A DNA stretch of 37,141 nucleotides from the IMG/VR virus record IMGVR_UViG_3300008113_009670, positions 1 to 37,141 of that record. One strand, given 5' to 3'. Made by a program: the position numbers and the translations under genes. This document shows, piece after piece, positions 1 through 37,141 of this stretch (positions within the stretch are counted from its first letter, which is position 1; each line of letters opens with the position of its first letter). This DNA is from a virus. The notes under the pieces were generated by a model. The model was not told the DNA's origin. It did not search any database and saw nothing but the letters and a program-made list of their open reading frames with translations.

Positions 1-72
1 CGTCTTGGCAAGGCTTCACGTAAGGTTGTTGCCGCTGGTTATGCAGCTCTTGGTGCAGAAGCTTTTGCTTAA
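1..72 (+). CDS. C-terminal end of an unidentified protein (partial)
   Basis: An open frame runs from the window edge to a TAA stop at 70-72 and encodes 23 residues ending RLGKASRKVVAAGYAALGAEAFA. It is followed after about 30 bases by a good Rho-independent terminator, as expected for the true end of a gene. The piece is alanine-rich and basic; it is too short to assign to a family. The start lies outside the window. Confidence 0.6.
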   Translation, partial: RLGKASRKVVAAGYAALGAEAFA

Positions 73-100
73 TAGCTAAGCCACCTTTATGGGTTTATTA

Positions 101-128
101 AAGGGGAGCTTAGTGCTCCCCTTTTTTA
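101..128 (+). terminator. Rho-independent terminator
   Basis: Stem AAGGGGAGC, loop ttagt, stem GCTCCCCTT, followed by a T run. It closes the transcript of the partial gene at the left edge and separates it from the tRNA array that begins four bases later. Confidence 0.9.
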
Positions 129-131
129 TTT

Positions 132-207
132 GGACCCATAGCTCAATAGGTAGAGCAAGCGGCTTTTAACCGAAAGGTTTCCAGTTCGAGTCTGGATGGG
201 TCTACCA
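132..207 (+). tRNA. tRNA-Lys(TTT)
   Basis: Acceptor GGACCCA pairs with TGGGTCT, T loop TTCGAGT, encoded CCA. Anticodon loop CTTTTAA gives TTT. The outer two pairs of the anticodon stem are mismatched (AGCGG against CCGAA). First gene of the array. Confidence 0.93.
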
Positions 208-214
208 ATTTTAT

Positions 215-291
215 CTGTCTGTAGCGCAGTCTGGTAGCGTACTTGATTTGGAGTCAAGGGGTCGAAGGTTCAAATCCTTCCAGACAGACCA
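215..291 (+). tRNA. tRNA-Pro(TGG)
   Basis: Acceptor CTGTCTG pairs perfectly with CAGACAG. Anticodon stem CTTGA/TCAAG with loop TTTGGAG gives TGG. T loop TTCAAAT, encoded CCA. Confidence 0.93.
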
Positions 292-308
292 ATTTGCATA
301 AATATTTA

Positions 309-650
309 ATGAAAAAAATATTTGTTATATTATTTTCGTTATTTTATTTACCTGCTTATGCAGAAGAATGGTTAGTAATTGAAACTACTAAACACTATCA
401 AATAAAAATATTACAACCCACAATTAAACTAGCAGATAGAGTTACAGTCTGGCAAAAATTGTTACGATATGATCGTACCTGGTTTGTTGCTAAGGTTGAA
501 TGGGATTGTAATACTAGGCAGTATAAAACATTGGTAGCTATAGAAAGCTATAGAGATGATCCACCAAGAGTGGATTATAATGTTCAAGATAAATTTCATT
601 TTATAGAAACTACTGCTGATCAAATAATTTATAATACAATCTGTAATTAA
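309..650 (+). CDS. Small exported protein of unknown function
   Basis: 113 residues. I start at ATG 309 because the frame upstream runs through tRNA-Pro. Residues 1-19 (MKKIFVILFSLFYLPAYA) form a clear Sec signal peptide with a likely cut after AYA, so the mature protein of about 94 residues should reach the periplasm. The mature part is polar with two cysteines (WDCNTRQ and the last three residues, ICN), which could form a disulfide. I do not recognise the family. It sits between tRNA-Pro and tRNA-Arg with only 3 bases to the next tRNA, so it is probably co-transcribed with the array. No own promoter was seen. Confidence 0.75.
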   Translation: MKKIFVILFSLFYLPAYAEEWLVIETTKHYQIKILQPTIKLADRVTVWQKLLRYDRTWFVAKVEWDCNTRQYKTLVAIESYRDDPPRVDYNVQDKFHFIETTADQIIYNTICN

Positions 651-653
651 TAA

Positions 654-730
654 GCTTCCATAGCTCAACTGGATAGAGCGCCACGCTACGGACGTGGAGG
701 TTAGGGGTTTGAGTCCTCTTGGGAGCTCCA
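654..730 (+). tRNA. tRNA-Arg(ACG)
   Basis: Acceptor GCTTCCA/TGGGAGC with one G-T pair, anticodon arm CCACG-CTACGGA-CGTGG, encoded CCA. ACG needs A-to-I editing of the first anticodon base by host TadA to read CGN codons. Confidence 0.93.
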
Positions 731-731
731 T

Positions 732-807
732 GCCGTCTTAGTGTTGTTGGTCAGCACGTGAGTTTGTGGCACTCAAAGAGCTAGTTCGATCCTAGCAGAC
801 GGTACCA
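732..807 (+). tRNA. tRNA-His(GTG)
   Basis: Acceptor GCCGTCT/AGACGGT, anticodon stem TGAGT/ACTCA with loop TTGTGGC, T arm GCTAG-TTCGATC-CTAGC, encoded CCA. GTG belongs to the GUN anticodon class that bacteria modify with queuosine; a queuosine-precursor transporter gene lies at 16625 in the same window. Confidence 0.92.
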
Positions 808-814
808 AAAAGTA

Positions 815-907
815 ACTAGACTTATCGAGACGAGGACCTACGAAGTCCTGATACCGTTAGAGGAGTTGCTACCTCAATATACGGACTATCTAGACGATAA
901 GTTTGGT
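815..907 (+). ncRNA. Candidate structured RNA between tRNA-His and tRNA-Met
   Basis: About 110 bases with no gene between two tRNAs hold nested inverted repeats. The outer helix pairs 815-827 with 895-907 (13 pairs, two of them G-U; core ACTTATCG/CGATAAGT). Inside are a hairpin AGGAC-ctacgaa-GTCCT (833-849) and a two-step hairpin CCGT/ACGG (854-857, 881-884) around GAGG/CCTC (860-863, 872-875). This gives a three-way junction. The 7-base loop ctacgaa has the form of an anticodon loop (T33, ACG, A37), but there is no D arm and no T loop. T4 tRNA clusters also carry two stable RNAs of unknown role (species C and D), which makes a stable non-tRNA transcript plausible. Confidence 0.5.
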
Positions 908-919
908 GGCGCTACTTAA

Positions 920-994
920 GCAAGTAGGTCGGCAAGGTGTCGACACGCTCTCATAAGGCGTCTCAGGCTGGTTCAATTCCAGCTACTTGCACCA
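920..994 (+). tRNA. tRNA-Met or tRNA-Ile2 (CAT)
   Basis: Acceptor GCAAGTA/TACTTGC, D stem GTCG/CGAC, anticodon arm ACGCT-CTCATAA-GGCGT, T arm GCTGG-TTCAATT-CCAGC, encoded CCA. With a CAT anticodon it is either elongator Met or lysidine-modified Ile(AUA); acceptor pair G1-C72 excludes a standard initiator. The initiator-type CAT tRNA is at 28828. Confidence 0.9.
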
Positions 995-1002
995 ATTATA
1001 TA

Positions 1003-1620
1003 TTATTCACTCTTAAACCATTCATTACTGTTTACGGCAAATGAAGGTTGTGTAAATCTATACCCTTTTGGTCTAGTCTTTTTCACAGCTGATATAGCAG
1101 CTGCTAAATGTGGACTGTAATCAGAATGATTAGGATCGCTTATTCTTTTGTGTGCTTCTTCTGGAGAAGTGGGAGGCTTCCAATCTGGATGTCCTGGTCC
1201 AACATCTTTGTTTGTTCTTGTTACATATGAATTAGAAGAACTATCCCATTTTTTACTAGTGTCTCTTATATCTTTAAAGTGATCTGGATTATTTTTTCTA
1301 AGATGAGCATTGACATCCATGCGATCTTTTAAAAAATTAGCTCTCATTTTATCTCCAGGGTTTTGACCTTTTTGAAGATGATGTAATACCCTAGATTGAA
1401 AATCGGGATGATGTTCCATATGTTGAGCAAGAGTCCAAGTAGCATTGCTATTTGTCTTTACCGCATTGGATAACTTTTTCTCACCAGATTCATTATTACT
1501 AAAATGACTCATTACCTCTTTATGGATTTTAGAGCGATCGTTCATCTCTTCAGCACTTTGATCTCTCTTTAACCAACTTGAGACCTTATCTTCAATTATA
1601 AATTGATTAAAAGTTTTCAT
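1003..1620 (-). CDS. Candidate internal head protein with capsid targeting sequence; DUF6624-like region
   Basis: 205 residues, on the strand opposite to the surrounding tRNAs. ATG at 1620 is chosen because AAGGT lies 9 bases upstream and two tandem TATAAATA sites lie about 30 bases upstream. The first ten residues, MKTFNQFIIE, match the T4 internal-protein capsid targeting sequence MKTYQEFIAE, with a cut site of the I-x-E type used by the T4 gp21 protease. The middle (about 79-125) reads TWTLAQHMEHHPDFQ ... NFLKDRMDVN, which recalls the pattern of DUF6624 proteins (W-L-x-QH, P-x-FQ, YL-x-DR-x-x-VN); this match is from memory. The rest is polar and rich in His, Lys and Ser. Inference: packaged in the capsid and perhaps injected. 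Activity unknown. Confidence 0.7.
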   Translation of the reverse strand: MKTFNQFIIEDKVSSWLKRDQSAEEMNDRSKIHKEVMSHFSNNESGEKKLSNAVKTNSNATWTLAQHMEHHPDFQSRVLHHLQKGQNPGDKMRANFLKDRMDVNAHLRKNNPDHFKDIRDTSKKWDSSSNSYVTRTNKDVGPGHPDWKPPTSPEEAHKRISDPNHSDYSPHLAAAISAVKKTRPKGYRFTQPSFAVNSNEWFKSE

Positions 1621-1649
1621 AATTTTTTTTACCTTATTAATCTTTATAA

Positions 1650-1665
1650 TATTTATATATTTATA
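1650..1665 (-). promoter_or_regulatory. Tandem T4-type late promoters
   Basis: Two back-to-back copies of TATAAATA on the minus strand (1658-1665 and 1650-1657), 30-45 bases upstream of the ATG at 1620. They end two bases before tRNA-Ile begins on the other strand. Confidence 0.75.
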
Positions 1666-1666
1666 C

Positions 1667-1741
1667 TGGCGCATAGCTCAGAGGTAGAGCATTCCCCTGA
1701 TAAGGGAAAGGTGGAAGGATCGTTACCTTCTGCGCCAACCA
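1667..1741 (+). tRNA. tRNA-Ile(GAT)
   Basis: Acceptor TGGCGCA/TGCGCCA, D arm GCTC/GAGC, anticodon arm TTCCC-CTGATAA-GGGAA, encoded CCA. The T loop is ATCGTTA instead of the usual TTCGANT form: the bases at 54 and 58 are exchanged (A54, T58). Confidence 0.9.
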
Positions 1742-1750
1742 ATTTATTTT

Positions 1751-1824
1751 TGGGGAATCGTCTAACGGTAGGACTAGGGACTTTGAATCCCTCTATTGGG
1801 GTTCGAATCCCTATTCCCCAGCCA
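1751..1824 (+). tRNA. tRNA-Gln(TTG)
   Basis: Acceptor TGGGGAA/TTCCCCA, anticodon arm AGGGA-CTTTGAA-TCCCT, T loop TTCGAAT, encoded CCA. U1-A72 and G73 fit bacterial tRNA-Gln. Confidence 0.94.
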
Positions 1825-1827
1825 ATT

Positions 1828-1904
1828 GCTCCCTTCGTCTAGCGGCCAAGGATAACACCCTTTCACGGTGAAGATCAGGGGTTCGAATCCCCTAGGGAGC
1901 GCCA
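1828..1904 (+). tRNA. tRNA-Glu(TTC)
   Basis: Acceptor GCTCCCT/AGGGAGC, anticodon loop CTTTCAC gives TTC, T loop TTCGAAT, G73 and encoded CCA. Confidence 0.94.
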
Positions 1905-1914
1905 ATAGCACACT

Positions 1915-1922
1915 TATAAATA
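1915..1922 (+). promoter_or_regulatory. T4-type late promoter
   Basis: Exact TATAAATA, 32 bases upstream of the ATG at 1954, at the head of the adhesin module. A weak AACATA/TATGTT repeat lies between the promoter and the start codon, with the ribosome binding site GAGGTG in its loop. Confidence 0.75.
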
Positions 1923-1953
1923 TAACATAATCTTATAAAAGAGGTGATATGTT

Positions 1954-2307
1954 ATGAACTCAGTACAAGTTAATGTTGATAGTTACAATGAAGAAACACA
2001 TGCAATTGTTGTAAGCTTTTCTGGTATTGATGGGAATGTGGAGTATTCTACACCCAAGTATTCTTTCAGCGCTGCAAATTACGAAGCCACATCAGCTGAA
2101 GATTTTATTAAAAAACTTGCACAGACTGGGCTTGCTTACTTACGTCAAGAAGTGAATAAACAGAAATCAGCAGCTGATACTAATTTGAAAGAACAGTTTA
2201 AATCTCTTAATAATACAACACATACTTTTGAAGCCTCTGAACTTGTAGTATCTGCAAATCTTCCTATCAACACAAATGTTGTTGACAATTTGGAGATTCA
2301 GATATGA
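1954..2307 (+). CDS. Phage protein of unknown function upstream of the adhesin
   Basis: 117 residues, soluble, no signal peptide or membrane segment. Ribosome binding site GAGGTG sits 8 bases upstream. An N-terminal beta-rich stretch (about 1-45) is followed by a helical segment (about 50-85, EDFIKKLAQTGLAYLRQEVNKQ) and a C-terminal strand region. The stop overlaps the next start as ATGA, so the two are translationally coupled. With the late promoter ahead of it and a glycine-rich receptor-binding protein two genes on, a tail-fibre or tail-associated role is likely, but no family was recognised. Confidence 0.75.
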   Translation: MNSVQVNVDSYNEETHAIVVSFSGIDGNVEYSTPKYSFSAANYEATSAEDFIKKLAQTGLAYLRQEVNKQKSAADTNLKEQFKSLNNTTHTFEASELVVSANLPINTNVVDNLEIQI

Positions 2308-2870
2308 AATTGATTGCATCTAATATACTATGTAAAGGATTTGCTCTTTGTCGTGGTTTTATAACTCCGCACGATACTTATAATTATTCTCCTGAAGATG
2401 CTAACGTAGATACAAGATATACACAGATATTTTATTTACTAGAAGGTAATGGCCATCTTAAATATAATAATGATATAGTAATGTCTTATAGTGATGGTGT
2501 ATTTACACTAAATCCGTCTTATAAAAATGAAGTTGAAAATTTTATCAATGTAAAAGGATCAACCTTTATGGCTGATCTAAGAGGATTTAAAGGTAGACCA
2601 TTTAGTTTTGTTTCAGGTGATAAAGGTGCTGGTTGGATTTGTATTAATCCGGTTCCTGCAAGTAAACCCTTTGATAGTAGTTTAATTTTAGGTGGAACCA
2701 CAAAAACCATTGTTGGTGATGGTAAAGAACATGTTGTTATGTGTGTTAGAGGTTCTATTAACATTAATGATAAATCTTTCAATATATTTAATTACGCTAG
2801 AGTATTAGAAGGTAAAACAGCAGAGATTGTTGTGCCTAGTGATTCAGAAGCACTCTATTTAACTAGGTAA
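2304..2870 (+). CDS. Double cupin-like protein in the adhesin module
   Basis: 188 residues. Two beta-rich halves resemble cupin barrels: about 48-110 (IFYLLEGNGHLKYNNDIV) and about 135-185 (GDGKEHVVMCVRGSININDK). No full set of metal-binding His/Glu residues is evident, so an enzymatic cupin is doubtful. No signal peptide. It overlaps the preceding gene (ATGA) and ends 4 bases before the glycine-rich adhesin gene, so the three are made together. It may be a structural or assembly partner of the adhesin; that is inferred from position only. Confidence 0.7.
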   Translation: MKLIASNILCKGFALCRGFITPHDTYNYSPEDANVDTRYTQIFYLLEGNGHLKYNNDIVMSYSDGVFTLNPSYKNEVENFINVKGSTFMADLRGFKGRPFSFVSGDKGAGWICINPVPASKPFDSSLILGGTTKTIVGDGKEHVVMCVRGSININDKSFNIFNYARVLEGKTAEIVVPSDSEALYLTR

Positions 2871-2874
2871 TAAA

Positions 2875-4155
2875 ATGGCATCCGCAAACACACCTGATCC
2901 TCCTAATCCTATAGATATTCTTGATATAAGAAGAGTATTTGGTAATGGTAATAACCAAACACCTGGTGATGACTTAAATGATTATCATGGTGTTGCATAC
3001 TTTGAAACCTTCTATCCATACAGGGCTGCAAAATTTAGTTCTTCAAATAATCCTCTTTCTTTCGATGATTTTTATAGTAAAACATCTGTTGATCCAGCTA
3101 TTCCTGGATCATTTGAGGATTATACACCAGGATCAAGAACTTTTAAAATACCACCATTTAGAGTCAATGTGGTTGTAGAATTATGGGGGGCAGGAGGTGG
3201 TGGATCTGGTGGTAATCATGATTATACACCCGCTTCAGGTGCAAGTGGTGGTTCCTCATCAATGGTTGTTTCAAAAAACAACGGCAATTTCAATGCTACT
3301 GTAACAGGCGGTGGTGGTGGAACCGGTGGGTATCGTTACGGAAACCAGAATGGTTCAGGTGGTGGTGGTGGAACAGTAAGCCAGTCAGGTAATACTTCCG
3401 GTTGTGTGGTTATTTCTAGCAATGGGAATAGTGGATCTAATGGTGATGCAGGAAATGGAGTTGGTGGAGATGGTGCTAATTCACCTTATTATACAACCTT
3501 AACTAAAACATATGAAATGTTCTTGGCAGACAACCCTTCAATAAGTTTGTCAACATTTAATACAGTTCTTTCTTATTACGCAACAGCTACTCCTAGAACG
3601 TTTGTAAATAGCGGAACAACTATTAAATATTATAGTTTAAATCGTAAACCAGATTATTCTGGTCTCAGATATTGGTGTCTTCAATATCAAAGTGATGCTG
3701 CTAATTTTACTAAAAATTTTTATTATGGTATTGGAACATCTGATAACCAATACTTGGATTTCAAATATAGTAGAGCACCTAGACCAACATTATTGACTAA
3801 TGGTACATCAAGTGATTTTATTGATACCAGTATTAAAGGTGGAACTGGTGGTGCAGCAGCTGGACCAGGTAACCAAAGAGGTGGAAATGGTAGTGTTCCA
3901 GGTGCTGGTGGTGGAGGTGGCGGTTATAGTGATTTCCAAAGTGGAAAAAATGCCAACCCAAATAGATCAGCAGGTGGGGGTGGTGGATCAGGATCTTATG
4001 TTAAAATAACAGTTCCTAGATCACTTATCCCCCCAGGAATGATATTGTCTTATACATTAGGTGCGGGTGGTGCCGGGTTAACACAGTCTGGCGGTGCTGC
4101 ACAAGGTCAAGGTGGGAATGGTGCTGCCGGTGGTATAAGAATAACCTGGACGTAA
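2875..4155 (+). CDS. Glycine-rich tail-tip adhesin (receptor-binding protein)
   Basis: 426 residues. After an N-terminal domain of about 100 residues, the sequence VVVELWGAGGGGSGG opens a region full of poly-glycine runs (about 105-205). A non-glycine insert follows (about 205-320, with many Tyr, Thr and Ser), then a second glycine-rich block (about 320-425) ending AGGIRITWT. The 'ELWGAGGGG' opening and repeated GGGG runs are typical of phage tail-fibre tip adhesins such as the gp38 type of T2/S16, where poly-glycine helices carry variable receptor-binding loops. The insert is the best candidate for host contact. Last gene of a three-gene late operon. The exact adhesin type is inferred. Confidence 0.8.
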   Translation: MASANTPDPPNPIDILDIRRVFGNGNNQTPGDDLNDYHGVAYFETFYPYRAAKFSSSNNPLSFDDFYSKTSVDPAIPGSFEDYTPGSRTFKIPPFRVNVVVELWGAGGGGSGGNHDYTPASGASGGSSSMVVSKNNGNFNATVTGGGGGTGGYRYGNQNGSGGGGGTVSQSGNTSGCVVISSNGNSGSNGDAGNGVGGDGANSPYYTTLTKTYEMFLADNPSISLSTFNTVLSYYATATPRTFVNSGTTIKYYSLNRKPDYSGLRYWCLQYQSDAANFTKNFYYGIGTSDNQYLDFKYSRAPRPTLLTNGTSSDFIDTSIKGGTGGAAAGPGNQRGGNGSVPGAGGGGGGYSDFQSGKNANPNRSAGGGGGSGSYVKITVPRSLIPPGMILSYTLGAGGAGLTQSGGAAQGQGGNGAAGGIRITWT

Positions 4156-4161
4156 TTTTAG

Positions 4162-4190
4162 TTGATTTAGTATATAAAATAATCTATTAT
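4162..4190 (+). promoter_or_regulatory. Host-type (sigma70-like) promoter for tRNA-Thr and following genes
   Basis: TTGATT, 17-base spacer, TATTAT (4185-4190), nine bases before tRNA-Thr. The spacing and the extended CTATTATAAT match another candidate promoter at 34932-34960. Confidence 0.6.
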
Positions 4191-4198
4191 AATTAAAT

Positions 4199-4273
4199 GC
4201 TGGAATAGCACAGTGGTAGTGCAATCGCCTTGTAAGCGATAGGTCGTGAGTTCGAATCCCACTTTCAGCACCA
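4199..4273 (+). tRNA. tRNA-Thr(TGT)
   Basis: Acceptor GCTGGAA/TTTCAGC, D arm GCAC/GTGC, anticodon arm ATCGC-CTTGTAA-GCGAT, T loop TTCGAAT, encoded CCA. Confidence 0.94.
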
Positions 4274-4276
4274 TAT

Positions 4277-4338
4277 CGGGAGAGCTGTTTGGAAACAGCA
4301 GCTGCAGCTAAAAGGTTCGAATCCTTTTCTCCCGCCCA
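4277..4338 (+). tRNA. 62-base D-armless tRNA, probably Ser(GGA)-derived
   Basis: Perfect 7-pair acceptor stem CGGGAGA/TCTCCCG, perfect T arm AAAGG-TTCGAAT-CCTTT and encoded CCA, but only 27 bases between them where about 42 or more are normal. That stretch holds GCTGTTTGGAAACAGC (one hairpin containing the Ser-type loop TTGGAAA, anticodon GGA) and the palindrome AGCTGCAGCT, which could be the long variable arm of a Ser tRNA. No D arm can be drawn. It is either a minimal tRNA resembling animal mitochondrial tRNA-Ser or a deletion remnant. Confidence 0.6.
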
Positions 4339-4343
4339 GTTTC

Positions 4344-4374
4344 GCCCACATAGCTCAGTTGGTAGAGCACTTAA
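4344..4374 (+). pseudogene. 5' half of a tRNA cut off by the HNH endonuclease gene
   Basis: GCCCACA-TA-GCTC-AGTTGGTA-GAGC-A is a textbook acceptor strand and D arm, but the sequence then runs into TATAAATA and the HNH gene leader. The complementary TGTGGGC with a T arm was not found downstream, so the 3' half is lost. Confidence 0.7.
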
Positions 4375-4378
4375 ATAT

Positions 4379-4407
4379 TATAAATAGGTCTACCATAGGA
4401 GGTAGAT
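4379..4407 (+). promoter_or_regulatory. Late promoter and ribosome-binding-site hairpin of the HNH gene at 4408
   Basis: TATAAATA at 4379-4386 is followed by TCTACC (4389-4394), loop ATAGGA and GGTAGA (4401-4406). The ribosome binding site AGGAGG (4397-4402) lies partly in the right arm. The same plan is seen at the other three homing endonuclease genes. Confidence 0.65.
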
Positions 4408-4818
4408 ATGTTAATATTTAATTGCATTTCTTGTAAAAAAATTGTTGAAAGAAAACATCATTTTAGCTATGACAACATATATTGTAGTAATAAATGTCAA
4501 AAAGATTTTGAAGGAAAACGAAAAGTTACTTTATGGGTTGAAGGTAAAATACAACCTACAAAATCTATAGTGGCTAGATATTTGAAAGAATATAAAGGCT
4601 ACAAATGTGAAAGCTGTAATATTGATGAATGGAATAATATCCCAATAACATTAGAAATAGATCATATTGATGGTAATTCTTCTAATAACGATCCTTCTAA
4701 TTTTAGATATCTTTGCCCAAACTGTCATTCACAAACATCTTCTTACAAAGGTGCTAATAGGGGTAGAGGTCGACCAAAAGATACTAAAAATAATACAATA
4801 CAACGCTCTTATAGTTAA
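4408..4818 (+). CDS. HNH homing endonuclease
   Basis: 136 residues. An N-terminal zinc-binding knuckle CISCKK ... CSNKC is followed by a second cysteine pair CESC and the HNH core EIDHIDGNSSNNDPSNFRYLCPNCHSQT (His/Asn/His set with CxxC zinc ligands). The C-terminus is a basic tail (GRGRPKDTKNN) that may bind DNA. The stop lies 14 bases inside tRNA-Thr(AGT). Upstream is a broken tRNA 5' half, so the gene seems to have entered the tRNA array by homing. Late promoter and hairpin leader just ahead. Confidence 0.88.
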   Translation: MLIFNCISCKKIVERKHHFSYDNIYCSNKCQKDFEGKRKVTLWVEGKIQPTKSIVARYLKEYKGYKCESCNIDEWNNIPITLEIDHIDGNSSNNDPSNFRYLCPNCHSQTSSYKGANRGRGRPKDTKNNTIQRSYS

Positions 4819-4878
4819 ATGGTATAACAGTTGATTAGTAATCATCTATTGGGAGTTCGATTCTCTCTAAGAGCACCA
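4805..4878 (+). tRNA. tRNA-Thr(AGT), identity less certain
   Basis: Acceptor GCTCTTA/TAAGAGC, D arm GTTA/TAAC, T arm GGGAG-TTCGATT-CTCTC, encoded CCA. The anticodon stem GTTGA/TCATC has one T-T mismatch; its loop TTAGTAA gives AGT. The 5' end overlaps the stop of the HNH gene. Confidence 0.75.
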
Positions 4879-4882
4879 TATT

Positions 4883-4974
4883 GGGGAAGTGCGTCGAATG
4901 GCTAGGCAGAGGTCTGCAAAACCTTTTGCCTGTCACGCAGAAGACGAGGGGATCGTTACCCCTACAGGTCGCCA
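4883..4974 (+). pseudogene. Hybrid tRNA: Cys(GCA) 5' part joined to Asp(GTC) 3' part
   Basis: 4883-4925 reads as the 5' part of tRNA-Cys: GGGGAAG, D region, anticodon arm GAGGT-CTGCAAA-ACCTT. From 4925 it continues as the 3' part of tRNA-Asp: anticodon arm TTTGC-CTGTCAC-GCAGA, T arm AGGGG-ATCGTTA-CCCCT, acceptor ACAGGTC, G73, CCA. The acceptor strands cannot pair (GGGGAAG against ACAGGTC). The two anticodon arms sit side by side and share one T, so the join is exactly at this point. Probably a deletion product. Confidence 0.65.
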
Positions 4975-4975
4975 T

Positions 4976-4983
4976 TATAAATA
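4976..4983 (+). promoter_or_regulatory. T4-type late promoter
   Basis: Exact TATAAATA two bases after the hybrid tRNA and 24 bases before the ATG at 5007. Confidence 0.75.
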
Positions 4984-5006
4984 TCTGTATCAAAAGTGGA
5001 GTTGTG

Positions 5007-5654
5007 ATGGCTAAGTTAGCATTGTTTATTGATCATCCTAGATGCTCCGTAGATGGCATCAATGCTATTATAAATGCCCTGCAATCACAGCATACATTTA
5101 AAATATTTACACGACATAAAATAATTTACGACAACTTCTTTGACGATGTTGATTGTATTATAGTACCGGGTGGTACAGGTGATGTTGATACTTTCGATAA
5201 AGTTATGAAACATCATAAACAACTAATTAGAGATTATGTAGATAATGGTGGTCACTATCTAGGTATTTGTATGGGTGCTTATTGGGCAGGTAGTAAGTAT
5301 CTAGATTTAGTCAAAGGCAGAGATTGTGTTCAATTTATGAACCGCCCAGGGTCTAAAACTAAAAGACCTCATCCTAAAGATCTAGAAGTTAAATGGTTAG
5401 GTAAAGAAGAAAAGATATATTGGTATGACGGCTGCAGTATTGTTGGTAACGGCAGGATGGATATTGTATCTACTTATGCTAATGGTGATGTTATGGCAGG
5501 CTATCAAGGACGTGTTGGACTTATAGGATCACACCCTGAGGCAGATGAGAACTGGTATGGATGTCATTCATGGATGAAAAAGAAATGGCAACCGAATAAA
5601 GAACACAACTGGAATCTCTTACTAGAATTTGTGAATGAATTGTTGAAAAGGTAA
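5007..5654 (+). CDS. Class I glutamine amidotransferase-like protein (BPL_N type)
   Basis: 215 residues; ATG 5007 is chosen because upstream sequence in frame lies in the hybrid tRNA. It has the flavodoxin-like fold signals of class I amidotransferases: VPGGTGDVDTF (about 50-60), nucleophile elbow GICMGAYWAG with the catalytic Cys near residue 89, and the His-Glu pair in GSHPEAD near 175. This arrangement resembles the N-terminal domain of biotin-protein ligase (BPL_N) and related stand-alone proteins. The substrate is unknown; it may cleave glutamine or act as a peptidase or amidase. Late promoter directly upstream; a small membrane protein gene follows after 6 bases. Confidence 0.82.
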   Translation: MAKLALFIDHPRCSVDGINAIINALQSQHTFKIFTRHKIIYDNFFDDVDCIIVPGGTGDVDTFDKVMKHHKQLIRDYVDNGGHYLGICMGAYWAGSKYLDLVKGRDCVQFMNRPGSKTKRPHPKDLEVKWLGKEEKIYWYDGCSIVGNGRMDIVSTYANGDVMAGYQGRVGLIGSHPEADENWYGCHSWMKKKWQPNKEHNWNLLLEFVNELLKR

Positions 5655-5660
5655 TTTGTT

Positions 5661-5927
5661 ATGTTTGATTCAATTGTGGTGAATGCATTATTAGCATTTG
5701 CATCTATGTTTATTGTAGATTTTGTTAATGCCATTTACATTAGACATATTCAAAATGATAGTGCTATTCAATCAGCATCAACAAGTGTTTTTATTTTTCT
5801 AGTACATAGTGTTGCAATTATTGGATATGTGGGCAACAATATGCTTCTGATACCAGCTGGACTTGGAGCATTTTTAGGAACATTCTTAGGAGTGTTTGTA
5901 AATAAGAAATATATCGGTGTCGTATAA
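5661..5927 (+). CDS. Small integral membrane protein
   Basis: 88 residues with three likely transmembrane segments: about 5-25 (VNALLAFASMFIVDFVNAIYI), 42-60 (SVFIFLVHSVAIIGYVGNN) and 62-80 (LLIPAGLGAFLGTFLGVFV). A charged loop IRHIQNDS lies between the first two. No signal peptide cut is expected. Function unknown. It follows the amidotransferase-like gene after 6 bases and its stop lies 15 bases inside tRNA-Trp. Confidence 0.75.
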   Translation: MFDSIVVNALLAFASMFIVDFVNAIYIRHIQNDSAIQSASTSVFIFLVHSVAIIGYVGNNMLLIPAGLGAFLGTFLGVFVNKKYIGVV

Positions 5928-5986
5928 TGGTAGTACAAGGGTCTCCAAAACCTTTAGCGTGGGTTCGATTCCTACCACCGATGCCA
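5913..5986 (+). tRNA. tRNA-Trp(CCA)
   Basis: Acceptor ATCGGTG/CACCGAT, D arm GTAT/GTAC, anticodon arm AGGGT-CTCCAAA-ACCTT, T arm GTGGG-TTCGATT-CCTAC, G73, encoded CCA. The 5' end overlaps the coding end of the membrane protein gene. Confidence 0.94.
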
Positions 5987-6007
5987 ACATCATTTTAGGA
6001 TTATATT

Positions 6008-6649
6008 ATGCAAGAAATTTATATTGAAGAAGAAAGTCTTTATAATAGACCTGAGGTAAATGAACTTATTGAAGATCTAAATGTAAGGACTCTTATAGAT
6101 GTTGGTGGTTCTTGGAATCCTATTAAAACAGATAAACTAACGCATATGTTTGATATGCATGATCCTAAACTTCCAAATGTAAAATGGTTTCAAGGCAATA
6201 TAAACAGTTATGAAGGATGGAAACCAGTTCTTGATTATGTAGAAGAAAATGGTAAATTTGATTTTTGCAATTGCACTCATACCCTAGAAGATGTTGCCTA
6301 TCCTGAAGCCGCTCTTAGATACATGCCTATGATTGCTAAGACAGGTTTCATTGCGGTTCCTTCTAAGTATTGGGAATTAGATCGTAGACAATTGTTTAGA
6401 GGCGGCCACCATCATAGGTGGATATTCAATAATGAAAATAATCAATTAGTTTTATATCCCAAGATAAATCTTATTGAATATATGATTCCTTACAACGAAT
6501 ATGAAGATAATATTAAAAAATATAAGACAACTGAACTGAGAATGGTTTGGCAGGACGAAATTGATTTTAAAATTATCAATAACGACTATCTTGGACCTAC
6601 ATTTGAAGATGTTGTCTCAATGTATCATAAGTTGGTTATAGACAAATAA
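6008..6649 (+). CDS. SAM-dependent methyltransferase-like protein
   Basis: 213 residues. The Rossmann methyltransferase signature is visible: motif I TLIDVGGSWNP (about 29-39), an acidic end of strand 2 in HMFDMHD (about 46-52), and FCNCTHTLEDVAYPEAALRYM (about 88-108) in the place of the motif IV/post-motif region. The form 'CTHTLEDV' recalls type-11/23 methyltransferases acting on small molecules or glycans. C-terminal half has RRQLFRGGHHHRW, possibly a substrate or metal site. Ribosome binding site TAGGA lies upstream. Substrate unknown. Confidence 0.75.
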   Translation: MQEIYIEEESLYNRPEVNELIEDLNVRTLIDVGGSWNPIKTDKLTHMFDMHDPKLPNVKWFQGNINSYEGWKPVLDYVEENGKFDFCNCTHTLEDVAYPEAALRYMPMIAKTGFIAVPSKYWELDRRQLFRGGHHHRWIFNNENNQLVLYPKINLIEYMIPYNEYEDNIKKYKTTELRMVWQDEIDFKIINNDYLGPTFEDVVSMYHKLVIDK

Positions 6650-6652
6650 ATA
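6645..6652 (+). promoter_or_regulatory. Late-promoter-like site
   Basis: AATAAATA, one mismatch to TATAAATA, overlapping the stop of the methyltransferase gene and preceding the small frame at 6689. Confidence 0.45.
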
Positions 6653-6688
6653 CTCTTGATATTTTATTAGGAGTATGTAAAATAGATA

Positions 6689-6832
6689 TTGTACCTCAGA
6701 CGTACAATATGGAATGGTCACAATGTTACTGGCGACTACACTATTTTTACAGCTAAATCTGACCCTACTATAAGGGTTCGTATAACTTGTCAGAACGGAA
6801 AGTATATTATATTAGATACAAGGGGTGATTAG
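6689..6832 (+). CDS. Possible small protein with TTG start
   Basis: A 47-residue frame not started by ATG fills the gap before tRNA-Val. Its sequence (NVTGDYTIFTAKSDPTIRV, ending IILDTRGD) looks like real protein with alternating strands. An AGGAG motif lies at 6669-6673 and a late-like promoter at 6645, but the distance from AGGAG to the TTG is 15 bases, longer than usual. The start lies in a 9-pair hairpin (ATATTGTAC 6686-6694 with GTACAATAT 6702-6710). The stop is inside tRNA-Val. Confidence 0.4.
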   Translation: MYLRRTIWNGHNVTGDYTIFTAKSDPTIRVRITCQNGKYIILDTRGD

Positions 6833-6899
6833 CTCAGTTGGTAGTAGCGTCTGCTTTACACGCAGAATGTCGGGAGTTCGAGTCTCTCATCACCCACCA
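6823..6899 (+). tRNA. tRNA-Val(TAC)
   Basis: Acceptor GGGTGAT/ATCACCC, anticodon arm TCTGC-TTTACAC-GCAGA, T loop TTCGAGT, A73, encoded CCA. The D loop is one base longer than usual (AGTTGGTAGT). Confidence 0.93.
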
Positions 6900-7196
6900 T
6901 TAAACTTTCTTAGCACCTTTACCTGATGCAAGAACACAACCTACATTATCTTTATATTCAATAAATGTCCAAGAACCTTTTTCTTCATTCTCTAACATCA
7001 TGGCATCTGTTTCAAATATATCTACCTTACCTAATTTTTTTGATATGGTTTCACCGTATTCAGATTTAAGATGATTAAGTAGTTCATCAAGAGCAAAACA
7101 CAACACGGGTTTTTTAGCTACTTGTCCTGCAGGATCTTCTGCAAGTACTACATTGGAAAGAAAAATAAATGGGACTGCAAGTAAAATATTCTTCAT
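6900..7196 (-). CDS. Small exported (periplasmic) protein
   Basis: 98 residues, read opposite to the tRNAs. ATG 7196 is chosen because it has AAAGGGA upstream and an exact late promoter about 25 bases further. Residues 1-20 (MKNILLAVPFIFLSNVVLA, then E) are a Sec signal peptide with a cut after VLA. The mature protein has two cysteines (LCFALDELL and NVGCVLASG) that could form a disulfide. No family recognised. The stop abuts the end of tRNA-Val on the other strand. Confidence 0.75.
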   Translation of the reverse strand: MKNILLAVPFIFLSNVVLAEDPAGQVAKKPVLCFALDELLNHLKSEYGETISKKLGKVDIFETDAMMLENEEKGSWTFIEYKDNVGCVLASGKGAKKV

Positions 7197-7218
7197 GTGT
7201 ATCCCTTTCTCAAATATA

Positions 7219-7226
7219 TATTTATA
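7219..7226 (-). promoter_or_regulatory. T4-type late promoter
   Basis: Exact TATAAATA on the minus strand, 22 bases upstream of the ATG at 7196, placed three bases before tRNA-Gly on the plus strand. Confidence 0.75.
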
Positions 7227-7229
7227 GAT

Positions 7230-7304
7230 GCGGCAGTAGCTCAGGGGTAGAGTCACACGTTGCCAACGTGTTGGTCGTCGGTTCGAATCCGATCTGCCGC
7301 TCCA
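7230..7304 (+). tRNA. tRNA-Gly(GCC)
   Basis: Acceptor GCGGCAG/CTGCCGC, D arm GCTC/GAGT, anticodon arm ACACG-TTGCCAA-CGTGT, T loop TTCGAAT, encoded CCA. Confidence 0.94.
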
Positions 7305-7320
7305 AATCTTAGGATTGATC

Positions 7321-7950
7321 ATGGCTTTTTTGAATCATAATATTCCTACTATCACCTGTATGATAAGGAATGAATATCTTTATAATCATAAAAAAGGTCA
7401 TGGTGAATTTACACCAGCAGATGTGCATACGGTTGCTTGTATAGAAAAAAGAGTTCCTCTGTTTGAGGCTTTCTTAGAAAATGGTGTCAATTGGACTCGC
7501 AGACCTATTAATGCTTTTTGTTGGAAGAAAGATGCACCCGTCAGACCACTCTCTGAACATATCTATTGGGATTGTTTAAGTCAATATCCTGATGTGCAGG
7601 TAAGAGCTAGACTTGCAGGTCTCAGAGCCAGACTTGTCACTCCTTCTAAAGAATTAAGAGAAGGAATATATCTATTTACTATTGATTGGGCTCATGAAAA
7701 TAGATCAATGGTAGATACAAACTTTGCAGAGACACCTGAACATAAATGTGGTCATGTGTTTAAGATGGATGAAGGTAATTATTACATTTATCCAAATAAT
7801 AAAATAATTTGGCATGATAATGCCTGGGTATTCAAACCAATCAAAGGTAACCCTGGCTATGAAATTGATACTACCTTATACACAGTAGAAAATATTCATA
7901 GGTTTACTACTGATGATTCGTATATGACTGAATTCAATAAATTAGATTAA
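7321..7950 (+). CDS. Conserved phage protein of unknown function
   Basis: 209 residues; ATG 7321 follows AGGA by 7 bases. Motifs CMIRNEYLYNHKKGHGEF near the N-terminus, INAFCWKKDAPVRPLSEHI, YLFTIDWAHEN, KCGHVFKMDEGNYYIYPNN and a C-terminal YTVENIHRFTTDDS form a pattern I recall from conserved hypothetical proteins of marine T4-like phages. No signal peptide or membrane segment. Several conserved His and Cys (CWKK, HKCGH) hint at a metal site. Function unknown. It ends 10 bases before the DUF458 gene, suggesting a shared transcript. Confidence 0.8.
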   Translation: MAFLNHNIPTITCMIRNEYLYNHKKGHGEFTPADVHTVACIEKRVPLFEAFLENGVNWTRRPINAFCWKKDAPVRPLSEHIYWDCLSQYPDVQVRARLAGLRARLVTPSKELREGIYLFTIDWAHENRSMVDTNFAETPEHKCGHVFKMDEGNYYIYPNNKIIWHDNAWVFKPIKGNPGYEIDTTLYTVENIHRFTTDDSYMTEFNKLD

Positions 7951-7960
7951 GGAACATAAC

Positions 7961-8452
7961 ATGCTTAGACAAAAAATGAACATTGAAGAAGTAATTGAGT
8001 TCATCAAGGCTCAAACTCCCGAAACCAAAGTATACATTGGTGGAGATTCTGAACGTTTCATGATTGACGGTGTCTGGCATGCTGATTATACAATGGCAGT
8101 TGTAGTTCATTATGGTGGTAATCGTGGTTGTAAAATCTTTGGTGAAATTACTCGTGAGAGAGATTTTGATCAACAAAGAGACAAGCCTCGTATGCGTCTA
8201 ATGAACGAGACATTTAAAATTGCAGAACTATATTTAAAATTAGCTGAAGTTTTAGAAGATAGAAAAGTAGAAGTTCATCTGGACATTAATCCAGATGATA
8301 ATCATGGTTCTTCTTGTGTTATTAACGAAGCAACAGGATATATTAGAGGAATGTGTAATGTAGTGCCTATGGTAAAACCAAATGCCTGGGCTGCCAGCTA
8401 TGCCGCAGACCGATTAAAAGAAATTTTATATAATCAACAAAAAATAGCATAA
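7961..8452 (+). CDS. RNase H-like protein of the DUF458/YkuK family
   Basis: 163 residues. The family pattern is visible: VYIGGDSERF (first acidic residue of an RNase H fold), YTMAVVVHYGGNRGCKIFG, VHLDINPDDNHGSSCV (second acidic strand) and the C-terminal GYIRGMCNVVPMVKPNAWAASYAADR. YkuK-type proteins are predicted RNase H-like nucleases; their biological role is not settled. ATG 7961 has GGAAC upstream; ATG 7976 (MNIEEV) is the alternative. It follows the conserved phage protein after 10 bases. Confidence 0.82.
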   Translation: MLRQKMNIEEVIEFIKAQTPETKVYIGGDSERFMIDGVWHADYTMAVVVHYGGNRGCKIFGEITRERDFDQQRDKPRMRLMNETFKIAELYLKLAEVLEDRKVEVHLDINPDDNHGSSCVINEATGYIRGMCNVVPMVKPNAWAASYAADRLKEILYNQQKIA

Positions 8453-8457
8453 TCAAA

Positions 8458-8498
8458 ATCAGCAATCTTATAAATAAAATACAAGATTGCTGATGGAG
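8458..8498 (+). promoter_or_regulatory. Late promoter inside a 12-pair hairpin ahead of the HNH gene at 8507
   Basis: ATCAGCAATCTT (8458-8469) and AAGATTGCTGAT (8483-8494) are perfect inverted repeats. TATAAATA (8469-8476) lies at the loop side of the left arm, and GGAG (8495-8498) touches the right arm. A long transcript would form the hairpin next to the ribosome binding site; one started at the late promoter would lack the left arm. Confidence 0.75.
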
Positions 8499-8506
8499 AT
8501 ATTAAA

Positions 8507-9100
8507 ATGAACTATATAAAAATATATAATCAAATTATAGATAGAGCTAAGAGCAATTTAAGAGAAGGATACTTAGAAAAACATCATATAGTCCCTAAAT
8601 GCATTGGAGGTGATGATTCTTCTTTTAATCTTGTGCTTTTAACAGCAAGAGAACATTATATATGTCATTGGTTGTTAGCTAAGCATTATAAAATTAAACC
8701 TTTATGGGCAGCATTTGCAATGATGAATGTTGCATCTAGCAAACATAGTAGATTAAATGGAAGCAGATATTTCGAACGAGCTAAAATTGCTAGATCATAT
8801 GCTATGTCAGGAGAAGGCAATCCAAGATTTGGTACTCTTTCCTCGTGTATTAAACATACAGAAGAAACAAAACAAAAAATTAGAGAATCAAAATTAGGTA
8901 AAAAGAGGAAACCATTTAAAAGATCTTCTCCTAATGAAAAAACAAAAAATAAAATATCTCAAGCAAATAAAGGTAAAACAGCTTGGAATAAAGGTAAAGA
9001 ATCTATTAAAGAGCAATGCTTTTTTTGTAATAAGTTAGTTGATAAATTAAATATGAAGAAATGGCATGGCGATAAATGTAAAGCTAAGCCGATAGACTAA
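8507..9100 (+). CDS. HNH homing endonuclease with NUMOD3-like repeats
   Basis: 197 residues. HNH core near the N-terminus: EKHHIVPKCIGGDDSSFNLVLLTAREHYICH (about 25-55), with the HH, N and H residues in place. The middle and C-terminal parts hold repeated basic motifs of NUMOD3 type (about 105-165; HTEETKQKIRESKLGKKRKP, KTKNKISQANKGKTAWNKG), which bind DNA in phage homing endonucleases, and a short cysteine pair CFFC. Free-standing between the DUF458 gene and a small helical protein gene. Expression probably set by the hairpin and late promoter just upstream. Confidence 0.88.
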   Translation: MNYIKIYNQIIDRAKSNLREGYLEKHHIVPKCIGGDDSSFNLVLLTAREHYICHWLLAKHYKIKPLWAAFAMMNVASSKHSRLNGSRYFERAKIARSYAMSGEGNPRFGTLSSCIKHTEETKQKIRESKLGKKRKPFKRSSPNEKTKNKISQANKGKTAWNKGKESIKEQCFFCNKLVDKLNMKKWHGDKCKAKPID

Positions 9101-9135
9101 AGCATGTACTTGCAGCATAATAATAGGAGTATATT

Positions 9136-9351
9136 ATGTCATTGATGACACCAGAAGACATAGAACATTATCAAACTAGGTTAGATCGGATTCTTCAAAA
9201 AGATACGATTGATTCCTGGACATATGTTAAAGTTCTTCAACATGAAATTGAACATCTTAAAAGTCAATTTCAAGATCATGATACTGGTCATTTGAGAACA
9301 GCTGTTAGTGTTCTTGAGAATCGTGTACTAGAATTACGTATAGAAATGTAA
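9136..9351 (+). CDS. Small helical phage protein
   Basis: 71 residues, nearly all helical with a heptad-like pattern (about 10-70; IEHYQTRLDRILQK, VLQHEIEHLKSQF, AVSVLENRVLELRIEM), consistent with a coiled coil. Good ribosome binding site AGGAG 7 bases upstream. No family recognised. It lies between an HNH gene and tRNA-Gly(TCC). Confidence 0.7.
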   Translation: MSLMTPEDIEHYQTRLDRILQKDTIDSWTYVKVLQHEIEHLKSQFQDHDTGHLRTAVSVLENRVLELRIEM

Positions 9352-9360
9352 TAACAAATT

Positions 9361-9434
9361 GCGGGTATGGTATATGGGTTGTGCCCCAGCCTTCCAAGCT
9401 GTAGAAACCAGTTCGAGTCTGGTTACCCGCTCCA
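9361..9434 (+). tRNA. tRNA-Gly(TCC)
   Basis: Acceptor GCGGGTA/TACCCGC, anticodon stem CAGC/GCTG with loop CTTCCAA, T loop TTCGAGT, encoded CCA. Second glycine tRNA of the array. Confidence 0.93.
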
Positions 9435-9436
9435 AT

Positions 9437-9571
9437 ATTCAACAGGCAGTGTAGTATATGCCGGTTATGGGTCGCTCTCATGGCGAGGTCGGGGAGGCGG
9501 TGCCCTCATAACCTTGGTAACCCGTGCACTGTAAAGAGGATGCATACTCGTTCCTGTTGAATCTTTTTTTT
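9437..9571 (+). ncRNA. Candidate structured RNA with pseudoknot and U-tract
   Basis: The gap between tRNA-Gly(TCC) and an HNH gene has no open frame of note but dense base pairing. Outer helix ATTCAACAGG (9437-9446) with CCTGTTGAAT (9553-9562), 10 perfect pairs, followed by C and eight Ts. Inside: 9446-9453 with 9525-9532 (8 pairs, two G-U); GGTTATG (9463-9469) with CATAACC (9507-9513); TCGC/GCGA hairpin (9472-9486). AGTAT..TGC (9453-9461) can pair with GCATACT (9542-9548), crossing the second helix as a pseudoknot. GGTTA can also pair with TAACC (9518-9522), giving a switchable fold. It does not match any RNA class that I recognise. Confidence 0.6.
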
Positions 9572-9603
9572 GGAGTGACCCTTTGTTGCAAAAACTTGCA
9601 ATT

Positions 9604-9628
9604 TATAAATACTCCATATGGAGGTATT
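9604..9628 (+). promoter_or_regulatory. Late promoter and ribosome-binding-site hairpin of the HNH gene at 9633
   Basis: TATAAATA (9604-9611) overlaps the left arm AATACTCC (9608-9615); loop ATAT; right arm GGAGGTATT (9620-9628) with one bulged G. The right arm contains the GGAGG ribosome binding site for ATG 9633, so the site is buried in any transcript that enters from upstream. Confidence 0.75.
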
Positions 9629-9632
9629 AAAT

Positions 9633-10175
9633 ATGTGGAATTGTAAACATTGTAATAAAGGGTTTAATTATACTAGAACTACCGAAAAAGCAAACCATTC
9701 ACGTCATTGCGATTTAAATCCTAAAAAACTTGAGAGTTATGCTCTTAATATTGAAATAATTAACAAAAGAGTAGATAATAAACTTGGCAAATATCAAATG
9801 TTTGATGTTAATTGCCAAGCCTGTAACAAATTATATTATGTAAGAGAAAGATCTAAATCATTTCCTTCAAAAAAATACTATTTTTGTTCTAGAAATTGTG
9901 CTAACTCAATTGGTGGTAAAGCAAAGGCAGAAAAATACCACTATGATGAAGTAGCTACATATACTACTGTTGCATGGAGATATCACGAAAAGAAATGTGT
10001 AGCATGTGGTGAAGATAAGATTGTTGCAGTACATCATTTAAATGAAATACACTCTGATAACGATCCTAAAAATCTCGTACCTTTATGTCCTACACACCAC
10101 CAGTATGTACATAGTAGATATAAGTATTTGGTAGAAGATAAAATTAATTGTTATTTAAAAGAAAAATGGGGCTAG
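9633..10175 (+). CDS. HNH homing endonuclease
   Basis: 180 residues. ATG 9633 is chosen over ATG 9618 because GGAGG lies 8 bases before it and inside the longer version. Zinc-knuckle pairs: CKHCNKGF at the N-terminus, CQACNKLY and CSRNC in the middle, CVACGEDK before the core. HNH core VHHLNEIHSDNDPKNLVPLCPTHHQYVHS at about 138-166. The multiple CxxC pairs suggest a zinc-stabilised DNA-binding N-terminus. The stop lies 8 bases inside tRNA-Ala, a typical tight fit of a mobile gene in a tRNA array. Confidence 0.88.
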   Translation: MWNCKHCNKGFNYTRTTEKANHSRHCDLNPKKLESYALNIEIINKRVDNKLGKYQMFDVNCQACNKLYYVRERSKSFPSKKYYFCSRNCANSIGGKAKAEKYHYDEVATYTTVAWRYHEKKCVACGEDKIVAVHHLNEIHSDNDPKNLVPLCPTHHQYVHSRYKYLVEDKINCYLKEKWG

Positions 10176-10247
10176 GGACTGCTTGGGGTGGTCGCCGCAC
10201 TTGCAATGCGGATATTCAGTAGGGTTCAAAACCCTATAGCTCCACCA
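10168..10247 (+). tRNA. tRNA-Ala(TGC)
   Basis: Acceptor GGGGCTA/TAGCTCC, anticodon arm CCGCA-CTTGCAA-TGCGG, T arm TAGGG-TTCAAAA-CCCTA, encoded CCA. Variable loop of 8 bases is longer than usual for alanine. The G3-T70 pair is the classic alanine identity element. Confidence 0.92.
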
Positions 10248-10255
10248 AAAATACT

Positions 10256-10333
10256 GCCCCACTAGCCCAACTGGTTAGAGGTGCTTGCCTTAGAAGCAAG
10301 AGGTTCTCCGTTCGAATCGGAGGTGGGGCACCA
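10256..10333 (+). tRNA. tRNA-Leu(TAG) with short variable loop
   Basis: Acceptor GCCCCAC/GTGGGGC, anticodon arm CTTGC-CTTAGAA-GCAAG, variable loop AGGTT of 5 bases, T arm CTCCG-TTCGAAT-CGGAG, A73, encoded CCA. The TAG anticodon reads CUA leucine, but bacterial leucine tRNAs normally carry a long variable arm; this one does not. Confidence 0.85.
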
Positions 10334-10342
10334 AATAAAGTA

Positions 10343-10372
10343 AGAGCGGGAGTTGAATCCCGCTCTTTTTTT
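10343..10372 (+). terminator. Rho-independent terminator at the end of the first tRNA array
   Basis: AGAGCGGG, loop agttgaat, CCCGCTCT, then seven Ts. It separates the rightward tRNA array from the leftward autotransporter-like gene whose stop is six bases away; it may also slow transcripts arriving from the other side. Confidence 0.9.
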
Positions 10373-10377
10373 ATCTA

Positions 10378-12630
10378 TTAGAAGTTAACTACGAGACCTA
10401 CCATTACGTATCCATTAGAATAATTAGAACCAACATCATATCCTGCTGTTAAGTTTACAGATGTATCTTTATTGATCTTTTGACTTGCTACAATTCTAGA
10501 TCCTGCAACTGCACCATATTGTTCAGTTTGCATTACTCTTGTTTCAACTACTATACCTTTATCAATATCCTTTCTTACACCAACATATGGATTTACATAT
10601 GCTTTTGTTCCTGCAGTAGGAGGATTAGAAAGAATGCTGTTTCCAGTTTCTTTAATTGAATCAATTGTGCTTGTAACAAATGTTGCACCAACAAAAGGTC
10701 TAAAGCCGTATACTTCTTTAGGTGAGTATCCTGCTACGTCAGCATAAACAATAGTTTGTTTAGCCTTTGTATTATTACTTAATCCTAGAGTAGGAAGAGA
10801 CATTGTAGTACTATATTCGTTAATTCCAAAGCCAAGTGATCCTCTTACCCAAGCATAATCTGTCTTTGTAAATCCATAGGCGGTAGCTGAGTATTTTGTT
10901 CCACTTGTTACAGAATTATTGTAACTTCCACTATCAACTTGTCCTACATCACCAGCAATACCAACTATACTATTTTCAGCTGCAATTTGATGACCAAAGG
11001 ATAATGATTTATTAGAAATGGTTCCAGATGTGCTGCTAGAAGAATATCTTGGAGATACCCATGATCCGTTTGGCATTACTAAAGGATCGATGACAAAAGG
11101 ATTAACTACAGCTATATCTATTACATCTTGCATACCTTTAGATGAAGCAGATTCTGAAGCAGTTGCTACACTAGATGCTACTTGATTTGTAGTAGCTGTT
11201 GATGTAGTTACTTGGTTAGTAACTGATGTTGTAGTTGTAGTAGAACCTGAAGTAGTAGTTGTTGAACCGTCACTCCATGTATTTACTGTATTAGGAGTTG
11301 TATTAGTTGTAGTTGTAATTGGTGTAGTATTAGTTGTTACTGTCGTAACAGGTGTAGTAGTGGTTGTAGTAGTTGTTCTTGTTACTACAATATCATTACC
11401 CTGTCTTTGAGCAGCATCTGAACTAGTTATTACAACTACTGGTGTTCCATTAGTAGAAGCTGTCGTTGTTACAGTTGTACCAGTTGATGTAGATGTAGTT
11501 ATAGTATCTGAACCAGGAGCAGAACTTACTATTACAGGAGCAGCACCTGGGTTTTGAACTACAATAGAACCACTTCCTGTAAATGAAGAAGTAACTGTAC
11601 TTGTAGAATCATAAAGATACTTTACTTCACCAATCTGAACACTATCACAAGCAAGGTTACCTAAAGCTGCTTGACATCCAGCTACTGAACCGTAAGTATC
11701 AATAGCTTTAATACTATCAAACGTAATAAAGTAGAACACATAAGCATTACTGTTTGTAATTGGAATCACATTTGTTTCTGTGTATCTTGAAGAACTTAAT
11801 GTGATTGCTTGAGCATCAACAATTTTTGTCCAATTGAGACCATCGTTTGAACCATAAAGAGTATACTTTGAAGGATCTCTTGGTTCAAAGTCGTTAGCTG
11901 TAGTAAATTGAATACCAGATACCACACGACCAGTAGATAGCTGGACAGTAAATCCTGCAGATGTTCTATCAAAGTTTAAGTACTTTGTTGTACCTGTACC
12001 ATCAATAGCATTTGCAGAGTCTTCACCTGGAGGTGAATTATTACTTGTTGGATAGATATTTACAACAGTTGGGTTTGCTTGTGCCCATACTGTTCCACTG
12101 CTTCCGCTACCAGATCCAGAGCTAGAACTTGCAGTTTGACCAGCAGCTAATGGTGTTGTACTTGCCCATGTATAGCTAGATGTATCTGTGCCTGAAACAG
12201 ATGTATCCATGTTAGTAAAACTTGCATTATCACCGTAACTATAACCAGCAGATGTTGTAATAACAGTACCAAAGAATCCAGATCCAATATAGAACAATGC
12301 ATCAGGACCAATTGCTTGTAGTGTACCAGTGTTATGTACAACTTGTGCAAGTGTTCCGTCACTGTTATATAATCCTAGACCGTATGTTCCAGGATTTGTA
12401 GTGCTGTTAAAGAATTGAAAGTATTGACCTGAACTTACAGTAGGATGTGTGAAGTTCATATCGTATGGTGCAATAAAACTAGAAGCATTAAGTGTAGTAC
12501 CTGACCAGTAATATTGTACATCAAATATTTGATTTGTGCTGAATTGCCCGTCGGCAATATCAGCCTTTGCAACAGATAATGTAGATATAGCTGCTACGAA
12601 AGCTAGTGCTATTTTACGAAAAAAAGACAT
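10378..12630 (-). CDS. Autotransporter-like outer-membrane surface protein with discoidin-like domain
   Basis: 750 residues. ATG 12630 is chosen for its GAGGG ribosome binding site and because it starts the signal peptide (MSFFRKIALAFVAAISTLSVAKA). Order of parts: secreted N-terminal region; an F5/8 type C (discoidin-like) domain at about 190-340 (EDSANAIDGTGTTKYLNFD, FTTANDFEPRDPSKYTLYGS, NDGLNWTKI), a fold that often binds glycans; a low-complexity Thr-rich stalk (about 385-490); and a C-terminal region of about 220 residues with alternating strands ending VMVGLVVNF, the terminal-Phe beta-signal of outer-membrane barrels. So it should be displayed on the host cell surface, not in the virion. 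Homology to autotransporters is inferred from architecture. The gene is read alone, opposite to its neighbours. Confidence 0.8.
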   Translation of the reverse strand: MSFFRKIALAFVAAISTLSVAKADIADGQFSTNQIFDVQYYWSGTTLNASSFIAPYDMNFTHPTVSSGQYFQFFNSTTNPGTYGLGLYNSDGTLAQVVHNTGTLQAIGPDALFYIGSGFFGTVITTSAGYSYGDNASFTNMDTSVSGTDTSSYTWASTTPLAAGQTASSSSGSGSGSSGTVWAQANPTVVNIYPTSNNSPPGEDSANAIDGTGTTKYLNFDRTSAGFTVQLSTGRVVSGIQFTTANDFEPRDPSKYTLYGSNDGLNWTKIVDAQAITLSSSRYTETNVIPITNSNAYVFYFITFDSIKAIDTYGSVAGCQAALGNLACDSVQIGEVKYLYDSTSTVTSSFTGSGSIVVQNPGAAPVIVSSAPGSDTITTSTSTGTTVTTTASTNGTPVVVITSSDAAQRQGNDIVVTRTTTTTTTTPVTTVTTNTTPITTTTNTTPNTVNTWSDGSTTTTSGSTTTTTSVTNQVTTSTATTNQVASSVATASESASSKGMQDVIDIAVVNPFVIDPLVMPNGSWVSPRYSSSSTSGTISNKSLSFGHQIAAENSIVGIAGDVGQVDSGSYNNSVTSGTKYSATAYGFTKTDYAWVRGSLGFGINEYSTTMSLPTLGLSNNTKAKQTIVYADVAGYSPKEVYGFRPFVGATFVTSTIDSIKETGNSILSNPPTAGTKAYVNPYVGVRKDIDKGIVVETRVMQTEQYGAVAGSRIVASQKINKDTSVNLTAGYDVGSNYSNGYVMVGLVVNF

Positions 12631-12752
12631 GTTTATTCCCTCATTGGTTGAACATATTGATTCAATCAATCAGTAAATTCATATAATATAAACATGGTAA
12701 AATGTGCCAAAAAGTAGATAAAAAATAATAAAATGGCACTATAATTTAACGG

Positions 12753-12781
12753 TTGACATTTATAGCCAACTCATATATATT
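12753..12781 (+). promoter_or_regulatory. Strong sigma70-type promoter for the glycan operon
   Basis: TTGACA (12753-12758), 17-base spacer, TATATT (12776-12781): perfect -35 with optimal spacing. It is 31 bases before the first gene of the rightward operon and fits host RNA polymerase use early in infection. Confidence 0.82.
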
Positions 12782-12785
12782 TATA
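12778..12785 (-). promoter_or_regulatory. T4-type late promoter for the surface protein
   Basis: Exact TATAAATA on the minus strand, overlapping the -10 of the divergent plus-strand promoter. It leaves a leader of about 140 bases before ATG 12630. A second related site, TATAAATG, lies at 12757-12764 on the same strand. Confidence 0.6.
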
Positions 12786-12812
12786 GTTAGTATGTAAGAA
12801 TGGTGAATATTC

Positions 12813-13013
12813 ATGAACAAAGCTAAAATCAAACAGCATGTTGATAATCTTAAGAATAAACATGAAGATCTAGATCATCAAATAAAAGAAGCTTATGCTC
12901 ATTATGATCCAGATGAAAAAATCAAAGAATTAAAAATTAAAAAATTACAAGTCAAAAAAGAAATAGAGTGGCTTGAAAAAGAAATTACTGAACATTCAAA
13001 TACTACATCATGA
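12813..13013 (+). CDS. DUF465/YdcH-like coiled-coil protein
   Basis: 66 residues, entirely helical and highly charged. Heptad-like core HVDNLKNKHEDLDHQIKEAY followed by a second helix KIKKLQVKKEIEWLEKEI; the His-x-x-Leu-x-x-Lys-His start and antiparallel helical hairpin fit the short DUF465 (YdcH) family. Role unknown. First gene of the operon driven by the TTGACA/TATATT promoter; its stop overlaps the next start (ATGA). Confidence 0.75.
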   Translation: MNKAKIKQHVDNLKNKHEDLDHQIKEAYAHYDPDEKIKELKIKKLQVKKEIEWLEKEITEHSNTTS

Positions 13014-13420
13014 AAACCGGCATTACATTTTCAACATTTGATCTTCTGCATGCAGGTCACATTCTTATGTTAAAGGAAGCAAAAGAAAACTGCGATTATC
13101 TTATTGCTTGTCTTCAAACTGATCCTACAATAGACAGACCTGATTCTAAAAACAAACCAGCACAATCTATTATTGAACGCAAGATTCAACTTAGTGCAGT
13201 TCGTTATGTTGATGAAATTATCATATATGAAACTGAACAAGACTTATTAGATATTCTTACAATTGTTCCTGTTAAGATTAGATTTTTGGGTGAAGAATAT
13301 AAAGATAAAGATTTTTCTGGCAAACAGTATTGTATTGATAATGGAATAGAACTTTATTATAATTCACGCAAACATAGATTTTCTACAACCGAACTTCGTA
13401 AAAGAGCAGCAATTAAGTGA
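13010..13420 (+). CDS. Cytidylyltransferase-like nucleotidyltransferase (TagD type)
   Basis: 136 residues, the normal length of glycerol-3-phosphate cytidylyltransferases. N-terminal FSTFDLLHAGHILMLKEAKE holds the HxGH nucleotide-binding motif (HAGH). RYVDEIIIYE follows at about 64, and the C-terminal HRFSTTELRKR takes the place of the family's RTxGISTT loop. Such enzymes activate an alcohol or phosphate-bearing sugar acid with CTP or ATP to form an NDP-linked precursor. Overlaps both neighbours (ATGA upstream, GTGA downstream), so it is tightly coupled to the epimerase. The substrate cannot be read from sequence. Confidence 0.86.
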   Translation: MKTGITFSTFDLLHAGHILMLKEAKENCDYLIACLQTDPTIDRPDSKNKPAQSIIERKIQLSAVRYVDEIIIYETEQDLLDILTIVPVKIRFLGEEYKDKDFSGKQYCIDNGIELYYNSRKHRFSTTELRKRAAIK

Positions 13421-14295
13421 AAAAAATTTTAGTTACAGGATGTAATGGTTATATTGGATCACACACAGTAAAGGCTTTGAAACAAGCTGGATATCAGGTT
13501 CATGGTATTGATAGAACCTATTCAATGAATAAAGTTCAGAGATATCTAGACTTGTATATGCATGGTGATGCAAATGATTTTACTAAAGCATATAGATATG
13601 ATGCTGTTGTTCATTTAGCTGGATATATCTCTGTAGAAGAATCGGTAGAACAACCCTTTATGTATTTTAATAATAATACATTAGGAACCCATTGGCAATT
13701 GCATTTTAATTGTACCAATGGTTGTAATAATTTTATTTTTGCTTCTACCGCAGCTGCTTTCAATCCTGTATCACCATATGCTCAATCCAAGTTAATGGCT
13801 GAGAGTCTTGTTAAAGCTATGGCAAGTAACTTTACAATCTTTAGATTTTTTAATGTTGCTGGTAACAATGGTGAATTTGAACAAATAGGTAAACCAACTC
13901 ATCTCATAAAAATAGCAGCAGAGACAGCAGCTGGTGTTAGACCTTACATTTCTATCAACGGAACAGACTGGGATACAGAAGATGGAACCTGTATTCGCGA
14001 TTATATTCACGTGAGTGATCTAGTTGAAGGTATTGTCAGGGCAGTAGAAATTCCAAGCAATAGAGAATATGAATGTATAGGTACAGGTAAGAATTATTCT
14101 GTTAGACAGGTAATAAATACCATGAAGAAAATTTCGGGTGTTGACTTTAGTGTTGTGGAAGGTTCAAGACGAGCCGGTGATGTATCATCCATTACAATAC
14201 CAAACGGAATGTTATCAGAATATATTAATTGTGAAAGAACATTAGAAGATATGTGTCTCAGTGCATATAAATCAGAACTTAGGAGAGTTGGCTGA
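13417..14295 (+). CDS. galE: UDP-glucose 4-epimerase-like SDR enzyme
   Basis: 292 residues with GTG start overlapping the previous stop. Rossmann NAD-binding motif VTGCNGYIGSHTV at 6-18, Asp-binding of NAD at GIDRTYS, HLAGYISVEESVEQP at about 67, catalytic Ser/Thr in FASTAAAF and the YxxxK motif in SPYAQSKLMAE at about 122. Further GalE-like segments are FFNVAGNN, DGTCIRDYIHVSDLVEG and NYSVRQVI. It is shorter than the usual 338-residue GalE in the C-terminal sugar-binding part, so another UDP-sugar substrate is possible. The stop lies within tRNA-Ser. Confidence 0.85.
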   Translation: MKKILVTGCNGYIGSHTVKALKQAGYQVHGIDRTYSMNKVQRYLDLYMHGDANDFTKAYRYDAVVHLAGYISVEESVEQPFMYFNNNTLGTHWQLHFNCTNGCNNFIFASTAAAFNPVSPYAQSKLMAESLVKAMASNFTIFRFFNVAGNNGEFEQIGKPTHLIKIAAETAAGVRPYISINGTDWDTEDGTCIRDYIHVSDLVEGIVRAVEIPSNREYECIGTGKNYSVRQVINTMKKISGVDFSVVEGSRRAGDVSSITIPNGMLSEYINCERTLEDMCLSAYKSELRRVG

Positions 14296-14372
14296 GTGGC
14301 CTAAAGCACTCGTTTGCTAAATGAGCGAACCCTAATCCGGTTCCGTGGGTTCGAATCCCACACTCTCCGCCA
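14282..14372 (+). tRNA. tRNA-Ser(GCT)
   Basis: 91 bases with a proper long variable arm, acceptor GGAGAGT/ACTCTCC, anticodon arm CTCGT-TTGCTAA-ATGAG, T loop TTCGAAT, G73 and encoded CCA. Embedded in the glycan operon; its first 14 bases are the last codons of the epimerase gene. Confidence 0.95.
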
Positions 14373-14389
14373 TTCATTTTGAGGTTATT

Positions 14390-15097
14390 ATGATATCAGT
14401 TGTAGTTCCTACAATGTGGAAATATCCACCCTTCTTAAAATTTTTATATGATCTTGCTGAGGTTCCCTCAATCGGCGAAATCATTATTATTGATAATAAT
14501 CCAGATGCAACACCTAATATTATTAATAACCCTAAATTTAATATTTTTACTTTTGGTAAAAACATTTACGTTAACCCAGCTTGGAACTACGGAACTAAAA
14601 TAGCCAAATATGAAAACATTTGTCTACTCAATGACGATGTGATTGTTGACTTAAAATTATTTCATAGAATGGATCAATTTTTAAGACCTGGAATTGGATT
14701 ATGCGGTATTTGCCCTGGTCTTAAAGAAGAATTTGGGCAAACTCCTGTCACTAATGGTGAGATTGATTTGGTTCACTGTGACACTCCCTACAACTATAGG
14801 ACTCATTTTGGATTGGGAACATTAATGTTTTATCCCAAAATTGAATATATTCCAATCATTGATGGGCTTGATTTATATTGGGGTGACAACTTTATCTATG
14901 ATACCCTTTATTATAAATTAAATAGAAATTATCATATTATTAATACTTTTTATTACACACCTTATGCAGCCACTACATCCACATTGACCAACACCAATGA
15001 TATTTTAAATAGAGAGCACCAACTATATAATAGTGTCATGCCAAATTTATTAAAAGATATCCGTGACCAAAATAAACACTTCACTGGCTTTAATTAA
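14390..15097 (+). CDS. GT-A family (GT2-like) glycosyltransferase
   Basis: 235 residues; ATG 14390 has GAGG 7 bases upstream and follows tRNA-Ser by 17 bases. The N-terminus ISVVVPTMWKYPPFLKFLYDL is a typical GT2 opening, followed by EIIIIDNNPDATP (about 31-43) and the metal-binding acidic motif CLLNDDVIVD at about 82. The mid part HFGLGTLMFYPKIEYIP and GLDLYWGDNFIYD carry further acidic residues near the expected acceptor site. No membrane segment, so it acts in the cytoplasm. Donor and acceptor unknown. Confidence 0.82.
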   Translation: MISVVVPTMWKYPPFLKFLYDLAEVPSIGEIIIIDNNPDATPNIINNPKFNIFTFGKNIYVNPAWNYGTKIAKYENICLLNDDVIVDLKLFHRMDQFLRPGIGLCGICPGLKEEFGQTPVTNGEIDLVHCDTPYNYRTHFGLGTLMFYPKIEYIPIIDGLDLYWGDNFIYDTLYYKLNRNYHIINTFYYTPYAATTSTLTNTNDILNREHQLYNSVMPNLLKDIRDQNKHFTGFN

Positions 15098-15113
15098 TAA
15101 AATATAGTATTAT
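15085..15113 (+). promoter_or_regulatory. Weak host-type promoter before 15120
   Basis: TGGCTT, 17-base spacer, TATTAT (15108-15113) just six bases before the ATG at 15120. The -35 is weak; the spacing and the TATTATAAT extension match the other candidates at 4162 and 34932. If used, the transcript would start at or beside the ATG. Confidence 0.4.
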
Positions 15114-15119
15114 TATAAT

Positions 15120-15410
15120 ATGGAAAACAAACTTGACTACCACATAAAACGTCTTTGGTTGGCATATCGTGCCTACCACAGTGTATCTGTACGTAACGGT
15201 TCAGACGAGCAAGAATATGCAGACGCCTGCACCAACAATTTTCTAGAATACCTTCGCAAATGTACTAAAGAGGAAGATTCTGTCTATGACTGGGGTGACT
15301 GGTCTGAGGCTATTGAAAATCAAATTCGTATCTTGAGAGGATTTATAGAATGCTATGACAGACCTATCAAGCGTGATAAAATTACAAACAAAACCCGTTG
15401 GTCACTCTAA
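15120..15410 (+). CDS. Small phage protein of unknown function
   Basis: 96 residues, acidic and helical, rich in aromatic residues (LDYHIKRLWLAYRAYHSVSV, YDWGDWSEAIENQIRIL). No ribosome binding site can be seen before ATG 15120, which directly follows a -10-like TATTATAAT. No signal peptide or membrane segment, no recognised family. It leads a short run of genes ending in guaC and the VUT transporter. Confidence 0.7.
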   Translation: MENKLDYHIKRLWLAYRAYHSVSVRNGSDEQEYADACTNNFLEYLRKCTKEEDSVYDWGDWSEAIENQIRILRGFIECYDRPIKRDKITNKTRWSL

Positions 15411-15420
15411 GGAGAATAAA

Positions 15421-15510
15421 ATGGTAAAACGATATGATGTCTTTACTAAAAAGTGGTATGTTGGGTTCTGGATTGGTCGTACCTTTAAAATTATTGGTAC
15501 AGTAGAATAA
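15421..15510 (+). CDS. Very small protein (29 residues) upstream of guaC
   Basis: ATG 15421 is preceded by AAGGAG at ideal distance and the stop overlaps the guaC start as TAATG, so it is very probably translated and coupled to guaC. The sequence [20 protein letters not shown] is basic and aromatic with a short beta-like end (TFKIIGTVE). Function unknown; a leader-peptide role for guaC is possible. Confidence 0.65.
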
Positions 15511-16628
15511 TGCGTATTGATAATGAACTCAAACTTGATTTTAAAGATGTACTCCTAAGACCTAAACGCAGTACACTTACTTCCAGAAAAGAAGTAGATC
15601 TTTTCCGTCAATATACTTTTCGTAATAGTCAGATGGAATATTCTGGTATTCCTATCATGGCCGCTAATATGGATGGTGTGGGTACACGTAGAATAGCATC
15701 TTCATTGGCTAATACAGGTTTATTTACTTGTTTAGTTAAACATTACACACAAGAAGAAATAGTTGAATATCTACGCGATTCAAATATATTAGATCTTCGT
15801 GTACAAGATCATACCGCTATGAGTATCGGTATTGGCGAAGAAGATCTAAACAAGCTTCATCATGTTTACAGCCATTCAAGCAAATTAAAATATGTTTGTA
15901 TTGATGTTGCAAACGGTTATACAGAACGTTTTATTGATGTAGTCAAACATGCAAGAAACAATTATCCTTTACTTACAATTATTGCAGGTAATGTTGTTAC
16001 TGGTGATATTACAGAGGAGTTAATTCTTGCTGGAGCTGATATCGTTAAAGTGGGCATTGGTCCTGGTTCTGTTTGCACTACCCGTATTAAGACTGGTGTT
16101 GGCTATCCGCAACTCTCAGCGGTTATCGAGTGTGCAGACGCTGCTCATGGACTTGGTGGGCATATCATTGCTGATGGTGGTTGTACTTCTCCTGGCGATG
16201 TTGCTAAAGCATTTGCAGCTGGTGCTGACTTTGTAATGCTTGGTGGTATGCTTGCTGGCCACGATGAAGGTGGTGGAGAACTGTTTACTAAATATCTCCA
16301 TACAGGTGAATGGAAATATGATCGTGATTGGGATACCTATAAACCAATTACTGAGGAAAAGAAATACATTAAATTTTATGGAATGAGCTCTAAAGCTGCC
16401 AATGATAAACATTTTGGTGGTCTTAAGGAATACCGCTCTTCAGAAGGAAGAGAGGTTCTTGTACCGTATAAAGGTAAAATATCTGATACAGTACAAGATA
16501 TACTAGGTGGATTGAGATCGGCATGTACGTACGTGGGAGCTTCTAAGTTAAAGTATCTTAGTAAGTGTACAACATTTGTTCGTGTTACTCAACAATATAA
16601 CAATGTTTTCGAAAGGAACACTATATGA
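15510..16628 (+). CDS. guaC: GMP reductase (IMPDH/GMPR family)
   Basis: 372 residues, close to bacterial GuaC (about 347). It starts with the GMPR-type [20 protein letters not shown], continues with [22 protein letters not shown] and the catalytic Cys loop [20 protein letters not shown] near residue 190, then the phosphate-binding [28 protein letters not shown] and the flap region. No CBS domains, which favours GMP reductase over IMP dehydrogenase. It turns GMP into IMP with NADPH, returning guanine nucleotides to the adenine branch; this fits the low GC content of the phage. Coupled to the small gene upstream and overlaps the transporter gene downstream (ATGA). Confidence 0.9.
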
Positions 16629-17203
16629 TTAATTTCTCAGAAGTAAATAAAAGTCTTGCATTAAAGCTTATGCTAGTTCATGTATTCATCATTGGACTTG
16701 CAAATTATATTGTTCAATTTCCTCTTGAAGTATTTGGATTCAAAGCATCATGGGCTATGTTTCTATTTCCATTAGTTCTTGTAGCAACCGACTTAACTAC
16801 ACGTCTTACTAACAAACATCAATCAAGAGTTGTTGTTGGTATGGCTTTTATTCCAGCAGCAATTATTAGTGCTGCTCTCTCTGATTGGCGTATTGGTGTA
16901 GCTTCAGCTGTTGCTTATCTCATAGGCCAATTGTTTGACGTAACTGTATTTCAACAGGTCCGTGAAAAATTTAAAGCATGGTGGGTAGCACCATTTGCTT
17001 CTGGTATCTTTGCTAACGTTGTAGACACATATGCATTCTTTGGTGCAGCATTCTATAATAGCACTAATGAATATATGGCAGCTAATTGGCTTGCAATTGC
17101 AAATACCGATGTTGTTTTCAAGACTATTATCAGCTTGATTATTATCCTTCCGATTTATGGTGTCTTGCTCAACTACCTCCTTAACAAAGCTAAACAAGAC
17201 TAA
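16625..17203 (+). CDS. yhhQ: Queuosine precursor transporter (YhhQ/VUT family)
   Basis: 192 residues with about six transmembrane segments. Diagnostic VUT-family pieces: [17 protein letters not shown] (about 50-66), [20 protein letters not shown] (about 98-117), [20 protein letters not shown] (about 131-150) and a C-terminal [20 protein letters not shown]. Bacterial YhhQ imports 7-deazaguanine precursors (preQ0/preQ1) for queuosine in tRNAs with GUN anticodons. It overlaps guaC by four bases. In phages such genes may serve tRNA queuosine (tRNA-His(GTG) is in this window) or deazaguanine DNA modification; no preQ0 insertion enzyme was seen here. Confidence 0.88.
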
Positions 17204-17218
17204 TAAATAATACTATCA

Positions 17219-17246
17219 GGGGGATGCCTGTGCATCCCCTTTTTTA
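17219..17246 (+). terminator. Rho-independent terminator after the guaC-yhhQ run
   Basis: GGGGATG, loop cctgtg, CATCCCC, then a T run. It splits the long operon; the next gene starts 14 bases later, so some read-through or another promoter is needed for the downstream genes. Confidence 0.85.
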
Positions 17247-17259
17247 TTATGAGGTTGTT

Positions 17260-18063
17260 ATGAAAGACTGTGTTATTGGTGGTTGTTATGGATACAACTA
17301 TGATCAAATAAAAATTTGGATCAACTCTATTAATAGATCAGGCTTTGTGGGTGACAAGGTCTTAGTATTATTTGATGCCTCAGAAGAATTAGTTCAAAAA
17401 GTCAAAGAACAAGATTTCAAAGTAGTAGAAGTAGAAATGCCCTCTAACGTATCACCACACGTTATGAGGTTTGCTGCTATTAGTGATTATCTTTCCGAAC
17501 ATGATTACAGATTCGTAGTTACAACAGATGTTCGTGACGTTATCTTTCAAAAGAACCCTATACCCTTTTTAGAATTACATCTTCAAACAAGAAATCTTGT
17601 TGCTTCGTCTGAGTGCTTAAGATATAAAGATGAACCTTGGGGTAACCAAAATCTTATGGAAACCTTCGGACCCTATATTTACGAAAAATATAATAATAAT
17701 ATAATCTATAATGTGGGTGTATTAGGGGGAAGAGGTAATTTCATTAGAGATCTTTGTCTTGATATTGCTATTCACTCAATGAATAGACCAATTAAAATTT
17801 GTGATCAAGCTGTATTTAATTTTATGATGCACAGCCAATTTTATAAATCTAATACTGTATTAATGCCAATGTCTCAAGGATGGGCTACCCATCTTGGAAC
17901 AGTTGCAGATCCTCGTAAGATGGATTATTTTAGACCCAACCTACTTGAACCAGAACCTGAATTTAAAAATAATATTGTCTCAGCTGAAAATACAGAAGTG
18001 TGTTTTATCCATCAATATGATAGAACAATATGGAAAGAAAAGCTTGAGGAATTATACTCATGA
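17260..18063 (+). CDS. Putative glycosyltransferase (GT-A fold)
   Basis: 267 residues; ATG 17260 has GAGG 7 bases upstream. The core reads KVLVLFDASEE (about 35-45), FAAISDYLSEHDYRFVVTTDVRDVIFQ (about 78-104) with the metal-binding D-x-x-D/DxD-like TDVRDV, and IYNVGVLGGRGNFIRDLCLD (about 155-174), followed by ICDQAVFN. The order 'TDVRD ... N-G-x-GG ... DQ' is common in GT8-like and related sugar transferases of phage and capsule clusters. C-terminal CFIHQYDR may close the active site. Overlaps the next gene by ATGA. Confidence 0.75.
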   Translation: MKDCVIGGCYGYNYDQIKIWINSINRSGFVGDKVLVLFDASEELVQKVKEQDFKVVEVEMPSNVSPHVMRFAAISDYLSEHDYRFVVTTDVRDVIFQKNPIPFLELHLQTRNLVASSECLRYKDEPWGNQNLMETFGPYIYEKYNNNIIYNVGVLGGRGNFIRDLCLDIAIHSMNRPIKICDQAVFNFMMHSQFYKSNTVLMPMSQGWATHLGTVADPRKMDYFRPNLLEPEPEFKNNIVSAENTEVCFIHQYDRTIWKEKLEELYS

Positions 18064-19025
18064 AGAGACTTCTTTATGTAGTTCACAGGTATGCTCCCTT
18101 TCCAGGAGGTTCAGAAAATTATGTTCGCGATATGGCTGAAGAGTCAGTCAAAAGAGGTCATGAAGTATGGGTTCTTACTGGTGAACATAGAGGCAATCTA
18201 AACGGTGTAAATGTAACATCTGATGCTAATATATTAGGTACACCTTTTGATCTTATTATTGTTCATGGTGGAGATGTTGGTGTACAAGACTTTGTTCTTA
18301 ATAATGCACAACGCATACCTTCACCGATTCTCTTTATGTTGATTCTTCCCTCAGACAGTGAAACATATAAAAGAGCAAAAGAAAATGTAAAGTATATTGG
18401 ATGTTCAACAATTGAAGATTGGGAATGGGTTCAAAGAAATAATGTTGAACACAAATCTAAAAAAATAATTCATGGCATTGATCCGAACATATCAATTGGT
18501 GTAAGTGGATTTAAATCTAAATTTGGTATTAATACACCTTATATGTTTTTGTCTTGTGGTGGGTACTGGCCTAACAAGGCAATGAAGGAATTAGCAGATT
18601 TATTTAATTCAACGGGCAGAACAGATACCACATTAGTGTTGACAGGCTATGATAACAGATATGGATTGATGCCAGAAGAGTCCGAGTTTGTTAAACCTTT
18701 ATTGTTAGATGACAGACAAGACGTAATGTCAGCAATTGTAGATGCAGATCTTTATGTCATGCATTCATTTAAAGAAGGTTTTGGTTTAGTTTTATTGGAA
18801 GCAATGTTAAACAAAACACCCTGGGCTGCACGTTATAATGCAGGAGCCAGATTGATGAAAGACTTTGGTTTCACATACATCTCTGACGACCAAATATTAG
18901 ATTATATGAAAAATTTTACAAATGATAAAGAAGAACAAATTAACAAGGCTTATAATGAAATCAATAATAATCATTTGATTAAAAATACGGTTGATGATAT
19001 TATTAGTGTAATAGAAGGAAATTGA
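18060..19025 (+). CDS. GT4 family glycosyltransferase (GT-B fold)
   Basis: 321 residues. N-terminal domain opens LLYVVHRYAPFPGGSENYVRD, the glycine-rich loop typical of GT4 enzymes. C-terminal domain starts at about 155 with YMFLSCGGYWPNKAMKELADLF and has the GT4 donor-binding motif LYVMHSFKEGFGLVLLEAML (about 231-250; E-x7-E). Such enzymes use NDP-sugars and retain the anomeric configuration. Overlaps its upstream neighbour (ATGA) and ends one base before the next gene. Confidence 0.87.
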   Translation: MKRLLYVVHRYAPFPGGSENYVRDMAEESVKRGHEVWVLTGEHRGNLNGVNVTSDANILGTPFDLIIVHGGDVGVQDFVLNNAQRIPSPILFMLILPSDSETYKRAKENVKYIGCSTIEDWEWVQRNNVEHKSKKIIHGIDPNISIGVSGFKSKFGINTPYMFLSCGGYWPNKAMKELADLFNSTGRTDTTLVLTGYDNRYGLMPEESEFVKPLLLDDRQDVMSAIVDADLYVMHSFKEGFGLVLLEAMLNKTPWAARYNAGARLMKDFGFTYISDDQILDYMKNFTNDKEEQINKAYNEINNNHLIKNTVDDIISVIEGN

Positions 19026-19026
19026 T

Positions 19027-19710
19027 ATGTCAGCTAGATGTGGTTTAGTAACTATTCACACAGGAAGACATCTGCCTTTAGCAGAACTTACTTGGACAAA
19101 TAATCGTGAGCTCTATGCCAAGAAACATGGCTACGATGCAATTGCAAAAACAGATAATTTTAAAAGAACCCATTTAAATGCAAATGGTCATACCCTTTTA
19201 GGTTATGAAAAAATTGAATTGCTATTGCAAACACTCAATGAGAATAAACATGATATTCTTCTGTGGAGTGGTGCTGATACTATGATAACCAATTTCACAA
19301 TTGAACTACCTGAATTTTATTATCCAGGTTATTCTGTTATTCTTGCTACTGATTTTAATGGTATCAATGCAGATAGTTTCATTGTATTTAATACACCCGA
19401 TGCTAAAAAATGGTTACAAACTCTTTTAGATATGGAAAGTGTTTATTGCAATTTTCCCGGTGTTGAACAAGATGCTATGAGAGATATCCAAGAGCAATTT
19501 AAGAATATTGTTAAAATTGTTCCTCAACGTTATTTGAATGCTTATCACTATCACATCTATAGAACTCGAGCTAATGCTACAAGTAATATGGATGCAATGG
19601 GTTATAGTGGTAATTGGCAAATTGGTGATTTTCTAATTCATTGTCCAGGTCAACCGATGGAAGTTAGATTTGAATTGTTCAATAGAATTAAAGATCTGGT
19701 GATTAAGTGA
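19027..19710 (+). CDS. Putative glycosyltransferase (GT34-like, GMA12/MNN10 type)
   Basis: 227 residues. N-terminal CGLVTIHTGRHLPLAELTWTNNRELYAKKHGYD resembles the start of galactosyl/mannosyl transferases of the GT34 group, followed by ILLWSGADTMITN (acidic donor motif near residue 83), VILATDFNGINADSFIVFNT, a conserved FPGVEQDAM and a C-terminal FLIHCPG. This order (ADTMI, DxNGxNxDSF, EQDA, HCPG) fits GT34-like enzymes. Overlaps the downstream epimerase gene by GTGA. Confidence 0.78.
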   Translation: MSARCGLVTIHTGRHLPLAELTWTNNRELYAKKHGYDAIAKTDNFKRTHLNANGHTLLGYEKIELLLQTLNENKHDILLWSGADTMITNFTIELPEFYYPGYSVILATDFNGINADSFIVFNTPDAKKWLQTLLDMESVYCNFPGVEQDAMRDIQEQFKNIVKIVPQRYLNAYHYHIYRTRANATSNMDAMGYSGNWQIGDFLIHCPGQPMEVRFELFNRIKDLVIK

Positions 19711-20522
19711 AAATTTTTATCACGGGTTCAACAGGCTTTGTTGGAAAAAATCTAATCAAATATTATTCTCACGAAGAGGTTAAACCCTACTATCGTGAAA
19801 ATGATTTATCATTTGAATTAGAAAATTTTAAACCAGATGTTATCATTAACTCAGCAGCTGAGATTTATGATGATAGTGTAATGTGGGAAAGTAATGTTGT
19901 TTTAACAAAAAAATGTTTAGATTATGTGAAGAATAATCCTACAACTAAAATGGTTCAAATTGGCAGCAGTAGTGAATACGGACCAATGCCTAGAGCTAGT
20001 TCAGAAAAAGATTTAATCAATCCAGTTGATATGTATCAAGCTACCAAAGGTATGTGCACGTTATTAGCACAGGGTTATGCCAGACATTATAATTTAGATA
20101 TTGTTATTGCTAGACCCTATAGTGTTTATGGGCCGGGTGAAAAACCTCATAGATTATTTCCTCGTCTATACAATGCATATATAAAACAAGAGCCAATGGT
20201 TCTCTACCAAGGATTTCATGATTTTATTTACATTGATGATTTTGTGAGAGGTATTGATATATTATGTAAGTATGAGAATGCACCAAAGGGTGATATTGTC
20301 AACTTTGGTAGCGGAGTGCAGTATAGCAACTTTGAAATAAATGATATATTTCAAAAAATTACTAATGTATCTGCACCTGTAGAAAAAAAATTAAATCTTT
20401 TAAAACCATTTGAATCTAATTTCTGGGTGTGTGATACCACATATGCCTGGCAAAAATATAAATTTAAAACACAGTATGACATTTATGCCGGTATTAAAGA
20501 TTTCATCGATCTATCAATCTAA
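19707..20522 (+). CDS. NAD-dependent sugar epimerase/dehydratase (SDR)
   Basis: 271 residues with GTG start coupled to the previous stop. FITGSTGFVGKNLIKYY is the NAD-binding GxxGxxG motif; VIINSAAEIYDDSVMWESNV, the catalytic IGSSSEYGPM and YxxxK in VDMYQATKGM (about 111-120) complete the extended SDR set. RPYSVYGPGEKPHRLFPRL and DFIYIDDFVRG are the sugar-binding parts. Product uncertain among UDP/GDP/dTDP-sugar epimerases. Within the glycan operon. Confidence 0.85.
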   Translation: MKIFITGSTGFVGKNLIKYYSHEEVKPYYRENDLSFELENFKPDVIINSAAEIYDDSVMWESNVVLTKKCLDYVKNNPTTKMVQIGSSSEYGPMPRASSEKDLINPVDMYQATKGMCTLLAQGYARHYNLDIVIARPYSVYGPGEKPHRLFPRLYNAYIKQEPMVLYQGFHDFIYIDDFVRGIDILCKYENAPKGDIVNFGSGVQYSNFEINDIFQKITNVSAPVEKKLNLLKPFESNFWVCDTTYAWQKYKFKTQYDIYAGIKDFIDLSI

Positions 20523-20538
20523 TAAAGAAGAAACTAAA

Positions 20539-21102
20539 ATGTCTTATGAAAATGGATTAGCTTTTTATGTATTTGATTTTTTAAATGAAGAATTAAATCA
20601 TTTTGAAGGTAATTATTTGGAAATTGGTGTATTTGATGGAAAGCTTATACAAAGCCTAGCTAAAAATCATCCTAATAAAACAATGGTTGGCATTGATCCA
20701 TTTATTGAAGATGGATGGACAACCTGGCTCACTAATACACCCAAAGGCGGTGAATTAGAAAATCAAAAGAATAACACACTTTCTGGCAATGAGGAATATA
20801 AAAATATTATTTTCTATCAGATGACAAGTGAAGAATTTTTTAATCAGCTTAGTGATGAACAAATAGAAAAATTTGGTATTAGAATAGTGTTCATTGATGG
20901 CGATCATTCATATGAATCAGCAACCCTTGATTATAAACTTGCACTAAGGTTGATTGGTAATAATAAAGGTATTATTATATTTGATGATATGAATATTGAA
21001 GATGTAAAAAAAGCACAAAATGAATTTGCTGAATTAGCTAAAGACATTATTACAGGTAAAAAATATATCATTGATAATGCTATAGTATATTATATTAATT
21101 AA
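20539..21102 (+). CDS. Class I SAM-dependent methyltransferase
   Basis: 187 residues; ATG 20539 has AAAGAAG upstream. Motif I GNYLEIGVFDGKLIQSLAKNH (about 24-44), acidic strand-2 end VGIDPF, and motif IV IVFIDGDHSYESATLDYKLAL (about 117-137), then IIIFDDMNI. The 'IDGDHSYE' form is that of Methyltransf_24-like enzymes, many of which act on sugars or glycan ends in surface polysaccharide clusters. Paired with a second methyltransferase gene immediately downstream. Confidence 0.8.
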   Translation: MSYENGLAFYVFDFLNEELNHFEGNYLEIGVFDGKLIQSLAKNHPNKTMVGIDPFIEDGWTTWLTNTPKGGELENQKNNTLSGNEEYKNIIFYQMTSEEFFNQLSDEQIEKFGIRIVFIDGDHSYESATLDYKLALRLIGNNKGIIIFDDMNIEDVKKAQNEFAELAKDIITGKKYIIDNAIVYYIN

Positions 21103-21122
21103 GTTATTAAAAGGAATTGATC

Positions 21123-21674
21123 ATGTGGGATGGTAATGAAAATGTTAAAATTGATGTTGCACACGCCGAATTAATTACAGGGCTTGTGCTATCATCTAAG
21201 CCTGTAGAAATTCTTGAATTAGGTTTAGGTGGGGGAAGAAGTGTTGACGCTGTTCTCAAGGGATTGCAATACAATCAATTGCCTTATAATTACACTCTAG
21301 TTGATAATTGGAGTGACTGGGGATACAGAATGCCAGAAGGTGTTTCTGAAAAATATAATGGTTTGATTGAAATAATTACAAGTGACGAAAAAGCTTTTGT
21401 CTTTAGTTGTAATAAAAAATATGATTTTATTATTAGTGATGCAGATCACGGACACACAGAACAATGGTTTGAATATGTCTATGATAATTTATTAGATACA
21501 AATGGAATATTAATTTATCATGATGTAAACTTATTTGATAATGATTATCCTAATTTACGTCAAATTTACTATACATCAAAAAATAAAGGTTATAGCTATA
21601 AATTGTTCAATAAAAATAGTTTGCCTGGTGAAAGATGTCAACGTGGATTAATGGTTATTTTTAAAAATGCATAA
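21123..21674 (+). CDS. Class I SAM-dependent methyltransferase
   Basis: 183 residues; ATG 21123 follows AAGGAA by 6 bases. Motif I EILELGLGGGRSVDAVLKGL (about 31-50), TLVDNWSDWGYRMPEG after strand 2, and the motif IV equivalent DFIISDADHGHTEQWFEYVY (about 101-120), then GILIYHDVNLFD. Same overall plan as its upstream neighbour but not a close copy. Overlaps the first transketolase gene by 8 bases. Probably modifies a sugar or glycan made by this operon. Confidence 0.78.
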   Translation: MWDGNENVKIDVAHAELITGLVLSSKPVEILELGLGGGRSVDAVLKGLQYNQLPYNYTLVDNWSDWGYRMPEGVSEKYNGLIEIITSDEKAFVFSCNKKYDFIISDADHGHTEQWFEYVYDNLLDTNGILIYHDVNLFDNDYPNLRQIYYTSKNKGYSYKLFNKNSLPGERCQRGLMVIFKNA

Positions 21675-22287
21675 GACTGAAAAAAGAATAATTGATATTA
21701 CCTATGAACAAAAAATCAGCCATCTAAGCAGTAGTCTCAGTGCATGGCCTATCATTCATGAAATTTATGATAAGAAACAACCTGATGAGGTTTTCATTTT
21801 AAGCAGTGGTCATGCTGGTCTAGCATTATATTGTGAGATAGAAGAACGTAAAGGTATTGATGCTGTAATGCTTTTAAAAAAACATAGCATACATCCTAAA
21901 CGTGATATTGAAAATGATATATGGTGTAGTACAGGTAGTCTAGGGTGTGGACTACCTATTGCAGTTGGTCATGCTCTTGCAGATCGTAGAAAGAATGTTT
22001 ATTGTTTGATCACTGATGGTGAGGCCGCAGAAGGTAGTATATGGGAAAGTCTTAGATTTATTCATGTTAATAAATTAAACAATCTGCATGTTTATGTTAA
22101 TATTAATGGTCAGAGTGCCTATGACTATCTTGACAATGATTATCTAATTAATAGACTTAAAGCTTTCTTACCTAATATTAATATCAGAGTTAGTGAAACA
22201 CCTAATTGGAGTTTTGCAAAGGGATTGCTTACACATTATTATGTTTTGAAACCTGAGGACTATAAAGAAATATGCGAAAGTTATTGA
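21667..22287 (+). CDS. Transketolase-like subunit, TPP-binding half
   Basis: 206 residues, matching only the N-terminal third of a normal transketolase (over 600 residues). SSGHAGLALYCEIEERKGID and the TPP-binding stretch STGSLGCGLPIAVGHALAD ... ITDGEAAEGSIWESL hold the GDG-type (here TDGEAAEG) motif with NxxG-like downstream residues (VNINGQS). Split transketolases of this kind occur in archaea and in secondary-metabolite and sugar clusters. It would move a two-carbon ketol unit. Overlaps both neighbours and is completed by the next gene. Confidence 0.86.
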   Translation: MHKTEKRIIDITYEQKISHLSSSLSAWPIIHEIYDKKQPDEVFILSSGHAGLALYCEIEERKGIDAVMLLKKHSIHPKRDIENDIWCSTGSLGCGLPIAVGHALADRRKNVYCLITDGEAAEGSIWESLRFIHVNKLNNLHVYVNINGQSAYDYLDNDYLINRLKAFLPNINIRVSETPNWSFAKGLLTHYYVLKPEDYKEICESY

Positions 22288-22751
22288 GTGAACTTTTATA
22301 TAAAACATTAAAAGAAAATGATGATGTATGGGTAATTACAGCAGACTTAGGTTTTGGTGTCTTGGATAAAATAAGAAATGAATTTCCCGAAAGAGTTATT
22401 AATGTAGGTGCCAGTGAACAGTTGATGGTTGGCGCTGCTATTGGTTTGGCACAAAGTGGTAAAATTCCTTTGTGTTACAGCATCACTCCATTTTTAATTT
22501 TTAGACCCTTTGAATGGCACCGTTTATATTTGGATAATGAAAATATTCCAGTAAAATTAATTGGTATAGGAAGAGGTGATGACTATGGTCAAGGATATAG
22601 TCATGACGCAACAGGTGATACAGAAGCCCTTGATTTATTATCAAATATAGTGCAATATATACCTAACACACTTGATGACTTGACATCTTGTTGGAATGAT
22701 TTTATTTTCAACAATAAACCCAGCTATGTAAATATTCGGAGAACATTGTGA
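22272..22751 (+). CDS. Transketolase-like subunit, pyrimidine-binding half
   Basis: 159 residues corresponding to the middle (Pyr) domain of transketolase: VITADLGFGVLDKIRNEFPE, INVGASEQLMVGAAIGLAQS with the catalytic Glu that activates TPP (GASEQ), and SITPFLIFRPFEW. The GRGDDYGQGYSHDATGD loop resembles the family's His-containing substrate loop. The usual C-terminal third domain is missing. Overlaps the TPP half by 16 bases, so the two products are surely made together and form the active site at their interface. Confidence 0.86.
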   Translation: MRKLLSELLYKTLKENDDVWVITADLGFGVLDKIRNEFPERVINVGASEQLMVGAAIGLAQSGKIPLCYSITPFLIFRPFEWHRLYLDNENIPVKLIGIGRGDDYGQGYSHDATGDTEALDLLSNIVQYIPNTLDDLTSCWNDFIFNNKPSYVNIRRTL

Positions 22752-23695
22752 TCTATTCTGTATATGTTACAGGCTGTTTAGGTTTTATTGGTAGTTATAT
22801 AACAAGAACATGCCTTCAAAAAGGTTGGCATGTTATGGGTGTTGACTGTGAAACATATGCATCTGATGTTGGTTTGCTAACAGAATTCAATTCCTACAGT
22901 AATTTTACATATCTAAAGAAAAATATTAACGACCTAGATATGTTATATGATTGTGATTATATAATTAACACTGCAGCTGAAACCCATGTTGATAACAGCA
23001 TTGTTAATAATGATATATTTGTTAGAAGTAATATTGATGGTGTTCATAATCTTCTAAGACTTATTCAGACCAAAAAGAATTATAATATGCCTGTGTTAAT
23101 TCAAATTAGTACAGATGAAGTCTATGGGGATATTGATCAAGGATCTTTTACAGAAAAAGATCTGATGCATCCTAGTAATCCATATAGTGCAACAAAAGCA
23201 AGTGCTGATATGTTAGTATTAGCCTGGCATAGAACATATGGTGTACCTTTCCTTATTGTTAGACCTACTAACAATTATGGTATTGGTCAATATGTAGAAA
23301 AATTTATTCCCAAGACCTGTAAATATCTTTCCTTAGGAAAACCAGCACCTCTACATTTAAATGGTACACCTCGTCGAGTGTGGTTACATGCACAAGATAC
23401 AGCAGATGCAATTATATTTTTGATGGATAATAAAATTAAAAATGATATCTTTAATATAAGTGGAAATTTCGAAACATCCAATTTAGAGATATTTAAAAAA
23501 ATATTAAGTTTAATTAACATAGATCCAAATGATTATAAAAAGTTTGTTGATTTCAATGTTAATAGATTAGGTCAAGATTTACGATACAGCATTGATGATT
23601 CTAAATTGAAATCATTGGGATGGAATAATAAAAAAATATTTGATGAAGAACTTCCGTCTATAGTTGACCATTATAATAATCATTTTATTTGGTAA
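22748..23695 (+). CDS. dTDP-glucose 4,6-dehydratase-like SDR enzyme
   Basis: 315 residues, GTG start in a GTGA overlap. NAD motif VTGCLGFIGSYITRT, NTAAETHVDNSIVNND, catalytic QISTDEVYGDIDQGSF (Thr-Asp-Glu triad piece) and NPYSATKASADMLVLAW (YxxxK), then IVRPTNNYGIGQY and the C-terminal DLRYSIDDSKLKSLGW: all are RfbB signatures. It would convert an NDP-hexose to the 4-keto-6-deoxy form. A second RfbB-like enzyme is encoded at 25580, so the two may act on different nucleotides or steps. Confidence 0.87.
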   Translation: MIYSVYVTGCLGFIGSYITRTCLQKGWHVMGVDCETYASDVGLLTEFNSYSNFTYLKKNINDLDMLYDCDYIINTAAETHVDNSIVNNDIFVRSNIDGVHNLLRLIQTKKNYNMPVLIQISTDEVYGDIDQGSFTEKDLMHPSNPYSATKASADMLVLAWHRTYGVPFLIVRPTNNYGIGQYVEKFIPKTCKYLSLGKPAPLHLNGTPRRVWLHAQDTADAIIFLMDNKIKNDIFNISGNFETSNLEIFKKILSLINIDPNDYKKFVDFNVNRLGQDLRYSIDDSKLKSLGWNNKKIFDEELPSIVDHYNNHFIW

Positions 23696-23709
23696 TGAAG
23701 GAATAAAAT

Positions 23710-24717
23710 ATGTCTAATAATAAATTTATTGTTTGGGGTGCAAAATTAGATACTGGTCATACTCATGCGTTCGTTCATTACGCTATTTACAGAGCAGCAC
23801 AAGCATTGGGTCTTGATGTGTATTGGTTGGACAATAGGGATAACGTTGATCCATCTTTCTTAGATGACTCATTGATTATTTCTGAACAATGGTTATGCTT
23901 TGAAACACCTCAAAGTAATAAAATCCCGATGAGAAAATCTTCTACCTATATTATCAATTATCTTGGGACAAAACCACCAGAAGAAAAGAATCAATTTAAT
24001 CCTGGATTCTCAATGTGGGAAGGTAATGTAAAGAGGGTAGTTGATTTTAGATTTGCTTGTGATTGGGGTATAGGTGGTGTTGAAGATAAGAATCAAGCAT
24101 ATAAATTTGAACCAGAAAAATATACTCAAATAAGCAAAGCGTCTTATTTTGATAAGGGCAAAGATTACGATTATTATTATTCAATTTGGGGTACAGATAT
24201 TCTTCCTCATGAAATTGACCTTGAAGCAAGATTTACACCCTATGAAGAACCTAAGTATTCTTTCTTCGGCGGTACAATTGGTGATTGGAACATTGAGGAG
24301 TTTGAACCATTCGTGAGAGCTTGCCAAGATAATGGTGTAAAATTTATTCATCACTGTCCTTGGAGAAATGGTGGTCTTTCTATTGAAGCTCTTCGTAAAT
24401 ATATTTTAGGTTCCTACATTGCCTATGATGGTAGACCAAAAAACCATTTAGCTAACGGTTATATTCCATGTAGAACGATTAAAAACATTAGTTACGGAAA
24501 ATTAGGTGTTACTAACTCTAAAGCTGTATATGAATATTTTGATGGTGATATTGCTTATTCATCAGATCCCTATGAAGTGTTTAGTGTTGCTGAACAAATG
24601 GAAGCAAGATCTGATATTAAAGATATTATGTTGAGACAAATGATCAACGTCAGAGATAATCATACCTATGTTAGCCGTGTTATGGATATGCTTAAAGTTT
24701 GGGAGATGTGTCAGTGA
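23710..24717 (+). CDS. Putative glycosyltransferase
   Basis: 335 residues; AAGGAA lies 10 bases upstream. No close family was recalled. Features consistent with a GT-B sugar transferase: an N-terminal Rossmann-like start (FIVWGAKLDTGHTHAFVHYA), a second start at about 175 (PKYSFFGGTIGDWNIEEFEPF), and a C-terminal stretch NGYIPCRTIKNISYGKLGVTNS followed by YEYFDGDIAYSS, where R-x-x-K-x-I-S-x-G-x-L-G is like donor-binding loops of capsule and fucosyl-type transferases. Position between sugar dehydratases supports it. Overlaps the following gene by GTGA. Confidence 0.6.
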   Translation: MSNNKFIVWGAKLDTGHTHAFVHYAIYRAAQALGLDVYWLDNRDNVDPSFLDDSLIISEQWLCFETPQSNKIPMRKSSTYIINYLGTKPPEEKNQFNPGFSMWEGNVKRVVDFRFACDWGIGGVEDKNQAYKFEPEKYTQISKASYFDKGKDYDYYYSIWGTDILPHEIDLEARFTPYEEPKYSFFGGTIGDWNIEEFEPFVRACQDNGVKFIHHCPWRNGGLSIEALRKYILGSYIAYDGRPKNHLANGYIPCRTIKNISYGKLGVTNSKAVYEYFDGDIAYSSDPYEVFSVAEQMEARSDIKDIMLRQMINVRDNHTYVSRVMDMLKVWEMCQ

Positions 24718-25580
24718 AAATTCTAATCACAGGTCATATGGGATTTGTTGGCAAATACTTTATGCGTAAATACGCTGAGCATGATATTGTTGGTATTGAT
24801 ATTAAAGAAGGAAATGATTGTAGAGATTTCTTTAAAACAAATTCTGATAGATTTGATTTAGTAATTCATCTTGCAGCTATTGTTGGTGGTAGGCAGACAA
24901 TTGAGAATGAACCTTTGTCAGTTGCAATTGACTTGGCTATAGATTCAGAAATGTGTCAATGGGCTTTGAAAACAAAACCTGGAAGAATCATTTATTTTTC
25001 TTCCTCAGCAGCCTACCCGGTCAAGTTGCAATTGATCAAAGATCAATATAAACTTAAAGAATCAGATATTAATTTGGCAGATGTCAGTACTCCAGATTTG
25101 ACCTATGGTTGGTCTAAACTAACAGGTGAATTTTGTTTACAATTTGTTGAACAAGCTGGTATCAAAGTCAATGTGTTCAGACCTTTTAGTGGTTATGGAA
25201 CAGATCAAGACCTAGATTATCCATTCCCTTCTTATATTGATAGAGCTAAGAAAAGATTAGATCCTTTTGATATTTGGGGTGATGGAACACAGGTTAGAGA
25301 TTTTATTCACATGAGAGATATTGTTGACGCTGTTGATGAGGCAATCAAACAAGATATTTCAGGACCAGTTAATCTTGGATCTAGTGTACCAACATCATTT
25401 AACGAACTTGCTGATATGGTTTGCAAACAAGCAAATTATAAACCAAATATCAATCACATCAAAACTGCTCCTGTCGGAGTCATGTTTAGATGTAGTAATA
25501 ATGAAAAGATGCTTTCATTTTATAAACCTAAAATATCTTTGGAAGAAGGCATCTCAATGGCTTTGAACGGAATTATTTAA
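24714..25580 (+). CDS. NAD-dependent sugar epimerase (GDP-sugar epimerase-like SDR)
   Basis: 288 residues; GTG 24714 is chosen because it overlaps the previous stop (GTGA). ITGHMGFVGKYFMRKY is the NAD motif; VIHLAAIVGGRQTIENEP resembles GDP-mannose 3,5-epimerase and GDP-fucose synthase; catalytic IIYFSSSAAYPV and TYGWSKLTGEFC (YxxxK) follow. FRPFSGYGTDQD and VRDFIHMRDIVDAV are sugar-site elements. Coupled to the second RfbB-like gene by TAATG. Exact substrate uncertain. Confidence 0.83.
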   Translation: MKILITGHMGFVGKYFMRKYAEHDIVGIDIKEGNDCRDFFKTNSDRFDLVIHLAAIVGGRQTIENEPLSVAIDLAIDSEMCQWALKTKPGRIIYFSSSAAYPVKLQLIKDQYKLKESDINLADVSTPDLTYGWSKLTGEFCLQFVEQAGIKVNVFRPFSGYGTDQDLDYPFPSYIDRAKKRLDPFDIWGDGTQVRDFIHMRDIVDAVDEAIKQDISGPVNLGSSVPTSFNELADMVCKQANYKPNINHIKTAPVGVMFRCSNNEKMLSFYKPKISLEEGISMALNGII

Positions 25581-26605
25581 TGACCAAAAATGTTTTAATT
25601 ACTGGTGGTGCAGGATTCATTGCTCACCATATGATTGATTATCTTTTAAAACACACTGACTGGGATATTACAAGTCTTGATCGATTAGATTTTTCCGGTA
25701 ATCTAAATCGTCTACATGATTTGATTAAAGATAATCCGAACAAGCATAGAGTAAAGGTAGTATACCATGACCTCAAAGCAGCTATTACACCTCTTACTGC
25801 TACTCGTATTGGTTCCGTTGATATTATTCTACATCTGGCCGCTGGTAGTCATGTTGATCGTTCTATTGATTACCCTATGGAGTTTGTTCTTGATAATGTT
25901 GTTGGAACTTGTAATATACTTGATTTCGCTCGTAGCTGTAATGGTACATTAGAGAAGTTTATTTACTTTTCAACAGATGAAGTATTTGGTCCAGCCCCTC
26001 CAGGTGTTAACTATGATGAGTATGATCGTTATAACTCTACAAATCCCTACTCAGCATCAAAAGCAGGTGGTGAAGAATTAGCAGTTGCTTATCATAATAC
26101 ATATGGCCTTCCTATCATCATTACACATACAATGAATGTGTTTGGTGAAAGACAACACCCTGAAAAATATATTCCAATGTGTATTAAGAAAATACGTGAT
26201 GGACAAACAATTACAGTTCATTCTGATGCATCAAAAACTATTCCAGGAAGCAGACACTATATTCATGCTAATGATGTTGCTGATGCAATACTATTTCTTC
26301 TTAAAAATAGTTCCTCTGCTGTTTACGGATCAAAGAGTGGTATTAAATGTCCTAAGTATAATATAGTTGGAAAACAAGAAATAAATAATTTACAATTAGC
26401 CCAAATCATTGCTGATTGTCAAGGTAAAGAATTAAAATATGAGATGGTAGATTTTCATTCATCTCGACCAGGACATGATCTTAGATATGCACTTAGTGGT
26501 GAGAGAATGAAAGTGATGGGTTGGGAACCTAAGATTGAATTGACTGAACGAATTAAACAAGTTGTTGATTGGACGTTGGGTCGACCTGATTGGCTCATTA
26601 CATAA
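25580..26605 (+). CDS. rfbB: dTDP-glucose 4,6-dehydratase (RfbB-like)
   Basis: 341 residues, near the full length of RfbB (about 355). LITGGAGFIAHHMIDYL is the NAD motif with one Gly changed (GFIAHH), then HLAAGSHVDRSIDYPMEF, YFSTDEVFGPAPPG with the catalytic Asp-Glu pair, NPYSASKAGGEELAVAY (YxxxK), THTMNVFGERQHPEKYIP and the C-terminal SSRPGHDLRYALSGERMKVMG. It makes a 4-keto-6-deoxy sugar from an NDP-glucose. Last gene of the glycan run; the next gene starts after 10 bases but is functionally different. Confidence 0.88.
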   Translation: MTKNVLITGGAGFIAHHMIDYLLKHTDWDITSLDRLDFSGNLNRLHDLIKDNPNKHRVKVVYHDLKAAITPLTATRIGSVDIILHLAAGSHVDRSIDYPMEFVLDNVVGTCNILDFARSCNGTLEKFIYFSTDEVFGPAPPGVNYDEYDRYNSTNPYSASKAGGEELAVAYHNTYGLPIIITHTMNVFGERQHPEKYIPMCIKKIRDGQTITVHSDASKTIPGSRHYIHANDVADAILFLLKNSSSAVYGSKSGIKCPKYNIVGKQEINNLQLAQIIADCQGKELKYEMVDFHSSRPGHDLRYALSGERMKVMGWEPKIELTERIKQVVDWTLGRPDWLIT

Positions 26606-26615
26606 GGAATACAAA

Positions 26616-27383
26616 ATGAAAAGGTTATTGCTAGCATTACTATTTTTTCCAACTTTAGCATTTGCTAATCCTATTGATGATAAATGTCCACAACATGTAA
26701 AATGGGGTGCACCTCAATTTTCAATCAAAGTAGAAAATGTAGTTTATCTTTGTCGTACTGGTTATGCTGTTGTCTATAGTAACGACTACAAGAACCCTTT
26801 GTATGTTGCCGAACATGTTTCAAAAGATAGACTGGGTGAAGAACCTCGTACAGATGACTTTAGATCTGATCCTGATATTAAACCCGAGAATCAAGCTACA
26901 TTACAAGATTATGCAGGTGCAGGTTATGATCGTGGTCATATGAGTCCTGCTGCTAATAATGGTAAGAATAAACAAGCAATGTCTGAATCATTCCTACTCT
27001 CAAATATGGTTCCACAAAATCCAGGTAATAACAGGGGTATTTGGAAACAATTGGAGGTATTTGTTCGTGATTGGGTCACTAATGGCGCTGATCTTTATGT
27101 CATCCAGGGGGCCATTTATGACCCAGGTTACAAAACAATTGGGAACAATGTTGCAGTACCAACTCGTCTTTTTAAAGTAATAATTGACCCAGTAAACAAT
27201 AAAATGATTGCTTTTATCTTTCCAAATGAAAAATTAGAAGTAAAAGATATGCCAAAATATGTAGTTTCTGTGCAAAAAGTGGAACAAGAGACGCATATTG
27301 ACTTTAGTCCAATGATCCCTGGCAATCTTAAGATCTTGGAACACAGTGACCCTGATAAAAAACAGTGGCCTTCTTTAAACTAA
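26616..27383 (+). CDS. Exported non-specific DNA/RNA endonuclease (NUC1/EndA type)
   Basis: 255 residues; ATG 26616 has AAGGAA 7 bases upstream and begins a Sec signal peptide (MKRLLLALLFFPTLAFA). The mature part holds the beta-beta-alpha-metal nuclease signature: YDRGHMSPAAN near residue 110 (catalytic His in DRGH) and the downstream metal ligand Asn in SNMVPQNPGNNRGIWKQLE. It should cut single- and double-stranded nucleic acid with Mg2+ in the periplasm or outside the cell, so the phage's own cytoplasmic DNA is not at risk. It leads the exported-enzyme group. Confidence 0.88.
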   Translation: MKRLLLALLFFPTLAFANPIDDKCPQHVKWGAPQFSIKVENVVYLCRTGYAVVYSNDYKNPLYVAEHVSKDRLGEEPRTDDFRSDPDIKPENQATLQDYAGAGYDRGHMSPAANNGKNKQAMSESFLLSNMVPQNPGNNRGIWKQLEVFVRDWVTNGADLYVIQGAIYDPGYKTIGNNVAVPTRLFKVIIDPVNNKMIAFIFPNEKLEVKDMPKYVVSVQKVEQETHIDFSPMIPGNLKILEHSDPDKKQWPSLN

Positions 27384-27391
27384 TCTAATAT

Positions 27392-27399
27392 AATAAATA
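27392..27399 (+). promoter_or_regulatory. Late-promoter-like site
   Basis: AATAAATA, one mismatch to TATAAATA, about 65 bases before the lytic transglycosylase. The leader in between can form two small hairpins (CGTG-gaaat-CACG and TAGGT-gagta-ACCTA). Confidence 0.5.
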
Positions 27400-27464
27400 T
27401 TCAATCGTGGAAATCACGAGAAGCGATTAGGTGAGTAACCTATTCGTCAACCAAAGGAAGAGAA

Positions 27465-27914
27465 ATGAAGAAAGTACTATTAGCCCTCGTAATAGGGGTT
27501 AGTATGTCTTCTGCATCATACGGCGCTAATACATCGAAAAATACATCGTACAATATATCGGATATAAAATTACTAGTAGATATAATCGCAGAAAGACATA
27601 ATGTTCCAAAAGACTTGGCTCACGCTATTGTCAGTTTGGAATCTAATTATGATCCCACTGTTACAGGTAAGCTTGGTGAAATCGGCTTAGGTCAGATTCG
27701 CTGTAAGACTGCTAAAACAGAGGGATTCAAGGGTAAGTGTACTGAACTTTACAAACCTGAAGTAAACTTAGAGTATAGCATGGCATATCTTCGTTATGCT
27801 TTAGATAGAACTAACAACGATATCTGCAAAGCAGCATCGTTTTATAGCAGTGGTCAGGTTCCTAGATCCAATAAGACCGCATACTGCAGAAAAATGCTTA
27901 CCCATCTACAATGA
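27465..27914 (+). CDS. Exported lytic transglycosylase (SLT family)
   Basis: 149 residues with a signal peptide (MKKVLLALVIGVSMSSASYG, cut near A-N). The SLT domain is complete: DLAHAIVSLESNYDPTVTG with the catalytic Glu in SLES (near 58), GEIGLGQIRCKTAK (GLxQI), and a C-terminal AYLRYALDRTNNDICKAASFYSSG. Cleaves the glycan strand of peptidoglycan between MurNAc and GlcNAc, from the periplasmic side. GGAAG ribosome binding site. Overlaps the amidase-like gene by ATGA. Confidence 0.9.
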   Translation: MKKVLLALVIGVSMSSASYGANTSKNTSYNISDIKLLVDIIAERHNVPKDLAHAIVSLESNYDPTVTGKLGEIGLGQIRCKTAKTEGFKGKCTELYKPEVNLEYSMAYLRYALDRTNNDICKAASFYSSGQVPRSNKTAYCRKMLTHLQ

Positions 27915-28423
27915 AAAAATTTCTAGCAACTTTACTCATATGTCTGTTACCTGCCAAGGTGTTAGCTTTTGAATTAACATTTTCTGTTGATTTCAATGGT
28001 ATGTTTGCTAAGCAGCCAGATATAATGAAAGTAGCCATGAATTATAATGGTTATGAAGCTAGAAAGAATAGAAAAGAACTAAAAGAAATTTTAGAGATAG
28101 ACCCAGTACAAACACCTTGGTGTGCTGGGTTTATTAATTTTGTTTTACAACAAACTGGTTATTATTCTACTAATAGTTTACTTGCTTCCAGTTATCATAA
28201 TTACGGTGAAAAGGTAAAGGAACCACAACCTGGTGATATTGTTTTGTTAAGAAGAACCGGTGGTAGTGGTAGGCATGTTGCATTCTTCTATGGTTATCAT
28301 ATGGAGAATGGTGAGAAATATGTTCAACTACTAGGGGGTAATCAAGATGATTCTGTAAAGATATCTTCTTACCCTGCAAGCCAGATAGTTGATATTCGTA
28401 GACCTATTAAGAAAATAAGTTAA
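27911..28423 (+). CDS. Exported CHAP/NlpC-like cell-wall hydrolase (TIGR02594 type)
   Basis: 170 residues. Signal peptide MKKFLATLLICLLPAKVLA. The mature part resembles the TIGR02594/CHAP group: catalytic Cys in TPWCAGFINFVLQQTGY (near residue 76), PQPGDIVLLRRTGGSGRHVAFFYGY with the catalytic His (near 118), and VQLLGGNQDDSVKISSYP as the polar third position. Expected to cut peptide bonds of peptidoglycan. Coupled to the lytic transglycosylase by ATGA, giving an exported glycan-plus-peptide cutting pair. Confidence 0.86.
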   Translation: MKKFLATLLICLLPAKVLAFELTFSVDFNGMFAKQPDIMKVAMNYNGYEARKNRKELKEILEIDPVQTPWCAGFINFVLQQTGYYSTNSLLASSYHNYGEKVKEPQPGDIVLLRRTGGSGRHVAFFYGYHMENGEKYVQLLGGNQDDSVKISSYPASQIVDIRRPIKKIS

Positions 28424-28429
28424 TAAATA
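28422..28429 (+). promoter_or_regulatory. Late-promoter-like site
   Basis: AATAAATA (one mismatch to TATAAATA) at the end of the amidase-like gene, 25 bases before the SpeD-like gene. Confidence 0.45.
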
Positions 28430-28454
28430 GATCTTTACATTTTAGGAGATAAGA

Positions 28455-28817
28455 ATGAACAAGACTTGGGGTTATCATCTATTGCTTGATTGTACAAATG
28501 GTGATAGAGAACTCATTGCATCAAAAGAAAATGTTTATAAGTTTATTAAAGAACTTGTTGTTGCTATAGATATGGTTGCTTTTGGTGAACCTTGGATTGA
28601 ACGTTTTGCCACTCATGATCTTTCCAAGTCTGGTATTTCATTCTGTCAGATGATTGAAACATCAAATATTACTGGTCACTTCGTTGATGCAGATGGTAAT
28701 TTTTATATTGATGTTTTTTCATGTAAGCCATTTAATAATGATATAGTAATTGAAACTGTGGATAAGTATTTTAAACCAGAAAAAGTTCGTATGCATTATA
28801 TTTCACGTGATGCATAA
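28455..28817 (+). CDS. speD: S-adenosylmethionine decarboxylase-like protein (SpeD)
   Basis: 120 residues, the size of prokaryotic class 1b SpeD proenzymes. TWGYHLLLDCTNGD opens like the family; the central ISFCQMIETSNITGHFVDADG has a Ser in the place where SpeD self-cleaves to form its pyruvoyl group (family form ESHxSxHxxPE, here ETSNITGHFVD), and FYIDVFSCKPFN follows as in SpeD. If active it makes decarboxylated SAM for spermidine. Because the cleavage motif is altered, another pyruvoyl decarboxylase activity is possible. AGGAG ribosome binding site. Confidence 0.82.
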   Translation: MNKTWGYHLLLDCTNGDRELIASKENVYKFIKELVVAIDMVAFGEPWIERFATHDLSKSGISFCQMIETSNITGHFVDADGNFYIDVFSCKPFNNDIVIETVDKYFKPEKVRMHYISRDA

Positions 28818-28827
28818 TAATAGTTGA

Positions 28828-28901
28828 CGCGGGGTAGCGCAGAAGAAGAGCGTCGGACTCATAATCCGAAGGTCGGTGGTGCGAATCCATCCCCCGCAAC
28901 A
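28828..28901 (+). tRNA. Initiator-type tRNA-fMet(CAT), incomplete CCA
   Basis: Acceptor CGCGGGG against CCCCGCA leaves C1-A72 unpaired, the mark of bacterial initiator tRNA. Anticodon arm TCGGA-CTCATAA-TCCGA. The D loop AGAAGAA lacks G18-G19 and the T loop TGCGAAT has G55, so the usual D/T loop contact is absent from both sides. The 3' end reads ACA, so CCA is not fully encoded and would need the host CCA enzyme. Confidence 0.82.
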
Positions 28902-28905
28902 TGAA

Positions 28906-28956
28906 GACCCTATTATTATAAATAGCTATATGTAAGACTATTATAATAATAGGGTC
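28906..28956 (+). promoter_or_regulatory. Late promoter inside a 16-pair hairpin ahead of the GIY-YIG gene
   Basis: GACCCTATTATTATAA (28906-28921) is a perfect inverted repeat of TTATAATAATAGGGTC (28941-28956). TATAAATA (28917-28924) overlaps the loop side of the left arm, and the ribosome binding site AGGG (28951-28954) lies in the right arm. Transcripts from upstream hide the site; transcripts from the late promoter would not. This is the plan known for I-TevI and some other T4 late genes. Confidence 0.82.
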
Positions 28957-28960
28957 GATT

Positions 28961-29587
28961 ATGTTCTATACAGTTTATAAAATTACTAATAAAATAAACA
29001 ACAAATTTTATATTGGTAAACATCAGACAGAAAATTTAAATGATGCATATATGGGGTCTGGTAAGTTAATTAAAGCTGCAATTAAAAAATATGGTATGGA
29101 TAACTTTACAAAAGAAATTCTATATGTGTTTGATAATGAACATGATATGAATTTAAAAGAAAAAGAACTTGTAATTTTATCAGAAAATTCATATAATATA
29201 TGTGAAGGTGGTAAAGGTGGTTTTGGGTATATTAATTCCAATCTACTTCAAAATACTGAAAAAGCTATTGAAGTTAGACGTCAGAATGGTGCAAACACTT
29301 TAAGAAAATTATCAGCAAAAAATAGAGCTGATCCTAGTTTTTATGATAAATGGTATAATAAAGTAAAAGAATCCGCTGCATCTAGACCTGGAACCTTTAC
29401 TGGAAGAAAACATTCTGATCATACAAAGAAACTTATGAGTGAAAAAGCTTCTGTTAATATGATGGGAGATAAAAATCATAGATACGGAACCTTCTGGATA
29501 ACAGATGGTGAAAATAATAAACAGATAAAAAAAGAAGATACTATACCTACTGGGTGGTACAAAGGTAGAGTTATTATTAATAGGTGA
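28961..29587 (+). CDS. GIY-YIG homing endonuclease (Seg-like)
   Basis: 208 residues. N-terminal GIY-YIG domain (about 1-90): FYTVYKITNKINNKFYIGKHQT carries the two Tyr motifs, then MGSGKLIKAAIKKYG, FTKEILYVFDN and the catalytic Glu region MNLKEKELVILSENSYNICEGGKGG. The C-terminal part has a basic NUMOD3-like stretch (TFTGRKHSDHTKKLMSEKASV) for DNA binding. Lies between the initiator-type tRNA and the GT25 gene, which starts 3 bases later. Expression probably limited to late infection by the hairpin upstream. Confidence 0.9.
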   Translation: MFYTVYKITNKINNKFYIGKHQTENLNDAYMGSGKLIKAAIKKYGMDNFTKEILYVFDNEHDMNLKEKELVILSENSYNICEGGKGGFGYINSNLLQNTEKAIEVRRQNGANTLRKLSAKNRADPSFYDKWYNKVKESAASRPGTFTGRKHSDHTKKLMSEKASVNMMGDKNHRYGTFWITDGENNKQIKKEDTIPTGWYKGRVIINR

Positions 29588-29590
29588 CCT

Positions 29591-30364
29591 ATGAAGATTG
29601 AACATGCTTATATTTTATACATTGATACTCCTGATGCTATTAAGTATATGGAGGAGTGTAAAGCATCCTGTGAACAACATGGTATACCAGTCACCCCTCA
29701 CCTAGGCATGAAGTTGCCAACTACAACTGATGCTATCTATGAAAAATGGGGATTTAAAGTAGACCCTCGTGTAAATGGTCATGAAGCAACCAATGATGTT
29801 CTTAATATTTGGTTCAAAGAACAATTGTGTTTAACAGGTCATCTTTCAATTTGGAAAAAGGTTGCAAGTGAACATAAAGGTGCTGTTGCAATATTTGAAC
29901 ATGATGCTATTGTGAAAAGAAATTTTCTTGATGTTGATATTAATGATAATGAATGGACCTTTTTAGGTTATAGAGTTGATCATCGTGATGATTATGAATG
30001 TGTTGACGATCCTTTCACAAAAGTTCAATTGAATAAATTTGAAGGTACACATGCATATGCATTGACACCCAACACAGCTAAACGCTGTTTGGATTTGTTA
30101 GATAATTATGTTAGTCAAAATAGATATCTTCCTTTAGGAACTTCAATAGATCATATGATGGGTGTTACAAATGGATTTAGAATGCCTATGTATGTTGTAG
30201 ATCCAGCTCCAGTCATAGTTCCTATTGAAGAAAAAAAATCACACACTCAACCTGATCAGAAAACCGCTCGTTATAACATGATTCCTCCTGAAGGATTTCT
30301 TAAAGGTCTTAAACACACTGATAAGTATATGATTGATGAAAAAAACGGTTGGATAGTATTTTAA
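29591..30364 (+). CDS. GT25-like glycosyltransferase (LPS biosynthesis type)
   Basis: 257 residues. Opens with HAYILYIDTPDAIKYMEECKASCEQHG and HLGMKL, then LCLTGHLSIWKKVASEHKGAVAIFEHDAIV (about 77-106), where the conserved E-H/D-D acidic motif (FEHDA) sits, and FEGTHAYALTPNTAKRCLDLL (about 150-170). This order is that of GT25 beta-galactosyltransferases of lipooligosaccharide synthesis. It is outside the main glycan operon. The stop overlaps the next start (TAATG). Confidence 0.82.
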   Translation: MKIEHAYILYIDTPDAIKYMEECKASCEQHGIPVTPHLGMKLPTTTDAIYEKWGFKVDPRVNGHEATNDVLNIWFKEQLCLTGHLSIWKKVASEHKGAVAIFEHDAIVKRNFLDVDINDNEWTFLGYRVDHRDDYECVDDPFTKVQLNKFEGTHAYALTPNTAKRCLDLLDNYVSQNRYLPLGTSIDHMMGVTNGFRMPMYVVDPAPVIVPIEEKKSHTQPDQKTARYNMIPPEGFLKGLKHTDKYMIDEKNGWIVF

Positions 30365-30666
30365 TGAAAGTAAACCTCGGTAAATTTCCCAAAAAGATAA
30401 ACGGTGAACGTAAAATTTCAATAAAAATTGATCCTTATGATACGTGGTCCACAGATCACACTCTTGCACTTATTATTCACCCTTTGCTTGTTCAATTACA
30501 AAAGACAAAACATGGTGCCCCGTTAGTAGATGATGATGATGTTCCAGAAGAACTAAAATCTACATCAGCACCTCCAAAGAAACATGAATATGATACCGAT
30601 GATAATTTTCACAAACGTTGGGATTGGGTTCTTGATGAGATGATCTGGGCAGTTTCATACAGGTGA
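30364..30666 (+). CDS. N-terminal half of a broken conserved phage gene
   Basis: 100 residues, ATG 30364 coupled to GT25. ISIKIDPYDTWSTDHTLALIIHPLLVQL, KTKHGAPLVDDDDVPEELKSTSAPP and HKRWDWVLDEMIWA are landmarks of a conserved phage protein I recall as one piece that continues to a C-terminal NGFRLFGKYFEALWD. Here the frame leaves the conserved sequence after DEMIWA and stops at TGA 30664-30666. The matching continuation (FHTGETDILWRKVNIEGE) is in the frame one base on, starting at 30653. Confidence 0.75.
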   Translation: MKVNLGKFPKKINGERKISIKIDPYDTWSTDHTLALIIHPLLVQLQKTKHGAPLVDDDDVPEELKSTSAPPKKHEYDTDDNFHKRWDWVLDEMIWAVSYR

Positions 30667-30706
30667 AACAGATATACTCTGGAGAAAAGTAAATATTGAA
30701 GGTGAA

Positions 30707-30898
30707 GTGTTAGACGAAACCTTATATAAGATGGGTGAAACACCAGAGTCTAAACCTAATAAAAAACATTATTGGGAAATGGTAGAAGGTCCAAATCATA
30801 CACACAAGTTTGATCAAGAAGGCTGGGAGAAATGGAATGAGCGCAAAAGAAACGGGTTCAGACTCTTTGGTAAGTACTTCGAAGCCCTCTGGGATTGA
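30707..30898 (+). CDS. C-terminal half of the same broken gene
   Basis: 63 residues if started at GTG 30707, but the open frame runs back to 30653 and includes FHTGETDILWRK, with no good start or ribosome binding site. KHYWEMVEGPNHTHKFDQEGW and NGFRLFGKYFEALWD are the usual C-terminal landmarks of the upstream protein. So 30364-30898 is best read as one gene with a +1 shift or a small deletion near 30650; translation of this half by itself is doubtful. Confidence 0.55.
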   Translation: MLDETLYKMGETPESKPNKKHYWEMVEGPNHTHKFDQEGWEKWNERKRNGFRLFGKYFEALWD

Positions 30899-30923
30899 AG
30901 CATATAATTATTCAGTAGATTAT

Positions 30924-31061
30924 ATGAAAAAAGCAGCCTTTTTTGATGAGATTCAACTTATTCAATCTCATCCTGAAATAATTGAAAATTCTGTTGATCG
31001 AAATACCATTTTATGTTATCTTAAAGATAGAGTTGATTATATAACTAAAAGGTACAAGTGA
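30924..31061 (+). CDS. Small phage protein of unknown function
   Basis: 45 residues from ATG 30924; an in-frame ATG at 30837 would overlap the upstream gene by 62 bases and seems less likely. The sequence FFDEIQLIQSHPEIIENSVDR is helical and acidic, ending in a basic VDYITKRYK. The ribosome binding site is weak. The stop is one base before the next gene. Confidence 0.5.
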   Translation: MKKAAFFDEIQLIQSHPEIIENSVDRNTILCYLKDRVDYITKRYK

Positions 31062-31062
31062 C

Positions 31063-31356
31063 ATGCCAACTATTACACAAACAGTTGATGTTGATTTTGA
31101 CTTAGACGATATTGACGACTATGATCTAGTTGAAGAAGTAAGAAGCCGAGGGTTCACAGTATATGAACCTGGGGGTGATGATCGTGACCTTGTCCATGCT
31201 GTTCAAGAACGTGGATATACTGTTTATGGTAAACTTCACCATAAAGATGATGACATTACAAAACTGTATGCAACTTATATGACTACCTCACCTGAGTTTT
31301 TTGAAAAAGAACTTAAAAAATATTTTCGTGAAAAATTAAACATTAATCTTTATTGA
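31063..31356 (+). CDS. Small acidic phage protein
   Basis: 97 residues. An N-terminal strand of alternating acidic residues (VDVDFDLDDIDDYDLVEEV) is followed by two similar short motifs, RSRGFTVYEPGGDD and QERGYTVYGKLHH, probably an internal duplication of a helix-strand unit. Phage proteins with 'DxDxDD ... ELxxRGYxV' are common and of unknown function. Ends 3 bases before tRNA-Arg(TCT). Confidence 0.7.
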   Translation: MPTITQTVDVDFDLDDIDDYDLVEEVRSRGFTVYEPGGDDRDLVHAVQERGYTVYGKLHHKDDDITKLYATYMTTSPEFFEKELKKYFREKLNINLY

Positions 31357-31359
31357 GAT

Positions 31360-31436
31360 GGTCTCATAGCTCAGCTGGACAGAGCAACGGATTTCTAATC
31401 CGCAGGTCGGAGGTTCGAATCCTCCTGAGATCGCCA
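31360..31436 (+). tRNA. tRNA-Arg(TCT)
   Basis: Acceptor GGTCTCA/TGAGATC, D arm GCTC/GAGC, anticodon arm ACGGA-TTTCTAA-TCCGC, T loop TTCGAAT, G73, encoded CCA. Reads AGA, common in this AT-rich genome. Confidence 0.94.
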
Positions 31437-31438
31437 AT

Positions 31439-31515
31439 GCCCTCGTAGACCAACAGGTAGAGTCAAGAGACTTAAAATCTCTGTGTTACCGGTTCGAATC
31501 CGGTCGAGGGTACCA
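31439..31515 (+). tRNA. tRNA-Leu(TAA) with short variable loop
   Basis: Acceptor GCCCTCG/CGAGGGT, anticodon arm AGAGA-CTTAAAA-TCTCT, variable loop GTGTT of 5 bases, T arm ACCGG-TTCGAAT-CCGGT, A73, encoded CCA. Like Leu(TAG) at 10256 it lacks the long variable arm normal for leucine tRNAs. Confidence 0.85.
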
Positions 31516-31532
31516 TTTATTAAGGATATAGT

Positions 31533-31751
31533 ATGCCAAAGTTTATTAAATTAACTAATGATGCACAACATCATAAAGGCAATCCGATATATATTAATGT
31601 TGACCATATCACCGTTATATACGATGCTGTAATAGAGGGTGGTGGATTTAAGACATTTGTTTATGGGGGTTTCCAAGGTGTTACTTGGGAAACAGAAGAA
31701 TCTCCAAAAAAAATTATTTCAATGATTGAGGATGTAAAAAATGATTCATGA
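31533..31751 (+). CDS. Small phage protein (beta-rich, FlbD-like size)
   Basis: 72 residues, mostly beta strand: FIKLTNDAQHHKGNPIYINV, ITVIYDAVIEGGGFKTFVY, VTWETEESPKKIISMIEDV. The pattern 'KLTN-GxPIYIN-xDxITxI' followed by a strand and a terminal helix recalls short FlbD-like proteins, but the link is weak. The stop overlaps the next gene's start by 11 bases. Ribosome binding site AAGGA. Confidence 0.65.
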   Translation: MPKFIKLTNDAQHHKGNPIYINVDHITVIYDAVIEGGGFKTFVYGGFQGVTWETEESPKKIISMIEDVKNDS

Positions 31752-32019
31752 ATGTTTAGTTAGAAAAAAACCTTTTACTCTAAAAGCAATTCAATTTACA
31801 AAAGATTTAACTGACGAAGATATTAGGCTTTGGACAGATAATAGAGCTTTTATTACTCAATTGGATAGAGATGATGAACCCTGTGTATTGATTGTATCAT
31901 TAGAAGGTACAATGAAAGCACATTATGGGGATTGGATAATTCAAGGTGTAACTGGTGATGATTACTATCCCGTAAAACAATCTATTATGGATATGTCTTA
32001 TGATTTTTTGAGGGATTGA
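31741..32019 (+). CDS. Conserved small phage protein
   Basis: 92 residues. CLVRKKPFTLKAIQFTKDLT at the start and VSLEGTMKAHYGDWIIQGVTGDDYYPVK in the second half form a pattern found in many phage proteins ('YRKKPVxIEAxQF ... GDWIIxGVxGExYPxK'), whose function is not known. Overlaps its upstream neighbour by 11 bases and ends one base before thyX, so it is in the same transcription unit. Confidence 0.75.
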   Translation: MIHECLVRKKPFTLKAIQFTKDLTDEDIRLWTDNRAFITQLDRDDEPCVLIVSLEGTMKAHYGDWIIQGVTGDDYYPVKQSIMDMSYDFLRD

Positions 32020-32020
32020 T

Positions 32021-32677
32021 ATGAGTGTTGATATTGTTGCAATCACACGTCCAGTAAGTGGATTGGACGTAAATGATTTTATTGCTTATGTTGCAAGAGT
32101 CTCTAATCCATCCAATCAAAATAATAATGAAACTGCAAGTAGACTTGTAAAGTATCTTGTAAAGAATAAACATTGGTCACCTCTTGAAATGGTTCATGTT
32201 GTTATGGAAATTAATACAACAAGAGATATTGCAAGACAAATTCTTAGACATCGGTCTTTTGCTTTTCAGGAGTTCAGTCAACGTTATGCAGATCCGACCA
32301 AAGATCTCGGTTTCACCACTCGTGAGGCCCGTCTCCAAGATACAAAAAATAGACAAAACTCAATTGAATTTGAAAACGATTTCACAAAAAAAACTTGGGA
32401 AACCTATCAAAAAAATCACATAATTGCCTCACAAAGTGTCTATCAATGGGCAATTGATAATGGTATTGCCAAAGAACAGGCTCGTGTAGTTCTTCCGGAA
32501 GGATTGACAGTGTCACGAATGTATATGTCAGGTTCATTACGTTCCTGGATTCATTACTGTCAATTGAGATGTTCTAATGGAACACAAAAGGAACATCGTG
32601 AGATTGCCCTTGATTGTTGGTACAAATTGATTGATTATTTTCCGTCACTAAAAGAACTTAACCTAATTGAACCTTGA
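32021..32677 (+). CDS. thyX: Flavin-dependent thymidylate synthase
   Basis: 218 residues, the normal ThyX length. The family signature RHRx7SxR is exact: RHRSFAFQEFSQRY near residue 77. Other parts are VARVSNPSNQ, HWSPLEMVHVVMEI, GIAKEQARVVLPEGL and SWIHYCQLRCS, which form the FAD and dUMP sites. Makes dTMP from dUMP using FAD, NADPH and methylene-folate, supplying thymine for an AT-rich phage genome independently of host ThyA. Single base from the upstream small gene. No intron. Confidence 0.95.
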   Translation: MSVDIVAITRPVSGLDVNDFIAYVARVSNPSNQNNNETASRLVKYLVKNKHWSPLEMVHVVMEINTTRDIARQILRHRSFAFQEFSQRYADPTKDLGFTTREARLQDTKNRQNSIEFENDFTKKTWETYQKNHIIASQSVYQWAIDNGIAKEQARVVLPEGLTVSRMYMSGSLRSWIHYCQLRCSNGTQKEHREIALDCWYKLIDYFPSLKELNLIEP

Positions 32678-32702
32678 TTTAATATCAAAAGTATACTATA
32701 TT
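32674..32702 (+). promoter_or_regulatory. Host-type promoter before the metallopeptidase gene
   Basis: TTGATT, 17-base spacer, TATATT (32697-32702), 20 bases before the ATG at 32722. The stretch TTGATTTAATATCAAA resembles that at 34932 (TTGCTTTAATATCAAA), so both may belong to one regulatory class. Confidence 0.6.
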
Positions 32703-32721
32703 AGATTAATGGAGGTACTTT

Positions 32722-33207
32722 ATGGTTAAGTTCAAAAACAGTAAGTTAATTTCTAATAGTGATTGTAAAAAATTAAAAAGTTTATCAACTTTTGTTCTTA
32801 AAAAGTTTTTTACAGAAAATATGAGAAATAAGCTAAAAATTGATGTTGTTTTTAAAAAGAATCTTTTTAAGGACAGTAATTCATATGGAAATTGCGTTTG
32901 GGAAGATACTCATCGCAATCCCCGAGAATTTACTATTCAATTAGATCCTAATCAGAAGATATCTCTTTTGCTAAATAGTTTAGCCCATGAATTGGTTCAT
33001 GTCAAACAATGGGCTAAAGGTGAGTATTACGAACTTTACAGTAAACCAAAAGTCTACAAATTTAATGGTAAATATGTAGATACTGCAAAGGTCGATTATT
33101 GGGATACGCCATGGGAAATTGAAGCCCACGGACGTGCAATCGGGTTAGTAGTTCAGTGGGCAAGAAAAGAAAAACTCACTGGGCAGAATTTAGTTGTTGA
33201 GGGCTAA
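32722..33207 (+). CDS. SprT-like zinc metallopeptidase
   Basis: 161 residues; GGAGG 6 bases upstream. The zincin motif HExxH is visible as LAHELVHVKQWAKGEY near residue 92; WDTPWEIEAHGRAIGL further on supplies a third ligand candidate (Glu or His). The N-terminal part is basic and lysine-rich (KLISNSDCKKLKSL), which could aid nucleic-acid binding. Compact SprT-like peptidases occur in several T4-like phages; target unknown. Confidence 0.78.
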   Translation: MVKFKNSKLISNSDCKKLKSLSTFVLKKFFTENMRNKLKIDVVFKKNLFKDSNSYGNCVWEDTHRNPREFTIQLDPNQKISLLLNSLAHELVHVKQWAKGEYYELYSKPKVYKFNGKYVDTAKVDYWDTPWEIEAHGRAIGLVVQWARKEKLTGQNLVVEG

Positions 33208-33234
33208 CCCATAACTTTAACCAAGGAGTAATTA

Positions 33235-33873
33235 ATGAAGAAGCTACTTATTACTGCAGCCGCTATTGCTTTTGCAACTGGCGCATATGCTACAGATCTT
33301 CCTAATAAGAAGAACGCTCCTGCAGCAACTGCAGCAGCACCTGCAGCATCTGCAGACAATACGATTTCAGCTGGTTGGGGTCTCGACTTCACATCAGGTG
33401 AATATAGCAAGTCAACTGCTACTAACTATTCTGTAGCATATTCACGTAACATTGGTGGTGGTTTTTCAGCTGGAGTTGCGGCTGGTACAAACCAAGCAGC
33501 TGATGCTGGTGCATTGAAGCAGACTATTGAAGCACAGGCTGGCTATAAGCTTCCAGTTTTTGCTGGTTTCACTGCTAAGGCTGGTGCAGGCATCGGACAA
33601 CGTTTTACCGATGGTGCTAATTATGGATACTATGCACTTCGTGCAGGTACTGACTACAGCCTTACTGATAACATTGTTATCAATGCTGCTAACTACCGTT
33701 ACCGTAATTCTTTTGATGCACAATGGAATTATGAATCACATAACGTTGGTACTGGTGTAACTTATAAGTTCGCTAAGGATCAAGCTGTTGGTGTTTCAGT
33801 TTCACGTTCATATGATAAGAATTGGAACAATTCAGGTGATGGTGTAATGCTCAATTATGCATTGAGTTTCTAA
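33235..33873 (+). CDS. Phage-encoded outer-membrane beta-barrel (porin-like)
   Basis: 212 residues. Signal peptide MKKLLITAAAIAFATGAYA, then a short Ala/Pro-rich linker (DLPNKKNAPAATAAAPAAS) and about 165 residues of alternating strands (SAGWGLDFTSGEYSK, YSVAYSRNIGGGFSAGVAAG, AQAGYKLPVFAGF, YALRAGTDYSLTDNIVIN), ending VMLNYALSF with the terminal Phe of Omp85 substrates. It should sit in the host outer membrane as an eight- or ten-strand barrel. AAGGAG ribosome binding site. Base use (GCT, GCA rich) differs from neighbours, which suggests host origin. Confidence 0.85.
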   Translation: MKKLLITAAAIAFATGAYATDLPNKKNAPAATAAAPAASADNTISAGWGLDFTSGEYSKSTATNYSVAYSRNIGGGFSAGVAAGTNQAADAGALKQTIEAQAGYKLPVFAGFTAKAGAGIGQRFTDGANYGYYALRAGTDYSLTDNIVINAANYRYRNSFDAQWNYESHNVGTGVTYKFAKDQAVGVSVSRSYDKNWNNSGDGVMLNYALSF

Positions 33874-33920
33874 TAAAAATATTTTAAATATTTTTTAAAT
33901 TATGTGGCAGAATTGCTTGT

Positions 33921-33954
33921 TTTTCATCAAACTGTCATATAAGAAATCTATATA
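33921..33954 (+). promoter_or_regulatory. Pho box and promoter of pstS
   Basis: TTTTCAT-CAAA-CTGTCAT (33921-33938) fits the PhoB box of two CTGTCAT repeats spaced by 4 bases (second copy perfect, first 5 of 7). TATATA (33949-33954) follows 10 bases later as -10, the E. coli-type spacing. Transcription would begin near 33961, inside the terminator hairpin. Confidence 0.72.
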
Positions 33955-33981
33955 AGGACGGGAGAAATCCCGTCCTTTTTT
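33954..33981 (+). terminator. Rho-independent terminator between the porin-like gene and pstS
   Basis: GGACGGGA (33956-33963), loop gaaa, TCCCGTCC (33968-33975), six Ts. It stops transcripts from the porin-like gene. Transcripts from the Pho promoter begin inside the left arm and would not form it. Confidence 0.88.
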
Positions 33982-33999
33982 ATTAACCTAGGAGTTAAC

Positions 34000-34923
34000 A
34001 TGTTAAAGAACATTCTTGCCGTTGTCGGATCTATGTTTATTGCAGCTTCAGCCTTTGCAGGTGAAGTCACAGGTGCAGGTTCATCTTTCTTTTTTCCCAT
34101 TGCCTCTAAATGGGCAACAGAATATGACAAATCATCAGGTATTAAAGTAAACTATCAATCAATTGGTTCAAGTGCAGGTATTAAACAGATTGATGCAAAG
34201 ACAGTAACATTTGGTGCAACTGATGCACCAGTAAAACCAGAAGACCTTGAGAAGAAAGGTCAGGTTCAATTTCCAATTATTGTTGGAGGTATTGTTGCTG
34301 TAGTTAATCTCAAAGAAGTAGATAATCTAGTTCTCAATAATGATCTTATTGCAAAGATCTATATGGATAAGATTAAGAAGTGGAATGATAAAGAGATTGC
34401 AGATATCAATCCAGATGTAAAGCTTCCTGATCTTCCTATTATTAAGATTCGTCGTTCAGATGGTTCAGGTACTACCTGGAACTTTACGAAGTATCTTTCA
34501 GAAGCAAATGCAGATTGGAAGAAAGACTTTGGCCAAGGTTCATCTATTGAATGGGCTGGTACAACTATTGGGGGTAAAGGAAATGATGGTGTTGCATCTA
34601 ACGTAATGCAGACTAACGGTTCTATCGGTTATGTTGAGTATGCATTTGCCAAGCAGAACAATCTTAAAGTTGCTGATATGATTGGCACTGATGGTAAGAG
34701 AGTATCTCCTGGTATTAAGGCTTTTCAGACCACATGGCCAATGGTAGCGACAACCTATGTGGTAATGTATAAGAATAATGAAGATAAAGAAGTGACAAAA
34801 CAAGCCATTAAGTTTTTTGAATTTACCTTTACAAGAGACAAAGATGCTGAGGATTTGGACTATATTCCTCTAAATGACGCTCAAAAAGGTGAAGTAAAGA
34901 AGATTTTGTCACAAATTAACTAA
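34000..34923 (+). CDS. pstS: Phosphate-binding protein PstS
   Basis: 307 residues with a signal peptide (MLKNILAVVGSMFIAASAFA). Phosphate-binding segments of PstS are visible: VTGAGSSFFFPIASKW (about 23-38), IGSSAGIKQIDAKTVTFGATDAP (about 56-78), RRSDGSGTTWNFTKYLS (about 149-165) and GVASNVMQTNGSIGYVEYA. It would bind periplasmic phosphate and feed the host PstCAB transporter during infection. TAGGAG ribosome binding site. Preceded by a Pho-box promoter. Phage pstS is known from marine T4-like phages. Confidence 0.95.
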   Translation: MLKNILAVVGSMFIAASAFAGEVTGAGSSFFFPIASKWATEYDKSSGIKVNYQSIGSSAGIKQIDAKTVTFGATDAPVKPEDLEKKGQVQFPIIVGGIVAVVNLKEVDNLVLNNDLIAKIYMDKIKKWNDKEIADINPDVKLPDLPIIKIRRSDGSGTTWNFTKYLSEANADWKKDFGQGSSIEWAGTTIGGKGNDGVASNVMQTNGSIGYVEYAFAKQNNLKVADMIGTDGKRVSPGIKAFQTTWPMVATTYVVMYKNNEDKEVTKQAIKFFEFTFTRDKDAEDLDYIPLNDAQKGEVKKILSQIN

Positions 34924-34931
34924 TTTGTCAC

Positions 34932-34960
34932 TTGCTTTAATATCAAATAGCCTCTATTAT
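34932..34960 (+). promoter_or_regulatory. Host-type promoter before 34989
   Basis: TTGCTT, 17-base spacer, TATTAT (34955-34960), followed by GGAGG and ATG 34989. Same class as the sites at 4162 and 32674. Confidence 0.6.
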
Positions 34961-34988
34961 AATAATATAAGTAATGGAGGCTATTTTT

Positions 34989-35204
34989 ATGTTTCAACGC
35001 CAAGGTAAGTCACACAAGGCAGCATTGGTAGATTCTGATAAAATCTCATACAAATCTCTTGTAGAATTTTGTAAGAAAGCCAAAATAGATCTTGAAAATG
35101 CTGGTGAGGAAGATTCAGCTCTTCGATTTGAATTGCTTGAGGAATGGCTACGAAAAGACTTTAAAGGTTCATTCTCCTATAGTTCTAAGATGATAGGACT
35201 TTAA
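34989..35204 (+). CDS. Small phage protein of unknown function
   Basis: 71 residues from ATG 34989, 8 bases after GGAGG; ATG 34974 is less likely as it contains that site. Sequence is helical and charged: ISYKSLVEFCKKAKIDLENAGEEDSALRFELLEEWLRKDFKG. No recognised family. Own host-type promoter upstream and terminator downstream make it a one-gene unit. Confidence 0.72.
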   Translation: MFQRQGKSHKAALVDSDKISYKSLVEFCKKAKIDLENAGEEDSALRFELLEEWLRKDFKGSFSYSSKMIGL

Positions 35205-35216
35205 TAGACCCAAACA

Positions 35217-35243
35217 AAAGAGGGCTGAAAGGCCCTCTTTTTT
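35217..35243 (+). terminator. Rho-independent terminator
   Basis: AGAGGGC, loop tgaaag, GCCCTCT, then a T run. It closes the small unit before the late promoter of the capsid-cargo pair. Confidence 0.88.
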
Positions 35244-35248
35244 ATTTC

Positions 35249-35256
35249 TATAAATA
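35249..35256 (+). promoter_or_regulatory. T4-type late promoter
   Basis: Exact TATAAATA, 26 bases upstream of ATG 35282, just after a terminator. It drives the two candidate internal head proteins, in keeping with late, virion-related expression. Confidence 0.8.
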
Positions 35257-35281
35257 TGAAATAAACATCTAGGGGTCCACT

Positions 35282-35995
35282 ATGCTTACATTTTTAAATT
35301 TTCTTACAGAAAGAAGAATGCCCGGTTCTAATCCTTATGAAAAGGAAGAAGGTCATTTAGCTGATCTTCATGGTCAAATTGAAAAAGCTAAAAAAGAATC
35401 AGGTTCTGAAGAAATTACAATTCACACACAGCATGGTCCTACTAAAGTAAGTAGTGTTGAAAAGGTTCCTGGAACTCCTAAAGCAGACTTTGTTCTTAAA
35501 AATAAAGCAGGCCAATCACAAAGATTTATTAGCCATAAAGATGGTAACTCTGTAAAAGACTTTCAACAATTTGGTGGTGTGTCTAAATTTAAGGATCATC
35601 TAATTGTTAAAAAGTTTGCCTCAGTATTAAAGAATAAGCATCCAGAGGGTGTATCTGGTGAGACAGTTGCTATGAAGCTTGATAGTTCTAATCCAGAACA
35701 TAAGAGCTTTATTCAAAAGGCAATGTATGGTCATGGACACGGTGATGAATCACATCATGAAAATAATGTACATGAGATTCATCAAGGTCCAATGAAGTTG
35801 GTTCCTCATCCTAATGGTAAAAAAGGTCATTACATTTTACAATCAAATCATGTTTATAAGAGTGGTGAAGTTCCTAAAGATATGCATATGATGGTTTTTG
35901 CAAGAGCTGATAAAAAGAGATCTGACCTTGGTGTAAACAAAACCAGAGTATTGGTTGGCCCCGAGGCATCAAGAAAAGTTAGTAAGTTTTACTGA
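35282..35995 (+). CDS. Candidate capsid-packaged PD-(D/E)XK-like nuclease
   Basis: 237 residues. Residues 1-10, MLTFLNFLTE, match the T4 capsid targeting sequence (MKTYQEFIAE), with an L-x-E cut site for the prohead protease. A PD-(D/E)XK-like core follows: VPGTPKADFVL (Asp 69), then RFISHKDG with Lys 86 (S-x-K form as in HpaII-like enzymes), and a helix VKDFQQFGGVS. The Glu/Asp needed at the S position is replaced, so activity has to be tested. The C-terminal half is His- and Lys-rich. AGGGG ribosome binding site; the stop overlaps the next start (TGATG). Inference: a nuclease delivered with the genome. Confidence 0.72.
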   Translation: MLTFLNFLTERRMPGSNPYEKEEGHLADLHGQIEKAKKESGSEEITIHTQHGPTKVSSVEKVPGTPKADFVLKNKAGQSQRFISHKDGNSVKDFQQFGGVSKFKDHLIVKKFASVLKNKHPEGVSGETVAMKLDSSNPEHKSFIQKAMYGHGHGDESHHENNVHEIHQGPMKLVPHPNGKKGHYILQSNHVYKSGEVPKDMHMMVFARADKKRSDLGVNKTRVLVGPEASRKVSKFY

Positions 35996-37128
35996 TGAAA
36001 ACATTTTTAAATTATATTACAGAAGCTGCTCGTCCTGCCTCATCTGTTGAGGAAGAAGGGTTAACCCATCTTACTCATGCTAAAGAATTACATTATGCTG
36101 ATCCTAAACATGTAAAGACTGGTTTGGATCTGATTAAACAATTTCATAATCATAGACAAGGCAAGCCTAGTACAATTAAGGCTTCTTTGAAGACTGATGG
36201 TGGTGCTTCTGTTCATATCATTCACGATGAAAAAGGAATTGGTGTATCTGATAAGCATAGATGGGCAAGAGGTGTAGTTGCCAGAACTCCAGAAGAAGTA
36301 GACAAACATTTTGGTCATGCACCTGAATATGCAAAATCTTTAAAACATCTTCTTGCACATGGTCACGAGATTGTAAACAAAGGTCATCATGTACAAGGTG
36401 ATCTATTACATACCCCTTCTGATACACATACAAAGAAGTCTGGTAGTTCTATCTCAACAACACCAAACAGAATCACATATAAAGCAAAAACAAAGGCACC
36501 ACTTGGTGTGGCTATTCACACTGAAGTTCATGGTAAAACCGCTTCTGCTTTATCAAAGGGTGCTTTGAGACATAGTGAACATGTATTTGTACCTGAACAT
36601 GAGCATAAACCAGATCCACAACATTATTCAGCAGAAGACAGAAAAGCAACAGAACATCATCTTGCTGCCGCTGAGAAGCTTCTCAAGGGTCATACAACAA
36701 AGCATTTGACTCCTGAACATGTTACTCATTTTACAACTTATATGAATAGCACAACACGAGGCAACTCTTTACCTACTGTTGAAGGATATAAGAATCATCT
36801 TAAGGCAGTTGCTGAAAAGAAAGCATCTAAATTAAAGACATCTGCTGCTCAACAAAGAGTAAGAGATCAGCATGCTGCTATGATTGCTCATGTTGATAAG
36901 CATGCAGAACATTTTCAAAAGTCTTTAGATATACATCATCATTTAGAACAAGCAACAGAGCATGTTCTTAAGGGTGTTCATCACCCTGATATGGAAACAT
37001 CTATTGATGGAAAGAAATCAGCAGGTGAGGGTGTTGTTCTTCAAAAAGGTGGAAGACCTGTTGCAAAACTAGTTCCAAGAAAAATATCAACAGCAATATT
37101 GAATAATCCAAGATTTGGTAGAGGATAA
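35995..37128 (+). CDS. Candidate capsid-packaged nucleotidyltransferase (RNA ligase-like fold)
   Basis: 377 residues. Residues 1-10, MKTFLNYITE, followed by Ala 11, match the T4 capsid targeting sequence and its cut site (E before A). Covalent nucleotidyltransferase motifs appear in order: motif I ASLKTDGGASVHI with nucleophile Lys 66 (K-x-D-G), GVSDKHRWARGVV (about 83-95), HHVQGDLLH (131-139), AGEGVVLQ (EGVV 345-348) and a motif V Lys in VAKLVPRK (358). These are the marks of ATP- or GTP-dependent ligases and capping enzymes. The central part (about 200-330) is helical and His/Lys-rich. Coupled to the nuclease-like gene. Substrate unknown. Confidence 0.75.
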   Translation: MKTFLNYITEAARPASSVEEEGLTHLTHAKELHYADPKHVKTGLDLIKQFHNHRQGKPSTIKASLKTDGGASVHIIHDEKGIGVSDKHRWARGVVARTPEEVDKHFGHAPEYAKSLKHLLAHGHEIVNKGHHVQGDLLHTPSDTHTKKSGSSISTTPNRITYKAKTKAPLGVAIHTEVHGKTASALSKGALRHSEHVFVPEHEHKPDPQHYSAEDRKATEHHLAAAEKLLKGHTTKHLTPEHVTHFTTYMNSTTRGNSLPTVEGYKNHLKAVAEKKASKLKTSAAQQRVRDQHAAMIAHVDKHAEHFQKSLDIHHHLEQATEHVLKGVHHPDMETSIDGKKSAGEGVVLQKGGRPVAKLVPRKISTAILNNPRFGRG

Positions 37129-37141
37129 ATTTTGTAATGGC

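Follow-up and report, generated by a model that had tools for sequence, protein, structure and literature searches.

A pseudoknotted phage RNA family without a match in Rfam, with a palindromic hairpin loop predicted to join two copies

GOLLD and ROOL are phage and prophage RNAs that lie near tRNA islands, and cryo-EM has shown them to be homo-oligomers (PMC12286853). The kissing loops of GOLLD are supported by palindrome covariation, and OLE, a homodimer made of RNA alone, has a palindromic loop that covaries (PMC12286853). In this cryo-EM study of OLE, ROOL, and GOLLD, the argument from adjacent bases in a palindrome was applied to OLE and GOLLD, where the evidence consists of a few switches of palindromes with four or two bases (PMC12286853). 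The profiles of the three RNAs used there come from Rfam (PMC12286853). Phage T4 has two stable RNAs within its tRNA cluster, rnaC of 139 nt and rnaD of 119 nt. The small phage RNA of phi29, pRNA, has a three-way junction and pairs between molecules through its loops; its family is included in Rfam. In HIV-1, the dimerisation initiation site is a hairpin whose loop carries a kissing palindrome of six bases with purines on either side.

The RNA described here comes from the window, i.e., the whole stretch of DNA that was analysed, which is a phage fragment of 37,141 bases from IMG/VR and contains 20 tRNA genes. A preliminary description had placed a structured RNA in the tRNA array, and the RNA unit indeed lies within it, between tRNA-Gly (9361-9434) and a gene at 9618-10175 that was assigned by eye to the HNH type. 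Homing endonuclease-like genes are present on the flanks of this copy. The region had been said to contain no gene, and no conserved ORF was found in it. Taken by itself, the sequence of this RNA has a fold that moderately beats that of its dinucleotide shuffles (z = -2.61; 6 of 200 shuffles were equally good). The features are as follows, with pairing values for the family.

9361..9434, + strand: tRNA-Gly (UCC), directly 5' of the RNA (ARAGORN)
9437..9562, + strand: whole RNA unit from P1 to P1', 126 nt (model R1 match at 9436-9563, 136 bits)
9437..9446 / 9553..9562, + strand: P1, outer helix of ten perfect pairs in the window; 79.7% paired at the outer end and 99.2% in the inner part, where up to four pair types occur
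9447..9453 / 9525..9531, + strand: P2, 95.9% paired, with both-side changes in all 7 pairs
9464..9484, + strand: P3 hairpin (stem 9464-9470/9478-9484, loop 9471-9477), 97.7% paired
9486..9489 / 9511..9514, + strand: P4 (AGGU / ACCU), 99.5% paired
9490..9493 / 9521..9524, + strand: P6 (CGGG / CCCG), crossing P4, 99.7% paired, with CG to GC double changes
9494..9507, + strand: P5 hairpin within the pseudoknot (9494-9497/9504-9507), about 85% paired, in a region of variable length and rough alignment
9515..9520, + strand: unpaired linker UGGNAA between P4' and P6', a candidate binding site; at least 96% identity in 5 of 6 columns (94 sequences)
9536..9549, + strand: P7 hairpin with an 8-nt loop (stem 9536-9538/9547-9549), 98.9% paired, with both-side changes in 3 of 3 pairs
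9540..9545, + strand: AUGCAU, a self-complementary hexanucleotide within the P7 loop and a predicted intermolecular kissing contact; 99.3% self-complementary cells

The window sequence is one of those from which model R1 was built, and the evidence for the family comes from the other members. The ten outer pairs of the preliminary description are confirmed. The run of U noted earlier is present as well (eight U at 9564-9571, directly 3' of the outer helix), but it does not hold as a terminator-like 3' end of the family, being missing in the relatives L006 and L009. Two other loci in the window were recorded. A tRNA-Thr at 4805-4878, which several relatives also have, bears the anticodon AGU; threonine tRNAs of the bacterial type do not usually have A as the first anticodon base. 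At 15510-17203, judged by eye, a protein like IMP dehydrogenase/GMP reductase is followed by a membrane protein like queuosine-precursor transporters.

Homologs were retrieved in several ways. Among the relatives of the window phage found via two neighbouring proteins, L006 and L009/L010 carry the RNA; L009 and L010 are identical across it, and AAC/GTT of the outer helix in the window becomes GGT/ACC in L009. An exact 18-mer of the 3' part, which included the P7 loop, was found in 45 viral stretches, and all 45 have a relative of the RNA. A second, independent query consisted of two short core strings flanking a variable gap, with P7 excluded, and gave a much wider member set than the 18-mer among the matches listed. 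A third query, in bacterial and archaeal genomes, yielded 14 stretches, mainly from Bradyrhizobium; other bacterial carriers were Neorhizobium, Pelagibacterium, Acetobacteraceae, Verrucomicrobia, and Planctomycetota. In total, at least 94 full-length members of 118-194 nt, mostly on phage contigs, were aligned to model R1, and the DNA similarity of their flanks sorts the 94 aligned members into 48 unrelated contexts. The range of lengths argues against coding. Two matches, L285 (Ramlibacter), which came from the third query, and L306, were rejected as chance matches. The three matches to an exact 16-mer of the 5' half look coding, without a relative of the RNA nearby.

Searches with blastn gave no match for six family variants against INPHARED phages or for two variants against PLSDB plasmids; therefore, no annotated isolate with the RNA is known. 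The RNA is rare in sampled bacterial genomes, with 3/81 in the genus Bradyrhizobium, 1/150 in one order, 2/385 in the class (one judged spurious), and 2/195 in a phylum, counts that include the centre genomes picked as carriers. At the gathering scores of its families, Rfam 15 found only tRNAs in the window and its relatives, and none of these matches lies on the RNA. When E values up to 5 were allowed for window positions 9350-9650, the upstream tRNA and a chance match to caiA (9585-9635) were the only hits; at the loci of eight divergent members, with E up to 1, a single unrelated chance match was obtained. GOLLD, ROOL, and OLE gave no match to the RNA family among the Rfam results. ARAGORN made no call on the RNA either, in line with the earlier opinion that it is neither a tRNA nor a tmRNA. 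No paper describing the RNA was found in the open-access literature.

The strong support for the fold comes from covariation. For 39 named pairs in 93 distinct sequences, 94.2% of the cells are standard-paired, and 36 of the 39 pairs show changes on both sides. Shuffling lowers the paired share to 67.9%, and sliding the partners lowers it to 29-44%. The shuffles ignore relatedness, which is addressed by the slid-partner controls and by a count of one member per context. In this count (48 members), pairing is 98.5% for P1 (59.1% shuffled), 98.9% for P2 (69.8%), 99.3% for P7 (67.3%), and 98.6% for the palindrome (56.6%), and the support for P3 is likewise strong. Model R1 lacks P3, P4, and the palindrome, so their pairing is not a product of the fit. 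P4 and P6 form an H-type pseudoknot enclosing P5. Both are near-invariant in the one-per-context count (P4 99.0% vs. 96.5% shuffled; P6 99.5% vs. 94.9%), partly as a consequence of the search pattern, in which much of both was fixed, and their independent support is a handful of double changes. P4 occurs as AGGU/ACCU, AACU/AGUU, UGGU/ACCA, and GGGA/UCCC. The helices contain 111 G-U cells. By these comparative measures, the RNA is real and structured, with a compact core (P2, P3, and the P4/P6 pseudoknot around P5) inside P1 and a 3' hairpin, P7. The length of P3 ranges from 16 to 62 nt across the family. One and the same P3 tip, approximately GCAGTGGAGC.TGGCTTCGACCC, recurs in L162, L187, L188, L208, L216, L240, and others whose contexts differ, and it looks like an exchanged module.

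The preliminary description had proposed crossing helices and a new phage non-coding RNA, and had named covariation in related phages as the check, with its absence or a match to a known Rfam family as grounds for refutation. The homologs covary strongly, and no Rfam family matches. A pseudoknot does exist, but its proposed partners were wrong. The pairing of 9453-9461 with 9542-9548 is complementary in the window and no better than shuffled across the 94 homologs, in which stems of at least 5 between the first of these stretches and P7 number 11, with about 10.7 expected. The alternative pairing of 9463-9467 with 9518-9522 is not borne out either: two invariant G-C columns fit it, but the next pair is standard in just 18 of 93 sequences.

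The most informative feature of the RNA, the palindromic P7 loop, had been missed in that description. Among the matches listed, 68 members were found without P7 in the query, and the P7 hexamer is self-complementary in 66 of them. Sixty of the 68 have Watson-Crick palindromes and 6 have palindromes with G-U; the remaining two (L194 and L252) have no perfect palindrome in register. Sixteen different self-complementary hexamers occur in this listed set. The loop of L187, for instance, has GGGCCC. The register was set by eye for a few P7 loops that fall in insert columns. Palindromes of six bases also occur at the tip of the hairpin in six further divergent members that are not in the alignment (L184, L185, L218, L241, L257, and L262). 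Adjacent central bases cannot pair within one chain, and the palindrome constraint therefore points to pairing between two molecules. This suggests a loop-loop homodimer, in which two copies of the RNA would kiss via their P7 loops.

P7 shares with the HIV-1 site the palindrome of six bases between purines in its loop; nothing beyond this loop principle is common to the two, and the remaining RNA is unrelated. OLE is much larger than the present RNA, with which it shares a covarying palindromic loop. GOLLD and ROOL resemble the family in being phage-borne, non-protein, and often adjoining tRNAs, and they have symmetric kissing loops of the kind predicted here; however, they are several-fold longer and form cages. 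The RNA here has one small symmetric loop, which makes a dimer probable instead. Palindrome covariation of the kind described for these large RNAs is present in the family, with fewer switches in the published cases (PMC12286853).

In a variant group (L189, L200, L201, L226, and L272), P7 is absent altogether. By eye, these RNAs share the core and have a tRNA-like frame, in which an acceptor-like helix of roughly 7 bp is seen and a T-arm-like hairpin replaces P7. The single strand before this hairpin contains a palindrome of four bases, GGCC or GUAC. The 3' end of T4 rnaC (L305, T4 69000-76000) also forms a perfect T-arm-like hairpin, CCGGGTTCGAATCCCGG, whose layout is like that of the variant group and whose sequence is unlike it. 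The comparison of the window RNA with T4 RNAs C and D made in the preliminary description holds for position, and the sizes are similar, but it does not extend to homology. The best score of model R1 in the T4 tRNA region with filters off was 11.2 bits, which is not significant and lies outside rnaC and rnaD, and blastn against phages gave no match.

The genomic contexts bear on how the RNA is made and where it acts. In 23 of the 94 members, from 10 contexts and with ten tRNA isotypes, the distance from the end of a tRNA to the start of the RNA is -1 to 2 nt. The RNA lies directly behind the tRNA CCA end, a second tRNA often follows within 10 nt downstream, and the RNA thus takes its place in the arrays as a further tRNA would. 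With such a start, tRNA processing would free the 5' end of the RNA, and judging from this position, the RNA is probably released by tRNA processing in the tRNA-adjacent members. Most members are outside tRNA arrays. Terminase, replication, lysis, and HNH genes are among their neighbours, and no neighbour is common to all 48 contexts. Neither a constant downstream gene nor an expression platform, by which a cis-regulatory riboswitch is recognised, was found across the 48 contexts. Because the neighbours vary, the RNA is probably trans-acting rather than a cis-element.

Some loci show other arrangements. In L049 (1457-1545), a close relative, the first strands of P1 and P2 are kept after tRNA-Gly and then give way to a tRNA-like but degenerate sequence, whose anticodon loop has CAU and which seems to have replaced the RNA. 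In Bradyrhizobium (L283/L293 and L287/L290), the chromosome has a pair of RNA copies separated by 4-6 kb, in a region of stress- or metabolism-looking genes where a prophage is not obvious. Copies in the same genome have the identical palindrome CTGCAG.

We favour, with some confidence, a stand-alone trans-acting phage RNA that is dimeric via P7, processed by tRNA enzymes in arrays, and perhaps used as a protein scaffold or decoy. In tRNA-rich phages, the RNA would be transcribed as a further unit of the tRNA array, and tRNA end processing would cut it out of the array transcript. Two copies would join by kissing of the P7 loops into a dimer with two-fold symmetry, which may offer the surface of the conserved core to a host or phage protein or to a ribonucleoprotein. 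The unpaired stretches conserved in sequence, namely CGG before P3, CGAG, and UGGNAA between P4' and P6', are likely to form this predicted binding surface. In this least certain part of the reading, the RNA may act as a scaffold or decoy during infection, and a role as a dimeric protein-binding scaffold or decoy is our best guess.

The main rivals to the scaffold or decoy role are functions in anti-defence and in packaging. An anti-defence RNA would neutralise an RNase or toxin of the host, or a defence that attacks tRNAs, like the pseudoknotted type III antitoxins. The compact pseudoknot, phage-borne and sporadic distribution, and adjoining tRNA genes fit this role, which is nevertheless unlikely: the core is conserved among very different phages, unlike a fast-changing mimic, and a toxin neighbour was not seen among the named families. 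In packaging, the dimer would be part of the terminase motor or its regulator, functionally like phi29 pRNA. By frequency alone, terminase genes are the commonest named neighbours (phrog_2, 15, 675, 1482, and others; Sf6-type small subunits), and in Pelagibacterium L286 the RNA lies just 5' of genes that by eye are putative small and large terminase subunits. A three-way junction and, as predicted here, intermolecular loop pairing are shared with pRNA. However, terminase contexts are a minority, many members being in tRNA arrays, replication regions, and bacterial chromosomes. Furthermore, pRNA has two mutually complementary loops, whereas the single self-complementary loop here would give dimers and not rings. 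The family is not confined to phages with phi29-type motors, and it has no match in Rfam, which holds the pRNA family. We consider packaging quite improbable.

The same palindromes are symmetric in DNA too, and with the homing endonuclease-like genes around the window copy they could mark a DNA-level element, i.e., a site of recombination, nicking, or protein binding with a dyad in duplex DNA. This reading is very unlikely, since the G-U cells and the pseudoknot fit RNA, the palindrome letters vary freely while self-complementarity is kept, unlike in a protein site, and the position directly behind tRNA CCA ends fits transcript processing. No more credible is a self-cleaving or otherwise catalytic RNA with its active site in the pseudoknot core; small ribozymes also have pseudoknots with invariant unpaired bases, but no ribozyme family of Rfam matched and a conserved cleavage-site context outside P1 is not evident. 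Finally, a tRNA-operon hairpin that is just a spacer or terminator, without a function of its own, as the long closing helix and U-tract of the window might suggest, can practically be dismissed, being contradicted by the covariation, by the absence of the U-tract in the closest relatives, by core conservation far beyond the need of a terminator, and by the location of most members outside tRNA arrays.

The stand-alone dimeric RNA may, by a slightly better than even judgement, represent a widespread new class of symmetric homodimers with a near-invariant pseudoknotted core that act in trans during infection by unrelated phages. Phage structured RNAs and kissing dimers are known as wider kinds; what is new, as judged from Rfam 15 and the open-access literature, is this family with its anatomy. 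The RNA class has no Rfam relative and shows strong covariation, and its carriers are phages whose gene contents differ widely as well as a few bacterial chromosomes. For an RNA homodimer, hexamers kept self-complementary in so many forms are comparative evidence of unusual clarity. The RNA is small enough to be made and tested with ease, and the old question of the role of non-tRNA stable RNAs in phage tRNA clusters becomes directly testable.
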